In this document: piece after piece, positions 1 to 34,111 of the stretch
Layout of the letters: the number at the start of each line of letters is the position of its first letter
Position numbering within the stretch: the first letter of the stretch is position 1
IMG/VR virus record: IMGVR_UViG_3300032282_001051
Location: 1-34,111 of that record
Strand: one strand, 5' to 3'
Source: a virus
DNA: 34,111 bases
Notes under the pieces: generated by a model
Told to the model about the DNA's origin: nothing
Database searches by the model: none
The model's input: only the letters and a program-made list of their open reading frames with translations
Translations under genes and position numbers: made by a program

Positions 1-1
1 C

Positions 2-235
2 ACCACCGCTCACTGGCAAGCTACGGCTGTTGATGGTGACTACACTGCTTCTATTTATTCCACTTGCAGCTTTGCTCCTGCTACACCTGCTATTCCTTAT
101 AACAGCGTGACTGAGCAAGAAGTGCTGAACTGGTGTTGGGCTAACGGTGTGGACAAAGACGCTGTAGAAGCCTCACTTGCACAGCAAATTGAACTGCAAA
201 AGAACCCTGTAGTTGCCGCAGGTGTACCGTGGTAA
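2..235 (+). CDS. DUF7936-like phage protein, 5' end missing
   Basis: The reading frame is open from the window edge (frame starting at base 2) and gives the last 77 residues, ending in TAA. It reads HWQATAVDGDYTASIYST near the left edge, then VTEQEVLNWCW, then DAVEASLAQQIELQKNP and a C-terminal VPW. This pattern (short beta-rich N-terminal part, acidic VTEE/Q-type segment, a tryptophan pair, an amphipathic helix with an LQKNP end) is what I know as the DUF7936 family, common next to phage head and tail genes; its function is not known to me. The downstream gene starts inside its last codons and has a similar C-terminal half, so the two look like tandem paralogues. The start lies outside the window. 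Confidence 0.75.
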   Translation, partial: TTAHWQATAVDGDYTASIYSTCSFAPATPAIPYNSVTEQEVLNWCWANGVDKDAVEASLAQQIELQKNPVVAAGVPW

Positions 236-525
236 TCACTGAGATTCAAGAGAAAGACGGTCTGATAACCCAGGCTAAGTATTTTGATTCTCTAAGTGAT
301 GATCTGCACACTGTAGAGACAGAAGGCTATTGGGTTTTCCAAGAGCCTCAGATGAACGTGCCATTCGATCAAGTCACAGAAGAAATGATTGTGTCTTGGA
401 TTGAAAAAGAGGCTATCCGAGACGGTAAGAACCTCATAAAATCAAGGTTAGAGGAACAACTTGCAGACCTAGCTAACGCTAAGAAAAGCGCCTTGCCTTG
501 GATGCCCCAAACATTTACGGTGTAA
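229..525 (+). CDS. DUF7936-like paralogue (98 aa)
   Basis: The frame starts with GTG at 229, overlapping the last codons and stop of the preceding gene, a translational-coupling arrangement seen throughout this genome. The 98-residue product has an N-terminal part that may be beta-rich (ITEIQEKDGLITQAKYF), then VPFDQVTEEMIVSWIEK, a charged helix (LIKSRLEEQLADLANAKK) and an ALPW end. The VTEEMIVSW / VTEQEVLNW and C-terminal helix-plus-PW patterns match the preceding gene, indicating duplication and divergence. The next gene, for the gp4-like tail accessory factor, starts 4 bases after the stop, so a structural or assembly role is plausible but not shown. The GTG start is chosen for the overlap; no strong Shine-Dalgarno is visible. 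Confidence 0.75.
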   Translation: MVITEIQEKDGLITQAKYFDSLSDDLHTVETEGYWVFQEPQMNVPFDQVTEEMIVSWIEKEAIRDGKNLIKSRLEEQLADLANAKKSALPWMPQTFTV

Positions 526-528
526 CCC

Positions 529-1512
529 ATGACCCAGCCGATTGAAATCATAACCCGCGCAATGAAAGACATCGGTGCTGTGGCAGCGGGTGAAACACCG
601 ACACCCTCAGAGGCTCAAGATGCGTTTGAAATGCTCAACGACATCATTGACCAATGGTCGAATGAAAATCTGATGGTGTTTAACGTCACAGAGATCATTT
701 TCCCTGTGATATCGGGTCAAGTTCAATACACCATTGGCCCTAACCCATCGACCCAAAACTTTGTCGGGGCATCGTTTACCGGCTCAATTAACGGCAATAT
801 CCTGACCGTGACCGGTATTGTTACCGGTGCAATCGCGCAGGGTCAGACTCTTAGCGGCACTGGTATCACGCCTGGCACAAAGATCACACAGAACCTAACC
901 GGTGCGGGTGGTAACGTGAACGAGGAAGGGACGTATTTGGTCAACATCAACCAAATCACCCCCGCTACGACCATCACGGCTTATTACCAAAAGCCATTGA
1001 GCATTGATTCTGCTTTTGTGCGTATCAACACAACCAGTAACGGTGCGCCTATCTATGGTGGTGGTTTGGACTATCCAATCTCAATTCTTGCTTTACAAGA
1101 GTACGAAATGATTGGCCTGAAGACGTTGAACGGCCCTTGGCCCAAAGCGCTTTACTTCAATCCAAACGAGGAATCCGGCAATCTGTTTATTTGGCCTAAC
1201 CCAAGTCAAGGCGAAATGCATATGTTTGCCAACACAATCTTTAGCCGGTATGACTCTATTAACAGCACAATCGTGCTGCCACAGGGTTATCTGATGGCTC
1301 TACGGTGGTGTTTGGCAGAACGCCTGCTTCCGATGTTTGGCAAGACCAATCAGACCACAATTGCACTGATTCAGGGCTACGCTGCTCAAGCTAAATCCAC
1401 GCTGAAGCGCACCAACATGGCTCCGAGCCAAGTGGCTAGGTATCCTGATTCGCTGTTGGTGGGGAGAGCAAAAGATGCTGGATGGATTTTGAGTGGAGGT
1501 TTCTTCAGGTGA
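529..1512 (+). CDS. P22 gp4-like tail accessory factor (head-to-tail adaptor)
   Basis: This 327-residue protein begins with the pattern typical of P22 gp4-type adaptors: an N-terminal helix ([18 protein letters not shown]), [20 protein letters not shown], then a beta segment around [13 protein letters not shown]. In P22, gp4 binds the portal ring after packaging and, with gp10, closes the head and extends the tail. Residues about 79-153 form a beta-rich insertion ([23 protein letters not shown]) not part of the usual P22 gp4 core and recognisably related to two copies in the gp10-like protein further downstream. After it the core resumes with SIDSAFVRI, later [14 protein letters not shown], and a C-terminal helical part. 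P22 gp4 is about 166 residues; this protein is about twice as long, as in many gp4-family members. The family call is strong, the insertion's role unknown. Confidence 0.85.
763..987 (+). repeat. Beta-rich module inserted in gp4 homologue (copy 1 of 3)
   Basis: Residues about 79-153 of the gp4-like protein form a Gly/Thr-rich segment with the consensus G-S-I-x-G-x-x-L-T-V-T-x-V-x-x-G, then G-Q-x-x-x-G-x-G-(I/V), then T-x-I-T, G-x-G-G and T-Y-x-V-N. The same order of motifs occurs twice in the gp10-like protein at 2551-2748 and 2761-2958. This copy is the most divergent, with an extra Asn/Glu-rich loop (GNVNEEG). It looks like a mobile structural domain placed between core strands. Confidence 0.8.
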
Positions 1513-1515
1513 TTC

Positions 1516-1544
1516 TTTACAAAGGTAGATTCTTTCGCTATGAT
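1516..1544 (+). promoter_or_regulatory. Sigma70-type promoter for the HNH endonuclease gene
   Basis: TTTACA at 1516-1521 and TATGAT at 1539-1544 are separated by 17 bases, each matching the consensus at five of six positions. The predicted start near 1551 leaves a short leader holding the Shine-Dalgarno AAAAGGAG ahead of the ATG at 1574. The pair sits just after the stop of the gp4-like gene, in the only gap of this part of the structural operon, so it most likely serves the inserted endonuclease gene. Predicted from sequence only. Confidence 0.6.
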
Positions 1545-1573
1545 GATGATTCGTTCTACAAAAGGAGTGAATC

Positions 1574-2158
1574 ATGGACGAAAAAGATCGCATCAAACGT
1601 GAAAAAAATGCTGCCTATGTGAAGGCTTGGAGAGAAAAGAAAAAGTTAGGTTTGCCAATAGGAAACCCAGGCCGTCCGGCTAACACACCGGATGTTTTAT
1701 GGAGCAAAGTTGACAAGAAAGGTGAAGACGATTGCTGGCCTTGGTTGGGCTACAAGAATGAACAAGGATATGGGCGGGTAATGATTGATGAATGGTCTTA
1801 CTACGCACATCGAGTGATTTTCAATCTTGTAAACCCAAACGTAATTGAACTAAGCGCCCCAAAATCTTCAGATGAGTATGGCTTTTTGCTACACAGTTGC
1901 GATAATCCATCATGCTGCAATCCAAAACATTTGCGGGTGGGGACTCATGCTGAAAACATGGCTGACAAGGTGGCAAAAAACCGCCAAAAAACCTTTCCAA
2001 CTGACACCGGCCCTAGGTGCAAATTGACTATGACACAAGCCCGACAAGCCCGACAGTTGAAAAAAGATGGTATGTCCACACGCGATTTGGCGGCTCAATT
2101 TGGCATTAGCTTGCCATCTATGAAAACGCTACTTGCTGGCAAGTCTTACAAGGAATAA
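1574..2158 (+). CDS. Free-standing HNH homing endonuclease with C-terminal HTH
   Basis: The 194-residue product has a basic, charged N-terminus, then the zinc-type HNH fold: DDCWPWLGYKNEQGYGR (residues 52-68), AHR (78-80), LLHSCDNPSCCNPKHLRVGT (105-124) and HAENMADK, the HNH_3-type pattern with H107, N116, H119 and N128 as likely active-site or fold residues. Residues about 150-192 (KLTMTQARQARQLKKDG, STRDLAAQFGISLPSMKTLL) look like a small helix-turn-helix that would help target recognition. Such genes are mobile: they cut an allele lacking them and spread by repair. It sits between the gp4- and gp10-like genes with a strong Shine-Dalgarno (AAAAGGAG) and its own promoter, and ends 2 bases before the gp10 ATG. 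No intron or intein is visible around it. Confidence 0.88.
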   Translation: MDEKDRIKREKNAAYVKAWREKKKLGLPIGNPGRPANTPDVLWSKVDKKGEDDCWPWLGYKNEQGYGRVMIDEWSYYAHRVIFNLVNPNVIELSAPKSSDEYGFLLHSCDNPSCCNPKHLRVGTHAENMADKVAKNRQKTFPTDTGPRCKLTMTQARQARQLKKDGMSTRDLAAQFGISLPSMKTLLAGKSYKE

Positions 2159-2160
2159 GC

Positions 2161-4143
2161 ATGGACTTCGGTTTTGTCGGCCCATCGTATGAGGCTCCGT
2201 CAATTTATCAGGAAGCACAAGAGTGCATCAATTTCTTTCCTGAGATTGATCCTTTAAAGCAGCCTGGTGAGCGCGGTGTGGTGGCTCTTTATCCCACGCC
2301 TGGACTGATTACCAAAGTTCTTTTGCAAGCCGGTGAGGTTCGTGGCCTACGCACTTTGTCGGGTGGGCAGTATCTTGTTGCGGTGTGCGGCCCTTACGTT
2401 TATCTGATTGATTCGTCTTACAACTCGTCAATTATTGGGTTTTTGAACACCTCTGTTGGCATCGTAGGAATCACTGACAACGGTGTGAACGTCTATATTG
2501 TGGACGGTGCTTACCGTTACACATGGCGTATCTCAACCCCAGCTACTGCGGTGTTCCGTGGGTCTATCTCGGGCACAACTCTCACTGTTACCTCCGTATC
2601 CTCGGGGACTATTGGGGTTGGTCAGCAGGTCTTTGGTATCGGTGTTTCTAACGAAACAGTCATCACTGCGCTTGGGTCAGGATCGGGTGGTGTCGGAACA
2701 TATACCGTCAATATCTCTCAGACTGTTGGTGCTGAAGCGCTTTCCAGTTCAGCCGTAGCTGCGGTGATGACTGCCTCTATCTCGGGCACAACCCTTACGG
2801 TTTCTTCTGTGACCGGTATTCTGTATGTGGGTCAAACCATCCAAGGCGCTGGGGTCACTGCGAATACCATGATTACCGCCCTCGGTACAGGAACTGGCGG
2901 TGTAGGGAATTACACAATCTCCACCTCTCAGACAGTGGCCTCCGAGACCATGTATGCCCTGAACTTCACGCAGATTCCCGCATCTGATGGGGCTTTCTCG
3001 GGTGGTTCTGCTGTGGACACGGTGGACAATTACTTTGTCTACAACAACCCCGATACCCAACAATGGGCGTCATCTGATCTTCTTTCTCCGATTACTCCCG
3101 CGCTGTCATACGCTTTGTGCGATGCCGCACCGGATAAATTAGTCTCTTTGATTGTTGACCACCGAGAAGTTTACTTACTTGGTGAGGCTTCCTCAGAGGT
3201 ATGGGTTGATGTGGGTTCAGTGCCCTTCCCATTCCAGCGTATCCCAGGAACCTCAACCCAACACGGGATCGCTGCTGAACACTCTCTTGCCCGAGTGGGA
3301 AATTCGTTTGCTTATGTGTCTCGTAATAATCGAGGCCAAGGGCAAATCATGCAGATGAATGGGTACATTCCCCAACGGATTTCTACCCACGCTGTTGAGA
3401 ATTCACTAGCGAATCAATACATTGCAGACGCGATTGCTTGGACATACCAATTAGAAGGCCATGAGTGTTATGTCGTGTCCTTCCCTACTCTTGATCTGAC
3501 ATGGGTCTATGACGTTGCTACTCAGATGTGGCACAAGTGGCTGTCCGTGGACAACTTCAATAAATTCCACCGCCATCGCGGTAATTGCTGTGCAGTCTTC
3601 CAAGGTCTAGTTTTGGTTGGAGACTACGACAACGGCAGAATTTACGAGTTAGACAAGAACACATACACAGACGATGGTGCTGAGATTCGCAGGGTGCGTA
3701 GAGCGCCTCACCTTGTCACTGACTTACAGCGTCAGTTCTTTGAAGAATTCCAAATCCAGTTTCAGCCTGGTGTGGGTACTACCGGCCTCTCAATTCAGAC
3801 CGGTGTGGCTCCTATCCAAGTGCAAGACCCATTCATTATTTACGCTGGTGACACTTACGTCATTAAGCCTAACGATCAGGTCTTTATTGGTCAGTTGTCC
3901 ACCATCAACCCCACAGATGTGACCACATATCCCCAAGCTATGCTTAGATGGTCTAATGACGGTGGTTCTACTTGGTCTAACGAACACTGGGTGACTATCG
4001 GACAGGCTGGTAAATACCAAAACCGAGCCGTTTGGAGACGTTTAGGTTGGTCGCGTGACCGAGTGTTTGAAGTAGTGGTGACTGATCCTGTGAAGGCCGT
4101 TATTGTGTCGGCTAACCTTAAAGCCAGCGCGGGAGATAACTGA
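2161..4143 (+). CDS. P22 gp10-like packaged-DNA stabilisation / tail hub protein
   Basis: The 660-residue product has the family start MDFGFVGPSYEAPSIYQEAQ, then ECINFFPEID and ALYPTPGLITK, followed by propeller-like repeats (LVAVCGPYVYLIDSS, ITDNGVNVYIVDG, VSLIVDHREVYLLGEASSE). In P22 this protein assembles below gp4 and closes the tail tube. The central region holds two tandem copies of a beta-rich module (about 131-196 and 201-266) that is not expected in the core propeller. The conserved part resumes with DTVDNYFVYNNPDTQQWASSD, the GIAAEHSLARVGNSFAYVS segment, and the C-terminal MLRWSNDGGSTWSNEHW, a motif typical of this family. The gene starts directly after the HNH gene and overlaps the next ATG (TGATG). 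P22 gp10 is 472 residues; the extra length is partly explained by the two modules. Confidence 0.88.
   Translation: MDFGFVGPSYEAPSIYQEAQECINFFPEIDPLKQPGERGVVALYPTPGLITKVLLQAGEVRGLRTLSGGQYLVAVCGPYVYLIDSSYNSSIIGFLNTSVGIVGITDNGVNVYIVDGAYRYTWRISTPATAVFRGSISGTTLTVTSVSSGTIGVGQQVFGIGVSNETVITALGSGSGGVGTYTVNISQTVGAEALSSSAVAAVMTASISGTTLTVSSVTGILYVGQTIQGAGVTANTMITALGTGTGGVGNYTISTSQTVASETMYALNFTQIPASDGAFSGGSAVDTVDNYFVYNNPDTQQWASSDLLSPITPALSYALCDAAPDKLVSLIVDHREVYLLGEASSEVWVDVGSVPFPFQRIPGTSTQHGIAAEHSLARVGNSFAYVSRNNRGQGQIMQMNGYIPQRISTHAVENSLANQYIADAIAWTYQLEGHECYVVSFPTLDLTWVYDVATQMWHKWLSVDNFNKFHRHRGNCCAVFQGLVLVGDYDNGRIYELDKNTYTDDGAEIRRVRRAPHLVTDLQRQFFEEFQIQFQPGVGTTGLSIQTGVAPIQVQDPFIIYAGDTYVIKPNDQVFIGQLSTINPTDVTTYPQAMLRWSNDGGSTWSNEHWVTIGQAGKYQNRAVWRRLGWSRDRVFEVVVTDPVKAVIVSANLKASAGDN
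2551..2748 (+). repeat. Beta-rich module in gp10 homologue (copy 2 of 3)
   Basis: Residues about 131-196 of the gp10-like protein: GSISGTTLTVTSVSSGTIGV, then GQQVFGIGVSNETVITALG, GSGGVGTYTVNISQTV. It is followed after a few residues by the next copy. The opening bases (TCTATCTCGGGCACAAC) are identical in the two gp10 copies, which suggests a fairly recent duplication or ongoing recombination between them. Confidence 0.85.
2761..2958 (+). repeat. Beta-rich module in gp10 homologue (copy 3 of 3)
   Basis: Residues about 201-266 of the gp10-like protein: ASISGTTLTVSSVTG, then GQTIQGAGVTANTMITALG, GTGGVGNYTISTSQTVASET. It shares almost every motif with the preceding copy in the same order, differing mainly at surface-type positions. 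Confidence 0.85.
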
Positions 4144-4376
4144 TGCAAGGTGTATCAAGTACCCCACAGAATAATCCGTATCCACAAGCGGAGTTCTTGG
4201 ACGTTAATACAAAACGTCCAACTCGCGCTTGGCAACAGTTTTTTTTGAATTTGTTGACGTTTACCAGTTCGCCCACCGCTACCACTGGGTCGGGGACTCT
4301 GCCTGCTCAACCGGTGGGATTTATCACGGTGACGGTAAACGGTCAGCCTTACAAAGTTCCGTATTACAACCCATGA
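4143..4376 (+). CDS. Small conserved phage protein of tail region (77 aa)
   Basis: The ATG at 4143 shares its A with the TGA of the gp10-like gene, and its own TGA overlaps the next ATG, so translation is coupled on both sides. The product starts with QGVSSTPQNNPYPQAEFLDV, then RPTRAWQQFFLNLLTF, a Thr/Ser-rich linker and a C-terminal FITVTVNGQPYKVPYYNP. Small proteins with a proline-rich start, a W-x-x-F-F amphipathic helix and a final 'ITVTVNG..YK(V/L)PYY' strand recur beside tail genes of phages of this type. I do not know a function; a minor tail or assembly role is an inference from position. Confidence 0.7.
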   Translation: MQGVSSTPQNNPYPQAEFLDVNTKRPTRAWQQFFLNLLTFTSSPTATTGSGTLPAQPVGFITVTVNGQPYKVPYYNP

Positions 4377-4804
4377 TTTATAAAACAGAAAACCATAATC
4401 TAGATGACGTTTATGGTCTGTTGCAGGGATTTATAGAAGAAAGCGTTTATGTCTCGAAAATAAAGAAGGAAGGCATTAAAGCAATGGTTGAGAGGCCCGA
4501 GAGCCTCACGGTGGTGGTGTATGAGGACAATCCTGTAGCCATTTTTATGGCTTACGCATACAATCATCCCATGTTTGAGGGTAAAGCTGCCTCTGACCTT
4601 TTGCTTTATGTCAAGCCTGAAAAACGCGGGACACCAATTGCTATGCGTTTGGTCAGGATGTACGAAATTTGGGCAAAAAATCTAGGTGTTGATTACCTGA
4701 TGATTGGTCAGTCAACAGCCATAGGAAACATGGATCGGGTAGGTAAGTTTTATGAAAAGCTGGGCTTTCAGATGACCGGCCTAAACCTGACGAAAGGACT
4801 CTAA
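4373..4804 (+). CDS. GNAT-family N-acetyltransferase
   Basis: The frame extends upstream to 4229, but the ATG at 4373 overlaps the TGA of the preceding gene and gives a natural N-terminus (MIYKTENHNLDDVYGLLQGF), so I choose it; 143 residues, usual for a single GNAT domain. Visible fold elements: TVVVYEDNPVAIFMAYA (strands 2-4), DLLLYVKPEKRGTPIAMRLV with the acetyl-CoA pyrophosphate loop R-G-T-P-I-A (motif A), YLMIGQS, and VGKFYEKLGFQMTG (motif B, the typical 'YEKLGF' end). GNAT genes are frequent in podovirus structural regions; substrates are mostly unknown. Its place between gp10 and the ejection proteins suggests late expression and perhaps modification of a virion or host protein, which is inference. 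Confidence 0.85.
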   Translation: MIYKTENHNLDDVYGLLQGFIEESVYVSKIKKEGIKAMVERPESLTVVVYEDNPVAIFMAYAYNHPMFEGKAASDLLLYVKPEKRGTPIAMRLVRMYEIWAKNLGVDYLMIGQSTAIGNMDRVGKFYEKLGFQMTGLNLTKGL

Positions 4805-4805
4805 T

Positions 4806-6419
4806 ATGTGTGGTGGCGGTGGAATAATTGGCGCAATCTCAGACACTATCGCCAGGGTTGGTGAAGGCGTTTCAGATGTTGTCCACAACGTAGGCACAAC
4901 GGTTGCTGAAAGCCCTATATTGTCTGCCGCTACCGGTGCGGCCTTGACTGCCGCTGGTGTTCCAGCCCCTGTTGCTGCGGGTCTTGTCCAAGCCAATCGA
5001 GGCGCATCGCCTGAACAAGTATTAGGCTCTGCTGCCCTTGCGGGTGTAGTGGATAACGTTATGTCTCCCGCAGGCGCAACCACCAGCCCTGTTTACTCTC
5101 CTTCCGTCACCGGCACAGACTTGCCGCCTGTAGATTTTTCAGCCGCTGTGCCTTCTGTTGCGCCATCTATGCCTAGCACATTAGGGGGTTTGGCTAATCT
5201 TGATACCACCGCTGGCGCTGTTACTGGATTAAACACTGGCGGAGTTTCTAACTTAGCCGCATTAGGTGGTGAATACACCCCGACAATTGGAGCATCTATG
5301 CCTATTCCTGATTCTTCTATGTTGGGCGGTGAATATGCTGGTGGGCTAGGAATGACCGGCCCTTTGACCGGTGGAATTTCCAACCCTGCTGCTTTGGGTG
5401 GCGAATACGCTGGTGGTCTTGGCGCTCCTGTTACGCTAACCGGTGGCATTAGCAATCCTGCTGCGCTGGGTGGTGAATATGGCACGGCTGGGCTGGGTAT
5501 GTCAGATGCGGCAAAAGTCTTGGCTGATTACATGAAGCCAAATCAGGCCAACGCCAATCCTTCATTGATGGACACTTTGACCGGTACGCCTTTGGGCCAA
5601 GCCACAACCATTGGTGCTTTGGGTAGCCTGTTGCAAGGCTATCTTGGCTCTAACGCTGCCAACACCGCAGCCCAAATTCAAGCTGACGCAACTAGAAACG
5701 CCATCAATCAAATAACAGGGGTTTACAACCAAACCTCTGCACAAAACGCGCCTTATCGCGGTCTTGGTTATCAAGCTGCTAACGCAATCTCGGGTTTGCT
5801 GCCAGGTCAAGGCCAGCAATTTGACGCGATGGGCAACCCTATTGGCACTACCACTGGTTCGGGTTATCTCACTCAGCAATTTACCCCTGAGGCTTTTGCT
5901 GCGGGTATTGACCCTGGCTACGCTTTCCGTCTGCAACAAGGTCAGATGGCTAACCAACGCGCAGGTAACGTGGGTGGTGGTGCTTTGTCAGGCAACGTCC
6001 TTAAAGGGCTTCAGGACTACACACAAAGCACTGCTTCTCAAGAATACGCAAATGCTTTTGACCGTTTCCAAAAACAACGTCAAAACATTTACGGCAATCT
6101 TGCCAACATTGCAGGTATTGGTCAAACATCGCAAGGCCAACAGAATCAATTGGCTTCTAACCTAGCTCAATCTACCGCGCAAATGAACGTGGGCAGCGCA
6201 GCCGCACAAGCCGCTGGTCAAATTGGTCAAGCTAACGCTTACGGCAACGCTATTGGCAGCATCGGCAACGCGATTACTTTGGCTGGCTTGTTAGGTCAAA
6301 AAGGTAATGTTGCTGGTACACCAACGCCATCAAACCCTATCAATACAGCATCTAACACGATTGGCTCTTTGGGTAACCTTGCTAACACGGTAAGTAATTT
6401 GTCAAACATTTTTGGGTAA
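4806..6419 (+). CDS. P22 gp7-like ejection (DNA transfer) protein
   Basis: The 537-residue product starts MCGGGGIIGAISDTIARVG, with alternating Gly/Ala-rich hydrophobic stretches (AATGAALTAAGVPAPVAAGL) typical of podovirus injection proteins that cross or line the cell envelope after release from the head. A low-complexity region (about 140-228) carries repeats of GG(V/I)SNxAALGGEY. The C-terminal half holds the conserved gp7-like part: GQATTIGALGSLLQGYLGS, an Ala/Gln-rich helix, YRGLGYQAANAISGLLPGQG, FTPEAFAAGIDPGYAFRLQQ, GQMANQRAGNVGGGALSGN, ANAFDRFQKQRQNIYGNLAN. This second half is the family hallmark. The start has a good Shine-Dalgarno (AAAGGA) and lies one base after the GNAT stop. P22 gp7 is about 229 residues, so this is a much extended relative. 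Confidence 0.8.
   Translation: MCGGGGIIGAISDTIARVGEGVSDVVHNVGTTVAESPILSAATGAALTAAGVPAPVAAGLVQANRGASPEQVLGSAALAGVVDNVMSPAGATTSPVYSPSVTGTDLPPVDFSAAVPSVAPSMPSTLGGLANLDTTAGAVTGLNTGGVSNLAALGGEYTPTIGASMPIPDSSMLGGEYAGGLGMTGPLTGGISNPAALGGEYAGGLGAPVTLTGGISNPAALGGEYGTAGLGMSDAAKVLADYMKPNQANANPSLMDTLTGTPLGQATTIGALGSLLQGYLGSNAANTAAQIQADATRNAINQITGVYNQTSAQNAPYRGLGYQAANAISGLLPGQGQQFDAMGNPIGTTTGSGYLTQQFTPEAFAAGIDPGYAFRLQQGQMANQRAGNVGGGALSGNVLKGLQDYTQSTASQEYANAFDRFQKQRQNIYGNLANIAGIGQTSQGQQNQLASNLAQSTAQMNVGSAAAQAAGQIGQANAYGNAIGSIGNAITLAGLLGQKGNVAGTPTPSNPINTASNTIGSLGNLANTVSNLSNIFG
5238..5489 (+). repeat. Gly-rich tandem repeats within the gp7-like gene
   Basis: Residues about 145-228 contain three copies of GG(V/I)SN(L/P)AALGGEY (near 145, 189 and 213) and a related MLGGEYAGGLG (near 172). 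The last two full units are 24 residues apart (ISNPAALGGEYAGGLG and ISNPAALGGEYGTAGLG). The underlying DNA is similar but not identical, so this is an established coding repeat that may vary in copy number between relatives. Confidence 0.8.
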
Positions 6420-6422
6420 ATC

Positions 6423-7802
6423 ATGGCTGACTTTAACTATCTGACAAACCTAAACCCACAAGTCCAGCCGATGAACATCGGTGGGATGGTAGACCTTGCC
6501 CGAGGTGTGCAGGCTTATCAGCAAGCCCAAGAACTGAACCCTTTGGCTGTTCAATCTGCTCAACAACAGTTATACCGTCTTCAGCAGTTGACGCCTGAAG
6601 AAATTGCCAAAGCTAGAGCAGAAGCGCGTGTGGCGACTGAAACCGCACCAACAAGAATTGAGCAGCAACGCGCTCAAACCGGTGCAGCACAAACCGCTGA
6701 AAAGAAAGCCGCATTAGATTTTGATAGCGCACAAACACAAGCCATGTTTAACTTGGCTGGTGGCATTTTGAACGACCCTAATCTGAACGACCCAACCAAG
6801 GTTTCAGATGTTCTGATGCAGGCTAAAAAACGCGCTGAACAACTGATTAAAAGCGATCCACAGGCCAAAGAAAAAGTTGAAGGTGTATTTGCGCCATTGT
6901 TTGATTTGGCTAAAACCAAACCTGAATATGTCCCGCAAGTCATCAAAAACCTAGTCCAAAGCGGTCTTGGTGCAAGCGGTCAACAAGGATTGCAAACACC
7001 TCAATTGGCTACTGTGGCTGGTCAGCCAGCTACGTTTGTGCCAGGTCAAGGCGCAGTCCAGCCTCTTGCTTTTCCTGAACAAGCTGCCCCCGCTGTTGTT
7101 CCTGAAACCTCCAAGATTCCTTTGCCATATCCAGTGCGTAAGCCTGGTGTTCCGTTTGCGGCCTTTCAAGGTGAAGAAGCAGACCGTCAAAAGAATCAGC
7201 AGTATCGTCAGTCTCTTACTGGTCGACTGCCTGAAATGTCTAACAGCCGCAGAAACTTGGATGAAACCATTTCTGCCGCTACCAAACTTGGCCCAGGTGA
7301 ATGGTGGTCATCCGGTGTAGCCGGTACAGTCAAACGCAAAGCCTCTGAACTGTTGGGCGACCCAACTTATAAACAGTTGAGCAAAGACTTGGCTAACGTC
7401 CAAATCTCCAACATTCAGGCTACCGGTGGTTCTATGGATACCGTAGCTGGTCAGCATCTAATGAAGCTGGCAAATGGTGATGAGACTTACCCGCCTGACG
7501 TTCTTATCAACATTGCTCGTAGAACTTACGCTCAATTGACTGATCTTGAAATGCAGGCTCAAGGCGCTGATGCGTTTGCTCGTAAGTTTGGCGATCAAAA
7601 CCTGAACGCCTATAAACAGCAATGGGCAAAGAACGCAGACAGCCGTGTGTTTGAGGCCATCAGCATTTACAACAATGTCAAAGACCCCGCTGCTAGGAAA
7701 AAAGCAATTGACGAGTTATTAGGTAGTGACTCAAAATCACGCGAGGCGTTTGCTGAGAAATACCGCAACATTAAGAAGCTGTCTGAAACAGGGGAACTGT
7801 AA
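6423..7802 (+). CDS. Putative second ejection protein (459 aa)
   Basis: The gene lies between the gp7-like gene and a third large ejection-type gene, the position of P22 gene 20. The product begins MADFNYLTNLNPQVQPMNIG, GMVDLARGVQAYQQAQELNP, then a long Gln/Ala-rich coiled-coil-like stretch (residues about 40-100), a predicted helical part (VSDVLMQAKKRAEQLI), a Pro/Gln/Val-rich linker (about 190-245) and a C-terminal helical domain (LKLANGDETYPPDVLINIAR, YAQLTDLEMQAQGADAFARK). No signal peptide or clear transmembrane segment. I do not detect a precise family by eye; the ejection-protein call rests on position, composition and absence of enzyme motifs. Its TAA overlaps the next ATG (TAATG). 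Confidence 0.65.
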   Translation: MADFNYLTNLNPQVQPMNIGGMVDLARGVQAYQQAQELNPLAVQSAQQQLYRLQQLTPEEIAKARAEARVATETAPTRIEQQRAQTGAAQTAEKKAALDFDSAQTQAMFNLAGGILNDPNLNDPTKVSDVLMQAKKRAEQLIKSDPQAKEKVEGVFAPLFDLAKTKPEYVPQVIKNLVQSGLGASGQQGLQTPQLATVAGQPATFVPGQGAVQPLAFPEQAAPAVVPETSKIPLPYPVRKPGVPFAAFQGEEADRQKNQQYRQSLTGRLPEMSNSRRNLDETISAATKLGPGEWWSSGVAGTVKRKASELLGDPTYKQLSKDLANVQISNIQATGGSMDTVAGQHLMKLANGDETYPPDVLINIARRTYAQLTDLEMQAQGADAFARKFGDQNLNAYKQQWAKNADSRVFEAISIYNNVKDPAARKKAIDELLGSDSKSREAFAEKYRNIKKLSETGEL

Positions 7803-9985
7803 TGGATGATTTGGAACAGCTAATCCGTGGTTCTGAATCTAAAGTTACCCCGCAAGCAGGGCGCGATCAAGAGCGTTTAGACATTCTTAACCAAGAGCTA
7901 AGAAAAGCCCAAGCCAAGGCCGCTACTGGCGACCAACGCGCTGCCGGTGATGTTGAGGCTTTGCTTCGTGAGATTGGCGGTAAATCTAAAGTCAAAGCCG
8001 CCCCTGCTGATGAACTTGAGTCTCTGATTCTTGGCACTGGCAAAGTTGAAGCCCCCGCGCCAAAGAAACAATCTTTGCCTGCTGAACTTAAACAGCAGAT
8101 GGAAACGCGCCCCGAAACTTTTGGCGAGTTTGTCGGCAAGAAAATAGCCGGTGCTGGTGAGGCTGGTTTAGCAGCTTTGACCGGTGCTGTAGCGGCTCCC
8201 GCAAGTGCTGTGGCTGGTCTTTATGAATCTTTGACCGGTGGCAAGTACGGCACACAAGAAGGCGTTAAACAAGGCCAGCAACGTGCCGCAGAGGTTCAGC
8301 AGGCGTTGACGTATCAACCAAGAACAGCCCAAGGCCAAGAGTATTTGCAGACCGTAGGCAAGGCTTTAGAGGCTTCTAAAGTGCCTCCTGTTGCTGTTCC
8401 TGAGTTAATGGGTATGGCTCCTGTGGCTGGTGCTGCTCAACAACAACTTGCTGATCAATTTGCTCGCGCTCGTATGCCTGTTGCGCCTGGTGTGCAATCA
8501 ATGCAGCCAGCCCCAACGCCTGTGACAAATGTAAATTTGCCGCCTGCAATGCGTCAACAAGCCCAAGCCGCTAGAACTGCACAACCTGGACAATTGCCTC
8601 CGCAAGTTATCCAGCAAATGCAACAGCAACTTGCCCAGCGTCAAGCCCCGCAAGGCAGTCTTGGTGCAGCCGCTGCTGATCCGCAAACATTCCTTAATCA
8701 AGCAATTGCACAAGCAACGCCTGAGTTGGCTGCTGAACTGAAAACGATTACGGCTAAAGATGCCAATATCCCAGCAATTACGATTCAGCTTGAAGCTGAT
8801 CAATTGCCTGTGCCGATTCGTTTGACCAAAGGCCAAGCGACACAAGACCCAGTGCTTATCTCGCGTGAGCGTAATGAGCGTGGTTTCAAAGAACAATTTG
8901 CACAACGTCTAAACGAGCAAAACAAGGCATTGCAAGAAAACGCAAGCCTGATGAAAGAGCGTGTTGCTCCTGATGTGTTTACAACCGATTACGTTGCTGA
9001 TGCTGGCAATGTTAGTGATGCTGTTAACGCAATAATGAAACGTAACGCACAAGCCACTAAAGAGGCTTATGACGCATTAAAAGCAGCAAATGGCGGTAAG
9101 TTTCCTGTTGATGGGCAATTGTTTGCTGACAATGCTTTGCAGGTCTTAAACGCTGAAGACCGACTTGGTTATTTGCCTACTGAAATTCGTAAAAAACTTG
9201 ACGATTACAGCAAAGGCAAGGAGATGAATTTCAATCTGTTTGAGAATTTACGAACAGATTTGGCTGCTGAAATCCGTAAGGCTCAACGTGCTAATGATGG
9301 AACAACCGTTAATGCGCTTGGCAAGGTGCGTGATGAGTTAGAAAAGCTGCCAATGCGTGGTGAAGCGCCACAACTAAAAGCATTGGCTGATAAAGCTAGA
9401 AACACCGCTAAATACGATTTTGATCTTGAGCGCAACAATAAACTTTACAGTGATGTAGTTAACCAAACTGGTGCTGTTGACACAAAAGATTTGATTCAAA
9501 ACTTTGTCATTCGGTCAAAAAACAAAGACTTTGCCGACAGCATGAATTTGCTCAGAGACAACGATCAAGCAATTCAAAATCTCCGCGCTGGCACTTTGGA
9601 TTACATCATTCGTGAATCTACAGACGCAAGTGGCAACTTCTTAACCGGCAAGTTTGCTAAGAGCATTGAAAATCTTGACGTCAACAAGAAGCTAGATGCT
9701 TTGTTCGGTAGTGAGGCTCAGACACTTCGCAACATTGCTAAGACAGGCCGATTGATTGAGGCGCGTCCTAAAGGCTCGTTTGTCAATGAATCCAACACGG
9801 CTACAGCGGCTGCGGCAATGGCTAAACAATACGGTGAGCGTTTGTTAGGTAGATTACCTGTTGTTGGGGCTGTGGTTGAGCCTGCTACTGAATTGATACG
9901 TCAACGCAAAGCCGCGAAAGAAACCAAAGAATCGCTCAAAGTGGGCGCGGGTACACGACTCTCAGACATTGGTAAGGAAAAATAA
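7802..9985 (+). CDS. Putative third ejection protein (727 aa, gp16-like position)
   Basis: This large, Ala/Gln-rich protein occupies the position of P22 gp16. The N-terminus has a short motif twice (DDLEQLIRG at 2-10 and DELESLILG at 70-78), then a charged linker, a hydrophobic Ala/Gly-rich region (about 110-145, IAGAGEAGLAALTGAVAAPA) that could insert in membranes, a Pro/Gln-rich linker (about 225-290) and a long helical C-terminal domain (about 310-720) with conserved-looking LPVPIRLTKGQATQDPVLIS, MKRNAQATKEAYDALKAANG, FNLFENLRTDLAAEIRKAQR and GTLDYIIRESTDASGNFL. I see no lysozyme or peptidase signature. Such proteins are packed in the head and injected before DNA. Overlaps in TAATG at both ends argue for tight co-translation with its neighbours. 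Confidence 0.68.
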   Translation: MDDLEQLIRGSESKVTPQAGRDQERLDILNQELRKAQAKAATGDQRAAGDVEALLREIGGKSKVKAAPADELESLILGTGKVEAPAPKKQSLPAELKQQMETRPETFGEFVGKKIAGAGEAGLAALTGAVAAPASAVAGLYESLTGGKYGTQEGVKQGQQRAAEVQQALTYQPRTAQGQEYLQTVGKALEASKVPPVAVPELMGMAPVAGAAQQQLADQFARARMPVAPGVQSMQPAPTPVTNVNLPPAMRQQAQAARTAQPGQLPPQVIQQMQQQLAQRQAPQGSLGAAAADPQTFLNQAIAQATPELAAELKTITAKDANIPAITIQLEADQLPVPIRLTKGQATQDPVLISRERNERGFKEQFAQRLNEQNKALQENASLMKERVAPDVFTTDYVADAGNVSDAVNAIMKRNAQATKEAYDALKAANGGKFPVDGQLFADNALQVLNAEDRLGYLPTEIRKKLDDYSKGKEMNFNLFENLRTDLAAEIRKAQRANDGTTVNALGKVRDELEKLPMRGEAPQLKALADKARNTAKYDFDLERNNKLYSDVVNQTGAVDTKDLIQNFVIRSKNKDFADSMNLLRDNDQAIQNLRAGTLDYIIRESTDASGNFLTGKFAKSIENLDVNKKLDALFGSEAQTLRNIAKTGRLIEARPKGSFVNESNTATAAAAMAKQYGERLLGRLPVVGAVVEPATELIRQRKAAKETKESLKVGAGTRLSDIGKEK

Positions 9986-10524
9986 TGGCATATCTACTTT
10001 CCCCTATCGGCAACGGTTTCCAGTTCTTCGGGACAACCGGCCTGCCTCTTAACGGTGGCTATATCTATACCTACCAGGCTGGTTCTTCTACTCCGCTGCT
10101 GACATACACCGACTCTAACGGTGCAGTTCCCAACACCAACCCTATTATTTTGGGAACGGATGGACGCCCACCACAAGAGATTTGGTTGAACTCAGGCTAT
10201 TCGTATAAGTTCATTCTTACAGACTCGTTAGGCAATCAGATTGCTACCTACGACAACCTGTACGGTATTCCTACAAGCATTTCTTCTGCCGTACTGCCCA
10301 CCGGCTCTATCATCATGTGGTCAGGTTCTATCGGGTCAATCCCTGCCGGTTATGTTCTGTGTAATGGTTCCAGTGGTACGCCTGATTTGCGTGATCGCTT
10401 TGTCGTTGGTGCTGGCAACTCTTACGCTGTTGGTAATAACGGTGGATTTACTTCGGCTGTTGCTGGGGCTGGTGGCACTAATCTGCCTCTCTACTACGCA
10501 TTGGCTTACATTCAGAAAACGTAA
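9985..10524 (+). CDS. Short tail protein with P22-tailspike-like N-terminus and collar domain
   Basis: The 179-residue product has two parts. Residues 1-90 (SPIGNGFQFFGTTGLPLNGG, YIYTYQAGSSTPLLTYTDSN, NPIILGTDGRPPQEIWL) resemble head-binding domains of podovirus tailspikes, which attach the appendage to the tail hub. Residues about 100-179 (LPTGSIIMWSGSIGSIPAGY, LCNGSSGTPDLRDRFVVGAG) are a phage tail-collar domain, ending in LPLYYALAYIQKT, the usual collar-domain C-terminal strand. No receptor-binding or depolymerase domain follows, so it is probably an adaptor or short appendage; the long fibres are encoded at the right end of the window. Start overlaps the previous TAA and has AAGGAA as Shine-Dalgarno. 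Confidence 0.75.
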   Translation: MAYLLSPIGNGFQFFGTTGLPLNGGYIYTYQAGSSTPLLTYTDSNGAVPNTNPIILGTDGRPPQEIWLNSGYSYKFILTDSLGNQIATYDNLYGIPTSISSAVLPTGSIIMWSGSIGSIPAGYVLCNGSSGTPDLRDRFVVGAGNSYAVGNNGGFTSAVAGAGGTNLPLYYALAYIQKT

Positions 10525-10526
10525 TC

Positions 10527-10700
10527 ATGGCGATCAGTGAAGTGGAATCGAGACTCAACTCTCATGAAGAAGTTTGCGCTTTGCGTTATGAAACGATTAA
10601 CGCCAGGCTCAAACGTCTTGAGGGCATCATGTTAAAAACCGCTGGCGTACTAATCACTGGTATGGCGGCTATTGTGTGGGCAACCATACACGTAAGATGA
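10527..10700 (+). CDS. XhlA-like small membrane protein (57 aa), lysis cassette
   Basis: This short gene starts with ATG at 10527 and ends with TGA at 10698-10700, overlapping the next ATG. The product reads MAISEVESRLNSHEEVCALR, YETINARLKRLEGIM and then a hydrophobic segment (about 37-53, AGVLITGMAAIVWATI) with a basic end. An N-terminal coiled coil followed by one C-terminal membrane helix and the 'SHEEVCALRYETINARLKRLE' pattern match small haemolysin XhlA / phage holin-accessory proteins. It opens the lysis cassette, so a holin, antiholin or holin-helper role is likely; one helix alone does not decide which. Confidence 0.72.
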   Translation: MAISEVESRLNSHEEVCALRYETINARLKRLEGIMLKTAGVLITGMAAIVWATIHVR

Positions 10701-11365
10701 CTACCAAAAAGACTCCCGCTAAACGTGTGCCTGTCAAAAGGGCTGTACCCGCCAAAGCGATAAAGACTCAAACCTCTATGGTGGGTCAAGCCATTGACTT
10801 GATTAAGTGGGTGGATAGTCCGTTTAAGCTGGTGGCAGTCATTGTGCTGACCATTGTCTTAGGCATAGCTGCGCTGGTGTGGGATTCTCGCGTAGTCATT
10901 CTGAACGCCATTACCAACTCTAGCCATAAGTCTGCACTGCGAGAAGTCTCGGTGCTGGAAAAGGTTTCTGTGGGGTTAATGAAGGATATAGACGCTACTA
11001 CTGTAATAGTTCACAAAGCCAATCTAGTAGTGAATGGCAGGACTACCCTAGTGGCGTATGGACCTAAGGGTCGTGAACACAGCATGGATGGCTACAACTC
11101 CACTCTGTTCAACAAAGACCCAGTGCGTAACGCTGCCATGATCGCCATGCTCAACGGTGAAGTTTATTGCGGTAAGCATGAAATTAGCGGCAAAACATCC
11201 GAGTGGGAACAAAAACAAGGCGTGACGTTCTCTTGCTGGGCATCTGTACCGCCTGAGATTGGCGAGTTTGACGGTTATATCTCTATCGGATTTGATAAAG
11301 AGCCATCTGACCTGACAGTGGTCAAGACCCGAGCAAATCTAGCAGCGACAGAAATGGCGAAATGA
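10697..11365 (+). CDS. Single-TM protein, candidate T4 T-like holin (222 aa)
   Basis: The frame is open from 10676, but the ATG at 10697 overlaps the preceding TGA and is chosen. The product has a very basic N-terminus (TTKKTPAKRVPVKRAVPAKA), one strong transmembrane helix (about 44-62, KLVAVIVLTIVLGIAALVW) and a soluble C-terminal domain of about 155 residues, predicted periplasmic. This layout, the total length and the end (FSCWASVPPEIGEFDGYISI, a Cys-containing strand followed by a final helix RANLAATEMAK) resemble the T4 holin T family, in which a periplasmic domain with two cysteines binds the antiholin RI. Two cysteines are present here too (VYCGKHE and FSCWA). The resemblance is topological and by eye; an unrelated membrane protein is possible. 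Confidence 0.5.
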   Translation: MTTKKTPAKRVPVKRAVPAKAIKTQTSMVGQAIDLIKWVDSPFKLVAVIVLTIVLGIAALVWDSRVVILNAITNSSHKSALREVSVLEKVSVGLMKDIDATTVIVHKANLVVNGRTTLVAYGPKGREHSMDGYNSTLFNKDPVRNAAMIAMLNGEVYCGKHEISGKTSEWEQKQGVTFSCWASVPPEIGEFDGYISIGFDKEPSDLTVVKTRANLAATEMAK

Positions 11366-11622
11366 GATGGACGCTGTTACTACTGCTTCTAGTGGGTTGG
11401 GTATCAGCGAAACCAAGGGGCTGCGACATAGCGGCCTTCGAATACAAAGCGAGAACAATCCACAACCCAAGCGAACGTCACAGCTTTGCTATTTGGTGGA
11501 TTACACAATCCCAATGCACCGAGGAACAATTAACCTGGCTGTGGAACAACAGCCCCGATTTGATGGGGACAGCCGACACCCCCCAATGGCGGTATCTGTT
11601 ATCTAAAGCAATGGAGAAGTAA
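11362..11622 (+). CDS. Small secreted protein, possible antiholin (86 aa)
   Basis: The ATG at 11362 overlaps the previous TGA (ATGA) and the TAA overlaps the next ATG (TAATG). The first 16 residues (MRWTLLLLLLVGWVSA) form a clear signal peptide with an A-x-A-like VSA cleavage site; the mature protein of about 70 residues has two cysteines (C21, C52) and several tryptophans (IWWITQS, LTWLWNNSPDLMG, WRYLLSKAMEK). It lies immediately after the T-like holin candidate. In T4 the antiholin RI is also a small periplasmic protein with a signal sequence and a disulfide that binds the holin periplasmic domain. No sequence match to RI is claimed; it could equally be an unrelated periplasmic lysis or exclusion protein. 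Confidence 0.6.
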   Translation: MRWTLLLLLLVGWVSAKPRGCDIAAFEYKARTIHNPSERHSFAIWWITQSQCTEEQLTWLWNNSPDLMGTADTPQWRYLLSKAMEK

Positions 11623-12137
11623 TGCTTACCCTTCTATCAACCTTAATTTCTTTCCTAATGGGCGGGTTGCCAAAGTTACTCGACTTCTTACAAGATCGTC
11701 AGGACAAAAAGCACGAACTAGCATTGGCACAGATGCAAATCCAGCGCGAAATGGAACTGCGTAAGTTGGGCTTTGAGGCACAAGAGAGGGTCGAGAATAT
11801 CCATACCCAGCAATTAGAAATCGAAACAAAGTCGGCTGAGAAGCAATCATTGATTAGCGCCCAACAAGCAGAGATGCAGGCCATCTACGCCCATGACACA
11901 AGCCTGAATGAAGGCACATCACAGTGGGTTAAGAACATGAGGGCAAGTGTACGTCCTGTCATTACTTATGGCTTCTTTTTCCTGTTGGTGGCTATTGACG
12001 CAGCTTTGGCTTATCACGGCATGAAGACAGGCGCTTCGTTTGAAGACATGGCTAATCAATTGTGGGACAACGACACCCAAGCCCTGTTTGCTTCGATTAT
12101 TGCGTTTCACTTTGGGGGCAGAGCCTTTGGCAAATGA
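11622..12137 (+). CDS. 3TM-type holin (GTA_holin_3TM-like)
   Basis: The 171-residue product has an N-terminal hydrophobic helix (LLSTLISFLMGGLPKLLDFL, about 4-23), a long Gln/Glu-rich coiled coil (about 25-90: HELALAQMQIQREMELRKLG, FEAQERVENIHTQQLEIE), then two further hydrophobic segments (VRPVITYGFFFLLVAIDAAL, about 110-130, and ALFASIIAFHFGGRAFG, about 154-170). The 'MRASVRPVITY' entry to the second helix and the 'FHFGGRAFGK' end are hallmarks of the holin family first described for gene-transfer-agent release. It would permeabilise the inner membrane for the endolysin. It is the best-supported holin of this cassette. The stop overlaps the next ATG. Confidence 0.82.
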   Translation: MLTLLSTLISFLMGGLPKLLDFLQDRQDKKHELALAQMQIQREMELRKLGFEAQERVENIHTQQLEIETKSAEKQSLISAQQAEMQAIYAHDTSLNEGTSQWVKNMRASVRPVITYGFFFLLVAIDAALAYHGMKTGASFEDMANQLWDNDTQALFASIIAFHFGGRAFGK

Positions 12138-12406
12138 AAGTCACGCATCTGCCGCCTTTGAATTACGGTTTCATTGAAACCCAAAAGGCTAGTGAGCAGG
12201 CGCGGATTCGTCACCATGAAAACCTGAAGAACTTACAAAAGATGAACCGCCAAACCATTCAAAATGCCGACAATATGCGGGAAACCCAGCGGTTAGAGAT
12301 GGCTAAGTGGGACAGGGTTCGCCAGGCTAAAGAAGCTTACTTAGGCCATGAGGCTCAGAAGACAGGCCACAACGAAACCATGCAACACGTTGACATCAAA
12401 GTATGA
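12134..12406 (+). CDS. Coiled-coil protein between holin and endolysin (90 aa)
   Basis: The ATG at 12134 overlaps the holin TGA and is preferred to the upstream extension to 12062, which lies inside the holin gene. The product is highly charged and almost entirely helical: PPLNYGFIETQKASEQARIR, HHENLKNLQKMNRQTIQNAD, MRETQRLEMAKWDRVRQAKE, with no transmembrane or signal segment. It sits exactly between holin and endolysin, with overlaps (ATGA) on both sides. Position would suit a spanin or lysis regulator, but it has no membrane anchor or lipobox, so I do not call it Rz. Function unknown. Confidence 0.65.
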   Translation: MKVTHLPPLNYGFIETQKASEQARIRHHENLKNLQKMNRQTIQNADNMRETQRLEMAKWDRVRQAKEAYLGHEAQKTGHNETMQHVDIKV

Positions 12407-12879
12407 ACGTCAGTGCTAAAGCCATCAAGATGATTACGCACCATGAAGGTTCGCGGAATAAAGCGTATCGGTGTCCGGCAAAGTTGTGGACATGGGGCGT
12501 GGGCCATGTGATCTATCCCGAACAGGGAAAGCTGCCTTTGGATAAACGAATGGACTTTCCTCTGCGAGATGAAGACAACCGAACATTAACCCAAGAAGAA
12601 ATAGATGGAATACTACGTGCAGACCTTGCTCGTTTTGAACGAGGTGTTAGCCAATACATCACTGTCCCACTTACACAAGGTATGTTTGATGGCCTTGTGT
12701 CTTTTAGTTTTAACGTGGGGCTGGGGACGCTCCAAAGGTCAACGCTTCGTGCAAAACTCAACCGAGGCGACAAAGAGGGCGCTGCGGAAGAACTCTTGAA
12801 GTATTGCATGGCAGGGGGCAAAATCCTCAAAGGCCTGCAAAACCGCAGAATTGACGAACGTGCTTTATTTTTATCGTAA
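12403..12879 (+). CDS. Endolysin, GH24 lysozyme (T4/P1-type)
   Basis: The 158-residue product is a complete GH24 lysozyme, which cleaves the glycan strand of peptidoglycan. Catalytic pattern: E15 in MITHHEGSRNKAY, C24 in RCPAKLWTWGVGH and T30, giving E-8-C-5-T; in T4 lysozyme the spacing is the same with Asp in place of the Cys, and Cys is a known variant in phage endolysins. Other family features are GMFDGLVSFSFNVGLGTLQR (helix with 'SFSFNVG'), STLRAKLNRGD and the end LKGLQNRRIDERALFL, matching 'GL.NRR..E..LF'. No signal peptide or SAR anchor is visible, so it should need a holin. The start overlaps the upstream TGA. Confidence 0.93.
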   Translation: MNVSAKAIKMITHHEGSRNKAYRCPAKLWTWGVGHVIYPEQGKLPLDKRMDFPLRDEDNRTLTQEEIDGILRADLARFERGVSQYITVPLTQGMFDGLVSFSFNVGLGTLQRSTLRAKLNRGDKEGAAEELLKYCMAGGKILKGLQNRRIDERALFLS

Positions 12880-12887
12880 GGACTACT

Positions 12888-13109
12888 ATGGCTACCAACT
12901 TCAAAATCACGGCTGAGAAAGCTAAATGCTCTGAGCCTAAAGAATACATCTTTGAACGCGAATACAAAAAAGAGGCTCGTAAGATTGCTGAACTTGAGAA
13001 AGAACTCAAGCGGCATGAAAAGACCGACATGGCTCACGCACACCCCATGCATCGTTCGCATGAGGCCAGCCAAAAAGACGCGCCTCTCCCTAATATGAGA
13101 CGTTATTAA
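12888..13109 (+). CDS. Small charged protein at end of lysis operon (73 aa)
   Basis: ATG at 12888 has a good Shine-Dalgarno (AAGGA, 6-7 bases upstream). The product is Lys/Glu-rich with a predicted helix (YIFEREYKKEARKIAELEKE) and a His/Pro-rich tail (MAHAHPMHRSHEASQKD). I recognise no family. It is the last rightward gene here: its TAA (13107-13109) overlaps the TAA of the convergent leftward operon (13106-13108 on the other strand), and no intrinsic terminator is visible between the two operons. Confidence 0.65.
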   Translation: MATNFKITAEKAKCSEPKEYIFEREYKKEARKIAELEKELKRHEKTDMAHAHPMHRSHEASQKDAPLPNMRRY

Positions 13110-13426
13110 GGAAGCGGGACGCCTTTAGGCCACTGGTCTTTCAAGGCGTTTACCGTCCTAATATGGGCTTGCGTCCATATTTCTTTGCGCTCGTCTTTAG
13201 ATAGTTCACCGCCTTGGTCTATCTCGTAATGACACCGCAAACAGAGCGCAGCGGTGTAAATGTCCGAGGCTTTGATTCCTCGGCCTTTGCCATGCTCTGA
13301 CCAGTTGGAGTGAGCCGCCTGGACAGTATGCTCATTGCCGCAATGTTGGCAGGGCAAAGATGCTACTAGCTTTAGCAAACGTGGACTCCTGACGTACTGG
13401 TACTTTGGGTAGGCTAATTCGCTCAT
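13106..13426 (-). CDS. YbcO-like (DUF1364) HNH-type nuclease
   Basis: The 106-residue product carries the pattern SPRLLKLVASLPCQHCGNEH, AAHSNW, GKGRGIKASDIYTAALC and RCHYEIDQGGEL. The paired cysteines (C-x2-C and C-x2-CH), the AH...GKG..KASD core and the final CH..ID match the DUF1364/YbcO family, structure-specific HNH-like nucleases found among the late recombination genes of lambdoid phages next to RusA-type resolvases. That context exists here. It is the last gene of the leftward operon. The only usable ATG (13426) lies 95 bases inside the upstream zinc-ribbon gene in another frame, a long overlap for this genome. Confidence 0.78.
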   Translation of the reverse strand: MSELAYPKYQYVRSPRLLKLVASLPCQHCGNEHTVQAAHSNWSEHGKGRGIKASDIYTAALCLRCHYEIDQGGELSKDERKEIWTQAHIRTVNALKDQWPKGVPLP

Positions 13427-13535
13427 AGGTTGTGAATCTGTGTTTGTTGATGCATTGGTATCTACGGTAAGTGTTTGATTTGTTTTTTCTTGTTTCTAAA
13501 ACTTCTGTCTTGTCTCCACACTCGGGGCATTTCAT
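13332..13535 (-). CDS. NrdR-like zinc ribbon protein (67 aa)
   Basis: The ATG at 13535 overlaps the TGA of the methyltransferase gene. The N-terminal half is a zinc ribbon of NrdR type: MKCPECGDKTEVLETRKNKS, RRYQCINKHRFTTYE, with the C-x2-C pair at residues 3-6 and a third Cys in the second half; where NrdR has a C-x2-C there, this protein has C-x3-H, still able to bind metal. NrdR itself continues into an ATP-cone; here only about 30 residues follow, and they are encoded in the overlap with the YbcO-like gene. A stand-alone DNA-binding zinc ribbon is likely, perhaps a regulator. The C-terminal part past residue 40 may be a by-product of the overlap. Confidence 0.65.
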   Translation of the reverse strand: MKCPECGDKTEVLETRKNKSNTYRRYQCINKHRFTTYERISLPKVPVRQESTFAKASSIFALPTLRQ

Positions 13536-14206
13536 ATCAGTGTTTCTTGGATTGGTTTAGTAGGTTCAGGTTCAAACAATTGTGGCTGCGCTACAGCCTG
13601 CTCTATGCGCTTACAAGCAATTTCAAAATACTTAGGTTCGCGCTCTATGCCGATGAACTTGCGGCCCATCTGAATGGCGGCAACACCTGTTGTTCCACTG
13701 CCCATAAATGGGTCAAGGATTGTTTCAGGGTTTTTGGCTTTTTCAATGCACCATTTCATAACTTCAACTGGTTTTTGTGTTGGATGATGCCTTGGTTCAA
13801 CAGAAAGAAAACCACCATTCGCACAATGTTTGAACATTTCAGCCCTGCCGACTAAAGAAGTCCAGCAAAACTCCCATTCAGACAAATTTTTTTGATTTGG
13901 TCTTACTTTGTCCCAACATAACGGCTTATCACATGGCGGCAAATCCAAAAAATTACCACCCCAAATAAATTGAATAGTCCCTTTAGACCTAATAAGATCA
14001 AGCAATTCTCTAGATGGTTTTTTATCCCACAAATCTGCTTCACTTAAAATAAGTGAATCAAAAGAACCACCTTTGCCACCTTTTACAAGTCTTTCTCCAA
14101 TTCCGTAAGGCGGGTCGGTAATTACCGCATCCACTTTTGGTAGTGTAGGCAGTATGTCCATGCAGTCGCCAAGATATAAAGTAGCGTTACCAATTTCTAC
14201 TTTCAT
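13532..14206 (-). CDS. DNA methyltransferase (N6-adenine/N4-cytosine, beta-type order)
   Basis: The frame is open to 14254, but the ATG at 14206 overlaps the upstream TGA (ATGA), has a Shine-Dalgarno (AAGGCGA) and gives the family start MKVEIGNATLYLGDCMDILP; 224 residues. Motif IV DPPYGIGE comes first (about residues 31-38), the target region follows (FIWGGNFLDLPPCDKPLCWD, EFCWTSLVGRAEMF, HPTQKPVEVMKWCIEKA), and the AdoMet motif I LDPFMGSGTTGVAAIQMG lies near the C-terminus. This order is that of the beta class, and DPPY favours N6-adenine. No restriction enzyme is adjacent, so it is an orphan methyltransferase, probably protecting phage DNA or acting in regulation. The recognition site cannot be read from sequence. 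Confidence 0.88.
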   Translation of the reverse strand: MKVEIGNATLYLGDCMDILPTLPKVDAVITDPPYGIGERLVKGGKGGSFDSLILSEADLWDKKPSRELLDLIRSKGTIQFIWGGNFLDLPPCDKPLCWDKVRPNQKNLSEWEFCWTSLVGRAEMFKHCANGGFLSVEPRHHPTQKPVEVMKWCIEKAKNPETILDPFMGSGTTGVAAIQMGRKFIGIEREPKYFEIACKRIEQAVAQPQLFEPEPTKPIQETLI

Positions 14207-14535
14207 TCTGTCGCCTTTATTTCCATTCTTGCGTTTGCTGATTCTGTGCGCCAAATATCGACCTTAAGTCTTGCTGCTTCTAACTGCCATTTAAGCGTTT
14301 CTTCTATTTCAATTGCAACAGCCAAACCATTGACTAATTCCATGTATTCAGGATTTGCATAAGCCTCACGTTCTTGAGCGTTTGCGGCCTCATATCCCAT
14401 TTCTAAAGCAGTTTTCATTAATAACGCTTTTTTGCTTTTTAGAAATAATTCAATTTGACTTCGTTTAGCTTTTGCAGCAGCAAATTCAGGCGCTTGTTTA
14501 TAAATAAACTCAATTGCTTCATACGGTGGGTTCAT
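14203..14535 (-). CDS. Conserved helical phage protein (110 aa)
   Basis: The product starts MNPPYEAIEFIYKQAPEFAA and is helical throughout: AAKAKRSQIELFLKSKKALL, EMGYEAANAQEREAYANPEY, AVAIEIEETLKWQLEAARLK, VDIWRTESANARMEIK. The A-K-A-x-R-x-x-x-E-x-F-x-K-S-K-K-A-L-L and A-Q-E-R-E-A-Y-x-x-P-E-Y segments recur in small phage proteins next to recombination genes, so I regard it as a conserved family of unknown function. It sits between RusA and the methyltransferase with ATGA overlaps on both sides. No catalytic motif is seen; a coiled-coil accessory of recombination or replication is a guess. Confidence 0.72.
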   Translation of the reverse strand: MNPPYEAIEFIYKQAPEFAAAKAKRSQIELFLKSKKALLMKTALEMGYEAANAQEREAYANPEYMELVNGLAVAIEIEETLKWQLEAARLKVDIWRTESANARMEIKATE

Positions 14536-14957
14536 ATAACTTCCTCACGTATTAAAACGTCAACACCTGGGCCTGATGAATAAACCTTTGTGATGTGCAA
14601 AGAGATAACCTGAATATCATCTTTGTAAACAATGCCATTCATAGCGTCTAAAAACGCTTTAGCTATGTTGTCCACATCCGGTTTTTTAGTGGGTCTGACC
14701 TCACCTGAGATACAAGCCTCTCTGCGCTTTTTTGAGTACGATGCGGGAATCGGGATACGCGCATACAAATAAACGCTTACAGGGCTTTCTAGGGGCTCTG
14801 ATGACCCCATTGCGGTGGCTGCACAGGCTCTGATGTGTGTTTCGTAGTCAACAGTCTTAGAATCCGTGTAAGTTGTGACAAAGTTGCCGCGCCTGGCAAA
14901 CCTGGCTCGTCCTTTACCCCTTGGTGCGCCTTCAACGTGAAATATCGCTTGAAACAT
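14532..14957 (-). CDS. rusA: RusA-type Holliday junction resolvase
   Basis: The 141-residue product matches the RusA family in length and order: an N-terminal strand (MFQAIFHVEGAPRGKGRARF), a basic middle (SYSKKRREACISGEVRPTKK) and the signature KPDVDNIAKAFLDAMNG followed by VYKDDIQV, which supplies the acidic metal-binding residues (the Asp of KPDVDN and the DD pair). RusA dimers cut Holliday junctions symmetrically; in phages they resolve recombination and replication intermediates before packaging. It lies in the leftward operon with a YbcO-like nuclease and complements the ERF/exonuclease pair of the rightward operon. Its ATG overlaps the end of the upstream small gene by 26 bases and has AGGA upstream. 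Confidence 0.93.
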   Translation of the reverse strand: MFQAIFHVEGAPRGKGRARFARRGNFVTTYTDSKTVDYETHIRACAATAMGSSEPLESPVSVYLYARIPIPASYSKKRREACISGEVRPTKKPDVDNIAKAFLDAMNGIVYKDDIQVISLHITKVYSSGPGVDVLIREEVI

Positions 14958-15126
14958 TTTGAATCCTGTTCATTCGGTTTCGTAAATCGTCTGCTGCTTC
15001 TTTTCCGCGAATACGCTCAATATCAGATATTGTTTTAATCCACCAGCGTCTCGCTTCGGTTTTCCCATGTTCGTAGGCTCGTTCCCGATAACGGTCTATC
15101 CATTCCATAGCTTCTGCTTCCCTCAT
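14932..15126 (-). CDS. Small basic helical protein (about 64 aa)
   Basis: The open frame extends upstream to 15228, but the first part overlaps another likely gene and does not look coding. I take the ATG at 15126 (MREAEAMEWIDRYRERAYEH, then KTEARRWWIKTISDIERIRG, KEAADDLRNRMNRIQN); an ATG at 15108 (MEWIDRY, with GAGGGA upstream) is an alternative. The product is rich in Arg, Glu and Trp and all-helical. The W-W-I-K-x-I-x-D-I-E-R-I-R-G-x-x-A-A-D-x-L-R segment resembles small phage proteins found beside RusA. Function unknown. It overlaps the RusA start by 26 bases. Confidence 0.65.
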   Translation of the reverse strand: MREAEAMEWIDRYRERAYEHGKTEARRWWIKTISDIERIRGKEAADDLRNRMNRIQNVSSDISR

Positions 15127-15235
15127 CAGATTCCAAATCCCCTGTGAGGTAGAGTGCTGTGTTAATGACCCACTGCGGATAGATTGATCCGTCTTTGATG
15201 CGGTCAAGGATTTTTTTCGCGGTTTCATAATTCAT
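15035..15235 (-). CDS. Small phage protein (66 aa)
   Basis: ATG at 15235 overlaps the stop of the previous gene (TGATG). The first half, MNYETAKKILDRIKDGSIYP, QWVINTALYLTGDLES, has the look of a recurrent small phage family with an 'A..ILD.(I/V)K.G.....IN.AL..TGDL' pattern. The second half overlaps the following small gene in another frame by 92 bases and has a less protein-like composition, so the true end may reflect a frame overlap rather than conserved sequence. No function known. Confidence 0.6.
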   Translation of the reverse strand: MNYETAKKILDRIKDGSIYPQWVINTALYLTGDLESDEGSRSYGMDRPLSGTSLRTWENRSETLVD

Positions 15236-15447
15236 CAGAATTTCTCGCTGTCATACCACTGTGGTGTTTTTGGCTTCAATTCAATTTCTTTAGGCCGTGG
15301 TGGATGGCTACCCCACTGGTGGAAACTGCACATCGGTGCGTCAATCCTGACTGACCAGCGGTTTTTGCAACCAGGAAATGAACACATCAATTTTTTGTAT
15401 TCGTCATCATCATTGGCTTCAACTTTGGTAGGTTTGTTAAAACTCAT
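15235..15447 (-). CDS. Small zinc-finger-like protein (70 aa)
   Basis: The frame is open to 15501, but the ATG at 15447 overlaps the TGA of the DUF1376 gene (ATGA), so I start there. Product: MSFNKPTKVEANDDDEYKKL, then MCSFPGCKNRWSVRIDAPMC, SFHQWGSHPPRPKEIELK. The C-x4-C ... C-x2-H spacing suggests one bound zinc. Similar short 'CxxPGCxxxWSV....PMCSxHQW' proteins accompany replication genes of phages of Burkholderiales; I know no function. Placed directly after the DUF1376 replication protein, it may be a DNA- or protein-binding accessory. Confidence 0.7.
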   Translation of the reverse strand: MSFNKPTKVEANDDDEYKKLMCSFPGCKNRWSVRIDAPMCSFHQWGSHPPRPKEIELKPKTPQWYDSEKF

Positions 15448-16202
15448 TTTGCGTACTTCCCATCTATGATTTTTTGAAAATTGGTCGCGTTGACCACCCA
15501 CTCAAGATCAGGCAACCACGTTCGTCCTTGACTTTGAAAACCGTTGGCAAGGGTTGTTTCCTTTGCGATGTAAGCAAAAAATGATTCCCACCAAGTCAAC
15601 CCCTCGGATTGGGATTTGTAGCCTTCAGGCGAGTACGCAGACGGTTTGGCAGCTTGCAGCCAGCGTTGACGCAGATTAGTTTTGCGTGACCCTTCCCATG
15701 ATCGGGGCTGGGTTAGGTGAGGTAAGTGCTTTTTCCAAAGAACCAAAATTTGCTCATGAGGGCAAGTCGGAAGCCCTGCTTCAGACAAAGAACCTTTAGG
15801 TTCTATATCTTGGTTAATGGTTGTTGGTTCATGGTTGTTGGTTAGGGTTTTTTTGGGTTCGCTGTCGGTTTCCACTGGCAACCCACTGGGTTTTTTAGGT
15901 CTGCCACCCTTCTTGCCGTTTTCACGGTTTTTCTCAGCCAAATGATGGTAATGCTCAATCTCTGTATCACAGCGAGAATGTGTCCATCCTTCCTCTGAAA
16001 GCACAAACATATCCTGCAAAACAGATGTAACCGTTTCGGATGCCATTCGCAACCGCCTGGAAACCCACTGGGTATCGGTTGGGATAGGTTTTTCTGTGTC
16101 GTAATACATATCCAACAAGCGCCTGTAGGCTAAGTCTTCATCGTTGGATAGATGCGCGGTGGCGGCTCTGTAGTCGCCAATATGAAATTGGTAATAGTGC
16201 AT
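15444..16202 (-). CDS. DUF1376 (YdaU-type) replication protein
   Basis: I start at the ATG at 16202 (MHYYQFHIGDYRAATAHLSN), which begins exactly at the family's conserved N-terminus; the frame is open four codons further. Residues 1-85 form the DUF1376 domain (YYQFHIGDY, DLAYRRLLDMYYDTEKPIPT, a winged-helix-type DNA-binding fold). A basic linker follows (NGKKGGRPKKPSG), then a C-terminal domain (HLTQPRSWEGSRKTNLRQRW, LTWWESFFAYIAKETTLANG, TWLPDLEWVVNATNFQKIID) of the type seen in phage replication initiators or helicase loaders. With no polymerase, primase or helicase in the window, it is the likely recruiter of host replication. A structured leader of about 100 bases and a weak promoter precede it. 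Confidence 0.85.
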   Translation of the reverse strand: MHYYQFHIGDYRAATAHLSNDEDLAYRRLLDMYYDTEKPIPTDTQWVSRRLRMASETVTSVLQDMFVLSEEGWTHSRCDTEIEHYHHLAEKNRENGKKGGRPKKPSGLPVETDSEPKKTLTNNHEPTTINQDIEPKGSLSEAGLPTCPHEQILVLWKKHLPHLTQPRSWEGSRKTNLRQRWLQAAKPSAYSPEGYKSQSEGLTWWESFFAYIAKETTLANGFQSQGRTWLPDLEWVVNATNFQKIIDGKYAK

Positions 16203-16300
16203 AACGCGATCCAAAGCATCCTAGAAGAAACGTCCGGCAGGCGGGATGCGTTCGCTTTTCAGCAGGGTAGCTACTCCCTGCCTAGCCGGTGTTTCAAACC
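16203..16300 (-). promoter_or_regulatory. Structured leader upstream of the DUF1376 gene
   Basis: Non-coding stretch between the Cys-rich peptide gene and the DUF1376 ATG. It contains GCAGGGTAGCTACTCCCTGC (16262-16281), a 6-bp stem with an 8-base loop that is itself nearly palindromic, enclosed by CCGGC (16234-16238) and GCCGG (16285-16289). The two stems are nested, leaving a 23-base arm that could fold or bind something. No U-run follows, so it is not a simple terminator. It may be a regulatory 5' UTR or a replication origin; neither is shown. Confidence 0.4.
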
Positions 16301-16329
16301 ATTGTAATCAGAAGCAATTGGTGGTGCAA
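16301..16329 (-). promoter_or_regulatory. Possible promoter for the DUF1376 gene
   Basis: On the minus strand TTGCAC (16324-16329) and TACAAT (16301-16306) are 17 bases apart. The -10 is good (five of six), the -35 matches only TTG. It lies within the end of the Cys-rich peptide gene and just upstream of the structured leader. Confidence 0.3.
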
Positions 16330-16460
16330 CTAGACCCATAGCAACAGGTCGTGCAAGTCACCATGCGCCCATTGCTTTGATTGATGGTGTGAGTGGTGCA
16401 AGATGCCCACACCATGCTTGCCAGCGTAGTTAAGTAAAAACCCAAAATTAGCTTTTTCAT
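16308..16460 (-). CDS. Secreted Cys-rich peptide (50 aa)
   Basis: A short gene starting with ATG at 16460 behind a strong Shine-Dalgarno (AAGGAG) and ending with TGA at 16308-16310. The first 19-20 residues (MKKLILGFYLTTLASMVWAS) are a textbook signal peptide: two lysines, hydrophobic core, V-W-A cleavage site. The mature part is about 30 residues with six cysteines (C21, C36, C39, C40, C45, C49) in CTTHTINQSNGRMVTCTTCC and YGSSCTTNCF, rich in Thr and Ser. An even number of cysteines in a secreted peptide suggests three disulfides. I recall similar small 'GRMVTCTTCCYG..CTTNC' peptides in related phages but no function. In this early operon, possible roles are superinfection exclusion or envelope stress modulation; both are guesses. 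Confidence 0.72.
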   Translation of the reverse strand: MKKLILGFYLTTLASMVWASCTTHTINQSNGRMVTCTTCCYGSSCTTNCF

Positions 16461-16469
16461 AAGAACTCC

Positions 16470-16931
16470 TTAAACAGATAAACAATCAAACCACTCAGGC
16501 CGTAAAGCCTTCAACTGCCAAACCCGCGCTTGGGGAACATCCTTACCCCATCTAGAAATTGTTGATGGCGTCACACCTAACAAAACAGAAAGTTTTTGTG
16601 CGCTGCCAGCTTTGTAAATCGCAAATTCTTTTGATACCTTGACAATCTTGGCTGATTTTGCTGACCCTCTACGGAAGTTGCATTTCCTACACACAGGTAC
16701 AACATCTAAGGGTTTTCCATAGTCTCGATGGTCATAGCATTGCGCTGTATTTCCACAATCAACGCAAGAAAGTGTTTTTACTGGTGCAAGTTTTCCGTTT
16801 TTAACCGCTTGCTGAACTGCATTTATGGCTGATGTTGCGCCTGTATTCTTTTCATTGCAGGCTAAACATTTCTTTGCAAGATAGTGTCTTTCGCCAATGT
16901 CGGCATTGCAAAGACAGCATGAACGGTTCAT
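16470..16931 (-). CDS. Zinc-finger / Cro-like HTH fusion regulator (153 aa)
   Basis: The N-terminal 90 residues contain four cysteine groups: CCLC (5-8), CLAC (22-25), CVDC (56-59) and CRKC (81-84), with a conserved-looking segment CVDCGNTAQCYDHRDYGKPL, VVPVCRKCNFRRG. That segment (C-x2-C, DHRDY, V-x-P-V-C-x-x-C-N-x-x-R-G) resembles inactive or atypical HNH-type zinc domains in phages. The C-terminus (about 103-147: FAIYKAGSAQKLSVLLGVTP, STISRWGKDVPQARVWQLKA) is a YdaS/Cro-like helix-turn-helix. The preceding gene encodes a free HTH of the same type. The fusion could be a zinc-dependent transcription regulator or a nuclease with a DNA-targeting domain. Its ATG overlaps the stop of the 62-residue regulator. 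Confidence 0.72.
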   Translation of the reverse strand: MNRSCCLCNADIGERHYLAKKCLACNEKNTGATSAINAVQQAVKNGKLAPVKTLSCVDCGNTAQCYDHRDYGKPLDVVPVCRKCNFRRGSAKSAKIVKVSKEFAIYKAGSAQKLSVLLGVTPSTISRWGKDVPQARVWQLKALRPEWFDCLSV

Positions 16932-17116
16932 TTTTTAACGGCTTTCTTCAAAAAAATCTTAGGAAAAGTTAGCTTTACTGCGGGTGGAATTCCGCGTTTA
17001 AACCAGTTGTGAACCCTTTGCTTTGACTTGAACCCAAGCTGACGCGCAAGAGCAGACGCCCCGCCTAGCTGGGCAATCAACTCACCATCCGCTTGTATCT
17101 GTTCTTTTGTTGTCAT
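16928..17116 (-). CDS. Cro/YdaS-like HTH regulator (62 aa), predicted leaderless
   Basis: First gene of the leftward operon. The product is essentially one helix-turn-helix: ELIAQLGGASALARQLGFKS, KQRVHNWFKRGIPPAVKL, the YdaS/Cro pattern (a 'GG.SALAR.LG' first helix, then 'V..W..RGIP') followed by a basic end. The -10 (TATCAT, minus strand 17123-17128) ends only 6 bases before the ATG, so transcription should begin at or next to the A of the start codon and no Shine-Dalgarno is available. This parallels leaderless lambda cI mRNA from PRM, although the protein's size is Cro-like. It probably binds the inverted repeats in the adjoining control region and regulates both promoters. Confidence 0.82.
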   Translation of the reverse strand: MTTKEQIQADGELIAQLGGASALARQLGFKSKQRVHNWFKRGIPPAVKLTFPKIFLKKAVKK

Positions 17117-17122
17117 GGTTGC

Positions 17123-17150
17123 ATGATAGCAACAACTATCAAAAAGTCAA
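17123..17150 (-). promoter_or_regulatory. Leftward promoter of the divergent control region
   Basis: On the minus strand TTGACT (17145-17150) and TATCAT (17123-17128) are separated by 16 bases; both match the sigma70 consensus at five of six positions. The predicted start lies at about 17116, the first base of the regulator gene. Confidence 0.72.
17125..17140. promoter_or_regulatory. Candidate operator 1 (inverted repeat)
   Basis: GATAGCAACAACTATC: 5-base arms GATAG/CTATC around CAACAA. It fills the spacer of the leftward promoter and overlaps its -10, so a bound regulator would block leftward transcription. It shares the CAACAA core with the second repeat at 17170-17182. Confidence 0.5.
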
Positions 17151-17169
17151 CACTTTGTGAAAAAATTTT

Positions 17170-17182
17170 CAACAAGTTGTTG
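17170..17182. promoter_or_regulatory. Candidate operator 2 (perfect inverted repeat)
   Basis: CAACAAGTTGTTG is a perfect 6+6 inverted repeat around one central base. It overlaps the first three bases of the -35 of the rightward promoter. On a larger scale, GTCAACA (17146-17152) and TGTTGAC (17178-17184) form an inverted pair placing the two -35 boxes symmetrically about 17165. Confidence 0.55.
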
Positions 17183-17207
17183 ACTTTGGTTTTTTGATCG
17201 CTATACT
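17180..17207 (+). promoter_or_regulatory. Rightward promoter of the divergent control region
   Basis: TTGACT (17180-17185) and TATACT (17202-17207), 16 bases apart, each five of six to the sigma70 consensus. The predicted start is near 17214, giving a leader of about 40 bases with AGGAG ahead of the ATG at 17254. It should drive the early recombination operon. Confidence 0.75.
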
Positions 17208-17253
17208 TCAGTCATCCCCCAGCACATTGCATAGGGTCTTACTAGGAGCAAAC

Positions 17254-17451
17254 ATGAAATTACTCAACATCACCGATAACGAGCGCAACAATTGTGTTGT
17301 GACTTACAACCTTAATCGCTTTGAAGTTTTTTGCGGTGATATGTTTTTGACATCCGCACAAACTAAAGCCGACCTTAAGCAACAACTTAGCGTCAACCGC
17401 ATCAAAGCTGTGTTTGATTCAGTTGCACAACGTAAATATCTTTATAACTAA
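17254..17451 (+). CDS. First rightward early gene, unknown (65 aa)
   Basis: The frame is open from 17194, but that start would precede or coincide with the promoter; the ATG at 17254 has AGGAG at the right distance. The product, MKLLNITDNERNNCVVTYNL, NRFEVFCGDMFLTSAQTKAD, LKQQLSVNRIKAVFDSVAQR, is a small mixed alpha/beta protein with no recognised motif. As the first product of the rightward early transcript it occupies the place where phages often encode a regulator or host-takeover factor, but nothing in the sequence indicates which. Confidence 0.68.
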   Translation: MKLLNITDNERNNCVVTYNLNRFEVFCGDMFLTSAQTKADLKQQLSVNRIKAVFDSVAQRKYLYN

Positions 17452-17466
17452 TCAACAGGATCAAAC

Positions 17467-17601
17467 ATGAGCAATCACCGCACACACTACAAAATTGAAA
17501 AAGACATGGAGAAACGCGCAGAGGCCATGCTTGGCATGTTAGCCGCATTGACTATTGGTTTTGGCTTGGCCTGTTTGCTGGTTGCATGGTGGTCATCATG
17601 A
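17467..17601 (+). CDS. Small single-TM protein (44 aa)
   Basis: ATG at 17467 with AGGA upstream; TGA at 17599-17601 overlaps the next ATG. The product has a charged N-terminus (SNHRTHYKIEKDMEKRAEAM) and one transmembrane segment (about 22-41, LGMLAALTIGFGLACLLVAW). An early-expressed 44-residue membrane protein might act in superinfection exclusion or envelope modulation, an inference from position and topology only. Confidence 0.6.
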   Translation: MSNHRTHYKIEKDMEKRAEAMLGMLAALTIGFGLACLLVAWWSS

Positions 17602-17762
17602 ACATACGCGCACTTAAACACGTTCGCCAATTGTGGAACGTACCTTACGCACCACCGCACATCAACCGCGCCAATCAACTCAAATGGGTTCGCGCTGTTC
17701 GCAGACTTGGTGACAAATGGCTGATTGCTAAACCTTTGGAGAAACAAAATGAAACACATTAA
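17598..17762 (+). CDS. Small very basic protein (54 aa)
   Basis: ATG at 17598 overlaps the preceding TGA (ATGA); TAA at 17760-17762 lies inside the start of the next gene, which begins at 17749. Product: MNIRALKHVRQLWNVPYAPP, HINRANQLKWVRAVRRLGDK, WLIAKPLEKQNETH, with many Arg/Lys/His and Trp. The basic character suggests nucleic-acid binding. The overlap chain on both sides supports it being translated. No family recognised. Confidence 0.55.
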   Translation: MNIRALKHVRQLWNVPYAPPHINRANQLKWVRAVRRLGDKWLIAKPLEKQNETH

Positions 17763-17946
17763 CGCTCAAGAACTGATTGACACCATCGACAGCATTGCTA
17801 AGAACAACTACCGCGATGGTGAAACCGTTGACCGCCTTGCATACCAAGTTGGCTTGCTTAACAGCAAAGTCCGTGAGTTAGTCAACCTTGTTAACCAAGA
17901 CTCGCAAATCATTGCTGGTTTACTTCTTGATTTGGAGCAAGTATGA
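17749..17946 (+). CDS. Small helical early protein (65 aa)
   Basis: The frame is open from 17725; ATG at 17749 has GGAG about 7 bases upstream and is chosen. Product: MKHINAQELIDTIDSIAKNN, YRDGETVDRLAYQVGLLNSK, VRELVNLVNQDSQIIAGLLL. It is an acidic, mostly helical protein with heptad-like leucines, likely a coiled coil. Its TGA overlaps the ERF gene start (ATGA), suggesting coupling and perhaps a partner role in recombination. Function unknown. Confidence 0.65.
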   Translation: MKHINAQELIDTIDSIAKNNYRDGETVDRLAYQVGLLNSKVRELVNLVNQDSQIIAGLLLDLEQV

Positions 17947-18488
17947 AACAGATCGCTTCCGCATTAGTCAAGGCTCAGAAAGCCTTTGGCCCTGCACTTA
18001 AGTCCTCTACTAACCCACACTTCAAGTCACGTTACGCTGACCTTGCTGCCTGCGTTGAAGCTGTGATTGACGCACTGAACGACAGCGGCATAGCCATGAT
18101 TCAGAAGTCATACGACTGCAACGAAGGCATCATGATTGAAACTGTGTTTGTCCACGAATCCGGTGAGATGCTGGAGTGCGGCATCCTTCACGTTCCTGCA
18201 AGCAAACAAGACCCACAAGGCTACGGTTCTGCGCTGACATACGCAAGACGCTACAGCCTTATGGCAGCTTGCGGTATCGCACCTGAGGATGATGACGGTA
18301 ACGCAGCCAGCCGAAAGCCTGGTATGCCTGCCGGTGAACTGGCAGATTGGATTGCAGCAATTGAAGCCTGTACGGATGCTGACAGCCTTAAAGACACCTA
18401 TCTCCAAGCCTACAAAGCCGCACAGACTGACGCTAACGCACAGAAGCGCATTATTGCTGCTAAAGACAGCATGAAAGGAAAGCTATGA
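17943..18488 (+). CDS. erf: ERF-family single-strand annealing protein
   Basis: The 181-residue product carries the ERF signature: QIASALVKAQKAFGPALKSS, TNPHFKSRYADLAACVEAV, then YGSALTYARRYSLMAACGIA followed by the acidic PEDDDGNAA. P22 Erf and relatives form rings on single-stranded DNA and anneal complementary strands; in phages they circularise or recombine genomes. The conserved domain fills residues 1-125; the short C-terminal helical tail (ADWIAAIEACTDADSLKDTY) is typical of the family. The gene lies upstream of a YqaJ exonuclease and an SSB-like protein, forming a Red-like recombination module. Start and stop overlap neighbours (ATGA). Confidence 0.93.
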   Translation: MKQIASALVKAQKAFGPALKSSTNPHFKSRYADLAACVEAVIDALNDSGIAMIQKSYDCNEGIMIETVFVHESGEMLECGILHVPASKQDPQGYGSALTYARRYSLMAACGIAPEDDDGNAASRKPGMPAGELADWIAAIEACTDADSLKDTYLQAYKAAQTDANAQKRIIAAKDSMKGKL

Positions 18489-18697
18489 ACGAGCCAGCGT
18501 TTCCATATACCTACTTTGACACGCAACTAAGAGCAGATCGAACCATGACAGGCATGACCTTGCGCGATTACTTTGCAGCTAAGGCTATGCAAGGATTTCT
18601 TGCGAATTCAAAAACAGCTTATGACGTTAGCTACGAACAATTTGCTGAAATTTTTTATGGAATGGCAGACGCTATGCTGAAAGCGAGGGCCGAATAA
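18485..18697 (+). CDS. Small conserved phage protein, GMTLRDYFAAKAMQ type (70 aa)
   Basis: The product starts MNEPAFPYTYFDTQLRADRT, MTGMTLRDYFAAKAMQGFLA, and ends with a helix (YEQFAEIFYGMADAMLKARA). The 'GMTLRDYFAAKAM' segment is a recurrent, recognisable feature of many small phage proteins located among recombination and replication genes of temperate and lytic phages; the function is not known to me. It lies between the annealase and the exonuclease, overlapping the ERF stop by ATGA and the exonuclease ATG by one base, so a role in the recombination module is plausible. Confidence 0.75.
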   Translation: MNEPAFPYTYFDTQLRADRTMTGMTLRDYFAAKAMQGFLANSKTAYDVSYEQFAEIFYGMADAMLKARAE

Positions 18698-19314
18698 TGG
18701 AACAACGTAGCGAGACCTGGTTTCAGGCAAGACTTGGCAAAGTCACAGCCAGCCGCATCGGTGATGTGATGGCAAAGACCAAATCAGGTTATGGCGCAAG
18801 CCGTGCTAACTACATGGCTCAATTAGTCGTGGAAAGAATGACCGGCAAAGCACCGGAAATGTTTACAAATGCCGCAATGCAGTGGGGAACAGACACCGAA
18901 CCACTCGCCAGGGCCGCATACGAGGCTCATAACAACGTCATGGTTGACGAAACTGGATTAGTTGACCATCCATCTATTCCCATGAGTGGCGCGTCCCCTG
19001 ATGGGCTTATTGGTGAACATGGAATGTTGGAGATTAAATGCCCCAACACCGCAACGCACATTGAGACAGTGTTGACCGGCAAGATTGACGAGAAATACGT
19101 TTATCAAATGCAATGGCAAATGGCCTGCACTGGTCGCCAGTGGTGTGACTTTGTGTCATTCGACCCACGCATGGACGAAGGCTTGCAACTCAAAATCATT
19201 CCTGTCAAACGTGATGACAAGTTAATCAGTGACATCGAAGTAGAAGTTAAGTGCTTCCTTTACGAACTAGACCAAAAAGTTAAATCCCTAAACGCTCTGA
19301 AAGGCCAAAAATGA
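18697..19314 (+). CDS. YqaJ / lambda-type 5'-3' exonuclease
   Basis: The 205-residue product has the YqaJ viral recombinase fold: QRSETWFQARLGKVTASRIG (the typical W-x-x-x-R-x-G-x-x-T-A-S start), MQWGTDTEPLARAAYEAHNN with the conserved Glu, GASPDGLI with the metal-binding Asp and LEIKCPNTATH with the E-x-K pair, then YVYQMQWQMACTGRQWCDFV. These are the PD-(D/E)XK residues of lambda exonuclease. The enzyme degrades the 5' strand of duplex ends, producing single strands for the ERF protein. Adjacent ERF and SSB-like genes support this. The stop overlaps the following ATG. Confidence 0.92.
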   Translation: MEQRSETWFQARLGKVTASRIGDVMAKTKSGYGASRANYMAQLVVERMTGKAPEMFTNAAMQWGTDTEPLARAAYEAHNNVMVDETGLVDHPSIPMSGASPDGLIGEHGMLEIKCPNTATHIETVLTGKIDEKYVYQMQWQMACTGRQWCDFVSFDPRMDEGLQLKIIPVKRDDKLISDIEVEVKCFLYELDQKVKSLNALKGQK

Positions 19315-19571
19315 AACGCACCCACGACATTACCGTAGTCACCGGCACATACAAAGACCGCGAAGGCAACGAAAAGAAACGCTATACCAAGATCGGCACT
19401 CTTTTCCTGAACGACAACGGACGTATTAAAGTCAAGATTGACAACGCTCACCCCACTATGGACGGTGGCTGGAATGGCTGGGCAGATGCTTACGAAATTA
19501 CTGAAGAACAAGTCCAACGCCAGCGCGTAAAGGCTGGATTCCCCGAGGACGTATCAGACATTCCATTTTAA
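19311..19571 (+). CDS. SSB-like protein with DIPF-type C-terminal tip (86 aa)
   Basis: The product reads MKRTHDITVVTGTYKDREGN, EKKRYTKIGTLFLNDNGRIK, VKIDNAHPTMDGGWNGWADA, ending FPEDVSDIPF. The strand pattern (ITVVTGTYKDREGNEKKRYTKIGTLFL) matches small phage proteins of OB-like type that are often annotated as single-stranded-DNA-binding. The acidic end with final D-I-P-F closely mirrors the DDDIPF tip by which bacterial SSB recruits host repair and replication proteins. Directly after exonuclease and annealase, an SSB-like role is sensible. The OB fold itself is not proven from sequence; a short unrelated beta protein with an SSB-mimicking tail is the alternative. Confidence 0.68.
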   Translation: MKRTHDITVVTGTYKDREGNEKKRYTKIGTLFLNDNGRIKVKIDNAHPTMDGGWNGWADAYEITEEQVQRQRVKAGFPEDVSDIPF

Positions 19572-19681
19572 GAATCGGGGGGAAAGCGGATTCTGCGCCT
19601 TATCGGGAGACGTGCCGGTGACCAACAACCATATCGGTTGACAAGTGCAGTGCAGCGAGTACCCCCACCCAAGGAACAACC
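19572..19681 (+). other. 110-base leader between early gene blocks
   Basis: The longest non-coding gap in this rightward operon. It contains AGAATC/GATTCT arms (19571-19576 and 19589-19594) around a G-run, and CAACCATATCGGTTG (a 5-bp stem). A TTGACA box lies near 19637 but has no acceptable -10 at 16-18 bases. It ends with AAGGAA ahead of the winged-helix gene. I see no ORF and no tRNA-like fold; it may be a structured leader. Confidence 0.4.
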
Positions 19682-19969
19682 ATGAACATCATTCAGACAA
19701 TCATTGGTAAGTTTAGAAAGACCGACCCTGAGACTTCTAAAGAGGCCGCTAAGACAGTTACCTCTAACATGGAAACCGTGGTCTTAGAGGCGATTAAAAC
19801 CTTTCCTGACGGCTGTATTGCTGACGATGTGGTGTCGCATACAGGGATGCGTTGGGACACGGTAACACCTCGATTTGCACCCTTGTTACGGAAGAAATTA
19901 ATTGAAGCCACTGGAGAGCGCAGAAAAGGCGCATCAGGCAGATCACAACGAGTTTTGAAAGCAATATGA
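19682..19969 (+). CDS. Winged-helix DNA-binding protein (95 aa)
   Basis: The product has a short basic start (IIQTIIGKFRKTDPETSKEA), then VLEAIKTFPDGCIADDVVSH, TGMRWDTVTPRFAPLLRKKL, IEATGERRKGASGRSQRVLK. This is a recurrent phage winged-helix family: the 'TDPETSKEAA' start, a first helix ending 'FPDG', a recognition helix 'RWDTVTPRFAPLLRK' and a basic wing (GERRKGASGRSQRV). It should bind DNA and may regulate early genes or act in replication. It follows a 110-base leader and overlaps the next gene by ATGA. Confidence 0.75.
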   Translation: MNIIQTIIGKFRKTDPETSKEAAKTVTSNMETVVLEAIKTFPDGCIADDVVSHTGMRWDTVTPRFAPLLRKKLIEATGERRKGASGRSQRVLKAI

Positions 19970-20208
19970 AATACTGGCCTGGCACAAACATTATGAAAAG
20001 CCAACACAACGACTTTAATTGGCAAAAGAAAACAGACTTTATGGACACCTTCCGCAAGGAAATCCATTACTCAGTAGCTGGTAAGTTGGGTTCTATTGGC
20101 AGGACTAAACAAGGTTTAGAACGTGGTGAGCCTTTCTACATCCCAGCCACAAACGCCTACAGCAAAGCCAAGCCTTCTAAATTCAATGGCAAAGGGGATT
20201 CTGTATGA
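19966..20208 (+). CDS. Small phage protein, MKYWPGTN type (80 aa)
   Basis: ATG at 19966 overlaps the winged-helix TGA. The product begins MKYWPGTNIMKSQHNDFNWQ, followed by a basic, turn-rich part (SIGRTKQGLERGEPFYIPAT, YSKAKPSKFNGKG). The 'KYWPGT..(I/V).KS..N.F.W' start recurs in small phage proteins near replication genes. No function can be assigned. It overlaps the next ATG. Confidence 0.65.
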   Translation: MKYWPGTNIMKSQHNDFNWQKKTDFMDTFRKEIHYSVAGKLGSIGRTKQGLERGEPFYIPATNAYSKAKPSKFNGKGDSV

Positions 20209-20456
20209 GTATCACCGCAATGAAACAGGCGCTTGAGGCGTTGGAAAACTGCACAACATGGAACCTCACAAGAGAGCAGTTTGACAAAAACTTAACCGCC
20301 ATAAATTCTCTACGCCAAGCCATAGAGCAAGCGCAAGACGCAGTATTGGCAGAGCGTGAGGCGTGTCGGGGAATTGCGGCAGATTACGCGCAAAAGCACA
20401 ACAGCATGACAGCAGTCAACATTGCTGACGCCATTCGAGCAAGGAGTAACACATGA
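20205..20456 (+). CDS. Small helical protein (83 aa)
   Basis: ATG at 20205 overlaps the preceding TGA. Product: MSITAMKQALEALENCTTWN, LTREQFDKNLTAINSLRQAI, AQDAVLAEREACRGIAADYA. The 'MKQALEALE' start followed by 'I.SLRQAIEQAQ' and 'AEREAC..IA' is a very widespread arrangement of low-complexity helical phage proteins. No function known. Overlaps the next ATG (ATGA). Confidence 0.65.
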   Translation: MSITAMKQALEALENCTTWNLTREQFDKNLTAINSLRQAIEQAQDAVLAEREACRGIAADYAQKHNSMTAVNIADAIRARSNT

Positions 20457-20593
20457 CACCTGAAGACGAAGAATTTGAACGCCTAGAGCGTGAGGCCGCT
20501 ATCCGAGAGCGCAAACGCCAAGAGGATATGCGCGAACTGCGGGAAAAATTAAGGGAAGAATACGACAGCGGCTTGGACTCACCACCTGATTGA
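20453..20593 (+). CDS. Short charged helical protein (46 aa)
   Basis: ATG at 20453 overlaps the previous TGA and has AAGGAG a few bases upstream. The product is almost entirely Glu/Arg/Lys: MTPEDEEFERLEREAAIRER, KRQEDMRELREKLREEYDSG, a single charged helix or coiled coil. Its TGA (20591-20593) lies within the -35 box of the next promoter. It is the last gene of the early rightward transcript. No function recognised. Confidence 0.55.
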   Translation: MTPEDEEFERLEREAAIRERKRQEDMRELREKLREEYDSGLDSPPD

Positions 20594-20617
20594 CAAGCCC
20601 TAAAAACACCTTAAAAT
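20590..20617 (+). promoter_or_regulatory. Strong sigma70-type promoter at start of the 20.6-22.6 kb cassette
   Basis: TTGACA (20590-20595, perfect) and TAAAAT (20612-20617, five of six) are 16 bases apart. The predicted start near 20624 lies after the ATG at 20616 and before the ATG at 20649, which supports the latter as the true start of the first gene. This may be where a new transcription unit for the packaging genes begins. Confidence 0.7.
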
Positions 20618-20648
20618 GAAATCTCCCCTAACCTTGCAAGGAAAGAAA

Positions 20649-20864
20649 ATGGGCAAAATGGATTCCACCAAAGGAACAAAAAGCATGACCGGTGCAACCC
20701 CTCCCAAGGGCGCAGCTTCCTCGGATAAATCCGGTGAACGCATGAGCCGTATGGTTGGCGGTGTCGCAATGGGTAAAGAAGACGCAGTCGGTAAGGACAA
20801 ACTGTTCAATACAGGCCGTACCGAAGGCGTTTGCTACACTCACGACCGCAGCGAGTACCGCTAA
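20649..20864 (+). CDS. Conserved small phage protein, MGKMDSTKGTKSMTG type (71 aa)
   Basis: I choose the ATG at 20649 (AAGGAAAG upstream, downstream of the predicted transcription start) over the in-frame ATG at 20616. The product, MGKMDSTKGTKSMTGATPPK, GAASSDKSGERMSRMVGGVA, MGKEDAVGKDKLFNTGRTEG, VCYTHDRSEYR, is basic, Gly/Ser/Thr-rich and probably disordered at the N-terminus, with a conserved-looking end. Short proteins of this sequence type occur just upstream of packaging genes in related phages. Unknown function; a basic protein made from a strong promoter could bind nucleic acid. Confidence 0.7.
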   Translation: MGKMDSTKGTKSMTGATPPKGAASSDKSGERMSRMVGGVAMGKEDAVGKDKLFNTGRTEGVCYTHDRSEYR

Positions 20865-20873
20865 ATAGCGAAA

Positions 20874-20899
20874 CCCCCAAGGTGGACAGACCTTGAGGG
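20874..20899 (+). other. Hairpin upstream of the Zn/AT-hook gene
   Basis: CCCCCAAGGT (20874-20883) and ACCTTGAGGG (20890-20899) pair over 10 bases with one mismatch and a GGACAG loop. No T-run follows, so it is not a standard terminator. Confidence 0.55.
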
Positions 20900-20908
20900 C
20901 TTCTAACC

Positions 20909-20927
20909 TCAACTGAAAAGGAGTTGA
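20909..20927 (+). promoter_or_regulatory. Hairpin holding the Shine-Dalgarno of the Zn/AT-hook gene
   Basis: TCAACT (20909-20914) pairs with AGTTGA (20922-20927). The loop and 3' arm contain AAGGAG, the ribosome binding site of the gene starting at 20932. The fold would partly occlude this site, as in translational operators. Confidence 0.5.
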
Positions 20928-20931
20928 AGCT

Positions 20932-21153
20932 ATGGAACATTGTAGTGACTGCCGATACTTTGTCGATCACACCCAAATGGGGCAGTGTCGAAGGTATCCC
21001 ACGTATCAAAACCGCCATCGCAACGAATGGTGCGGAGAGTTAGCAGTTGTCGTAGAGACTTCACCCTCACCGGCTGGGGGTGCTTTTTTGCCTGTCATTG
21101 ACGTTCCTCAACTTGAGAAACGAAAACCTGGAAGGCCAAAGAAAAATGCTTAA
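20932..21153 (+). CDS. Zinc-binding protein with C-terminal AT-hook (73 aa)
   Basis: The N-terminal half has four cysteines in MEHCSDCRYFVDHTQMGQCR and NEWCGE (C4, C7, C19, C34), a recurrent phage 'CxxCxYF...GxCRRYP....WCGE' zinc-binding pattern. The C-terminus ends PQLEKRKPGRPKKNA, in which KPGRPKK is a classic AT-hook for the minor groove of AT-rich DNA. The two parts are joined by SPSPAGGAFLPVIDV, and exactly this linker is encoded by a strong intrinsic-terminator sequence (21062-21089). The start has AAGGAG inside a hairpin. A DNA- or RNA-binding regulator is a reasonable reading. The stop overlaps the GroES-like gene start. Confidence 0.72.
   Translation: MEHCSDCRYFVDHTQMGQCRRYPTYQNRHRNEWCGELAVVVETSPSPAGGAFLPVIDVPQLEKRKPGRPKKNA
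21062..21089 (+). terminator. Intrinsic terminator inside the Zn/AT-hook gene
   Basis: CACCCTCA (21062-21069) pairs with TGGGGGTG (21075-21082), 8 bp including one G-T wobble, with a CCGGC loop, followed by C and six T (21084-21089). This is a complete Rho-independent terminator oriented rightward and lying within the coding sequence, about 64 bases before its stop codon. Translating ribosomes would be expected to prevent the hairpin from forming. Confidence 0.75.
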
Positions 21154-21400
21154 ACCTCTTAAAGACCGTGTGGTAGTAAAACCACAAGTGCGCCATATCA
21201 GCGACATTATCTTGGTCAACAATAAAGAACCCTTCAACGAAGGCACAATTGTCGCTGTTGGCCCCAACGTCAGAGAATGTAAAGCTGGCGACTTTATTAA
21301 ATATGGTAATGGCGATTACCTAAACTGGCCCACCCATCGCATTGATGGGCAGGATTATCAAATCATTCAGGAAGCAGACATCTGCGCGGTATATGAATAA
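21146..21400 (+). CDS. GroES-like co-chaperonin (Cpn10), 84 aa
   Basis: The frame is open from 21080, but the ATG at 21146 overlaps the previous stop and gives the Cpn10 N-terminus MLKPLKDRVVVKPQ (GroES has M-N-I-R-P-L-H-D-R-V). The mobile loop follows (about 14-31) with hydrophobic I21-I22-L23, equivalent to the I-V-L tripeptide by which GroES binds GroEL. Then GTIVAVGPNVRE (GroES 'GEVLAVG'), CKAGDFIKYG ('VKVGDIVIFN') and the end IQEADICAVYE ('MSESDILAIVE'). All core elements are present, somewhat shorter than the 97-residue GroES. No groEL is in the window, so it should cap host GroEL, as T4 gp31 does, probably to fold the coat protein. It precedes the terminase and head genes. Confidence 0.87.
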   Translation: MLKPLKDRVVVKPQVRHISDIILVNNKEPFNEGTIVAVGPNVRECKAGDFIKYGNGDYLNWPTHRIDGQDYQIIQEADICAVYE

Positions 21401-21545
21401 AGAAAACCTTGAAAAAAAGATTGTTGAATTGCAAAATCAAGCCAAACAACACGAAGTTGCAGCCATTCAGATCAGTGGCGCAATTCAAATCTTGCAACAA
21501 CTCCTAAAGGAGATGGAAGATGCCCCTCAAGAAGTCCAAGAGTGA
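21393..21545 (+). CDS. Small coiled-coil protein (50 aa)
   Basis: ATG at 21393 lies within the last codons of the GroES-like gene; the open frame reaches 21342, but only this start avoids a long overlap. Product: MNKENLEKKIVELQNQAKQH, EVAAIQISGAIQILQQLLKE, MEDAPQEVQE, a clear amphipathic coiled coil with a central 'AIQISGAIQ.L' segment, a type common in phages just before packaging genes. Function unknown. The end overlaps the next gene by 26 bases. Confidence 0.65.
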   Translation: MNKENLEKKIVELQNQAKQHEVAAIQISGAIQILQQLLKEMEDAPQEVQE

Positions 21546-21660
21546 AAAAGCCTTTAAAGAAAACATCAAAACTGAAGTGAAAGCCGGTAAGCCGGTCAAG
21601 CAGTCAGTGGCGATTGCGTATGCTGTGAAACGTGAAGCAGAAAAGAAAGCAAAGAAGTGA
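21520..21660 (+). CDS. Small Lys-rich conserved phage protein (46 aa)
   Basis: ATG at 21520 has AAAGGAG about 8 bases upstream; the stop is TGA at 21658-21660. The product, MPLKKSKSEKAFKENIKTEV, KAGKPVKQSVAIAYAVKREA, EKKAKK, follows a widespread phage/bacterial pattern 'M.LKKGKS...F..NI..E..AGKP.KQAVAIAY...R'. It is very basic, with no known biochemical role that I can state; nucleic-acid binding is plausible. It lies one base before the ADP-ribosyltransferase-like gene. Confidence 0.72.
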   Translation: MPLKKSKSEKAFKENIKTEVKAGKPVKQSVAIAYAVKREAEKKAKK

Positions 21661-21661
21661 T

Positions 21662-22642
21662 ATGCCTACCCTAGCCGATCTATACAGCGCCATTGGAACT
21701 GCAAGACGCAAAGCCAGTGACGTAGTAGCAAACCCAATGACCAGCTTACAGCAGATGGTTGGGTATGCAAATGACCGCGCTAGGGTATTCAACGAGTTAA
21801 ATCGTGAAGCTACGGATGAATTGCGGCAAACAGGCAAGTTTGGCCCAAAGAACATGGAAGTAGCCATGCAGCTTGCTGAAGGCTACAACCCTGTTGGCAT
21901 GACTGTTTACCACGGTAGCCGCCATCCCTTTACCAAGTTTGATAAATCAAAAATTGGCACTGGCGAAGGCAATCAAAGCTATGGCTATGGTCTGTATGTG
22001 GCAGAGCATCCTGAAGTGGCAAGGGAATACACCACAGCAGGAATGAGCATTGACCCTGCCAAAACCAAATACAAAGGCCGAAACATCGAAACCTGGTATG
22101 ACGAGGCACAACGTAAGCAGGATATGGCTCACCGCCAAAAGGCCAGCCCTGAAAAAATAAGAGAAATCAATGCCGAATTGGGATTTTGGGAAAGTCTAAT
22201 GACTCGCCAGCACCCTCAATCTATCATTGATGAATACTTAGACCCTAACTACGGTGGCCCTGAGTTCCAAAATTTTGCCAAGAACATCGACATCAACAAG
22301 TTTAAAGGCGTCATTGATAAGCCAAACTTCTACAAAGTTGACTTGCCTGACCCGCATATAGCCAATATGTTGGATTTTGATGCGCCTATCGCTCAACAGA
22401 CCGCCCAAATCAAAGCCCTCGCAAAACAATACGGAGTACCTGAAACTGACTTAGGTGGCGACTTACTCTATAAGGTAGGCAAAGGCTCAAAAGGCGCTGA
22501 AATCATGCAACAGCAGGGAATCACAGGCGTCAAGTATTTTGACCAGCTAAGCCGTGATGCGAACAAAGGAACAAGAAACTTTGTCGTGTTTGACCCTGAA
22601 CACCTGTCAATTCTTGAGCATAACCAACAACCACTCAAATGA
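21662..22642 (+). CDS. ADP-ribosyltransferase-like phage protein (ART-PolyVal type), 326 aa
   Basis: The frame is open from 21632; I choose ATG 21662 because the upstream part overlaps the Lys-rich gene. Residues 1-78 are a helical N-terminal region ending FGPKNMEVAMQLAEGYNPVG. Then TVYHGSRHPFTKFDKSKIGT (H84 in Y-H-G-S), EGNQSYGYGLYVAEHPEVAR, EYTTAG (Tyr in the G-x-G-x-Y-x-A segment), a helical insertion, and the end GITGVKYFDQLSRDANKGTR, NFVVFDPEHLSIL with a candidate catalytic Glu (E313). This H-Y-E-like arrangement with 'GLYVAE...A.EY' and 'G(V/I)KY.D..SR....TRNFV.F.PE' is the ADP-ribosyltransferase fold of phage polyvalent-type proteins. It would transfer ADP-ribose from NAD to a protein or nucleic acid; target unknown. 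It precedes the small terminase gene by an ATGA overlap. Confidence 0.75.
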   Translation: MPTLADLYSAIGTARRKASDVVANPMTSLQQMVGYANDRARVFNELNREATDELRQTGKFGPKNMEVAMQLAEGYNPVGMTVYHGSRHPFTKFDKSKIGTGEGNQSYGYGLYVAEHPEVAREYTTAGMSIDPAKTKYKGRNIETWYDEAQRKQDMAHRQKASPEKIREINAELGFWESLMTRQHPQSIIDEYLDPNYGGPEFQNFAKNIDINKFKGVIDKPNFYKVDLPDPHIANMLDFDAPIAQQTAQIKALAKQYGVPETDLGGDLLYKVGKGSKGAEIMQQQGITGVKYFDQLSRDANKGTRNFVVFDPEHLSILEHNQQPLK

Positions 22643-23058
22643 GCGAAACAGCCGAAAAACGCCCTGTAGGAAGACCAACTCTTTACAAACCTGAGTATTG
22701 TGAAGAAGTCATTGCTTTGGGCAAACTCGGCAAAAGCGTAGAGCAAATCGCTTCCAAGTTAGGGTTTTCCCTACGCACAATGTATCTTTGGCGTGATGAA
22801 CATGAAGATTTTATGCACGCCTTGGAAGAAGCGAAGCAACATGAATTAGCTTGGTGGGAAGATCAAGCTGATGCGTACATGGTGGAAACCAAAGAAGGCC
22901 CACGCTTAAACGCAAGTATTTGGTCACGCTCAATGGCTGCACGATTCCCTAAGAAGTATCGAGAACAAGTAAAGCAAGAGATCACAGGCGCAGATGGCGC
23001 ACCTTTGTTAACAGGTATTCAAGTAACATTTATCAAACCTGAGACTTCACAAGATTGA
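22639..23058 (+). CDS. Terminase small subunit
   Basis: The 139-residue product starts with a disordered basic segment (SETAEKRPVGRPTLYKPEYC), then a helix-turn-helix (EEVIALGKLGKSVEQIASKL, GFSLRTMYLWRDEHEDFMHA), a helix pair for oligomerisation (LEEAKQHELAWWEDQADAYM, RLNASIWSRSMAARFPKKYR) and an acidic-basic tail (EQVKQEITGADGAPLLTGIQ). This is the typical DNA-recognition subunit of headful-packaging terminases: it binds the pac site and regulates the large subunit. The 'GRPTLYKPEYCEE' start and 'FPKKYREQVKQEITG' are common in this family. It overlaps the ADP-ribosyltransferase-like gene by ATGA; the large-subunit gene follows after the inserted endonuclease gene. Confidence 0.9.
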   Translation: MSETAEKRPVGRPTLYKPEYCEEVIALGKLGKSVEQIASKLGFSLRTMYLWRDEHEDFMHALEEAKQHELAWWEDQADAYMVETKEGPRLNASIWSRSMAARFPKKYREQVKQEITGADGAPLLTGIQVTFIKPETSQD

Positions 23059-23073
23059 AGGTATTGATATAAT
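23046..23073 (+). promoter_or_regulatory. Extended -10 promoter of the GIY-YIG gene
   Basis: TATAAT (23068-23073, perfect) preceded by TGA (TGN extended -10, 23065-23067) and TTCACA (23046-23051, five of six to TTGACA) 16 bases upstream. The -10 ends 6 bases before the ATG at 23080, so the transcript should start at or near the A of ATG, a predicted leaderless mRNA. Confidence 0.68.
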
Positions 23074-23079
23074 GAACAC

Positions 23080-23652
23080 ATGAACGCTAAATTCTGTGTT
23101 TACATACATAAGCGCCCGAACGGTGAGCCTTTTTACATTGGAAAAGGTTTGCTAAGTAGGGCGTTTGACTTTGCTCCTAGCAGGCGAACAGAGTGGCACA
23201 AGAACATTGTGAGCAAATATGGACGGGAAAATATCATTGTCCAAGTCATCCCTTGTATGTACGAGAAAGAGGCTTTTGAACTTGAAAAAGCTCATATAAA
23301 TATTGCGCGTTTAGCGGGTCATAAGCTGGCAAATTTGACTGATGGCGGTGAAGGTGTTGCGGGTCGTGTAATGACAGAGGCGCAAAAAGTCGCATTGGAA
23401 AAAGGCCGCAGGATTGGGAAAAAGGGCACAAAAGTCCCAAGACCGCAGTTAGAAAAATGGATACGGAGTGAAGCCGGTAAAGCTCACTTAAAAAAACTTT
23501 CTGAAATAGGCAGAGCTGCGCTTCATAAAGAACGTGAACAAGTTTGTATCCAGTGCAATACAACATTTTTGACGAAAAGCAGCAAAGCAAAATGTTGCAG
23601 TCGTTTGTGTGAGCAAAGACATAGACGCGCTAGGCAAAAAAATGAAAACTGA
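23080..23652 (+). CDS. GIY-YIG homing endonuclease with C-terminal zinc finger
   Basis: The 190-residue product begins with the catalytic domain: FCVYIHKRPNGEPFYIGKG (VYI and YIG elements, residues 7-9 and 19-21), R27 in LLSRAFDF, and Glu in YEKEAFELEKAHI (E69 the likely metal ligand, matching R27/E75 of I-TevI). A linker follows (LANLTDGGEGVAGRVMTEAQ, with GRRIGKKGTKVP and KLSEIGRA segments recalling NUMOD-type DNA-binding repeats), then a zinc finger CIQCNTTFLTKSSKAKCCSR, CEQRHRRARQ. It cleaves alleles lacking the insertion and spreads by recombination. It lies exactly between small and large terminase genes, overlaps the latter by about 11 bases and has no Shine-Dalgarno, in line with the leaderless prediction. 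Confidence 0.88.
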   Translation: MNAKFCVYIHKRPNGEPFYIGKGLLSRAFDFAPSRRTEWHKNIVSKYGRENIIVQVIPCMYEKEAFELEKAHINIARLAGHKLANLTDGGEGVAGRVMTEAQKVALEKGRRIGKKGTKVPRPQLEKWIRSEAGKAHLKKLSEIGRAALHKEREQVCIQCNTTFLTKSSKAKCCSRLCEQRHRRARQKNEN

Positions 23653-24913
23653 CATTCAATTGCCTCTTTGGGCTCAATTCCTTACAAAACCGATGCGCTA
23701 TAAATGCGCTTGGGGAGGCAGGGGCTCCGGAAAATCATGGGCTTTTGCCATGATGTTGCTGATTGAAGGCGCTAAATCTCAGCAGCGGGTTCTTTGTGCG
23801 CGTGAAATACAAAAATCATTGAAGGATTCTGTTCACCAGTTGCTGACGGATCAAATTGTGAACATGGGTTTGCAAGACTTTTATGAAGTTACTGAAAGCG
23901 AAATACGTGGCAAAAATGGCACACTTTTTTTGTTTGCTGGCTTAAAAAACAACTCAGTAGCAACCATAAAATCTTTCGAGGGCGTTACTCGGTGCTGGGT
24001 AGAGGAAGCCCAATCGGTTTCTAAAAGATCGTGGGACATTTTGATCCCTACGATTCGTGCGCCTGGAAGTGAAATATGGGTGACGTTCAACCCTGAGCTA
24101 GAGACTGACGAAACCTATCAGCGTTTTGTCTTAAAGCCACCCGAAAATTGCGTATCAGTAAAAGTTAACTGGAACTTAAATCCTTGGTTTCCTGAGACGC
24201 TACGTATAGAGAAAGATTCCCTTAAATCTAGGGATATGTCGGCCTATAACGTGGTTTGGGAAGGCTTATGCCGTCAAACCGTAGATGGGGCTATCTTTGC
24301 CAAAGAAATGCAGATGGCAGAGTTAGAAGGCCGACTGACCCGAGTGCCTTACGACCCATCTAAGCCTGTCCACGCCATTTTCGACTTGGGCTGGGCAGAC
24401 GCAACCGCAATATGGTTTCTCCAGTTTATTGGCATGGAAACCCGCCTTATTCGGTACATCGAAGGCACTCAGCAAACCATGAGCGAGTACCTGGCAAAGA
24501 TGCAAACCTTTGGGTATATCTACGACACTCTTTGGCTACCGCATGACGCTGAGAATAAGACCCTTGCGGCAAATGGTCGTTCTATTGAGGAAATCGTTCG
24601 CAATGCTGGGTATAAGACCCGCATCATTCCTCGCACACCAGTAGCCGACAGCATCAACGCAGCGCGTACCTTATTCCGTTCGTGCTACTTTGACCGCGAG
24701 TTATGCCATGAAGGGTTACAGTGTCTAAGGCATTACCGCTACGAGGTCGATCCTGACACCGGACAATTCTCCCGCACACCGCTGCACGACCATTATTCTC
24801 ACGGTGCAGACGCTTTTAGGATGATTGGCTTAATGGTGAACGAGCCAAGAAAAACCCGCCCAGCCCGACCAGTGGTGCATAACTATCTTGGCGCACAAGG
24901 CTGGATGTCCTAA
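23642..24913 (+). CDS. Terminase large subunit (P22 gp2-like)
   Basis: I choose ATG 23642 (MKTDIQLPLWAQFLTKPMRY) rather than GTG 23609, because the conserved family start begins here; the latter would lie deeper in the endonuclease gene. The 423-residue product has Walker A GGRGSGKS (25-32), the conserved LCAREIQKSLKDSVHQLL, Walker B region TRCWVEEAQ (about 116-124, Glu pair), motif III-like WVTFNPELETDETYQRF, and the nuclease domain: HAIFDLGWADATAIWFLQF (first Asp), a central DTLWLPHDAENKT and DHYSHGADAFRMIGL (final Asp). This is the headful-packaging motor and nuclease. The intruding GIY-YIG gene displaced its normal upstream context. Confidence 0.93.
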   Translation: MKTDIQLPLWAQFLTKPMRYKCAWGGRGSGKSWAFAMMLLIEGAKSQQRVLCAREIQKSLKDSVHQLLTDQIVNMGLQDFYEVTESEIRGKNGTLFLFAGLKNNSVATIKSFEGVTRCWVEEAQSVSKRSWDILIPTIRAPGSEIWVTFNPELETDETYQRFVLKPPENCVSVKVNWNLNPWFPETLRIEKDSLKSRDMSAYNVVWEGLCRQTVDGAIFAKEMQMAELEGRLTRVPYDPSKPVHAIFDLGWADATAIWFLQFIGMETRLIRYIEGTQQTMSEYLAKMQTFGYIYDTLWLPHDAENKTLAANGRSIEEIVRNAGYKTRIIPRTPVADSINAARTLFRSCYFDRELCHEGLQCLRHYRYEVDPDTGQFSRTPLHDHYSHGADAFRMIGLMVNEPRKTRPARPVVHNYLGAQGWMS

Positions 24914-24916
24914 AAT
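24888..24916 (+). promoter_or_regulatory. Possible promoter for portal and head genes
   Basis: TTGGCG (24888-24893, four of six) and TAAAAT (24911-24916, five of six) are 17 bases apart, just upstream of the portal ATG at 24941. The -10 is identical to that of the 20590 promoter. Moderate support only. Confidence 0.4.
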
Positions 24917-24940
24917 AAACGAAACTCTGAAGGCCCAACT

Positions 24941-27070
24941 ATGGCAGACGATACCAGCTTGAGCGACTACGATCCGCGAATTGACAAAGCCAAAAAGTTC
25001 TTAAAGATGGCTAATGATGCGGATACCATGAACCGCCAAGAAGCCCTTGAGGACTTAAAGTTCGTCAATGGCGACCAATGGCCTGTTGAATTACAAAACT
25101 CCCGCAACCTTGAATCTCGTCCTGTTCTGACCATTAACAAGCTGGACGGTTACTGCCGCCAGGTGGTCAATCAGATGCGTCAACAGCGTCCCCGAGTGCG
25201 TGTGCATGGGGTCAACTCCCAAGCTGACGACAAGATTGCTCAGACCATTCAAGGTGTCATCCGTCACATTGAAGTCAATTCCAATGCTGACAACGCCTAT
25301 GACACAGCCGCTGATTACGCTGTTCGTTGTGGCTGGGGCTTTATCCGTGTCCGTACTGATTACGTGGATGAAGACTCGTTTGAGCAGGAAATCTTTATTG
25401 ATCCTGTGGATAACCCATTCACGGTGTATTACGACATCAATTCTGTAGCCCCTGATGGGTCAGACGCAGAAGAATGTCTGATTACCATGATGATGCCCAA
25501 GAAGGTCTTTAGCGACCTTTATCCTGGTGCAGAGGTGGATTCGTTTAACCAGCGCGGCACTGGCGACAGTCAGTCTGAGTGGATCAATAAAGAAGATATC
25601 CGGATTGCTGAATACTTCTATACCGAGCGCAAAAAGACCAAATTGGTTATGTTGTCGGATGGCACTACGTCATTTAAAGAAGATTTGCCCTCTCAAGATA
25701 GCTTAGACGCTGCCGGTATTTACGTCCTTGACGAGCGTGATACGTTCCGCAAATACATTAAGTATTGCAAGCTGACCGCCATTGAGATTCTTGAAGAAAA
25801 AGAATGGCCTGGCAAATACATCCCAATTATTCCGGTGTATGGGCGTCAGGTCGTTATTGGTGACAAACGTAAGAAGTTTGGCATGGTGCGTCACGGCAAA
25901 GACGTACAGCGGATGTATAACTTTTGGCAGACCTCACTGACCGAATCCGTGGCATTGGCTCCAAAAGCCAAATGGCTGCTTGCTGAAGGTCAAGACGAAG
26001 GCCATGAAAGCGATTGGGCGCAGGCCAACATCAAGTCATTGCCGGTGCTGAAATACAAACAGACCGACATTGAAGGCCGACCAGCCCCAGCCCCTAGCCG
26101 CCTCCAGCCTGAACCACCTCCAGCGGGTGTTATGGCGGCTGCCGCGACCATTGACAACGACATTAAAACCCTGATGGGTATCTTTGACCCTGCCCAACTG
26201 GGTCAAGGCAACGTGTCGGGCAAGGCTCTCAACGGTCAGATTCAGCAAATGGATTTGACCAACTTTGACTTCTACGACAACCTTACCAAGTCAATCGCCC
26301 ATGTGGGCAAGGTGATTCTTGACCTGATCCCCAAAATTTACGACACCCAGCGTGTTTTGCGAATCATTGGGGATGATGGCAAGCCCGACATGGTGACTCT
26401 GAACGAGCGCAAGCAGGACGAGCAGGGCGTTATCCGTGTTCTGAATGATGTGACCGTGGGTAAATACGATGTGGTCATGGAAACCGGCCCTGGCTACAAC
26501 TCCAAGCGTGAAGCTGCTGTTGACGCCATGATGCCTTTGGTCGGGGCTAATCAGAAGCTGTTTGAAGTGGCTGGCGACTTGGTATTCCGCAACATGGACT
26601 TCCCAGGCGCTGACACCATTGCTGACCGTCTTGCCGCTACTAATCCGCTGGCTCAAATTGACGAGAAATCTGATATCCCACCGCAAGTTCAAATGCAACT
26701 TATGCAGAACAAAGCCCAAATGCAGCAGATGCAGCAGGCGCTTCAGCAGATGCAGATGATGATTAAACAGCGTCAGGACATTGAGCAGGTCAAACAGGAC
26801 AACGAAACCAAGCGTGAATTGATGCGTCAGACCGCCAAGGCTCACAACACCGAAACGATGGCTGAAGTTCGCGTTAATGACCAAAACACTCGCTCAATTA
26901 CCTCGCAAAATAAGGTGGAGATTGAGGCCATCATGCAGCTTTTGTTGCATCACATGGACACCAGCCGCCTTAACCAAGAAATTGACCGTAGGAATCAAGA
27001 ACAATTCCAAGCAATGCAGTTTGCAGCACAAGACATTGGTCAAGGCTCAAACCCATTGACGCAACAGTAA
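24941..27070 (+). CDS. Portal protein (P22 gp1-like)
   Basis: The 709-residue product matches the P22-type portal: DDTSLSDYDPRIDKAKKFLK, then NRQEALEDLKFVNGDQWPVE, RPVLTINKLDGYCRQVVNQM, RQQRPRVRVHGV, and IRHIEVNSNADNAYDTAADY, AVRCGWGFIRVRTDYVDEDS. The core follows with KKVFSDLYPGAEVDSFNQ, EWPGKYIPIIPVYGRQVVIG, MYNFWQTSLTESVALAPKAK, and the C-terminal Gln/Met-rich coiled-coil barrel (QMQLMQNKAQMQQMQQALQQ, MQMMIKQRQDIEQ). It forms the dodecameric ring through which DNA is packed and which binds gp4. P22 gp1 is 725 residues, so length fits. Followed by a short gap with a hairpin, then the scaffold gene. Confidence 0.93.
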   Translation: MADDTSLSDYDPRIDKAKKFLKMANDADTMNRQEALEDLKFVNGDQWPVELQNSRNLESRPVLTINKLDGYCRQVVNQMRQQRPRVRVHGVNSQADDKIAQTIQGVIRHIEVNSNADNAYDTAADYAVRCGWGFIRVRTDYVDEDSFEQEIFIDPVDNPFTVYYDINSVAPDGSDAEECLITMMMPKKVFSDLYPGAEVDSFNQRGTGDSQSEWINKEDIRIAEYFYTERKKTKLVMLSDGTTSFKEDLPSQDSLDAAGIYVLDERDTFRKYIKYCKLTAIEILEEKEWPGKYIPIIPVYGRQVVIGDKRKKFGMVRHGKDVQRMYNFWQTSLTESVALAPKAKWLLAEGQDEGHESDWAQANIKSLPVLKYKQTDIEGRPAPAPSRLQPEPPPAGVMAAAATIDNDIKTLMGIFDPAQLGQGNVSGKALNGQIQQMDLTNFDFYDNLTKSIAHVGKVILDLIPKIYDTQRVLRIIGDDGKPDMVTLNERKQDEQGVIRVLNDVTVGKYDVVMETGPGYNSKREAAVDAMMPLVGANQKLFEVAGDLVFRNMDFPGADTIADRLAATNPLAQIDEKSDIPPQVQMQLMQNKAQMQQMQQALQQMQMMIKQRQDIEQVKQDNETKRELMRQTAKAHNTETMAEVRVNDQNTRSITSQNKVEIEAIMQLLLHHMDTSRLNQEIDRRNQEQFQAMQFAAQDIGQGSNPLTQQ

Positions 27071-27096
27071 TAAGGGTAAATAATTACCAAACCTTA

Positions 27097-27113
27097 CCAG
27101 TGAGGTTCACTGG
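27097..27113 (+). other. Hairpin between portal and scaffold genes
   Basis: CCAGTGAGGTTCACTGG: perfect 6-bp stem, 5-base loop, with flanking AAC/GTT able to extend it. No T-run follows, so it may be an RNA processing or stability element rather than a terminator. The scaffold gene begins 20 bases further on. Confidence 0.5.
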
Positions 27114-27133
27114 GTTAAATCGTAGGGATACGT

Positions 27134-28012
27134 ATGTCCGAAAAAGAAGCTGGGTCAGTATTGACTAGCGAAAATGCAGCGGAGTTTTATGCAAACAGAT
27201 TAGGTTTAGCTGAATCTAATACCGAGCCAGTGGCTGAAGAATCAGAGCCTGTAGCGGTAGAAGAACAGAGTGAACCTGAGGAAGCAGAAACCGCGAAACC
27301 ACAAGAGGAACGCAAACAGAATCCGAAACTTGAAAAACGGTTTTCTGAGATAACCAAACAACGCGAAGAAGCTAGGGCAGAAGCCCAGCGGGAACGCGAT
27401 GCAAGGTTGGCTCTAGAGGCGCGTATTGCAGCACTTGAGAAGCCTCAGGCTCCCCAGCCTCAGGTAGAAGAAGAACCTCAACCTCATCAGTTTTCTGATG
27501 CGTTTGAGTATGCAAAAGCCCTCACTGATTACCGTGTGGAAGCGAGACTAGCCCAAGAAAAGGCATCTCAAGCCGAAGCCCGAGCGCAAATCGAACGACA
27601 AAAAGTCTATGACGATTGGTCGAAAAAGGTTGTGGCGGCAAAAGCAGAGTTACCTGATTTTGATGACATGGTTCAATCAGCAAGCGATGTGGTTATCCCT
27701 GACCATATTCGTGATGCGATTCTTGAGAGTGACGTAGGGCCGCGTGTTCTGTATCACTTTGCTGAGAATCCCGATGTTGTAAAGAGCCTGTCGGCAATGA
27801 CGCCAATCCGCGCTTTGAGAGAAGTTGGAAAGCTGGAAGCGAAATTCGAGGCTAAACCCGAGAAACCGACTGTGGCTAGAAGTAAAGCACCCGAGCCGAT
27901 TCAGCCGATTCGCGCAAACGGAAAAGCAGATGTGCCCATCACCGCTAACGGTGAATTTCATGGGTCATATCAGGCTTGGAAGGAAGCACGTAGGGCTGGA
28001 AAGATTCGATAA
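27134..28012 (+). CDS. Scaffolding protein
   Basis: The 292-residue product has the features of a podovirus scaffold: an acidic, disordered N-terminus (NTEPVAEESEPVAVEEQSEP), a long charged coiled coil (ERKQNPKLEKRFSEITKQRE, EARAEAQRERDARLALEARI), a Pro/Gln linker, a second helical part (FEYAKALTDYRVEARLAQEK, YDDWSKKVVAAKAELPDFDD), then LESDVGPRVLYHFAENPDVV and SAMTPIRALREVGKLEAKFE, and a basic C-terminal end (QAWKEARRAGKIR). A basic C-terminal helix binding the coat protein is the rule for P22-type scaffolds. Location between portal and coat genes confirms the call. P22 gp8 is 303 residues. Confidence 0.88.
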   Translation: MSEKEAGSVLTSENAAEFYANRLGLAESNTEPVAEESEPVAVEEQSEPEEAETAKPQEERKQNPKLEKRFSEITKQREEARAEAQRERDARLALEARIAALEKPQAPQPQVEEEPQPHQFSDAFEYAKALTDYRVEARLAQEKASQAEARAQIERQKVYDDWSKKVVAAKAELPDFDDMVQSASDVVIPDHIRDAILESDVGPRVLYHFAENPDVVKSLSAMTPIRALREVGKLEAKFEAKPEKPTVARSKAPEPIQPIRANGKADVPITANGEFHGSYQAWKEARRAGKIR

Positions 28013-28036
28013 ACCTAATCTATTTGGAGTATTTAA

Positions 28037-29263
28037 ATGAGTAACCAACTCTTGACGATCTCCAAGATCACCAACGAAGCGTTGATGGTCTTGGAAAACG
28101 AATTGACTTTCACCTCGGAAGTTGACCGTAACTATGATGACCAATTCGCTGTTGTTGGCGCGAAAATCGGCAACACTGTGAACGTTCGTCGCCCTGGCCG
28201 TTTCATCGGTACTACTGGCCCCGCTTTGAATGTCGAAGATTTCAACGAGACCTCTGTGCCTGTGACTCTGTCGACCCAGTTCCACGTTGACACCCAGTTC
28301 ACCACTCAAGACCTCGCCTTGTCGCTGGATATGTTCAGTGATCGCGTGTTGAAGCCTGCTGTGGCTGCTATTGCCAACAAGATTGACCGCGATGGTTTGT
28401 CTATGGCTACGCTGAACACTGCCAACATCGTGGGTACTGCTGGTACGCCTCCCACTGGTCTGATTACTTATCTGACCGCTGGCGCTTACCTGGACGCTGA
28501 AGGCGCACCCCGCGATGGTCGTCGTTCGTGCATCGTTGAACCCTTCACCTCTGCCACCATCGTGGACAGCTTGAAAGGTCTTTTTGTGCCTCAAGAAGCC
28601 ATTGGCGAACAGTACCGTAAAGGTCTGATGGGCCGTGACTCCGCTGGCATGAACTGGAAAATGGATCAGAACGTGGTCTCGCAGACTTTCGGCTCTTTTG
28701 CCGGTACTGCGACCGCTGATACCACTTCCAGCAACACCGGTATCCTGACCTCCGGTTGGGCATCGCAATCCACTATCACCATCACCAAATCCGGTACTGT
28801 GACCCCCAACGTGGGCGACACCTTCACCATTGATGGCGTGTATGCGGTCAACCCACAGAACCGTCAGGCTTACGGCTCGAACAAGCTGCGTAACTTTGTT
28901 ATCAAGGCTATCAACGGCACTTCTGTGACTGTCTCCCCCGCGATTATCTCGGCTGGTCAGTTCCAAAACGTGTCTATCCCCTCGTCATCGGCTACCGCTG
29001 CTATTAACTTCTTTAATAAAACCGGTACTGTGTCGCCTCAGAACATGATCATGCACCGCAATGCGTTTACGCTGGCAGTGGCTGATCTTGAACTGCCCGA
29101 GGGTGTTCACTTTGCAGGTCGTGCAAGCGATAAAGAAATCGGTCTGTCGATGCGTGTGGTTCGCCAATACACCATCAACAATGACTCGATTCCTACTCGT
29201 CTTGACGTTCTGTATGGCTGGGCTCCGCTGTACCCCGAACTCGCTTGCCGTGTCGCAGCTTAA
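28037..29263 (+). CDS. Major capsid protein (P22 coat gp5-like)
   Basis: The 408-residue product has the P22-coat family pattern: LLTISKITNEALMVLENELT, FTSEVDRNYDDQFAVVGAKI, GNTVNVRRPGRFIGTTG, the VTLSTQFHVDTQFTTQDLAL strand, KPAVAAIANKIDRDGLSMAT, then EAIGEQYRKGLMGRDSAGMN and a Ser/Thr-rich insertion (about 225-270) that corresponds to the I-domain, ending with RVVRQYTINNDSIPTRLDVL, YGWAPLYPELACRVAA. This is the HK97-fold coat with the extra inserted domain characteristic of P22 relatives. P22 gp5 is 430 residues. It needs GroEL/GroES for folding in P22, which is relevant to the GroES-like gene here. AGTAT-type leader with GGAG precedes the ATG. Confidence 0.93.
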   Translation: MSNQLLTISKITNEALMVLENELTFTSEVDRNYDDQFAVVGAKIGNTVNVRRPGRFIGTTGPALNVEDFNETSVPVTLSTQFHVDTQFTTQDLALSLDMFSDRVLKPAVAAIANKIDRDGLSMATLNTANIVGTAGTPPTGLITYLTAGAYLDAEGAPRDGRRSCIVEPFTSATIVDSLKGLFVPQEAIGEQYRKGLMGRDSAGMNWKMDQNVVSQTFGSFAGTATADTTSSNTGILTSGWASQSTITITKSGTVTPNVGDTFTIDGVYAVNPQNRQAYGSNKLRNFVIKAINGTSVTVSPAIISAGQFQNVSIPSSSATAAINFFNKTGTVSPQNMIMHRNAFTLAVADLELPEGVHFAGRASDKEIGLSMRVVRQYTINNDSIPTRLDVLYGWAPLYPELACRVAA

Positions 29264-29280
29264 TTGAAAGGATATAGATC

Positions 29281-29583
29281 ATGGCTCTCACTCCTACCAC
29301 CTATACCAACAATGGCCCTGCCATTACCACCAGCCCTCACTATCTGATTGATGGTGATAGCACTGACGGAACCGCGATTGCCCCTAACGGTGGCCCTGTG
29401 TCGTTCTTTGGTGTGACCGCTACCACTCAGCCTACCGCTACTGGCAATACCACCACCTCCGCTGCTGGTTCGACCACTGCTGTCTATGTGAACACCACGT
29501 TCACTGGCGGCTCCGGTTCTTCCGCATACACTGTTGGTGATATCGTCAAGGCTTTGAAGGCTTTGGGTCTTATCGCTGCCTAA
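29281..29583 (+). CDS. Small head-associated protein (100 aa), decoration or head-fibre like
   Basis: ATG at 29281 with AAAGGA upstream. The product, MALTPTTYTNNGPAITTSPH, YLIDGDSTDGTAIAPNGGPV, SFFGVTATTQPTATGNTTTS, AAGSTTAVYVNTTFTGGSGS, ends with the helix YTVGDIVKALKALGLIAA. The 'V.FFG.T...QP' segment and the terminal 'A(I/L)KALGLI' helix recur in small proteins located straight after coat genes in phages with decorated heads or head fibres. The Thr-rich middle fits an exposed beta structure. A strong intrinsic terminator follows it. Confidence 0.68.
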   Translation: MALTPTTYTNNGPAITTSPHYLIDGDSTDGTAIAPNGGPVSFFGVTATTQPTATGNTTTSAAGSTTAVYVNTTFTGGSGSSAYTVGDIVKALKALGLIAA

Positions 29584-29603
29584 TCAGCCGCGATGAAACA
29601 GGG

Positions 29604-29637
29604 AAAGCCACTCTCATAAGGGGTGGCTTTTTCTTTT
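29604..29637 (+). terminator. Intrinsic terminator after the head genes
   Basis: AAAGCCAC (29604-29611) pairs with GTGGCTTT (29623-29630), followed by TTTTTCTTTT ending at 29637. It lies between the small head-associated gene and the next structural genes, so it should limit read-through from coat genes into tail-fibre genes. Confidence 0.85.
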
Positions 29638-29675
29638 CAAACAGTTAAAATCTTTTCAATCTCTAAGGAGAAATC

Positions 29676-30002
29676 ATGGCTTTGCAAACCACCATTCTGC
29701 GCGGTAACGTCAGCAACTCTTTCCTGTTGGGCGTCACCTTCACCGCTACCACTGTGGCAACCGCAGGCGCATCTAAAACCGTGACCGTGAACGGTCTGAA
29801 AGTTGGTGATGCAGTGAGCGTTACCCTTCCCGCTGCCCAAACCGCAGGCGTGAGCGTAGCTAATGCCTATGTGTCTGCCGCTGATACTTTGATCGTGCAA
29901 TTTGCCAACGCAACTGGCTCGTCTGCCACTGCTGCCGCTGGCACTTACACCATTAAAGTGGATCGTCCTGAGTATTTGCCTCTCGACTCTAGCGCGGTGT
30001 AA
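29676..30002 (+). CDS. Beta-rich structural protein (108 aa)
   Basis: ATG at 29676 behind a strong AAGGAG. The product, MALQTTILRGNVSNSFLLGV, TFTATTVATAGASKTVTVNG, LKVGDAVSVTLPAAQTAGVS, VANAYVSAADTLIVQFANAT, AGTYTIKVDRPEYLPL, has a strand pattern ('GD.VSVTLP', 'A.V..ADTLIVQF.N.TG', 'GTYT.KV.RPEY') seen in small Ig-like decoration proteins of phage heads. It lies between the coat block and the fibre genes, so a decoration protein is the best reading. No membrane or enzymatic features. Confidence 0.65.
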   Translation: MALQTTILRGNVSNSFLLGVTFTATTVATAGASKTVTVNGLKVGDAVSVTLPAAQTAGVSVANAYVSAADTLIVQFANATGSSATAAAGTYTIKVDRPEYLPLDSSAV

Positions 30003-30004
30003 AC

Positions 30005-30352
30005 ATGGCTGGTTCAACCGTCCAACGCAACGCAGGGGTAACAACCGCCATTTCGGTGGGCGCTACCTCGACTGCCGCTGTATTGATCAACGACAACACC
30101 AACGACCAAGTAAACTACGTTTCTCTGTGGAACAGTGGCGCAACCGCTGTAGCAGTGAAATTTGGTGATGCTAACGTGGGTGAAGCTGTGTTCCCCATCA
30201 GCGGTTCTACTACCGGAGACTATGTTTTGCCTCCCTTGATGACCTCCGCAGTCATCTTGGCTTGCCCAACAACTCCGTTTTATATTCGTGCCATTGGTTC
30301 TGCCGCAGGCCCGAGTATTATTTACGCAACACCGGCTGCTGATCAGTCATAA
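30005..30352 (+). CDS. Structural protein of head/tail region (115 aa)
   Basis: The ATG at 30005 follows the preceding TAA by 2 bases. The product, MAGSTVQRNAGVTTAISVGA, TSTAAVLINDNTNDQVNYVS, LWNSGATAVAVKFGDANVGE, AVFPISGSTTGDYVLPPLMT, FYIRAIGSAAGPSIIYATPA, has alternating strands and looks like a beta-sandwich ('YVSLWNSGATAVAVKFGD', 'ISGSTTGDYVLPPLMT...L.CPTTPFYIRAIGS'). Small proteins of this kind appear beside decoration and fibre genes; I cannot separate the two roles by sequence. Confidence 0.62.
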   Translation: MAGSTVQRNAGVTTAISVGATSTAAVLINDNTNDQVNYVSLWNSGATAVAVKFGDANVGEAVFPISGSTTGDYVLPPLMTSAVILACPTTPFYIRAIGSAAGPSIIYATPAADQS

Positions 30353-30360
30353 GGTGAGAC

Positions 30361-32862
30361 ATGGCTGATCCTGCAAAAGTAAACGACCAAAACATTCTGC
30401 CTGTCCAGGCGCTGTTTAATCTTGATAATTCATTCAATACGTTTATTGGTCAGGGTCAGCCTTTCTATGCAACAGTAAACCCCGATCAGTCGGGTTTGCA
30501 CATCACAAATAGCACGATTGACAGCACAACAATCGGTGCAACCAGCCCCTCTACAGGGGTTTTTACCAATATCTCCACGACTACAGGCACGATCACCACC
30601 GCGCCCAGTGGAAATACCGATATTGTCAATAAACAGTACGTTGATGCGGTAGCGCAAGGGCTAAACCCCAAGCAATCCGTCAAATGCGCTACTACCGTAG
30701 CTATCACGCTGTCGGGAACCCAACTGATTGACACCTATTCTGTCCAAGCTGGCGACAGGGTATTGGTAAAAAACCAAGGCACATCCTCAGAAAACGGCAT
30801 CTATGTAGCCTCTAGCGGCCCTTGGACACGCGCTGCTGATATGGATGTATGGGCAGAAGTGCCAGGCGCTTATACCGTTGCTGTATTCGGCTCTGCAAAC
30901 GCGAATACAGGCTGGGTTTGTACCGCTGCTGATTCAGGGACTATCGGTGTTACCGCTATGCCTTGGGTGCAGTTTTCCGGTAATGGAACTTATTTTGCTG
31001 GTACAGGGTTAACCCTTGCTGCTAACACTTTTAGCATCACAAACACAGGCGTTACAGCCAACACTTACGGCTCTGCCTCTGCTGTTCCTGTTTTGACTGT
31101 CAATGCTCAAGGCCAGCTAACCTCAGTCACCACAACCCCGATTGCGATTAACGGCAATCAAATCACCTCGGGGACTATTGGTTCTGCTTATTTGTCAGGT
31201 TCGTACACCGGTATTACTGGTGTTGGGACGTTGACCGCAGGCACATGGAACGCCTCAACCATTGGTGTGCAATATGGCGGCACTGGTGCAACTACGCTGA
31301 CCGGCTACGTCAAAGGCAACGGAACATCTGCGTTTACCGCCTCAACGACAGTTCCCACAACTGACCTTTCAGGCACGATTACCAACGCTCAACTGGCAAA
31401 CAGCACCATTTCAGGTGTTGCGCTGGGCGGCAATCTGTTTAGTCTGACCATTGGTTCCGGCTTGTCGGGGACGTCTTATAACGGTTCGGCTGCTGTCACG
31501 ATTACCAACAGCAGCCCAATGGTTTATCCTGGCTCGGGGATTCCCAATTCAACCGGATCAGCTTGGGGAACAAGCTACAGCACATCCGGTAGCGGAAATG
31601 TTGCTCTTACTACAGGTGCAACACTTTCTAATCCGACAATCAGCAATTACGAAATATGGACGTCAACCTCTGCTCCTTCTTATGCTGAAGGACGTCAATG
31701 GTATGACTCTACAACTCATTCTCTAGCTTATTACAACGATTCTGCTAATGCAGTTGTCCATATTGGGCAAGACATTCTGTTAAAGGTCATTAACAACACA
31801 GGTTCAACTATTGCCAACGGTGCGCCTGTTTACATCACTTCAACTTCAAGTGGTCAGACTTACCCAAATGTTGCTTTGGCGAAAGCTGATGTAGCAGGAA
31901 CAGCCACTGTTATCGGCCTAACAAATGGCGCTATTGCAAATGGTGCAATAGGTTATGTGACTTCCCAAGGCGGGATTGATGGGGTTAACACTGGCACATT
32001 CACTGTAGGCCAAGTGTTGTATCTCAGCCCTTACTCGGCTGGTCAGTTGATGAACACCGTCCCGCCAACAGGAATTACGGTTCAAGTTGGTGTGGTGACC
32101 TATGTTGATTCGTCAGCAGGCAAGATTTACGTAAAGCAAACCACCCCTTTAGCTGTTCCTGCATCCATCATTACTGGAACGCTAACAATTGCACAAGGGG
32201 GGACGAATGGAACGGCTACTCCTACTGCTGGTGCTGTTGCCTACGGCAGCGGTACTGCTTACGCATTTACTAGCGCGGGTACTTCAGGCCAAGTTCTGAC
32301 GTCTAACGGTTCATCTGCACCCACTTGGACAACACCCACGGCTTACGCAACAGTCACGGATGACACGACTACTAACGCTACTCGTTATCCCTTATTTGCC
32401 TCGGTCACTGCGGGCAATCTGACCACTGAATACGTTAGTTCGACTAAGTTCCAGTTCAACCCCTCTACCGGTGCGCTGACTGCGACCTCATTTAGCGGGT
32501 CTGCATCGGGTCTTACCAGTGTCCCAGCGGGTCAACTGACCGGCACGATTCCCTCTACAGTGCTCGGAAACTCGACGGTTTATATCGGGACTACTGCGAT
32601 TGCTTTGAATCGCTCAAGTGCCAGCCAAACCCTAACAGGGACAAGCATTGACGGTTCTGCCGCAAGCGCAACTACTGCGACAACCGCAACCAACGCAAAC
32701 AACGTGGCTGTTACTGATGACACCACTACAAACGCGACCTATTACCCCACGTTTGTAAGCAACTCCACAGGCAATTTGCCTATAACAGTCTCGTCAACTA
32801 AACTCAAATTTAACCCCAGCACAGGGGCACTGACCTCTAGCCAGCTAATTATTGCGCCTTAA
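30361..32862 (+). CDS. Long tail-fibre protein (833 aa)
   Basis: The product opens MADPAKVNDQNILPVQALFN, LDNSFNTFIGQGQPFYATVN, a likely attachment domain. Next are repeated Gly/Thr/Ser-rich beta segments, with a recognisable fibre domain (KQYVDAVAQGLNPKQSVKCA, RVLVKNQGTSSENGIYVASS, WTRAADMDVWAEVPGAYTVA) widely used in phage fibres, and multiple 'G(T)L....W.GS.I....GGTG' units (AGTWNASTIGVQYGGTGATT). Near the C-terminus are two imperfect repeats beginning DDTTTNAT(R/Y)YP (residues 667 and 786), each ending FNPSTGALT, a typical fibre repeat; the last stops shortly after SSQLIIAP. It is a receptor-binding fibre or its shaft. No peptidase-S74 chaperone domain is visible in this gene. Confidence 0.8.
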   Translation: MADPAKVNDQNILPVQALFNLDNSFNTFIGQGQPFYATVNPDQSGLHITNSTIDSTTIGATSPSTGVFTNISTTTGTITTAPSGNTDIVNKQYVDAVAQGLNPKQSVKCATTVAITLSGTQLIDTYSVQAGDRVLVKNQGTSSENGIYVASSGPWTRAADMDVWAEVPGAYTVAVFGSANANTGWVCTAADSGTIGVTAMPWVQFSGNGTYFAGTGLTLAANTFSITNTGVTANTYGSASAVPVLTVNAQGQLTSVTTTPIAINGNQITSGTIGSAYLSGSYTGITGVGTLTAGTWNASTIGVQYGGTGATTLTGYVKGNGTSAFTASTTVPTTDLSGTITNAQLANSTISGVALGGNLFSLTIGSGLSGTSYNGSAAVTITNSSPMVYPGSGIPNSTGSAWGTSYSTSGSGNVALTTGATLSNPTISNYEIWTSTSAPSYAEGRQWYDSTTHSLAYYNDSANAVVHIGQDILLKVINNTGSTIANGAPVYITSTSSGQTYPNVALAKADVAGTATVIGLTNGAIANGAIGYVTSQGGIDGVNTGTFTVGQVLYLSPYSAGQLMNTVPPTGITVQVGVVTYVDSSAGKIYVKQTTPLAVPASIITGTLTIAQGGTNGTATPTAGAVAYGSGTAYAFTSAGTSGQVLTSNGSSAPTWTTPTAYATVTDDTTTNATRYPLFASVTAGNLTTEYVSSTKFQFNPSTGALTATSFSGSASGLTSVPAGQLTGTIPSTVLGNSTVYIGTTAIALNRSSASQTLTGTSIDGSAASATTATTATNANNVAVTDDTTTNATYYPTFVSNSTGNLPITVSSTKLKFNPSTGALTSSQLIIAP
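32359..32862 (+). repeat. Imperfect C-terminal repeat pair of the 833-aa fibre
   Basis: Two copies of DDTTTNAT(R/Y)YP...SSTK(F/L)(Q/K)FNPSTGALT begin at residues 667 (32359) and 786 (32716). The copies are clearly related in both protein and DNA (GATGACACNACTAC start), and could recombine to change fibre length. Confidence 0.75.
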
Positions 32863-32871
32863 GGAAAAATC

Positions 32872-34111
32872 ATGGGAAAACTTACGTTTCAAGCAAACCT
32901 CGGTGGCTCAGTTAATCTGATTGGCCCTAATACGGCCTCTACGGTTAACCTGACCCTCCCAAGCGCAGCAGGCTCTAACGGTCAGCCCTTAGTCACCGAT
33001 GGCAGCGGCAATCTGTCGTTTGCGACTCTTACCCCCGCTGGTGGTGGTACAGGTATCACTTCCCTGGGAACAGGCGTAGCAACCGCATTAGGCACGAATG
33101 TAGGCTCCGCAGGGGCTTTTGTGGTCAATGGTGGGGCTTTGGGTACTCCCTCATCAGGAACGGCTACAAATCTAACCGGCCTTCCACTGTCCACAGGCGT
33201 TACCGGCACACTCCCCACTACCAACGGTGGTACAGGACTCACATCCTTCACTGCAAACGGCATCCTCTACGCATCTTCTACAAGTGCGCTTGCTACTGGT
33301 TCTGCGCTGACTTTTGATGGGACGAATTTTGCGACCACTGGAAAGATTGGCGCAGGCGGCACTCCGGGTTTGTACACCCAAATTTGGTCAGCCGGAAACA
33401 TCATGGCTGTCGATGGCAGTCAGATTGGTTTCTTGGCTAATTCCGGTGGCGCTCCTGGTAACTATATGACCGGAAGCAACACGAGCAACTACCTTGCTTG
33501 GATTGCCAATAATGCCGAACAAATGCGCCTAACCAGCACAGGGCTGGGTATTGGTACAAGTAGTCCTGCTTATAAACTTCATGTAAGTAATTACATGGGG
33601 CTTGGTACGCAAGCATCGGCTGGTGCGGGTGCTGGCATCAATATGATTCCAAGCAGCACTTTGACCAACTGGTTTGTCGGTGCAAACTATGTCAATCCAG
33701 GTGCGTTTGAAATTATCCCATCTACTGCTGGTGGTGGTTCTACTTTCAGCACCCCTGCGTTTGTTCTCAGTTCCAGCGGCAACCTTGGATTAGGTGTTAC
33801 TCCTAGTGCTTGGTGGAGTGGTTTCAAAGCGGCTCAAATTGGTAGTTATGCAGCTATTTCAAGTGGTTCTTCTGTTTCTAATTGGACGCATAACGCCTAT
33901 TACAACGGAACAAACTGGATTTATTTGAATACTGGTGAAGCCGCACAACTACAAAATGACGGCAGAACTTATAAATGGTTCCAAGCAGCCAGCGGCACAG
34001 CAGGTAATGCTATTACCTTCACACAAGCAATGACGCTTGATGCGAGTGGGAACCTTTTGGTGGGAGGAACATCGTTTTCTTCTTTTTATGACAGAACAAT
34101 TTTGTCTTATG
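32872..34111 (+). CDS. Tail-fibre protein, 3' end beyond the window
   Basis: ATG at 32872 with AAGGAA upstream; the frame stays open for 413 codons to the window edge. The product starts MGKLTFQANLGGSVNLIGPN, TASTVNLTLPSAAGSNGQPL, the usual 'GGSV.L.G.NTAS.V.LT(L/V)P' fibre start, followed by GGTG-type repeats (TPAGGGTGITSLGTGVATAL, TLPTTNGGTGLTSF, ILYASSTSALATG), then RLTSTGLGIGTSSPAYKLHV and LGLGVTPSAWWSGFKAAQIG, units common in fibres that end in a self-cleaving peptidase-S74 chaperone. That end is expected to the right of the window but is not seen. With the previous gene this gives two fibre proteins in tandem, perhaps shaft and tip or two alternative adhesins. Confidence 0.8.
   Translation, partial: MGKLTFQANLGGSVNLIGPNTASTVNLTLPSAAGSNGQPLVTDGSGNLSFATLTPAGGGTGITSLGTGVATALGTNVGSAGAFVVNGGALGTPSSGTATNLTGLPLSTGVTGTLPTTNGGTGLTSFTANGILYASSTSALATGSALTFDGTNFATTGKIGAGGTPGLYTQIWSAGNIMAVDGSQIGFLANSGGAPGNYMTGSNTSNYLAWIANNAEQMRLTSTGLGIGTSSPAYKLHVSNYMGLGTQASAGAGAGINMIPSSTLTNWFVGANYVNPGAFEIIPSTAGGGSTFSTPAFVLSSSGNLGLGVTPSAWWSGFKAAQIGSYAAISSGSSVSNWTHNAYYNGTNWIYLNTGEAAQLQNDGRTYKWFQAASGTAGNAITFTQAMTLDASGNLLVGGTSFSSFYDRTILSY

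Follow-up and report, generated by a model that had tools for sequence, protein, structure and literature searches.

This locus raises the question of whether a hairpin with a T-run, lying within a small phage gene between a promoter and the packaging genes, acts as RNA, and what it might do there. Where an intrinsic terminator turns up within a real gene, it is usually put down to noise. The sequence analyzed, here called the window, was the whole of a 34,111-nucleotide stretch of viral DNA (IMG/VR record IMGVR_UViG_3300032282_001051, positions 1 to 34,111).

Promoter, gene order and the product of gene B

The promoter and the genes of the locus were placed as follows.

20590–20617, + strand: promoter pA, TTGACA-16-TAAAAT, an 11/12 match
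20627–20641, + strand: conserved leader motif CTAACCTTGCAAGGA with the Shine-Dalgarno (SD) of gene A and a palindromic core, TTGCAA
20649–20864, + strand: gene A (ATG at 20649), a small Gly/Lys-rich protein of no assigned function
20932–21153, + strand: gene B (73 aa), a HiPIP-like (PF01355) four-cysteine domain, a variable linker and a basic tail
21146–21400, + strand: GroES-like co-chaperonin gene, PF00166 at 36.4 bits (cutoff 21.1), PHROG 3188
21396–21545, + strand: small open frame of no assigned function, weak match to PHROG 580
21520–21660, + strand: small basic protein, PHROG 2423 (E 3e-17)
21662–22642, + strand: tentative ADP-ribosyltransferase (ART)-like protein of the polyvalent-protein type, PF18760 (E 1e-5) and DUF3990 (E 8e-5)
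22639–23058, + strand: terminase small subunit, PF20901 above cutoff, PHROG 309 (E 1e-23)

Profile matches and comparison with relatives placed the locus at a conserved junction leading from recombination genes (ERF, YqaJ) to P22-like packaging genes, and not in the takeover cassette of the original prediction. The promoter claimed there, with its exact TTGACA −35, was confirmed. pA lies where the ORF before it reaches its stop codon; 0.25 sites as good (11/12) are expected per strand of 34 kb, and close relatives (L001–L005, L009, L011 and L023) share the −35 and much of the −10 ahead of gene A. The CTAACCTTGCAAGGA motif was kept in nearly all relatives with the same promoter arrangement, with CCTTGCAAGG and CTTTGCAAAG as variants. 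Gene A had no match in Pfam or PHROG. The GroES-like and small terminase genes had been named correctly, as judged by the profile matches listed above, and the ADP-ribosyltransferase assignment is suggestive only, both of its profile matches being below cutoff. The search for promoters from the in-gene element described below (tB) to the small terminase gene yielded no clear one, the best candidates being two 9/12 matches. As part of the best overall explanation, the chances seem about even that the 20590–22642 region, with the small terminase gene, forms the regulated opening part of the late (packaging) transcription unit in a P22-like phage.

The Zn/AT-hook label previously given to the 20932–21153 frame was not confirmed. 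Its product most nearly resembles HiPIP (PF01355), in four cysteines with HiPIP-like spacing (C4, C7, C19 and C34, invariant in the gene B family) and in the residues around them. PF01355 matched 10 of 14 family members (best E 0.0015), but the protein of the window scored 15.5 bits, below the gathering cutoff of 22, and the profile was matched in its C-terminal part only. The AT-hook profile PF02178 gave one weak match among the 14 members, and the GRP tail seen here is not universal, KRKYERK-type tails standing in its place in many relatives. A profile search of the PDB with gene B gave no match; the AlphaFold2 model (mean pLDDT 52.5, pTM 0.23) was not trustworthy and was not used for fold searches. 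With a HiPIP-like product whose GRP tail is so often replaced, nothing points to the suggested role of that product as an RNA-binding repressor of its own gene. The codons of the basic tail double as the SD of the GroES-like gene, the start of which overlaps the end of gene B (21146 versus 21153).

The hairpin and T-run within gene B

21062–21089, + strand: predicted in-gene terminator tB, 8-bp stem (21062–21082) with a loop of 5, then C, then T6 (21084–21089)

tB lies 130–157 nt past the start codon of gene B, exactly between the cysteine domain and the basic tail, and has the form of a predicted intrinsic terminator, with a G+C-rich hairpin (−11 kcal/mol) and a T-run; the C between stem and T-run may weaken termination. 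The first relatives examined had suggested no conservation, and those bearing tB were brought out by a profile search with gene B. The element was found in 42 distinct sequences, its place nearly constant; these sequences are related, so that the counts given here are not independent events. Pairing was seen in 97.6% of cells, against 91.4% in shuffled controls and no more than 59% in slid ones, and the stem was preserved by two-codon compensations (e.g. GTC/GCG, ATC/GTG, GCA/GCT). Within tB alanine was encoded by GCG in 36/36 cases and valine by GTC in 29/30, compared with 3/163 and 23/165 elsewhere in gene B; proline was always CCC and phenylalanine always TTT (42/42 each). Sites like tB by similar criteria occurred elsewhere only three times in 168 kb of related loci. 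L159 and L182 have, at the spot that tB would occupy, a strong hairpin with a T-run that is unrelated to it. tB is under RNA-level selection, and its paired codon changes and locked rare codons are the signature of selection over a long term.

A terminator within this coding sequence had been predicted, with silent loss of the hairpin or T-run in close relatives named as the finding that would speak against it. The sequence element stands, and among the relatives compared the hairpin was preserved through codon changes that compensate each other. Protein constraint (a P....G.F motif) or chance, with no role for the RNA, is strongly disfavoured as the source of the pattern. Conserved Pro, Gly and Phe codons in fixed positions are what such a constraint would give, but third positions are fixed so as to give rare codons, pairing codons change jointly, and random synonymous recoding equalled tB in both stability and T-run at a rate of only 4.5 in 1000.

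The position of tB between the two parts of the protein would also suit an element for RNA processing, stability or polymerase pausing, or one that yields a truncated gene B product without the basic tail, and hairpins with a U-run can pause polymerase. We regard this as improbable, as the stem, the loop size and the 5–7 T directly after it fit an intrinsic terminator and non-stop messages would be wasteful. Slippage or frameshifting on the T-run, fusing gene B to the GroES-like gene, was considered and rejected: in 29 of 41 sequences the GroES frame is not open from the T-run to its start.

A two-hairpin leader RNA around the start of gene B

20865–20935, + strand: structured leader RNA of gene B, whole (covariance model R1; pairing in 64 loci)
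20870–20903, + strand: hairpin H1, with covarying stems, beginning a few nt past the stop codon of gene A
20909–20927, + strand: hairpin H2, arms TCAACT and AGTTGA around the loop GAAAAGG, with covariation
20918–20923, + strand: SD of gene B, AAGGAG

The SD hairpin of the original prediction (20909–20927) is present and selected at the RNA level, but it is only half of a larger two-hairpin leader, the stronger upstream hairpin H1 and the closing stem having been overlooked. In the window the closing stem pairs 20865–20869 with 20929–20933 and takes in the AU of the AUG. Alignment of all 37 leaders with MAFFT gave no consensus fold. A covariance model (R1) was built from 18 leaders and applied to the remaining ones; trained without the window, it matched 20864–20931 with a score of 39.7 bits. 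In 64 relatives pairing was seen in 93% of cells, against 63% when shuffled, and two-sided changes were seen at 18 of 20 base pairs. The covariation score was 0.616 (shuffled, 0.140) in the alignment fitted to the model and 0.241 (shuffled, 0.064) in the training set alone. Folding of the whole 76 nt leader gave z = −3.5, with 0 of 200 shuffles as stable, and H1 (20862–20905) folded at −16.5 kcal/mol (z −3.45).

H2 alone is about as stable as shuffled sequence, and its support comes from covariation. The inner arms were complementary in 16 of 16 distinct arm pairs (45% when dealt anew), and the outer pair tracks the base after the start codon, with 57 of 60 complementary (C-G 42, A-T 8, G-C 7). 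The loop of H2, rather than its stem, holds most of the SD; among 69 folded leaders the SD overlapped a hairpin loop in 68, and in most relatives the base of H2 pairs with the start codon. GGA, a feature of CsrA/RsmA-type sites, was present in 23 of 31 distinct H2 loops and absent from the rest.

In the examined loci that carry the leader, gene A lies directly 5' of it. No Rfam family exceeded its gathering threshold in the window, the best permissive matches falling far below cutoff, and literature searches returned no description of this element. The leader is a well-supported element under RNA-level selection with no Rfam entry, and a previously undescribed folded RNA around the start of gene B.

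Three further ideas about the hairpins were set aside. H1 as a general terminator fails on the T-run, which H1 lacks here and which followed it only in L006 and L183 in the scan. Its 3' arm as an alternative anti-SD is complementary by eye in the window and not in the L013 group, and is therefore no family feature. A tie of H1/H2 to the end of gene A alone, or to the start of gene B alone, does not agree with their absence where another gene lies between A and B.

A candidate valve on the packaging genes

The leader and tB resemble a built-in valve that would answer to translation and act on the packaging genes. Transcription from pA would run through gene A into the structured leader, where H2, showing the SD in its loop and in most relatives pairing the start codon at its base, would set how easily a ribosome starts on gene B. 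A prompt ribosome trailing the polymerase would block the tB hairpin, and read-through would reach the GroES-like gene, the small genes, the terminase gene and probably beyond; without prompt translation of gene B, transcription would stop within it. We infer that tB ends transcription and is suppressed by ribosomes, and that initiation on gene B is tuned by the leader. Whether tB is such an attenuator between the pA-proximal genes A and B and the GroES/terminase packaging genes is, in our estimate, evenly poised.

tB lies inside gene B, where ribosomes on that frame would cover it. Translating ribosomes suppress terminators placed later in coding regions, and less so in the first 100 bp (Li et al., PMC4824070), and Wright and Hayward (1987), as cited in PMC4879669, described suppression of terminators in coding sequence by ribosomes on the nascent RNA; on the strength of these accounts it is plausible that translation of gene B holds tB open. 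At 130 nt, tB is just past the zone where terminators escape ribosomes, which counts against the mechanism. The terminators in those accounts show the same suppression and position-dependent strength in artificial constructs, whereas tB is a natural site under selection. In pyrBI-type attenuation, too, an intrinsic terminator in or near a translated frame is blocked or released by the distance between ribosome and polymerase; in the putative case here the frame is a conserved gene for a four-cysteine protein, not a leader peptide, with no known signal. Phage hairpins at ribosome-binding sites (T4 gene e, I-TevI, the gp43 operator; PMC3014915) likewise place structured RNA over a translation start and control initiation. 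The leader differs in showing the SD in a loop while the start codon sits at the hairpin base, in its variable stem sequence, in the second conserved hairpin ahead of it, and in having no known acting protein or late promoter.

The leader and tB do not form one conserved unit. tB is absent from many relatives that retain the order A-leader-B-GroES, and is retained in relatives where gene B lacks H1/H2 and seems translationally coupled to an inserted gene; the two are therefore not one obligatory device. The persistence of tB without the leader, the many relatives that manage without tB and the lack of an identified regulator would suit a fixed dosage valve, in which a terminator of partial efficiency keeps the RNA of the packaging genes lower than that of A and B and senses nothing. 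This is a realistic though unlikely explanation: a terminator in a translated frame costs codon freedom and would be suppressed by ribosomes by default, and an intergenic site would serve better.

Predicted stop signals also differ in position by lineage: within gene B here, at H1 in L006 and L183, ahead of GroES in L067, and just past the promoter in the L040 group. Such variation, the P22-like character of the phage and the conserved motif in the first nucleotides past pA would agree with tB, and H1 wherever a T-run follows it, being stops for a phage antiterminator, polymerase modified at pA reading through late, as in lambdoid late genes. We consider this distinctly unlikely. No Q- or N-like protein was recognised among the upstream genes tested, a search that could miss small divergent genes; in many relatives no terminator was seen between pA and GroES; and lambdoid antitermination requires no in-gene terminator. 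tB offers a natural, sequence-defined case for testing whether phages time or meter packaging genes by ribosome-polymerase coupling.

A very improbable extension is that the HiPIP-like product of gene B binds its own leader at H2 according to cluster state, which through tB would make packaging transcription responsive to the iron-sulfur or redox conditions of the infected cell; if true, such binding would be an iron-sulfur checkpoint on phage assembly.

The relatives form a group of freshwater phages. Many viral contigs carry the leader, as do two complete phage records, MW202674 and MW202520, that come from a freshwater spring.

Leader RNA ahead of gene B

The features referred to below, all on the + strand, are:

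20590-20617, promoter pA, ahead of gene A
20649-20864, gene A, small Gly/Lys-rich protein
20865-20935, leader, structured RNA at the start of gene B
20870-20903, H1, upstream hairpin of the leader
20909-20927, H2, hairpin with the gene B Shine-Dalgarno (SD)
20932-21153, gene B, four-cysteine protein
21062-21089, tB, terminator-like element inside gene B (stem 21062-21082, T-run 21084-21089)
21146-21400, GroES-like gene

The original prediction placed the gene B SD in a hairpin. Its position was as predicted, with most of the SD displayed in the loop. The stability of H2 was not unusual, which fits a hairpin that presents a site or tunes the start better than one that blocks it strongly. A second, stronger hairpin (H1) lies directly upstream, and in the window the leader ends also pair, including the A and U of the gene B start codon. 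The order gene A, leader, gene B, GroES was kept in nearly all those of 80 GroES relatives whose loci were long enough.

A model was built from an alignment of 18 leaders that fall together, with the window left out; 90.5% of cells were paired (79.3% when shuffled) and nine pairs were changed on both sides. Run on the window genome, it gave one match, to the leader (39.7 bits), all others being at background. Most held-out relatives were matched, including a Burkholderiales MAG contig, a Methylococcales MAG contig and two Manatee Spring phages. The 64 model matches had 93.1% of cells paired, against 63.3% when shuffled and at most 52% when slid, and two-sided changes in 18 of 20 pairs, figures which lean towards the model to which the alignment was fitted. 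Independently of the model, all 16 distinct H2 inner arms paired; as they were picked as pairing arms, this is more fairly judged against the 45% obtained when arms were dealt anew. The outer H2 pair tracked the base that follows the start codon in 57/60 leaders. We regard selection on the leader at the RNA level as well shown. Two loci (L002 and L003) have a similar fold, yet no model match.

The leader was missing where another gene stands between A and B. In four close relatives (L186, L187, L189 and L190) the inserted gene follows straight after the gene A stop (TAAAAAATGG), replacing the leader, and gene B then starts in an ATGA overlap.

Selection on the terminator-like element within gene B

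The terminator-like element described inside gene B was confirmed, and the comparison of relatives proposed for it showed the stem kept through compensating changes of several kinds (97.6% of stem cells, 42 distinct sequences). The codon pair Val..Ala (GTC/GCG) became Ile..Val (ATC/GTG) or Ala..Ala (GCA/GCT); the window version is TCA..GCT GGG. Synonymous codon choice was extreme: alanine at one stem position was GCG in 36/36 cases, against 3/163 elsewhere in gene B, and valine was GTC in 29/30, against 23/165, counts that share ancestry, so that p-values overstate the case. A similar scan of related loci (168 kb) gave only three other sites. Selection on tB at the RNA level is, to our judgement, well shown.

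In a first sample tB appeared to be confined to the window and the relatives nearest to it. This was overturned by a gene B profile search, which gave a second large group with a hairpin and 5-7 T at the matching position, between the domain with the cysteines and the basic tail. Several groups of loci, the L013-type and L028-type among them, lacked the element. In gene B of L159 and L182 an unrelated strong hairpin (GACCGTGGGAAG..CTTCCTGCGGTC, with TTTTCT; -17.8 kcal/mol) occupies the same place; an in-gene terminator may have arisen independently there.

The four cysteines of the gene B protein were invariant. Resemblance to HiPIP was weak but repeated, and one GenBank record was annotated HiPIP; the predicted structure was of poor quality. 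An AT-hook function is doubtful, because the GRP that ends the tail in the window is missing from many relatives and the tail codons double as the GroES SD.

Proposed attenuation

Terminators later in a coding region are suppressed by ribosomes, while those in the first 100 bp are still active, coupling not being established yet (PMC4824070; Wright and Hayward 1987, cited in PMC4879669). As tB lies 130-157 nt into gene B, its effect is expected to vary with the promptness of ribosome initiation there, a step that the leader hairpin would be positioned to tune. For these reasons we favour, at about an even chance, tB as a translation-sensitive attenuator separating pA from the GroES and terminase genes; we infer termination, coupling and regulation. 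The main rivals are that tB is a fixed dosage valve or an antitermination stop. Antitermination gains some support from other lineages, in which stops lie elsewhere in the pA-GroES interval, but none of the genes tested was recognised as an antiterminator. Each of tB and the leader was found without the other, and one obligatory loop is not claimed.

In kind, the attenuator reading is akin to translation-coupled attenuation and to phage RNA structures that cover ribosome-binding sites. The new features are that the selected terminator lies within a conserved protein gene and that the leader family has no Rfam entry.

Promoters and genome setting

The promoter pA was exactly as predicted (at 11/12, 0.25 expected per strand), and close relatives again have TTGACA and an A/T-rich -10 ahead of the same gene A. 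In the leader of gene A, a near-universal palindrome (CCTTGCAAGG; CTTTGCAAAG in locus L006) holds the gene A SD at 20627-20641 in the window and at the same place in relatives. In L040, L049, L072 and L086 the gene A leader has, directly after the promoter, a hairpin like that of an intrinsic terminator (GCACTACAAGAGTAGTGTTTTTT), which recalls an early attenuator or a site of antitermination. Other loci (L017, L026, L037, L052, L077 and others) share, some 690 nt upstream of gene B, a strong hairpin plus T-run resembling a terminator, perhaps an upstream operon end.

By its gene content the virus contig (34,111 bases) reads as a P22-like phage around the leader and tB. Upstream come the recombination genes ERF and YqaJ; downstream come genes for the GroES-like protein, small and large terminase, and P22-type portal and coat. 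Two complete Manatee Spring phage genomes have the same neighbourhood (RusA, small gene, four-cysteine gene, GroES), with terminase next after GroES in MW202674. Given this order and its recurrence, the region is a junction between recombination and packaging genes, and its description as a takeover cassette was not borne out.

A homing-endonuclease-like ORF (23080-23652) is inserted between the two terminase genes; just ahead of it, an 11/12 promoter with TG before the -10 (23046-23073) may serve as the large terminase gene's own promoter. At 29604-29640, in the intergenic gap that follows the P22-like coat gene and a small ORF, lies the + strand's most stable terminator-like site (-15.9 kcal/mol).
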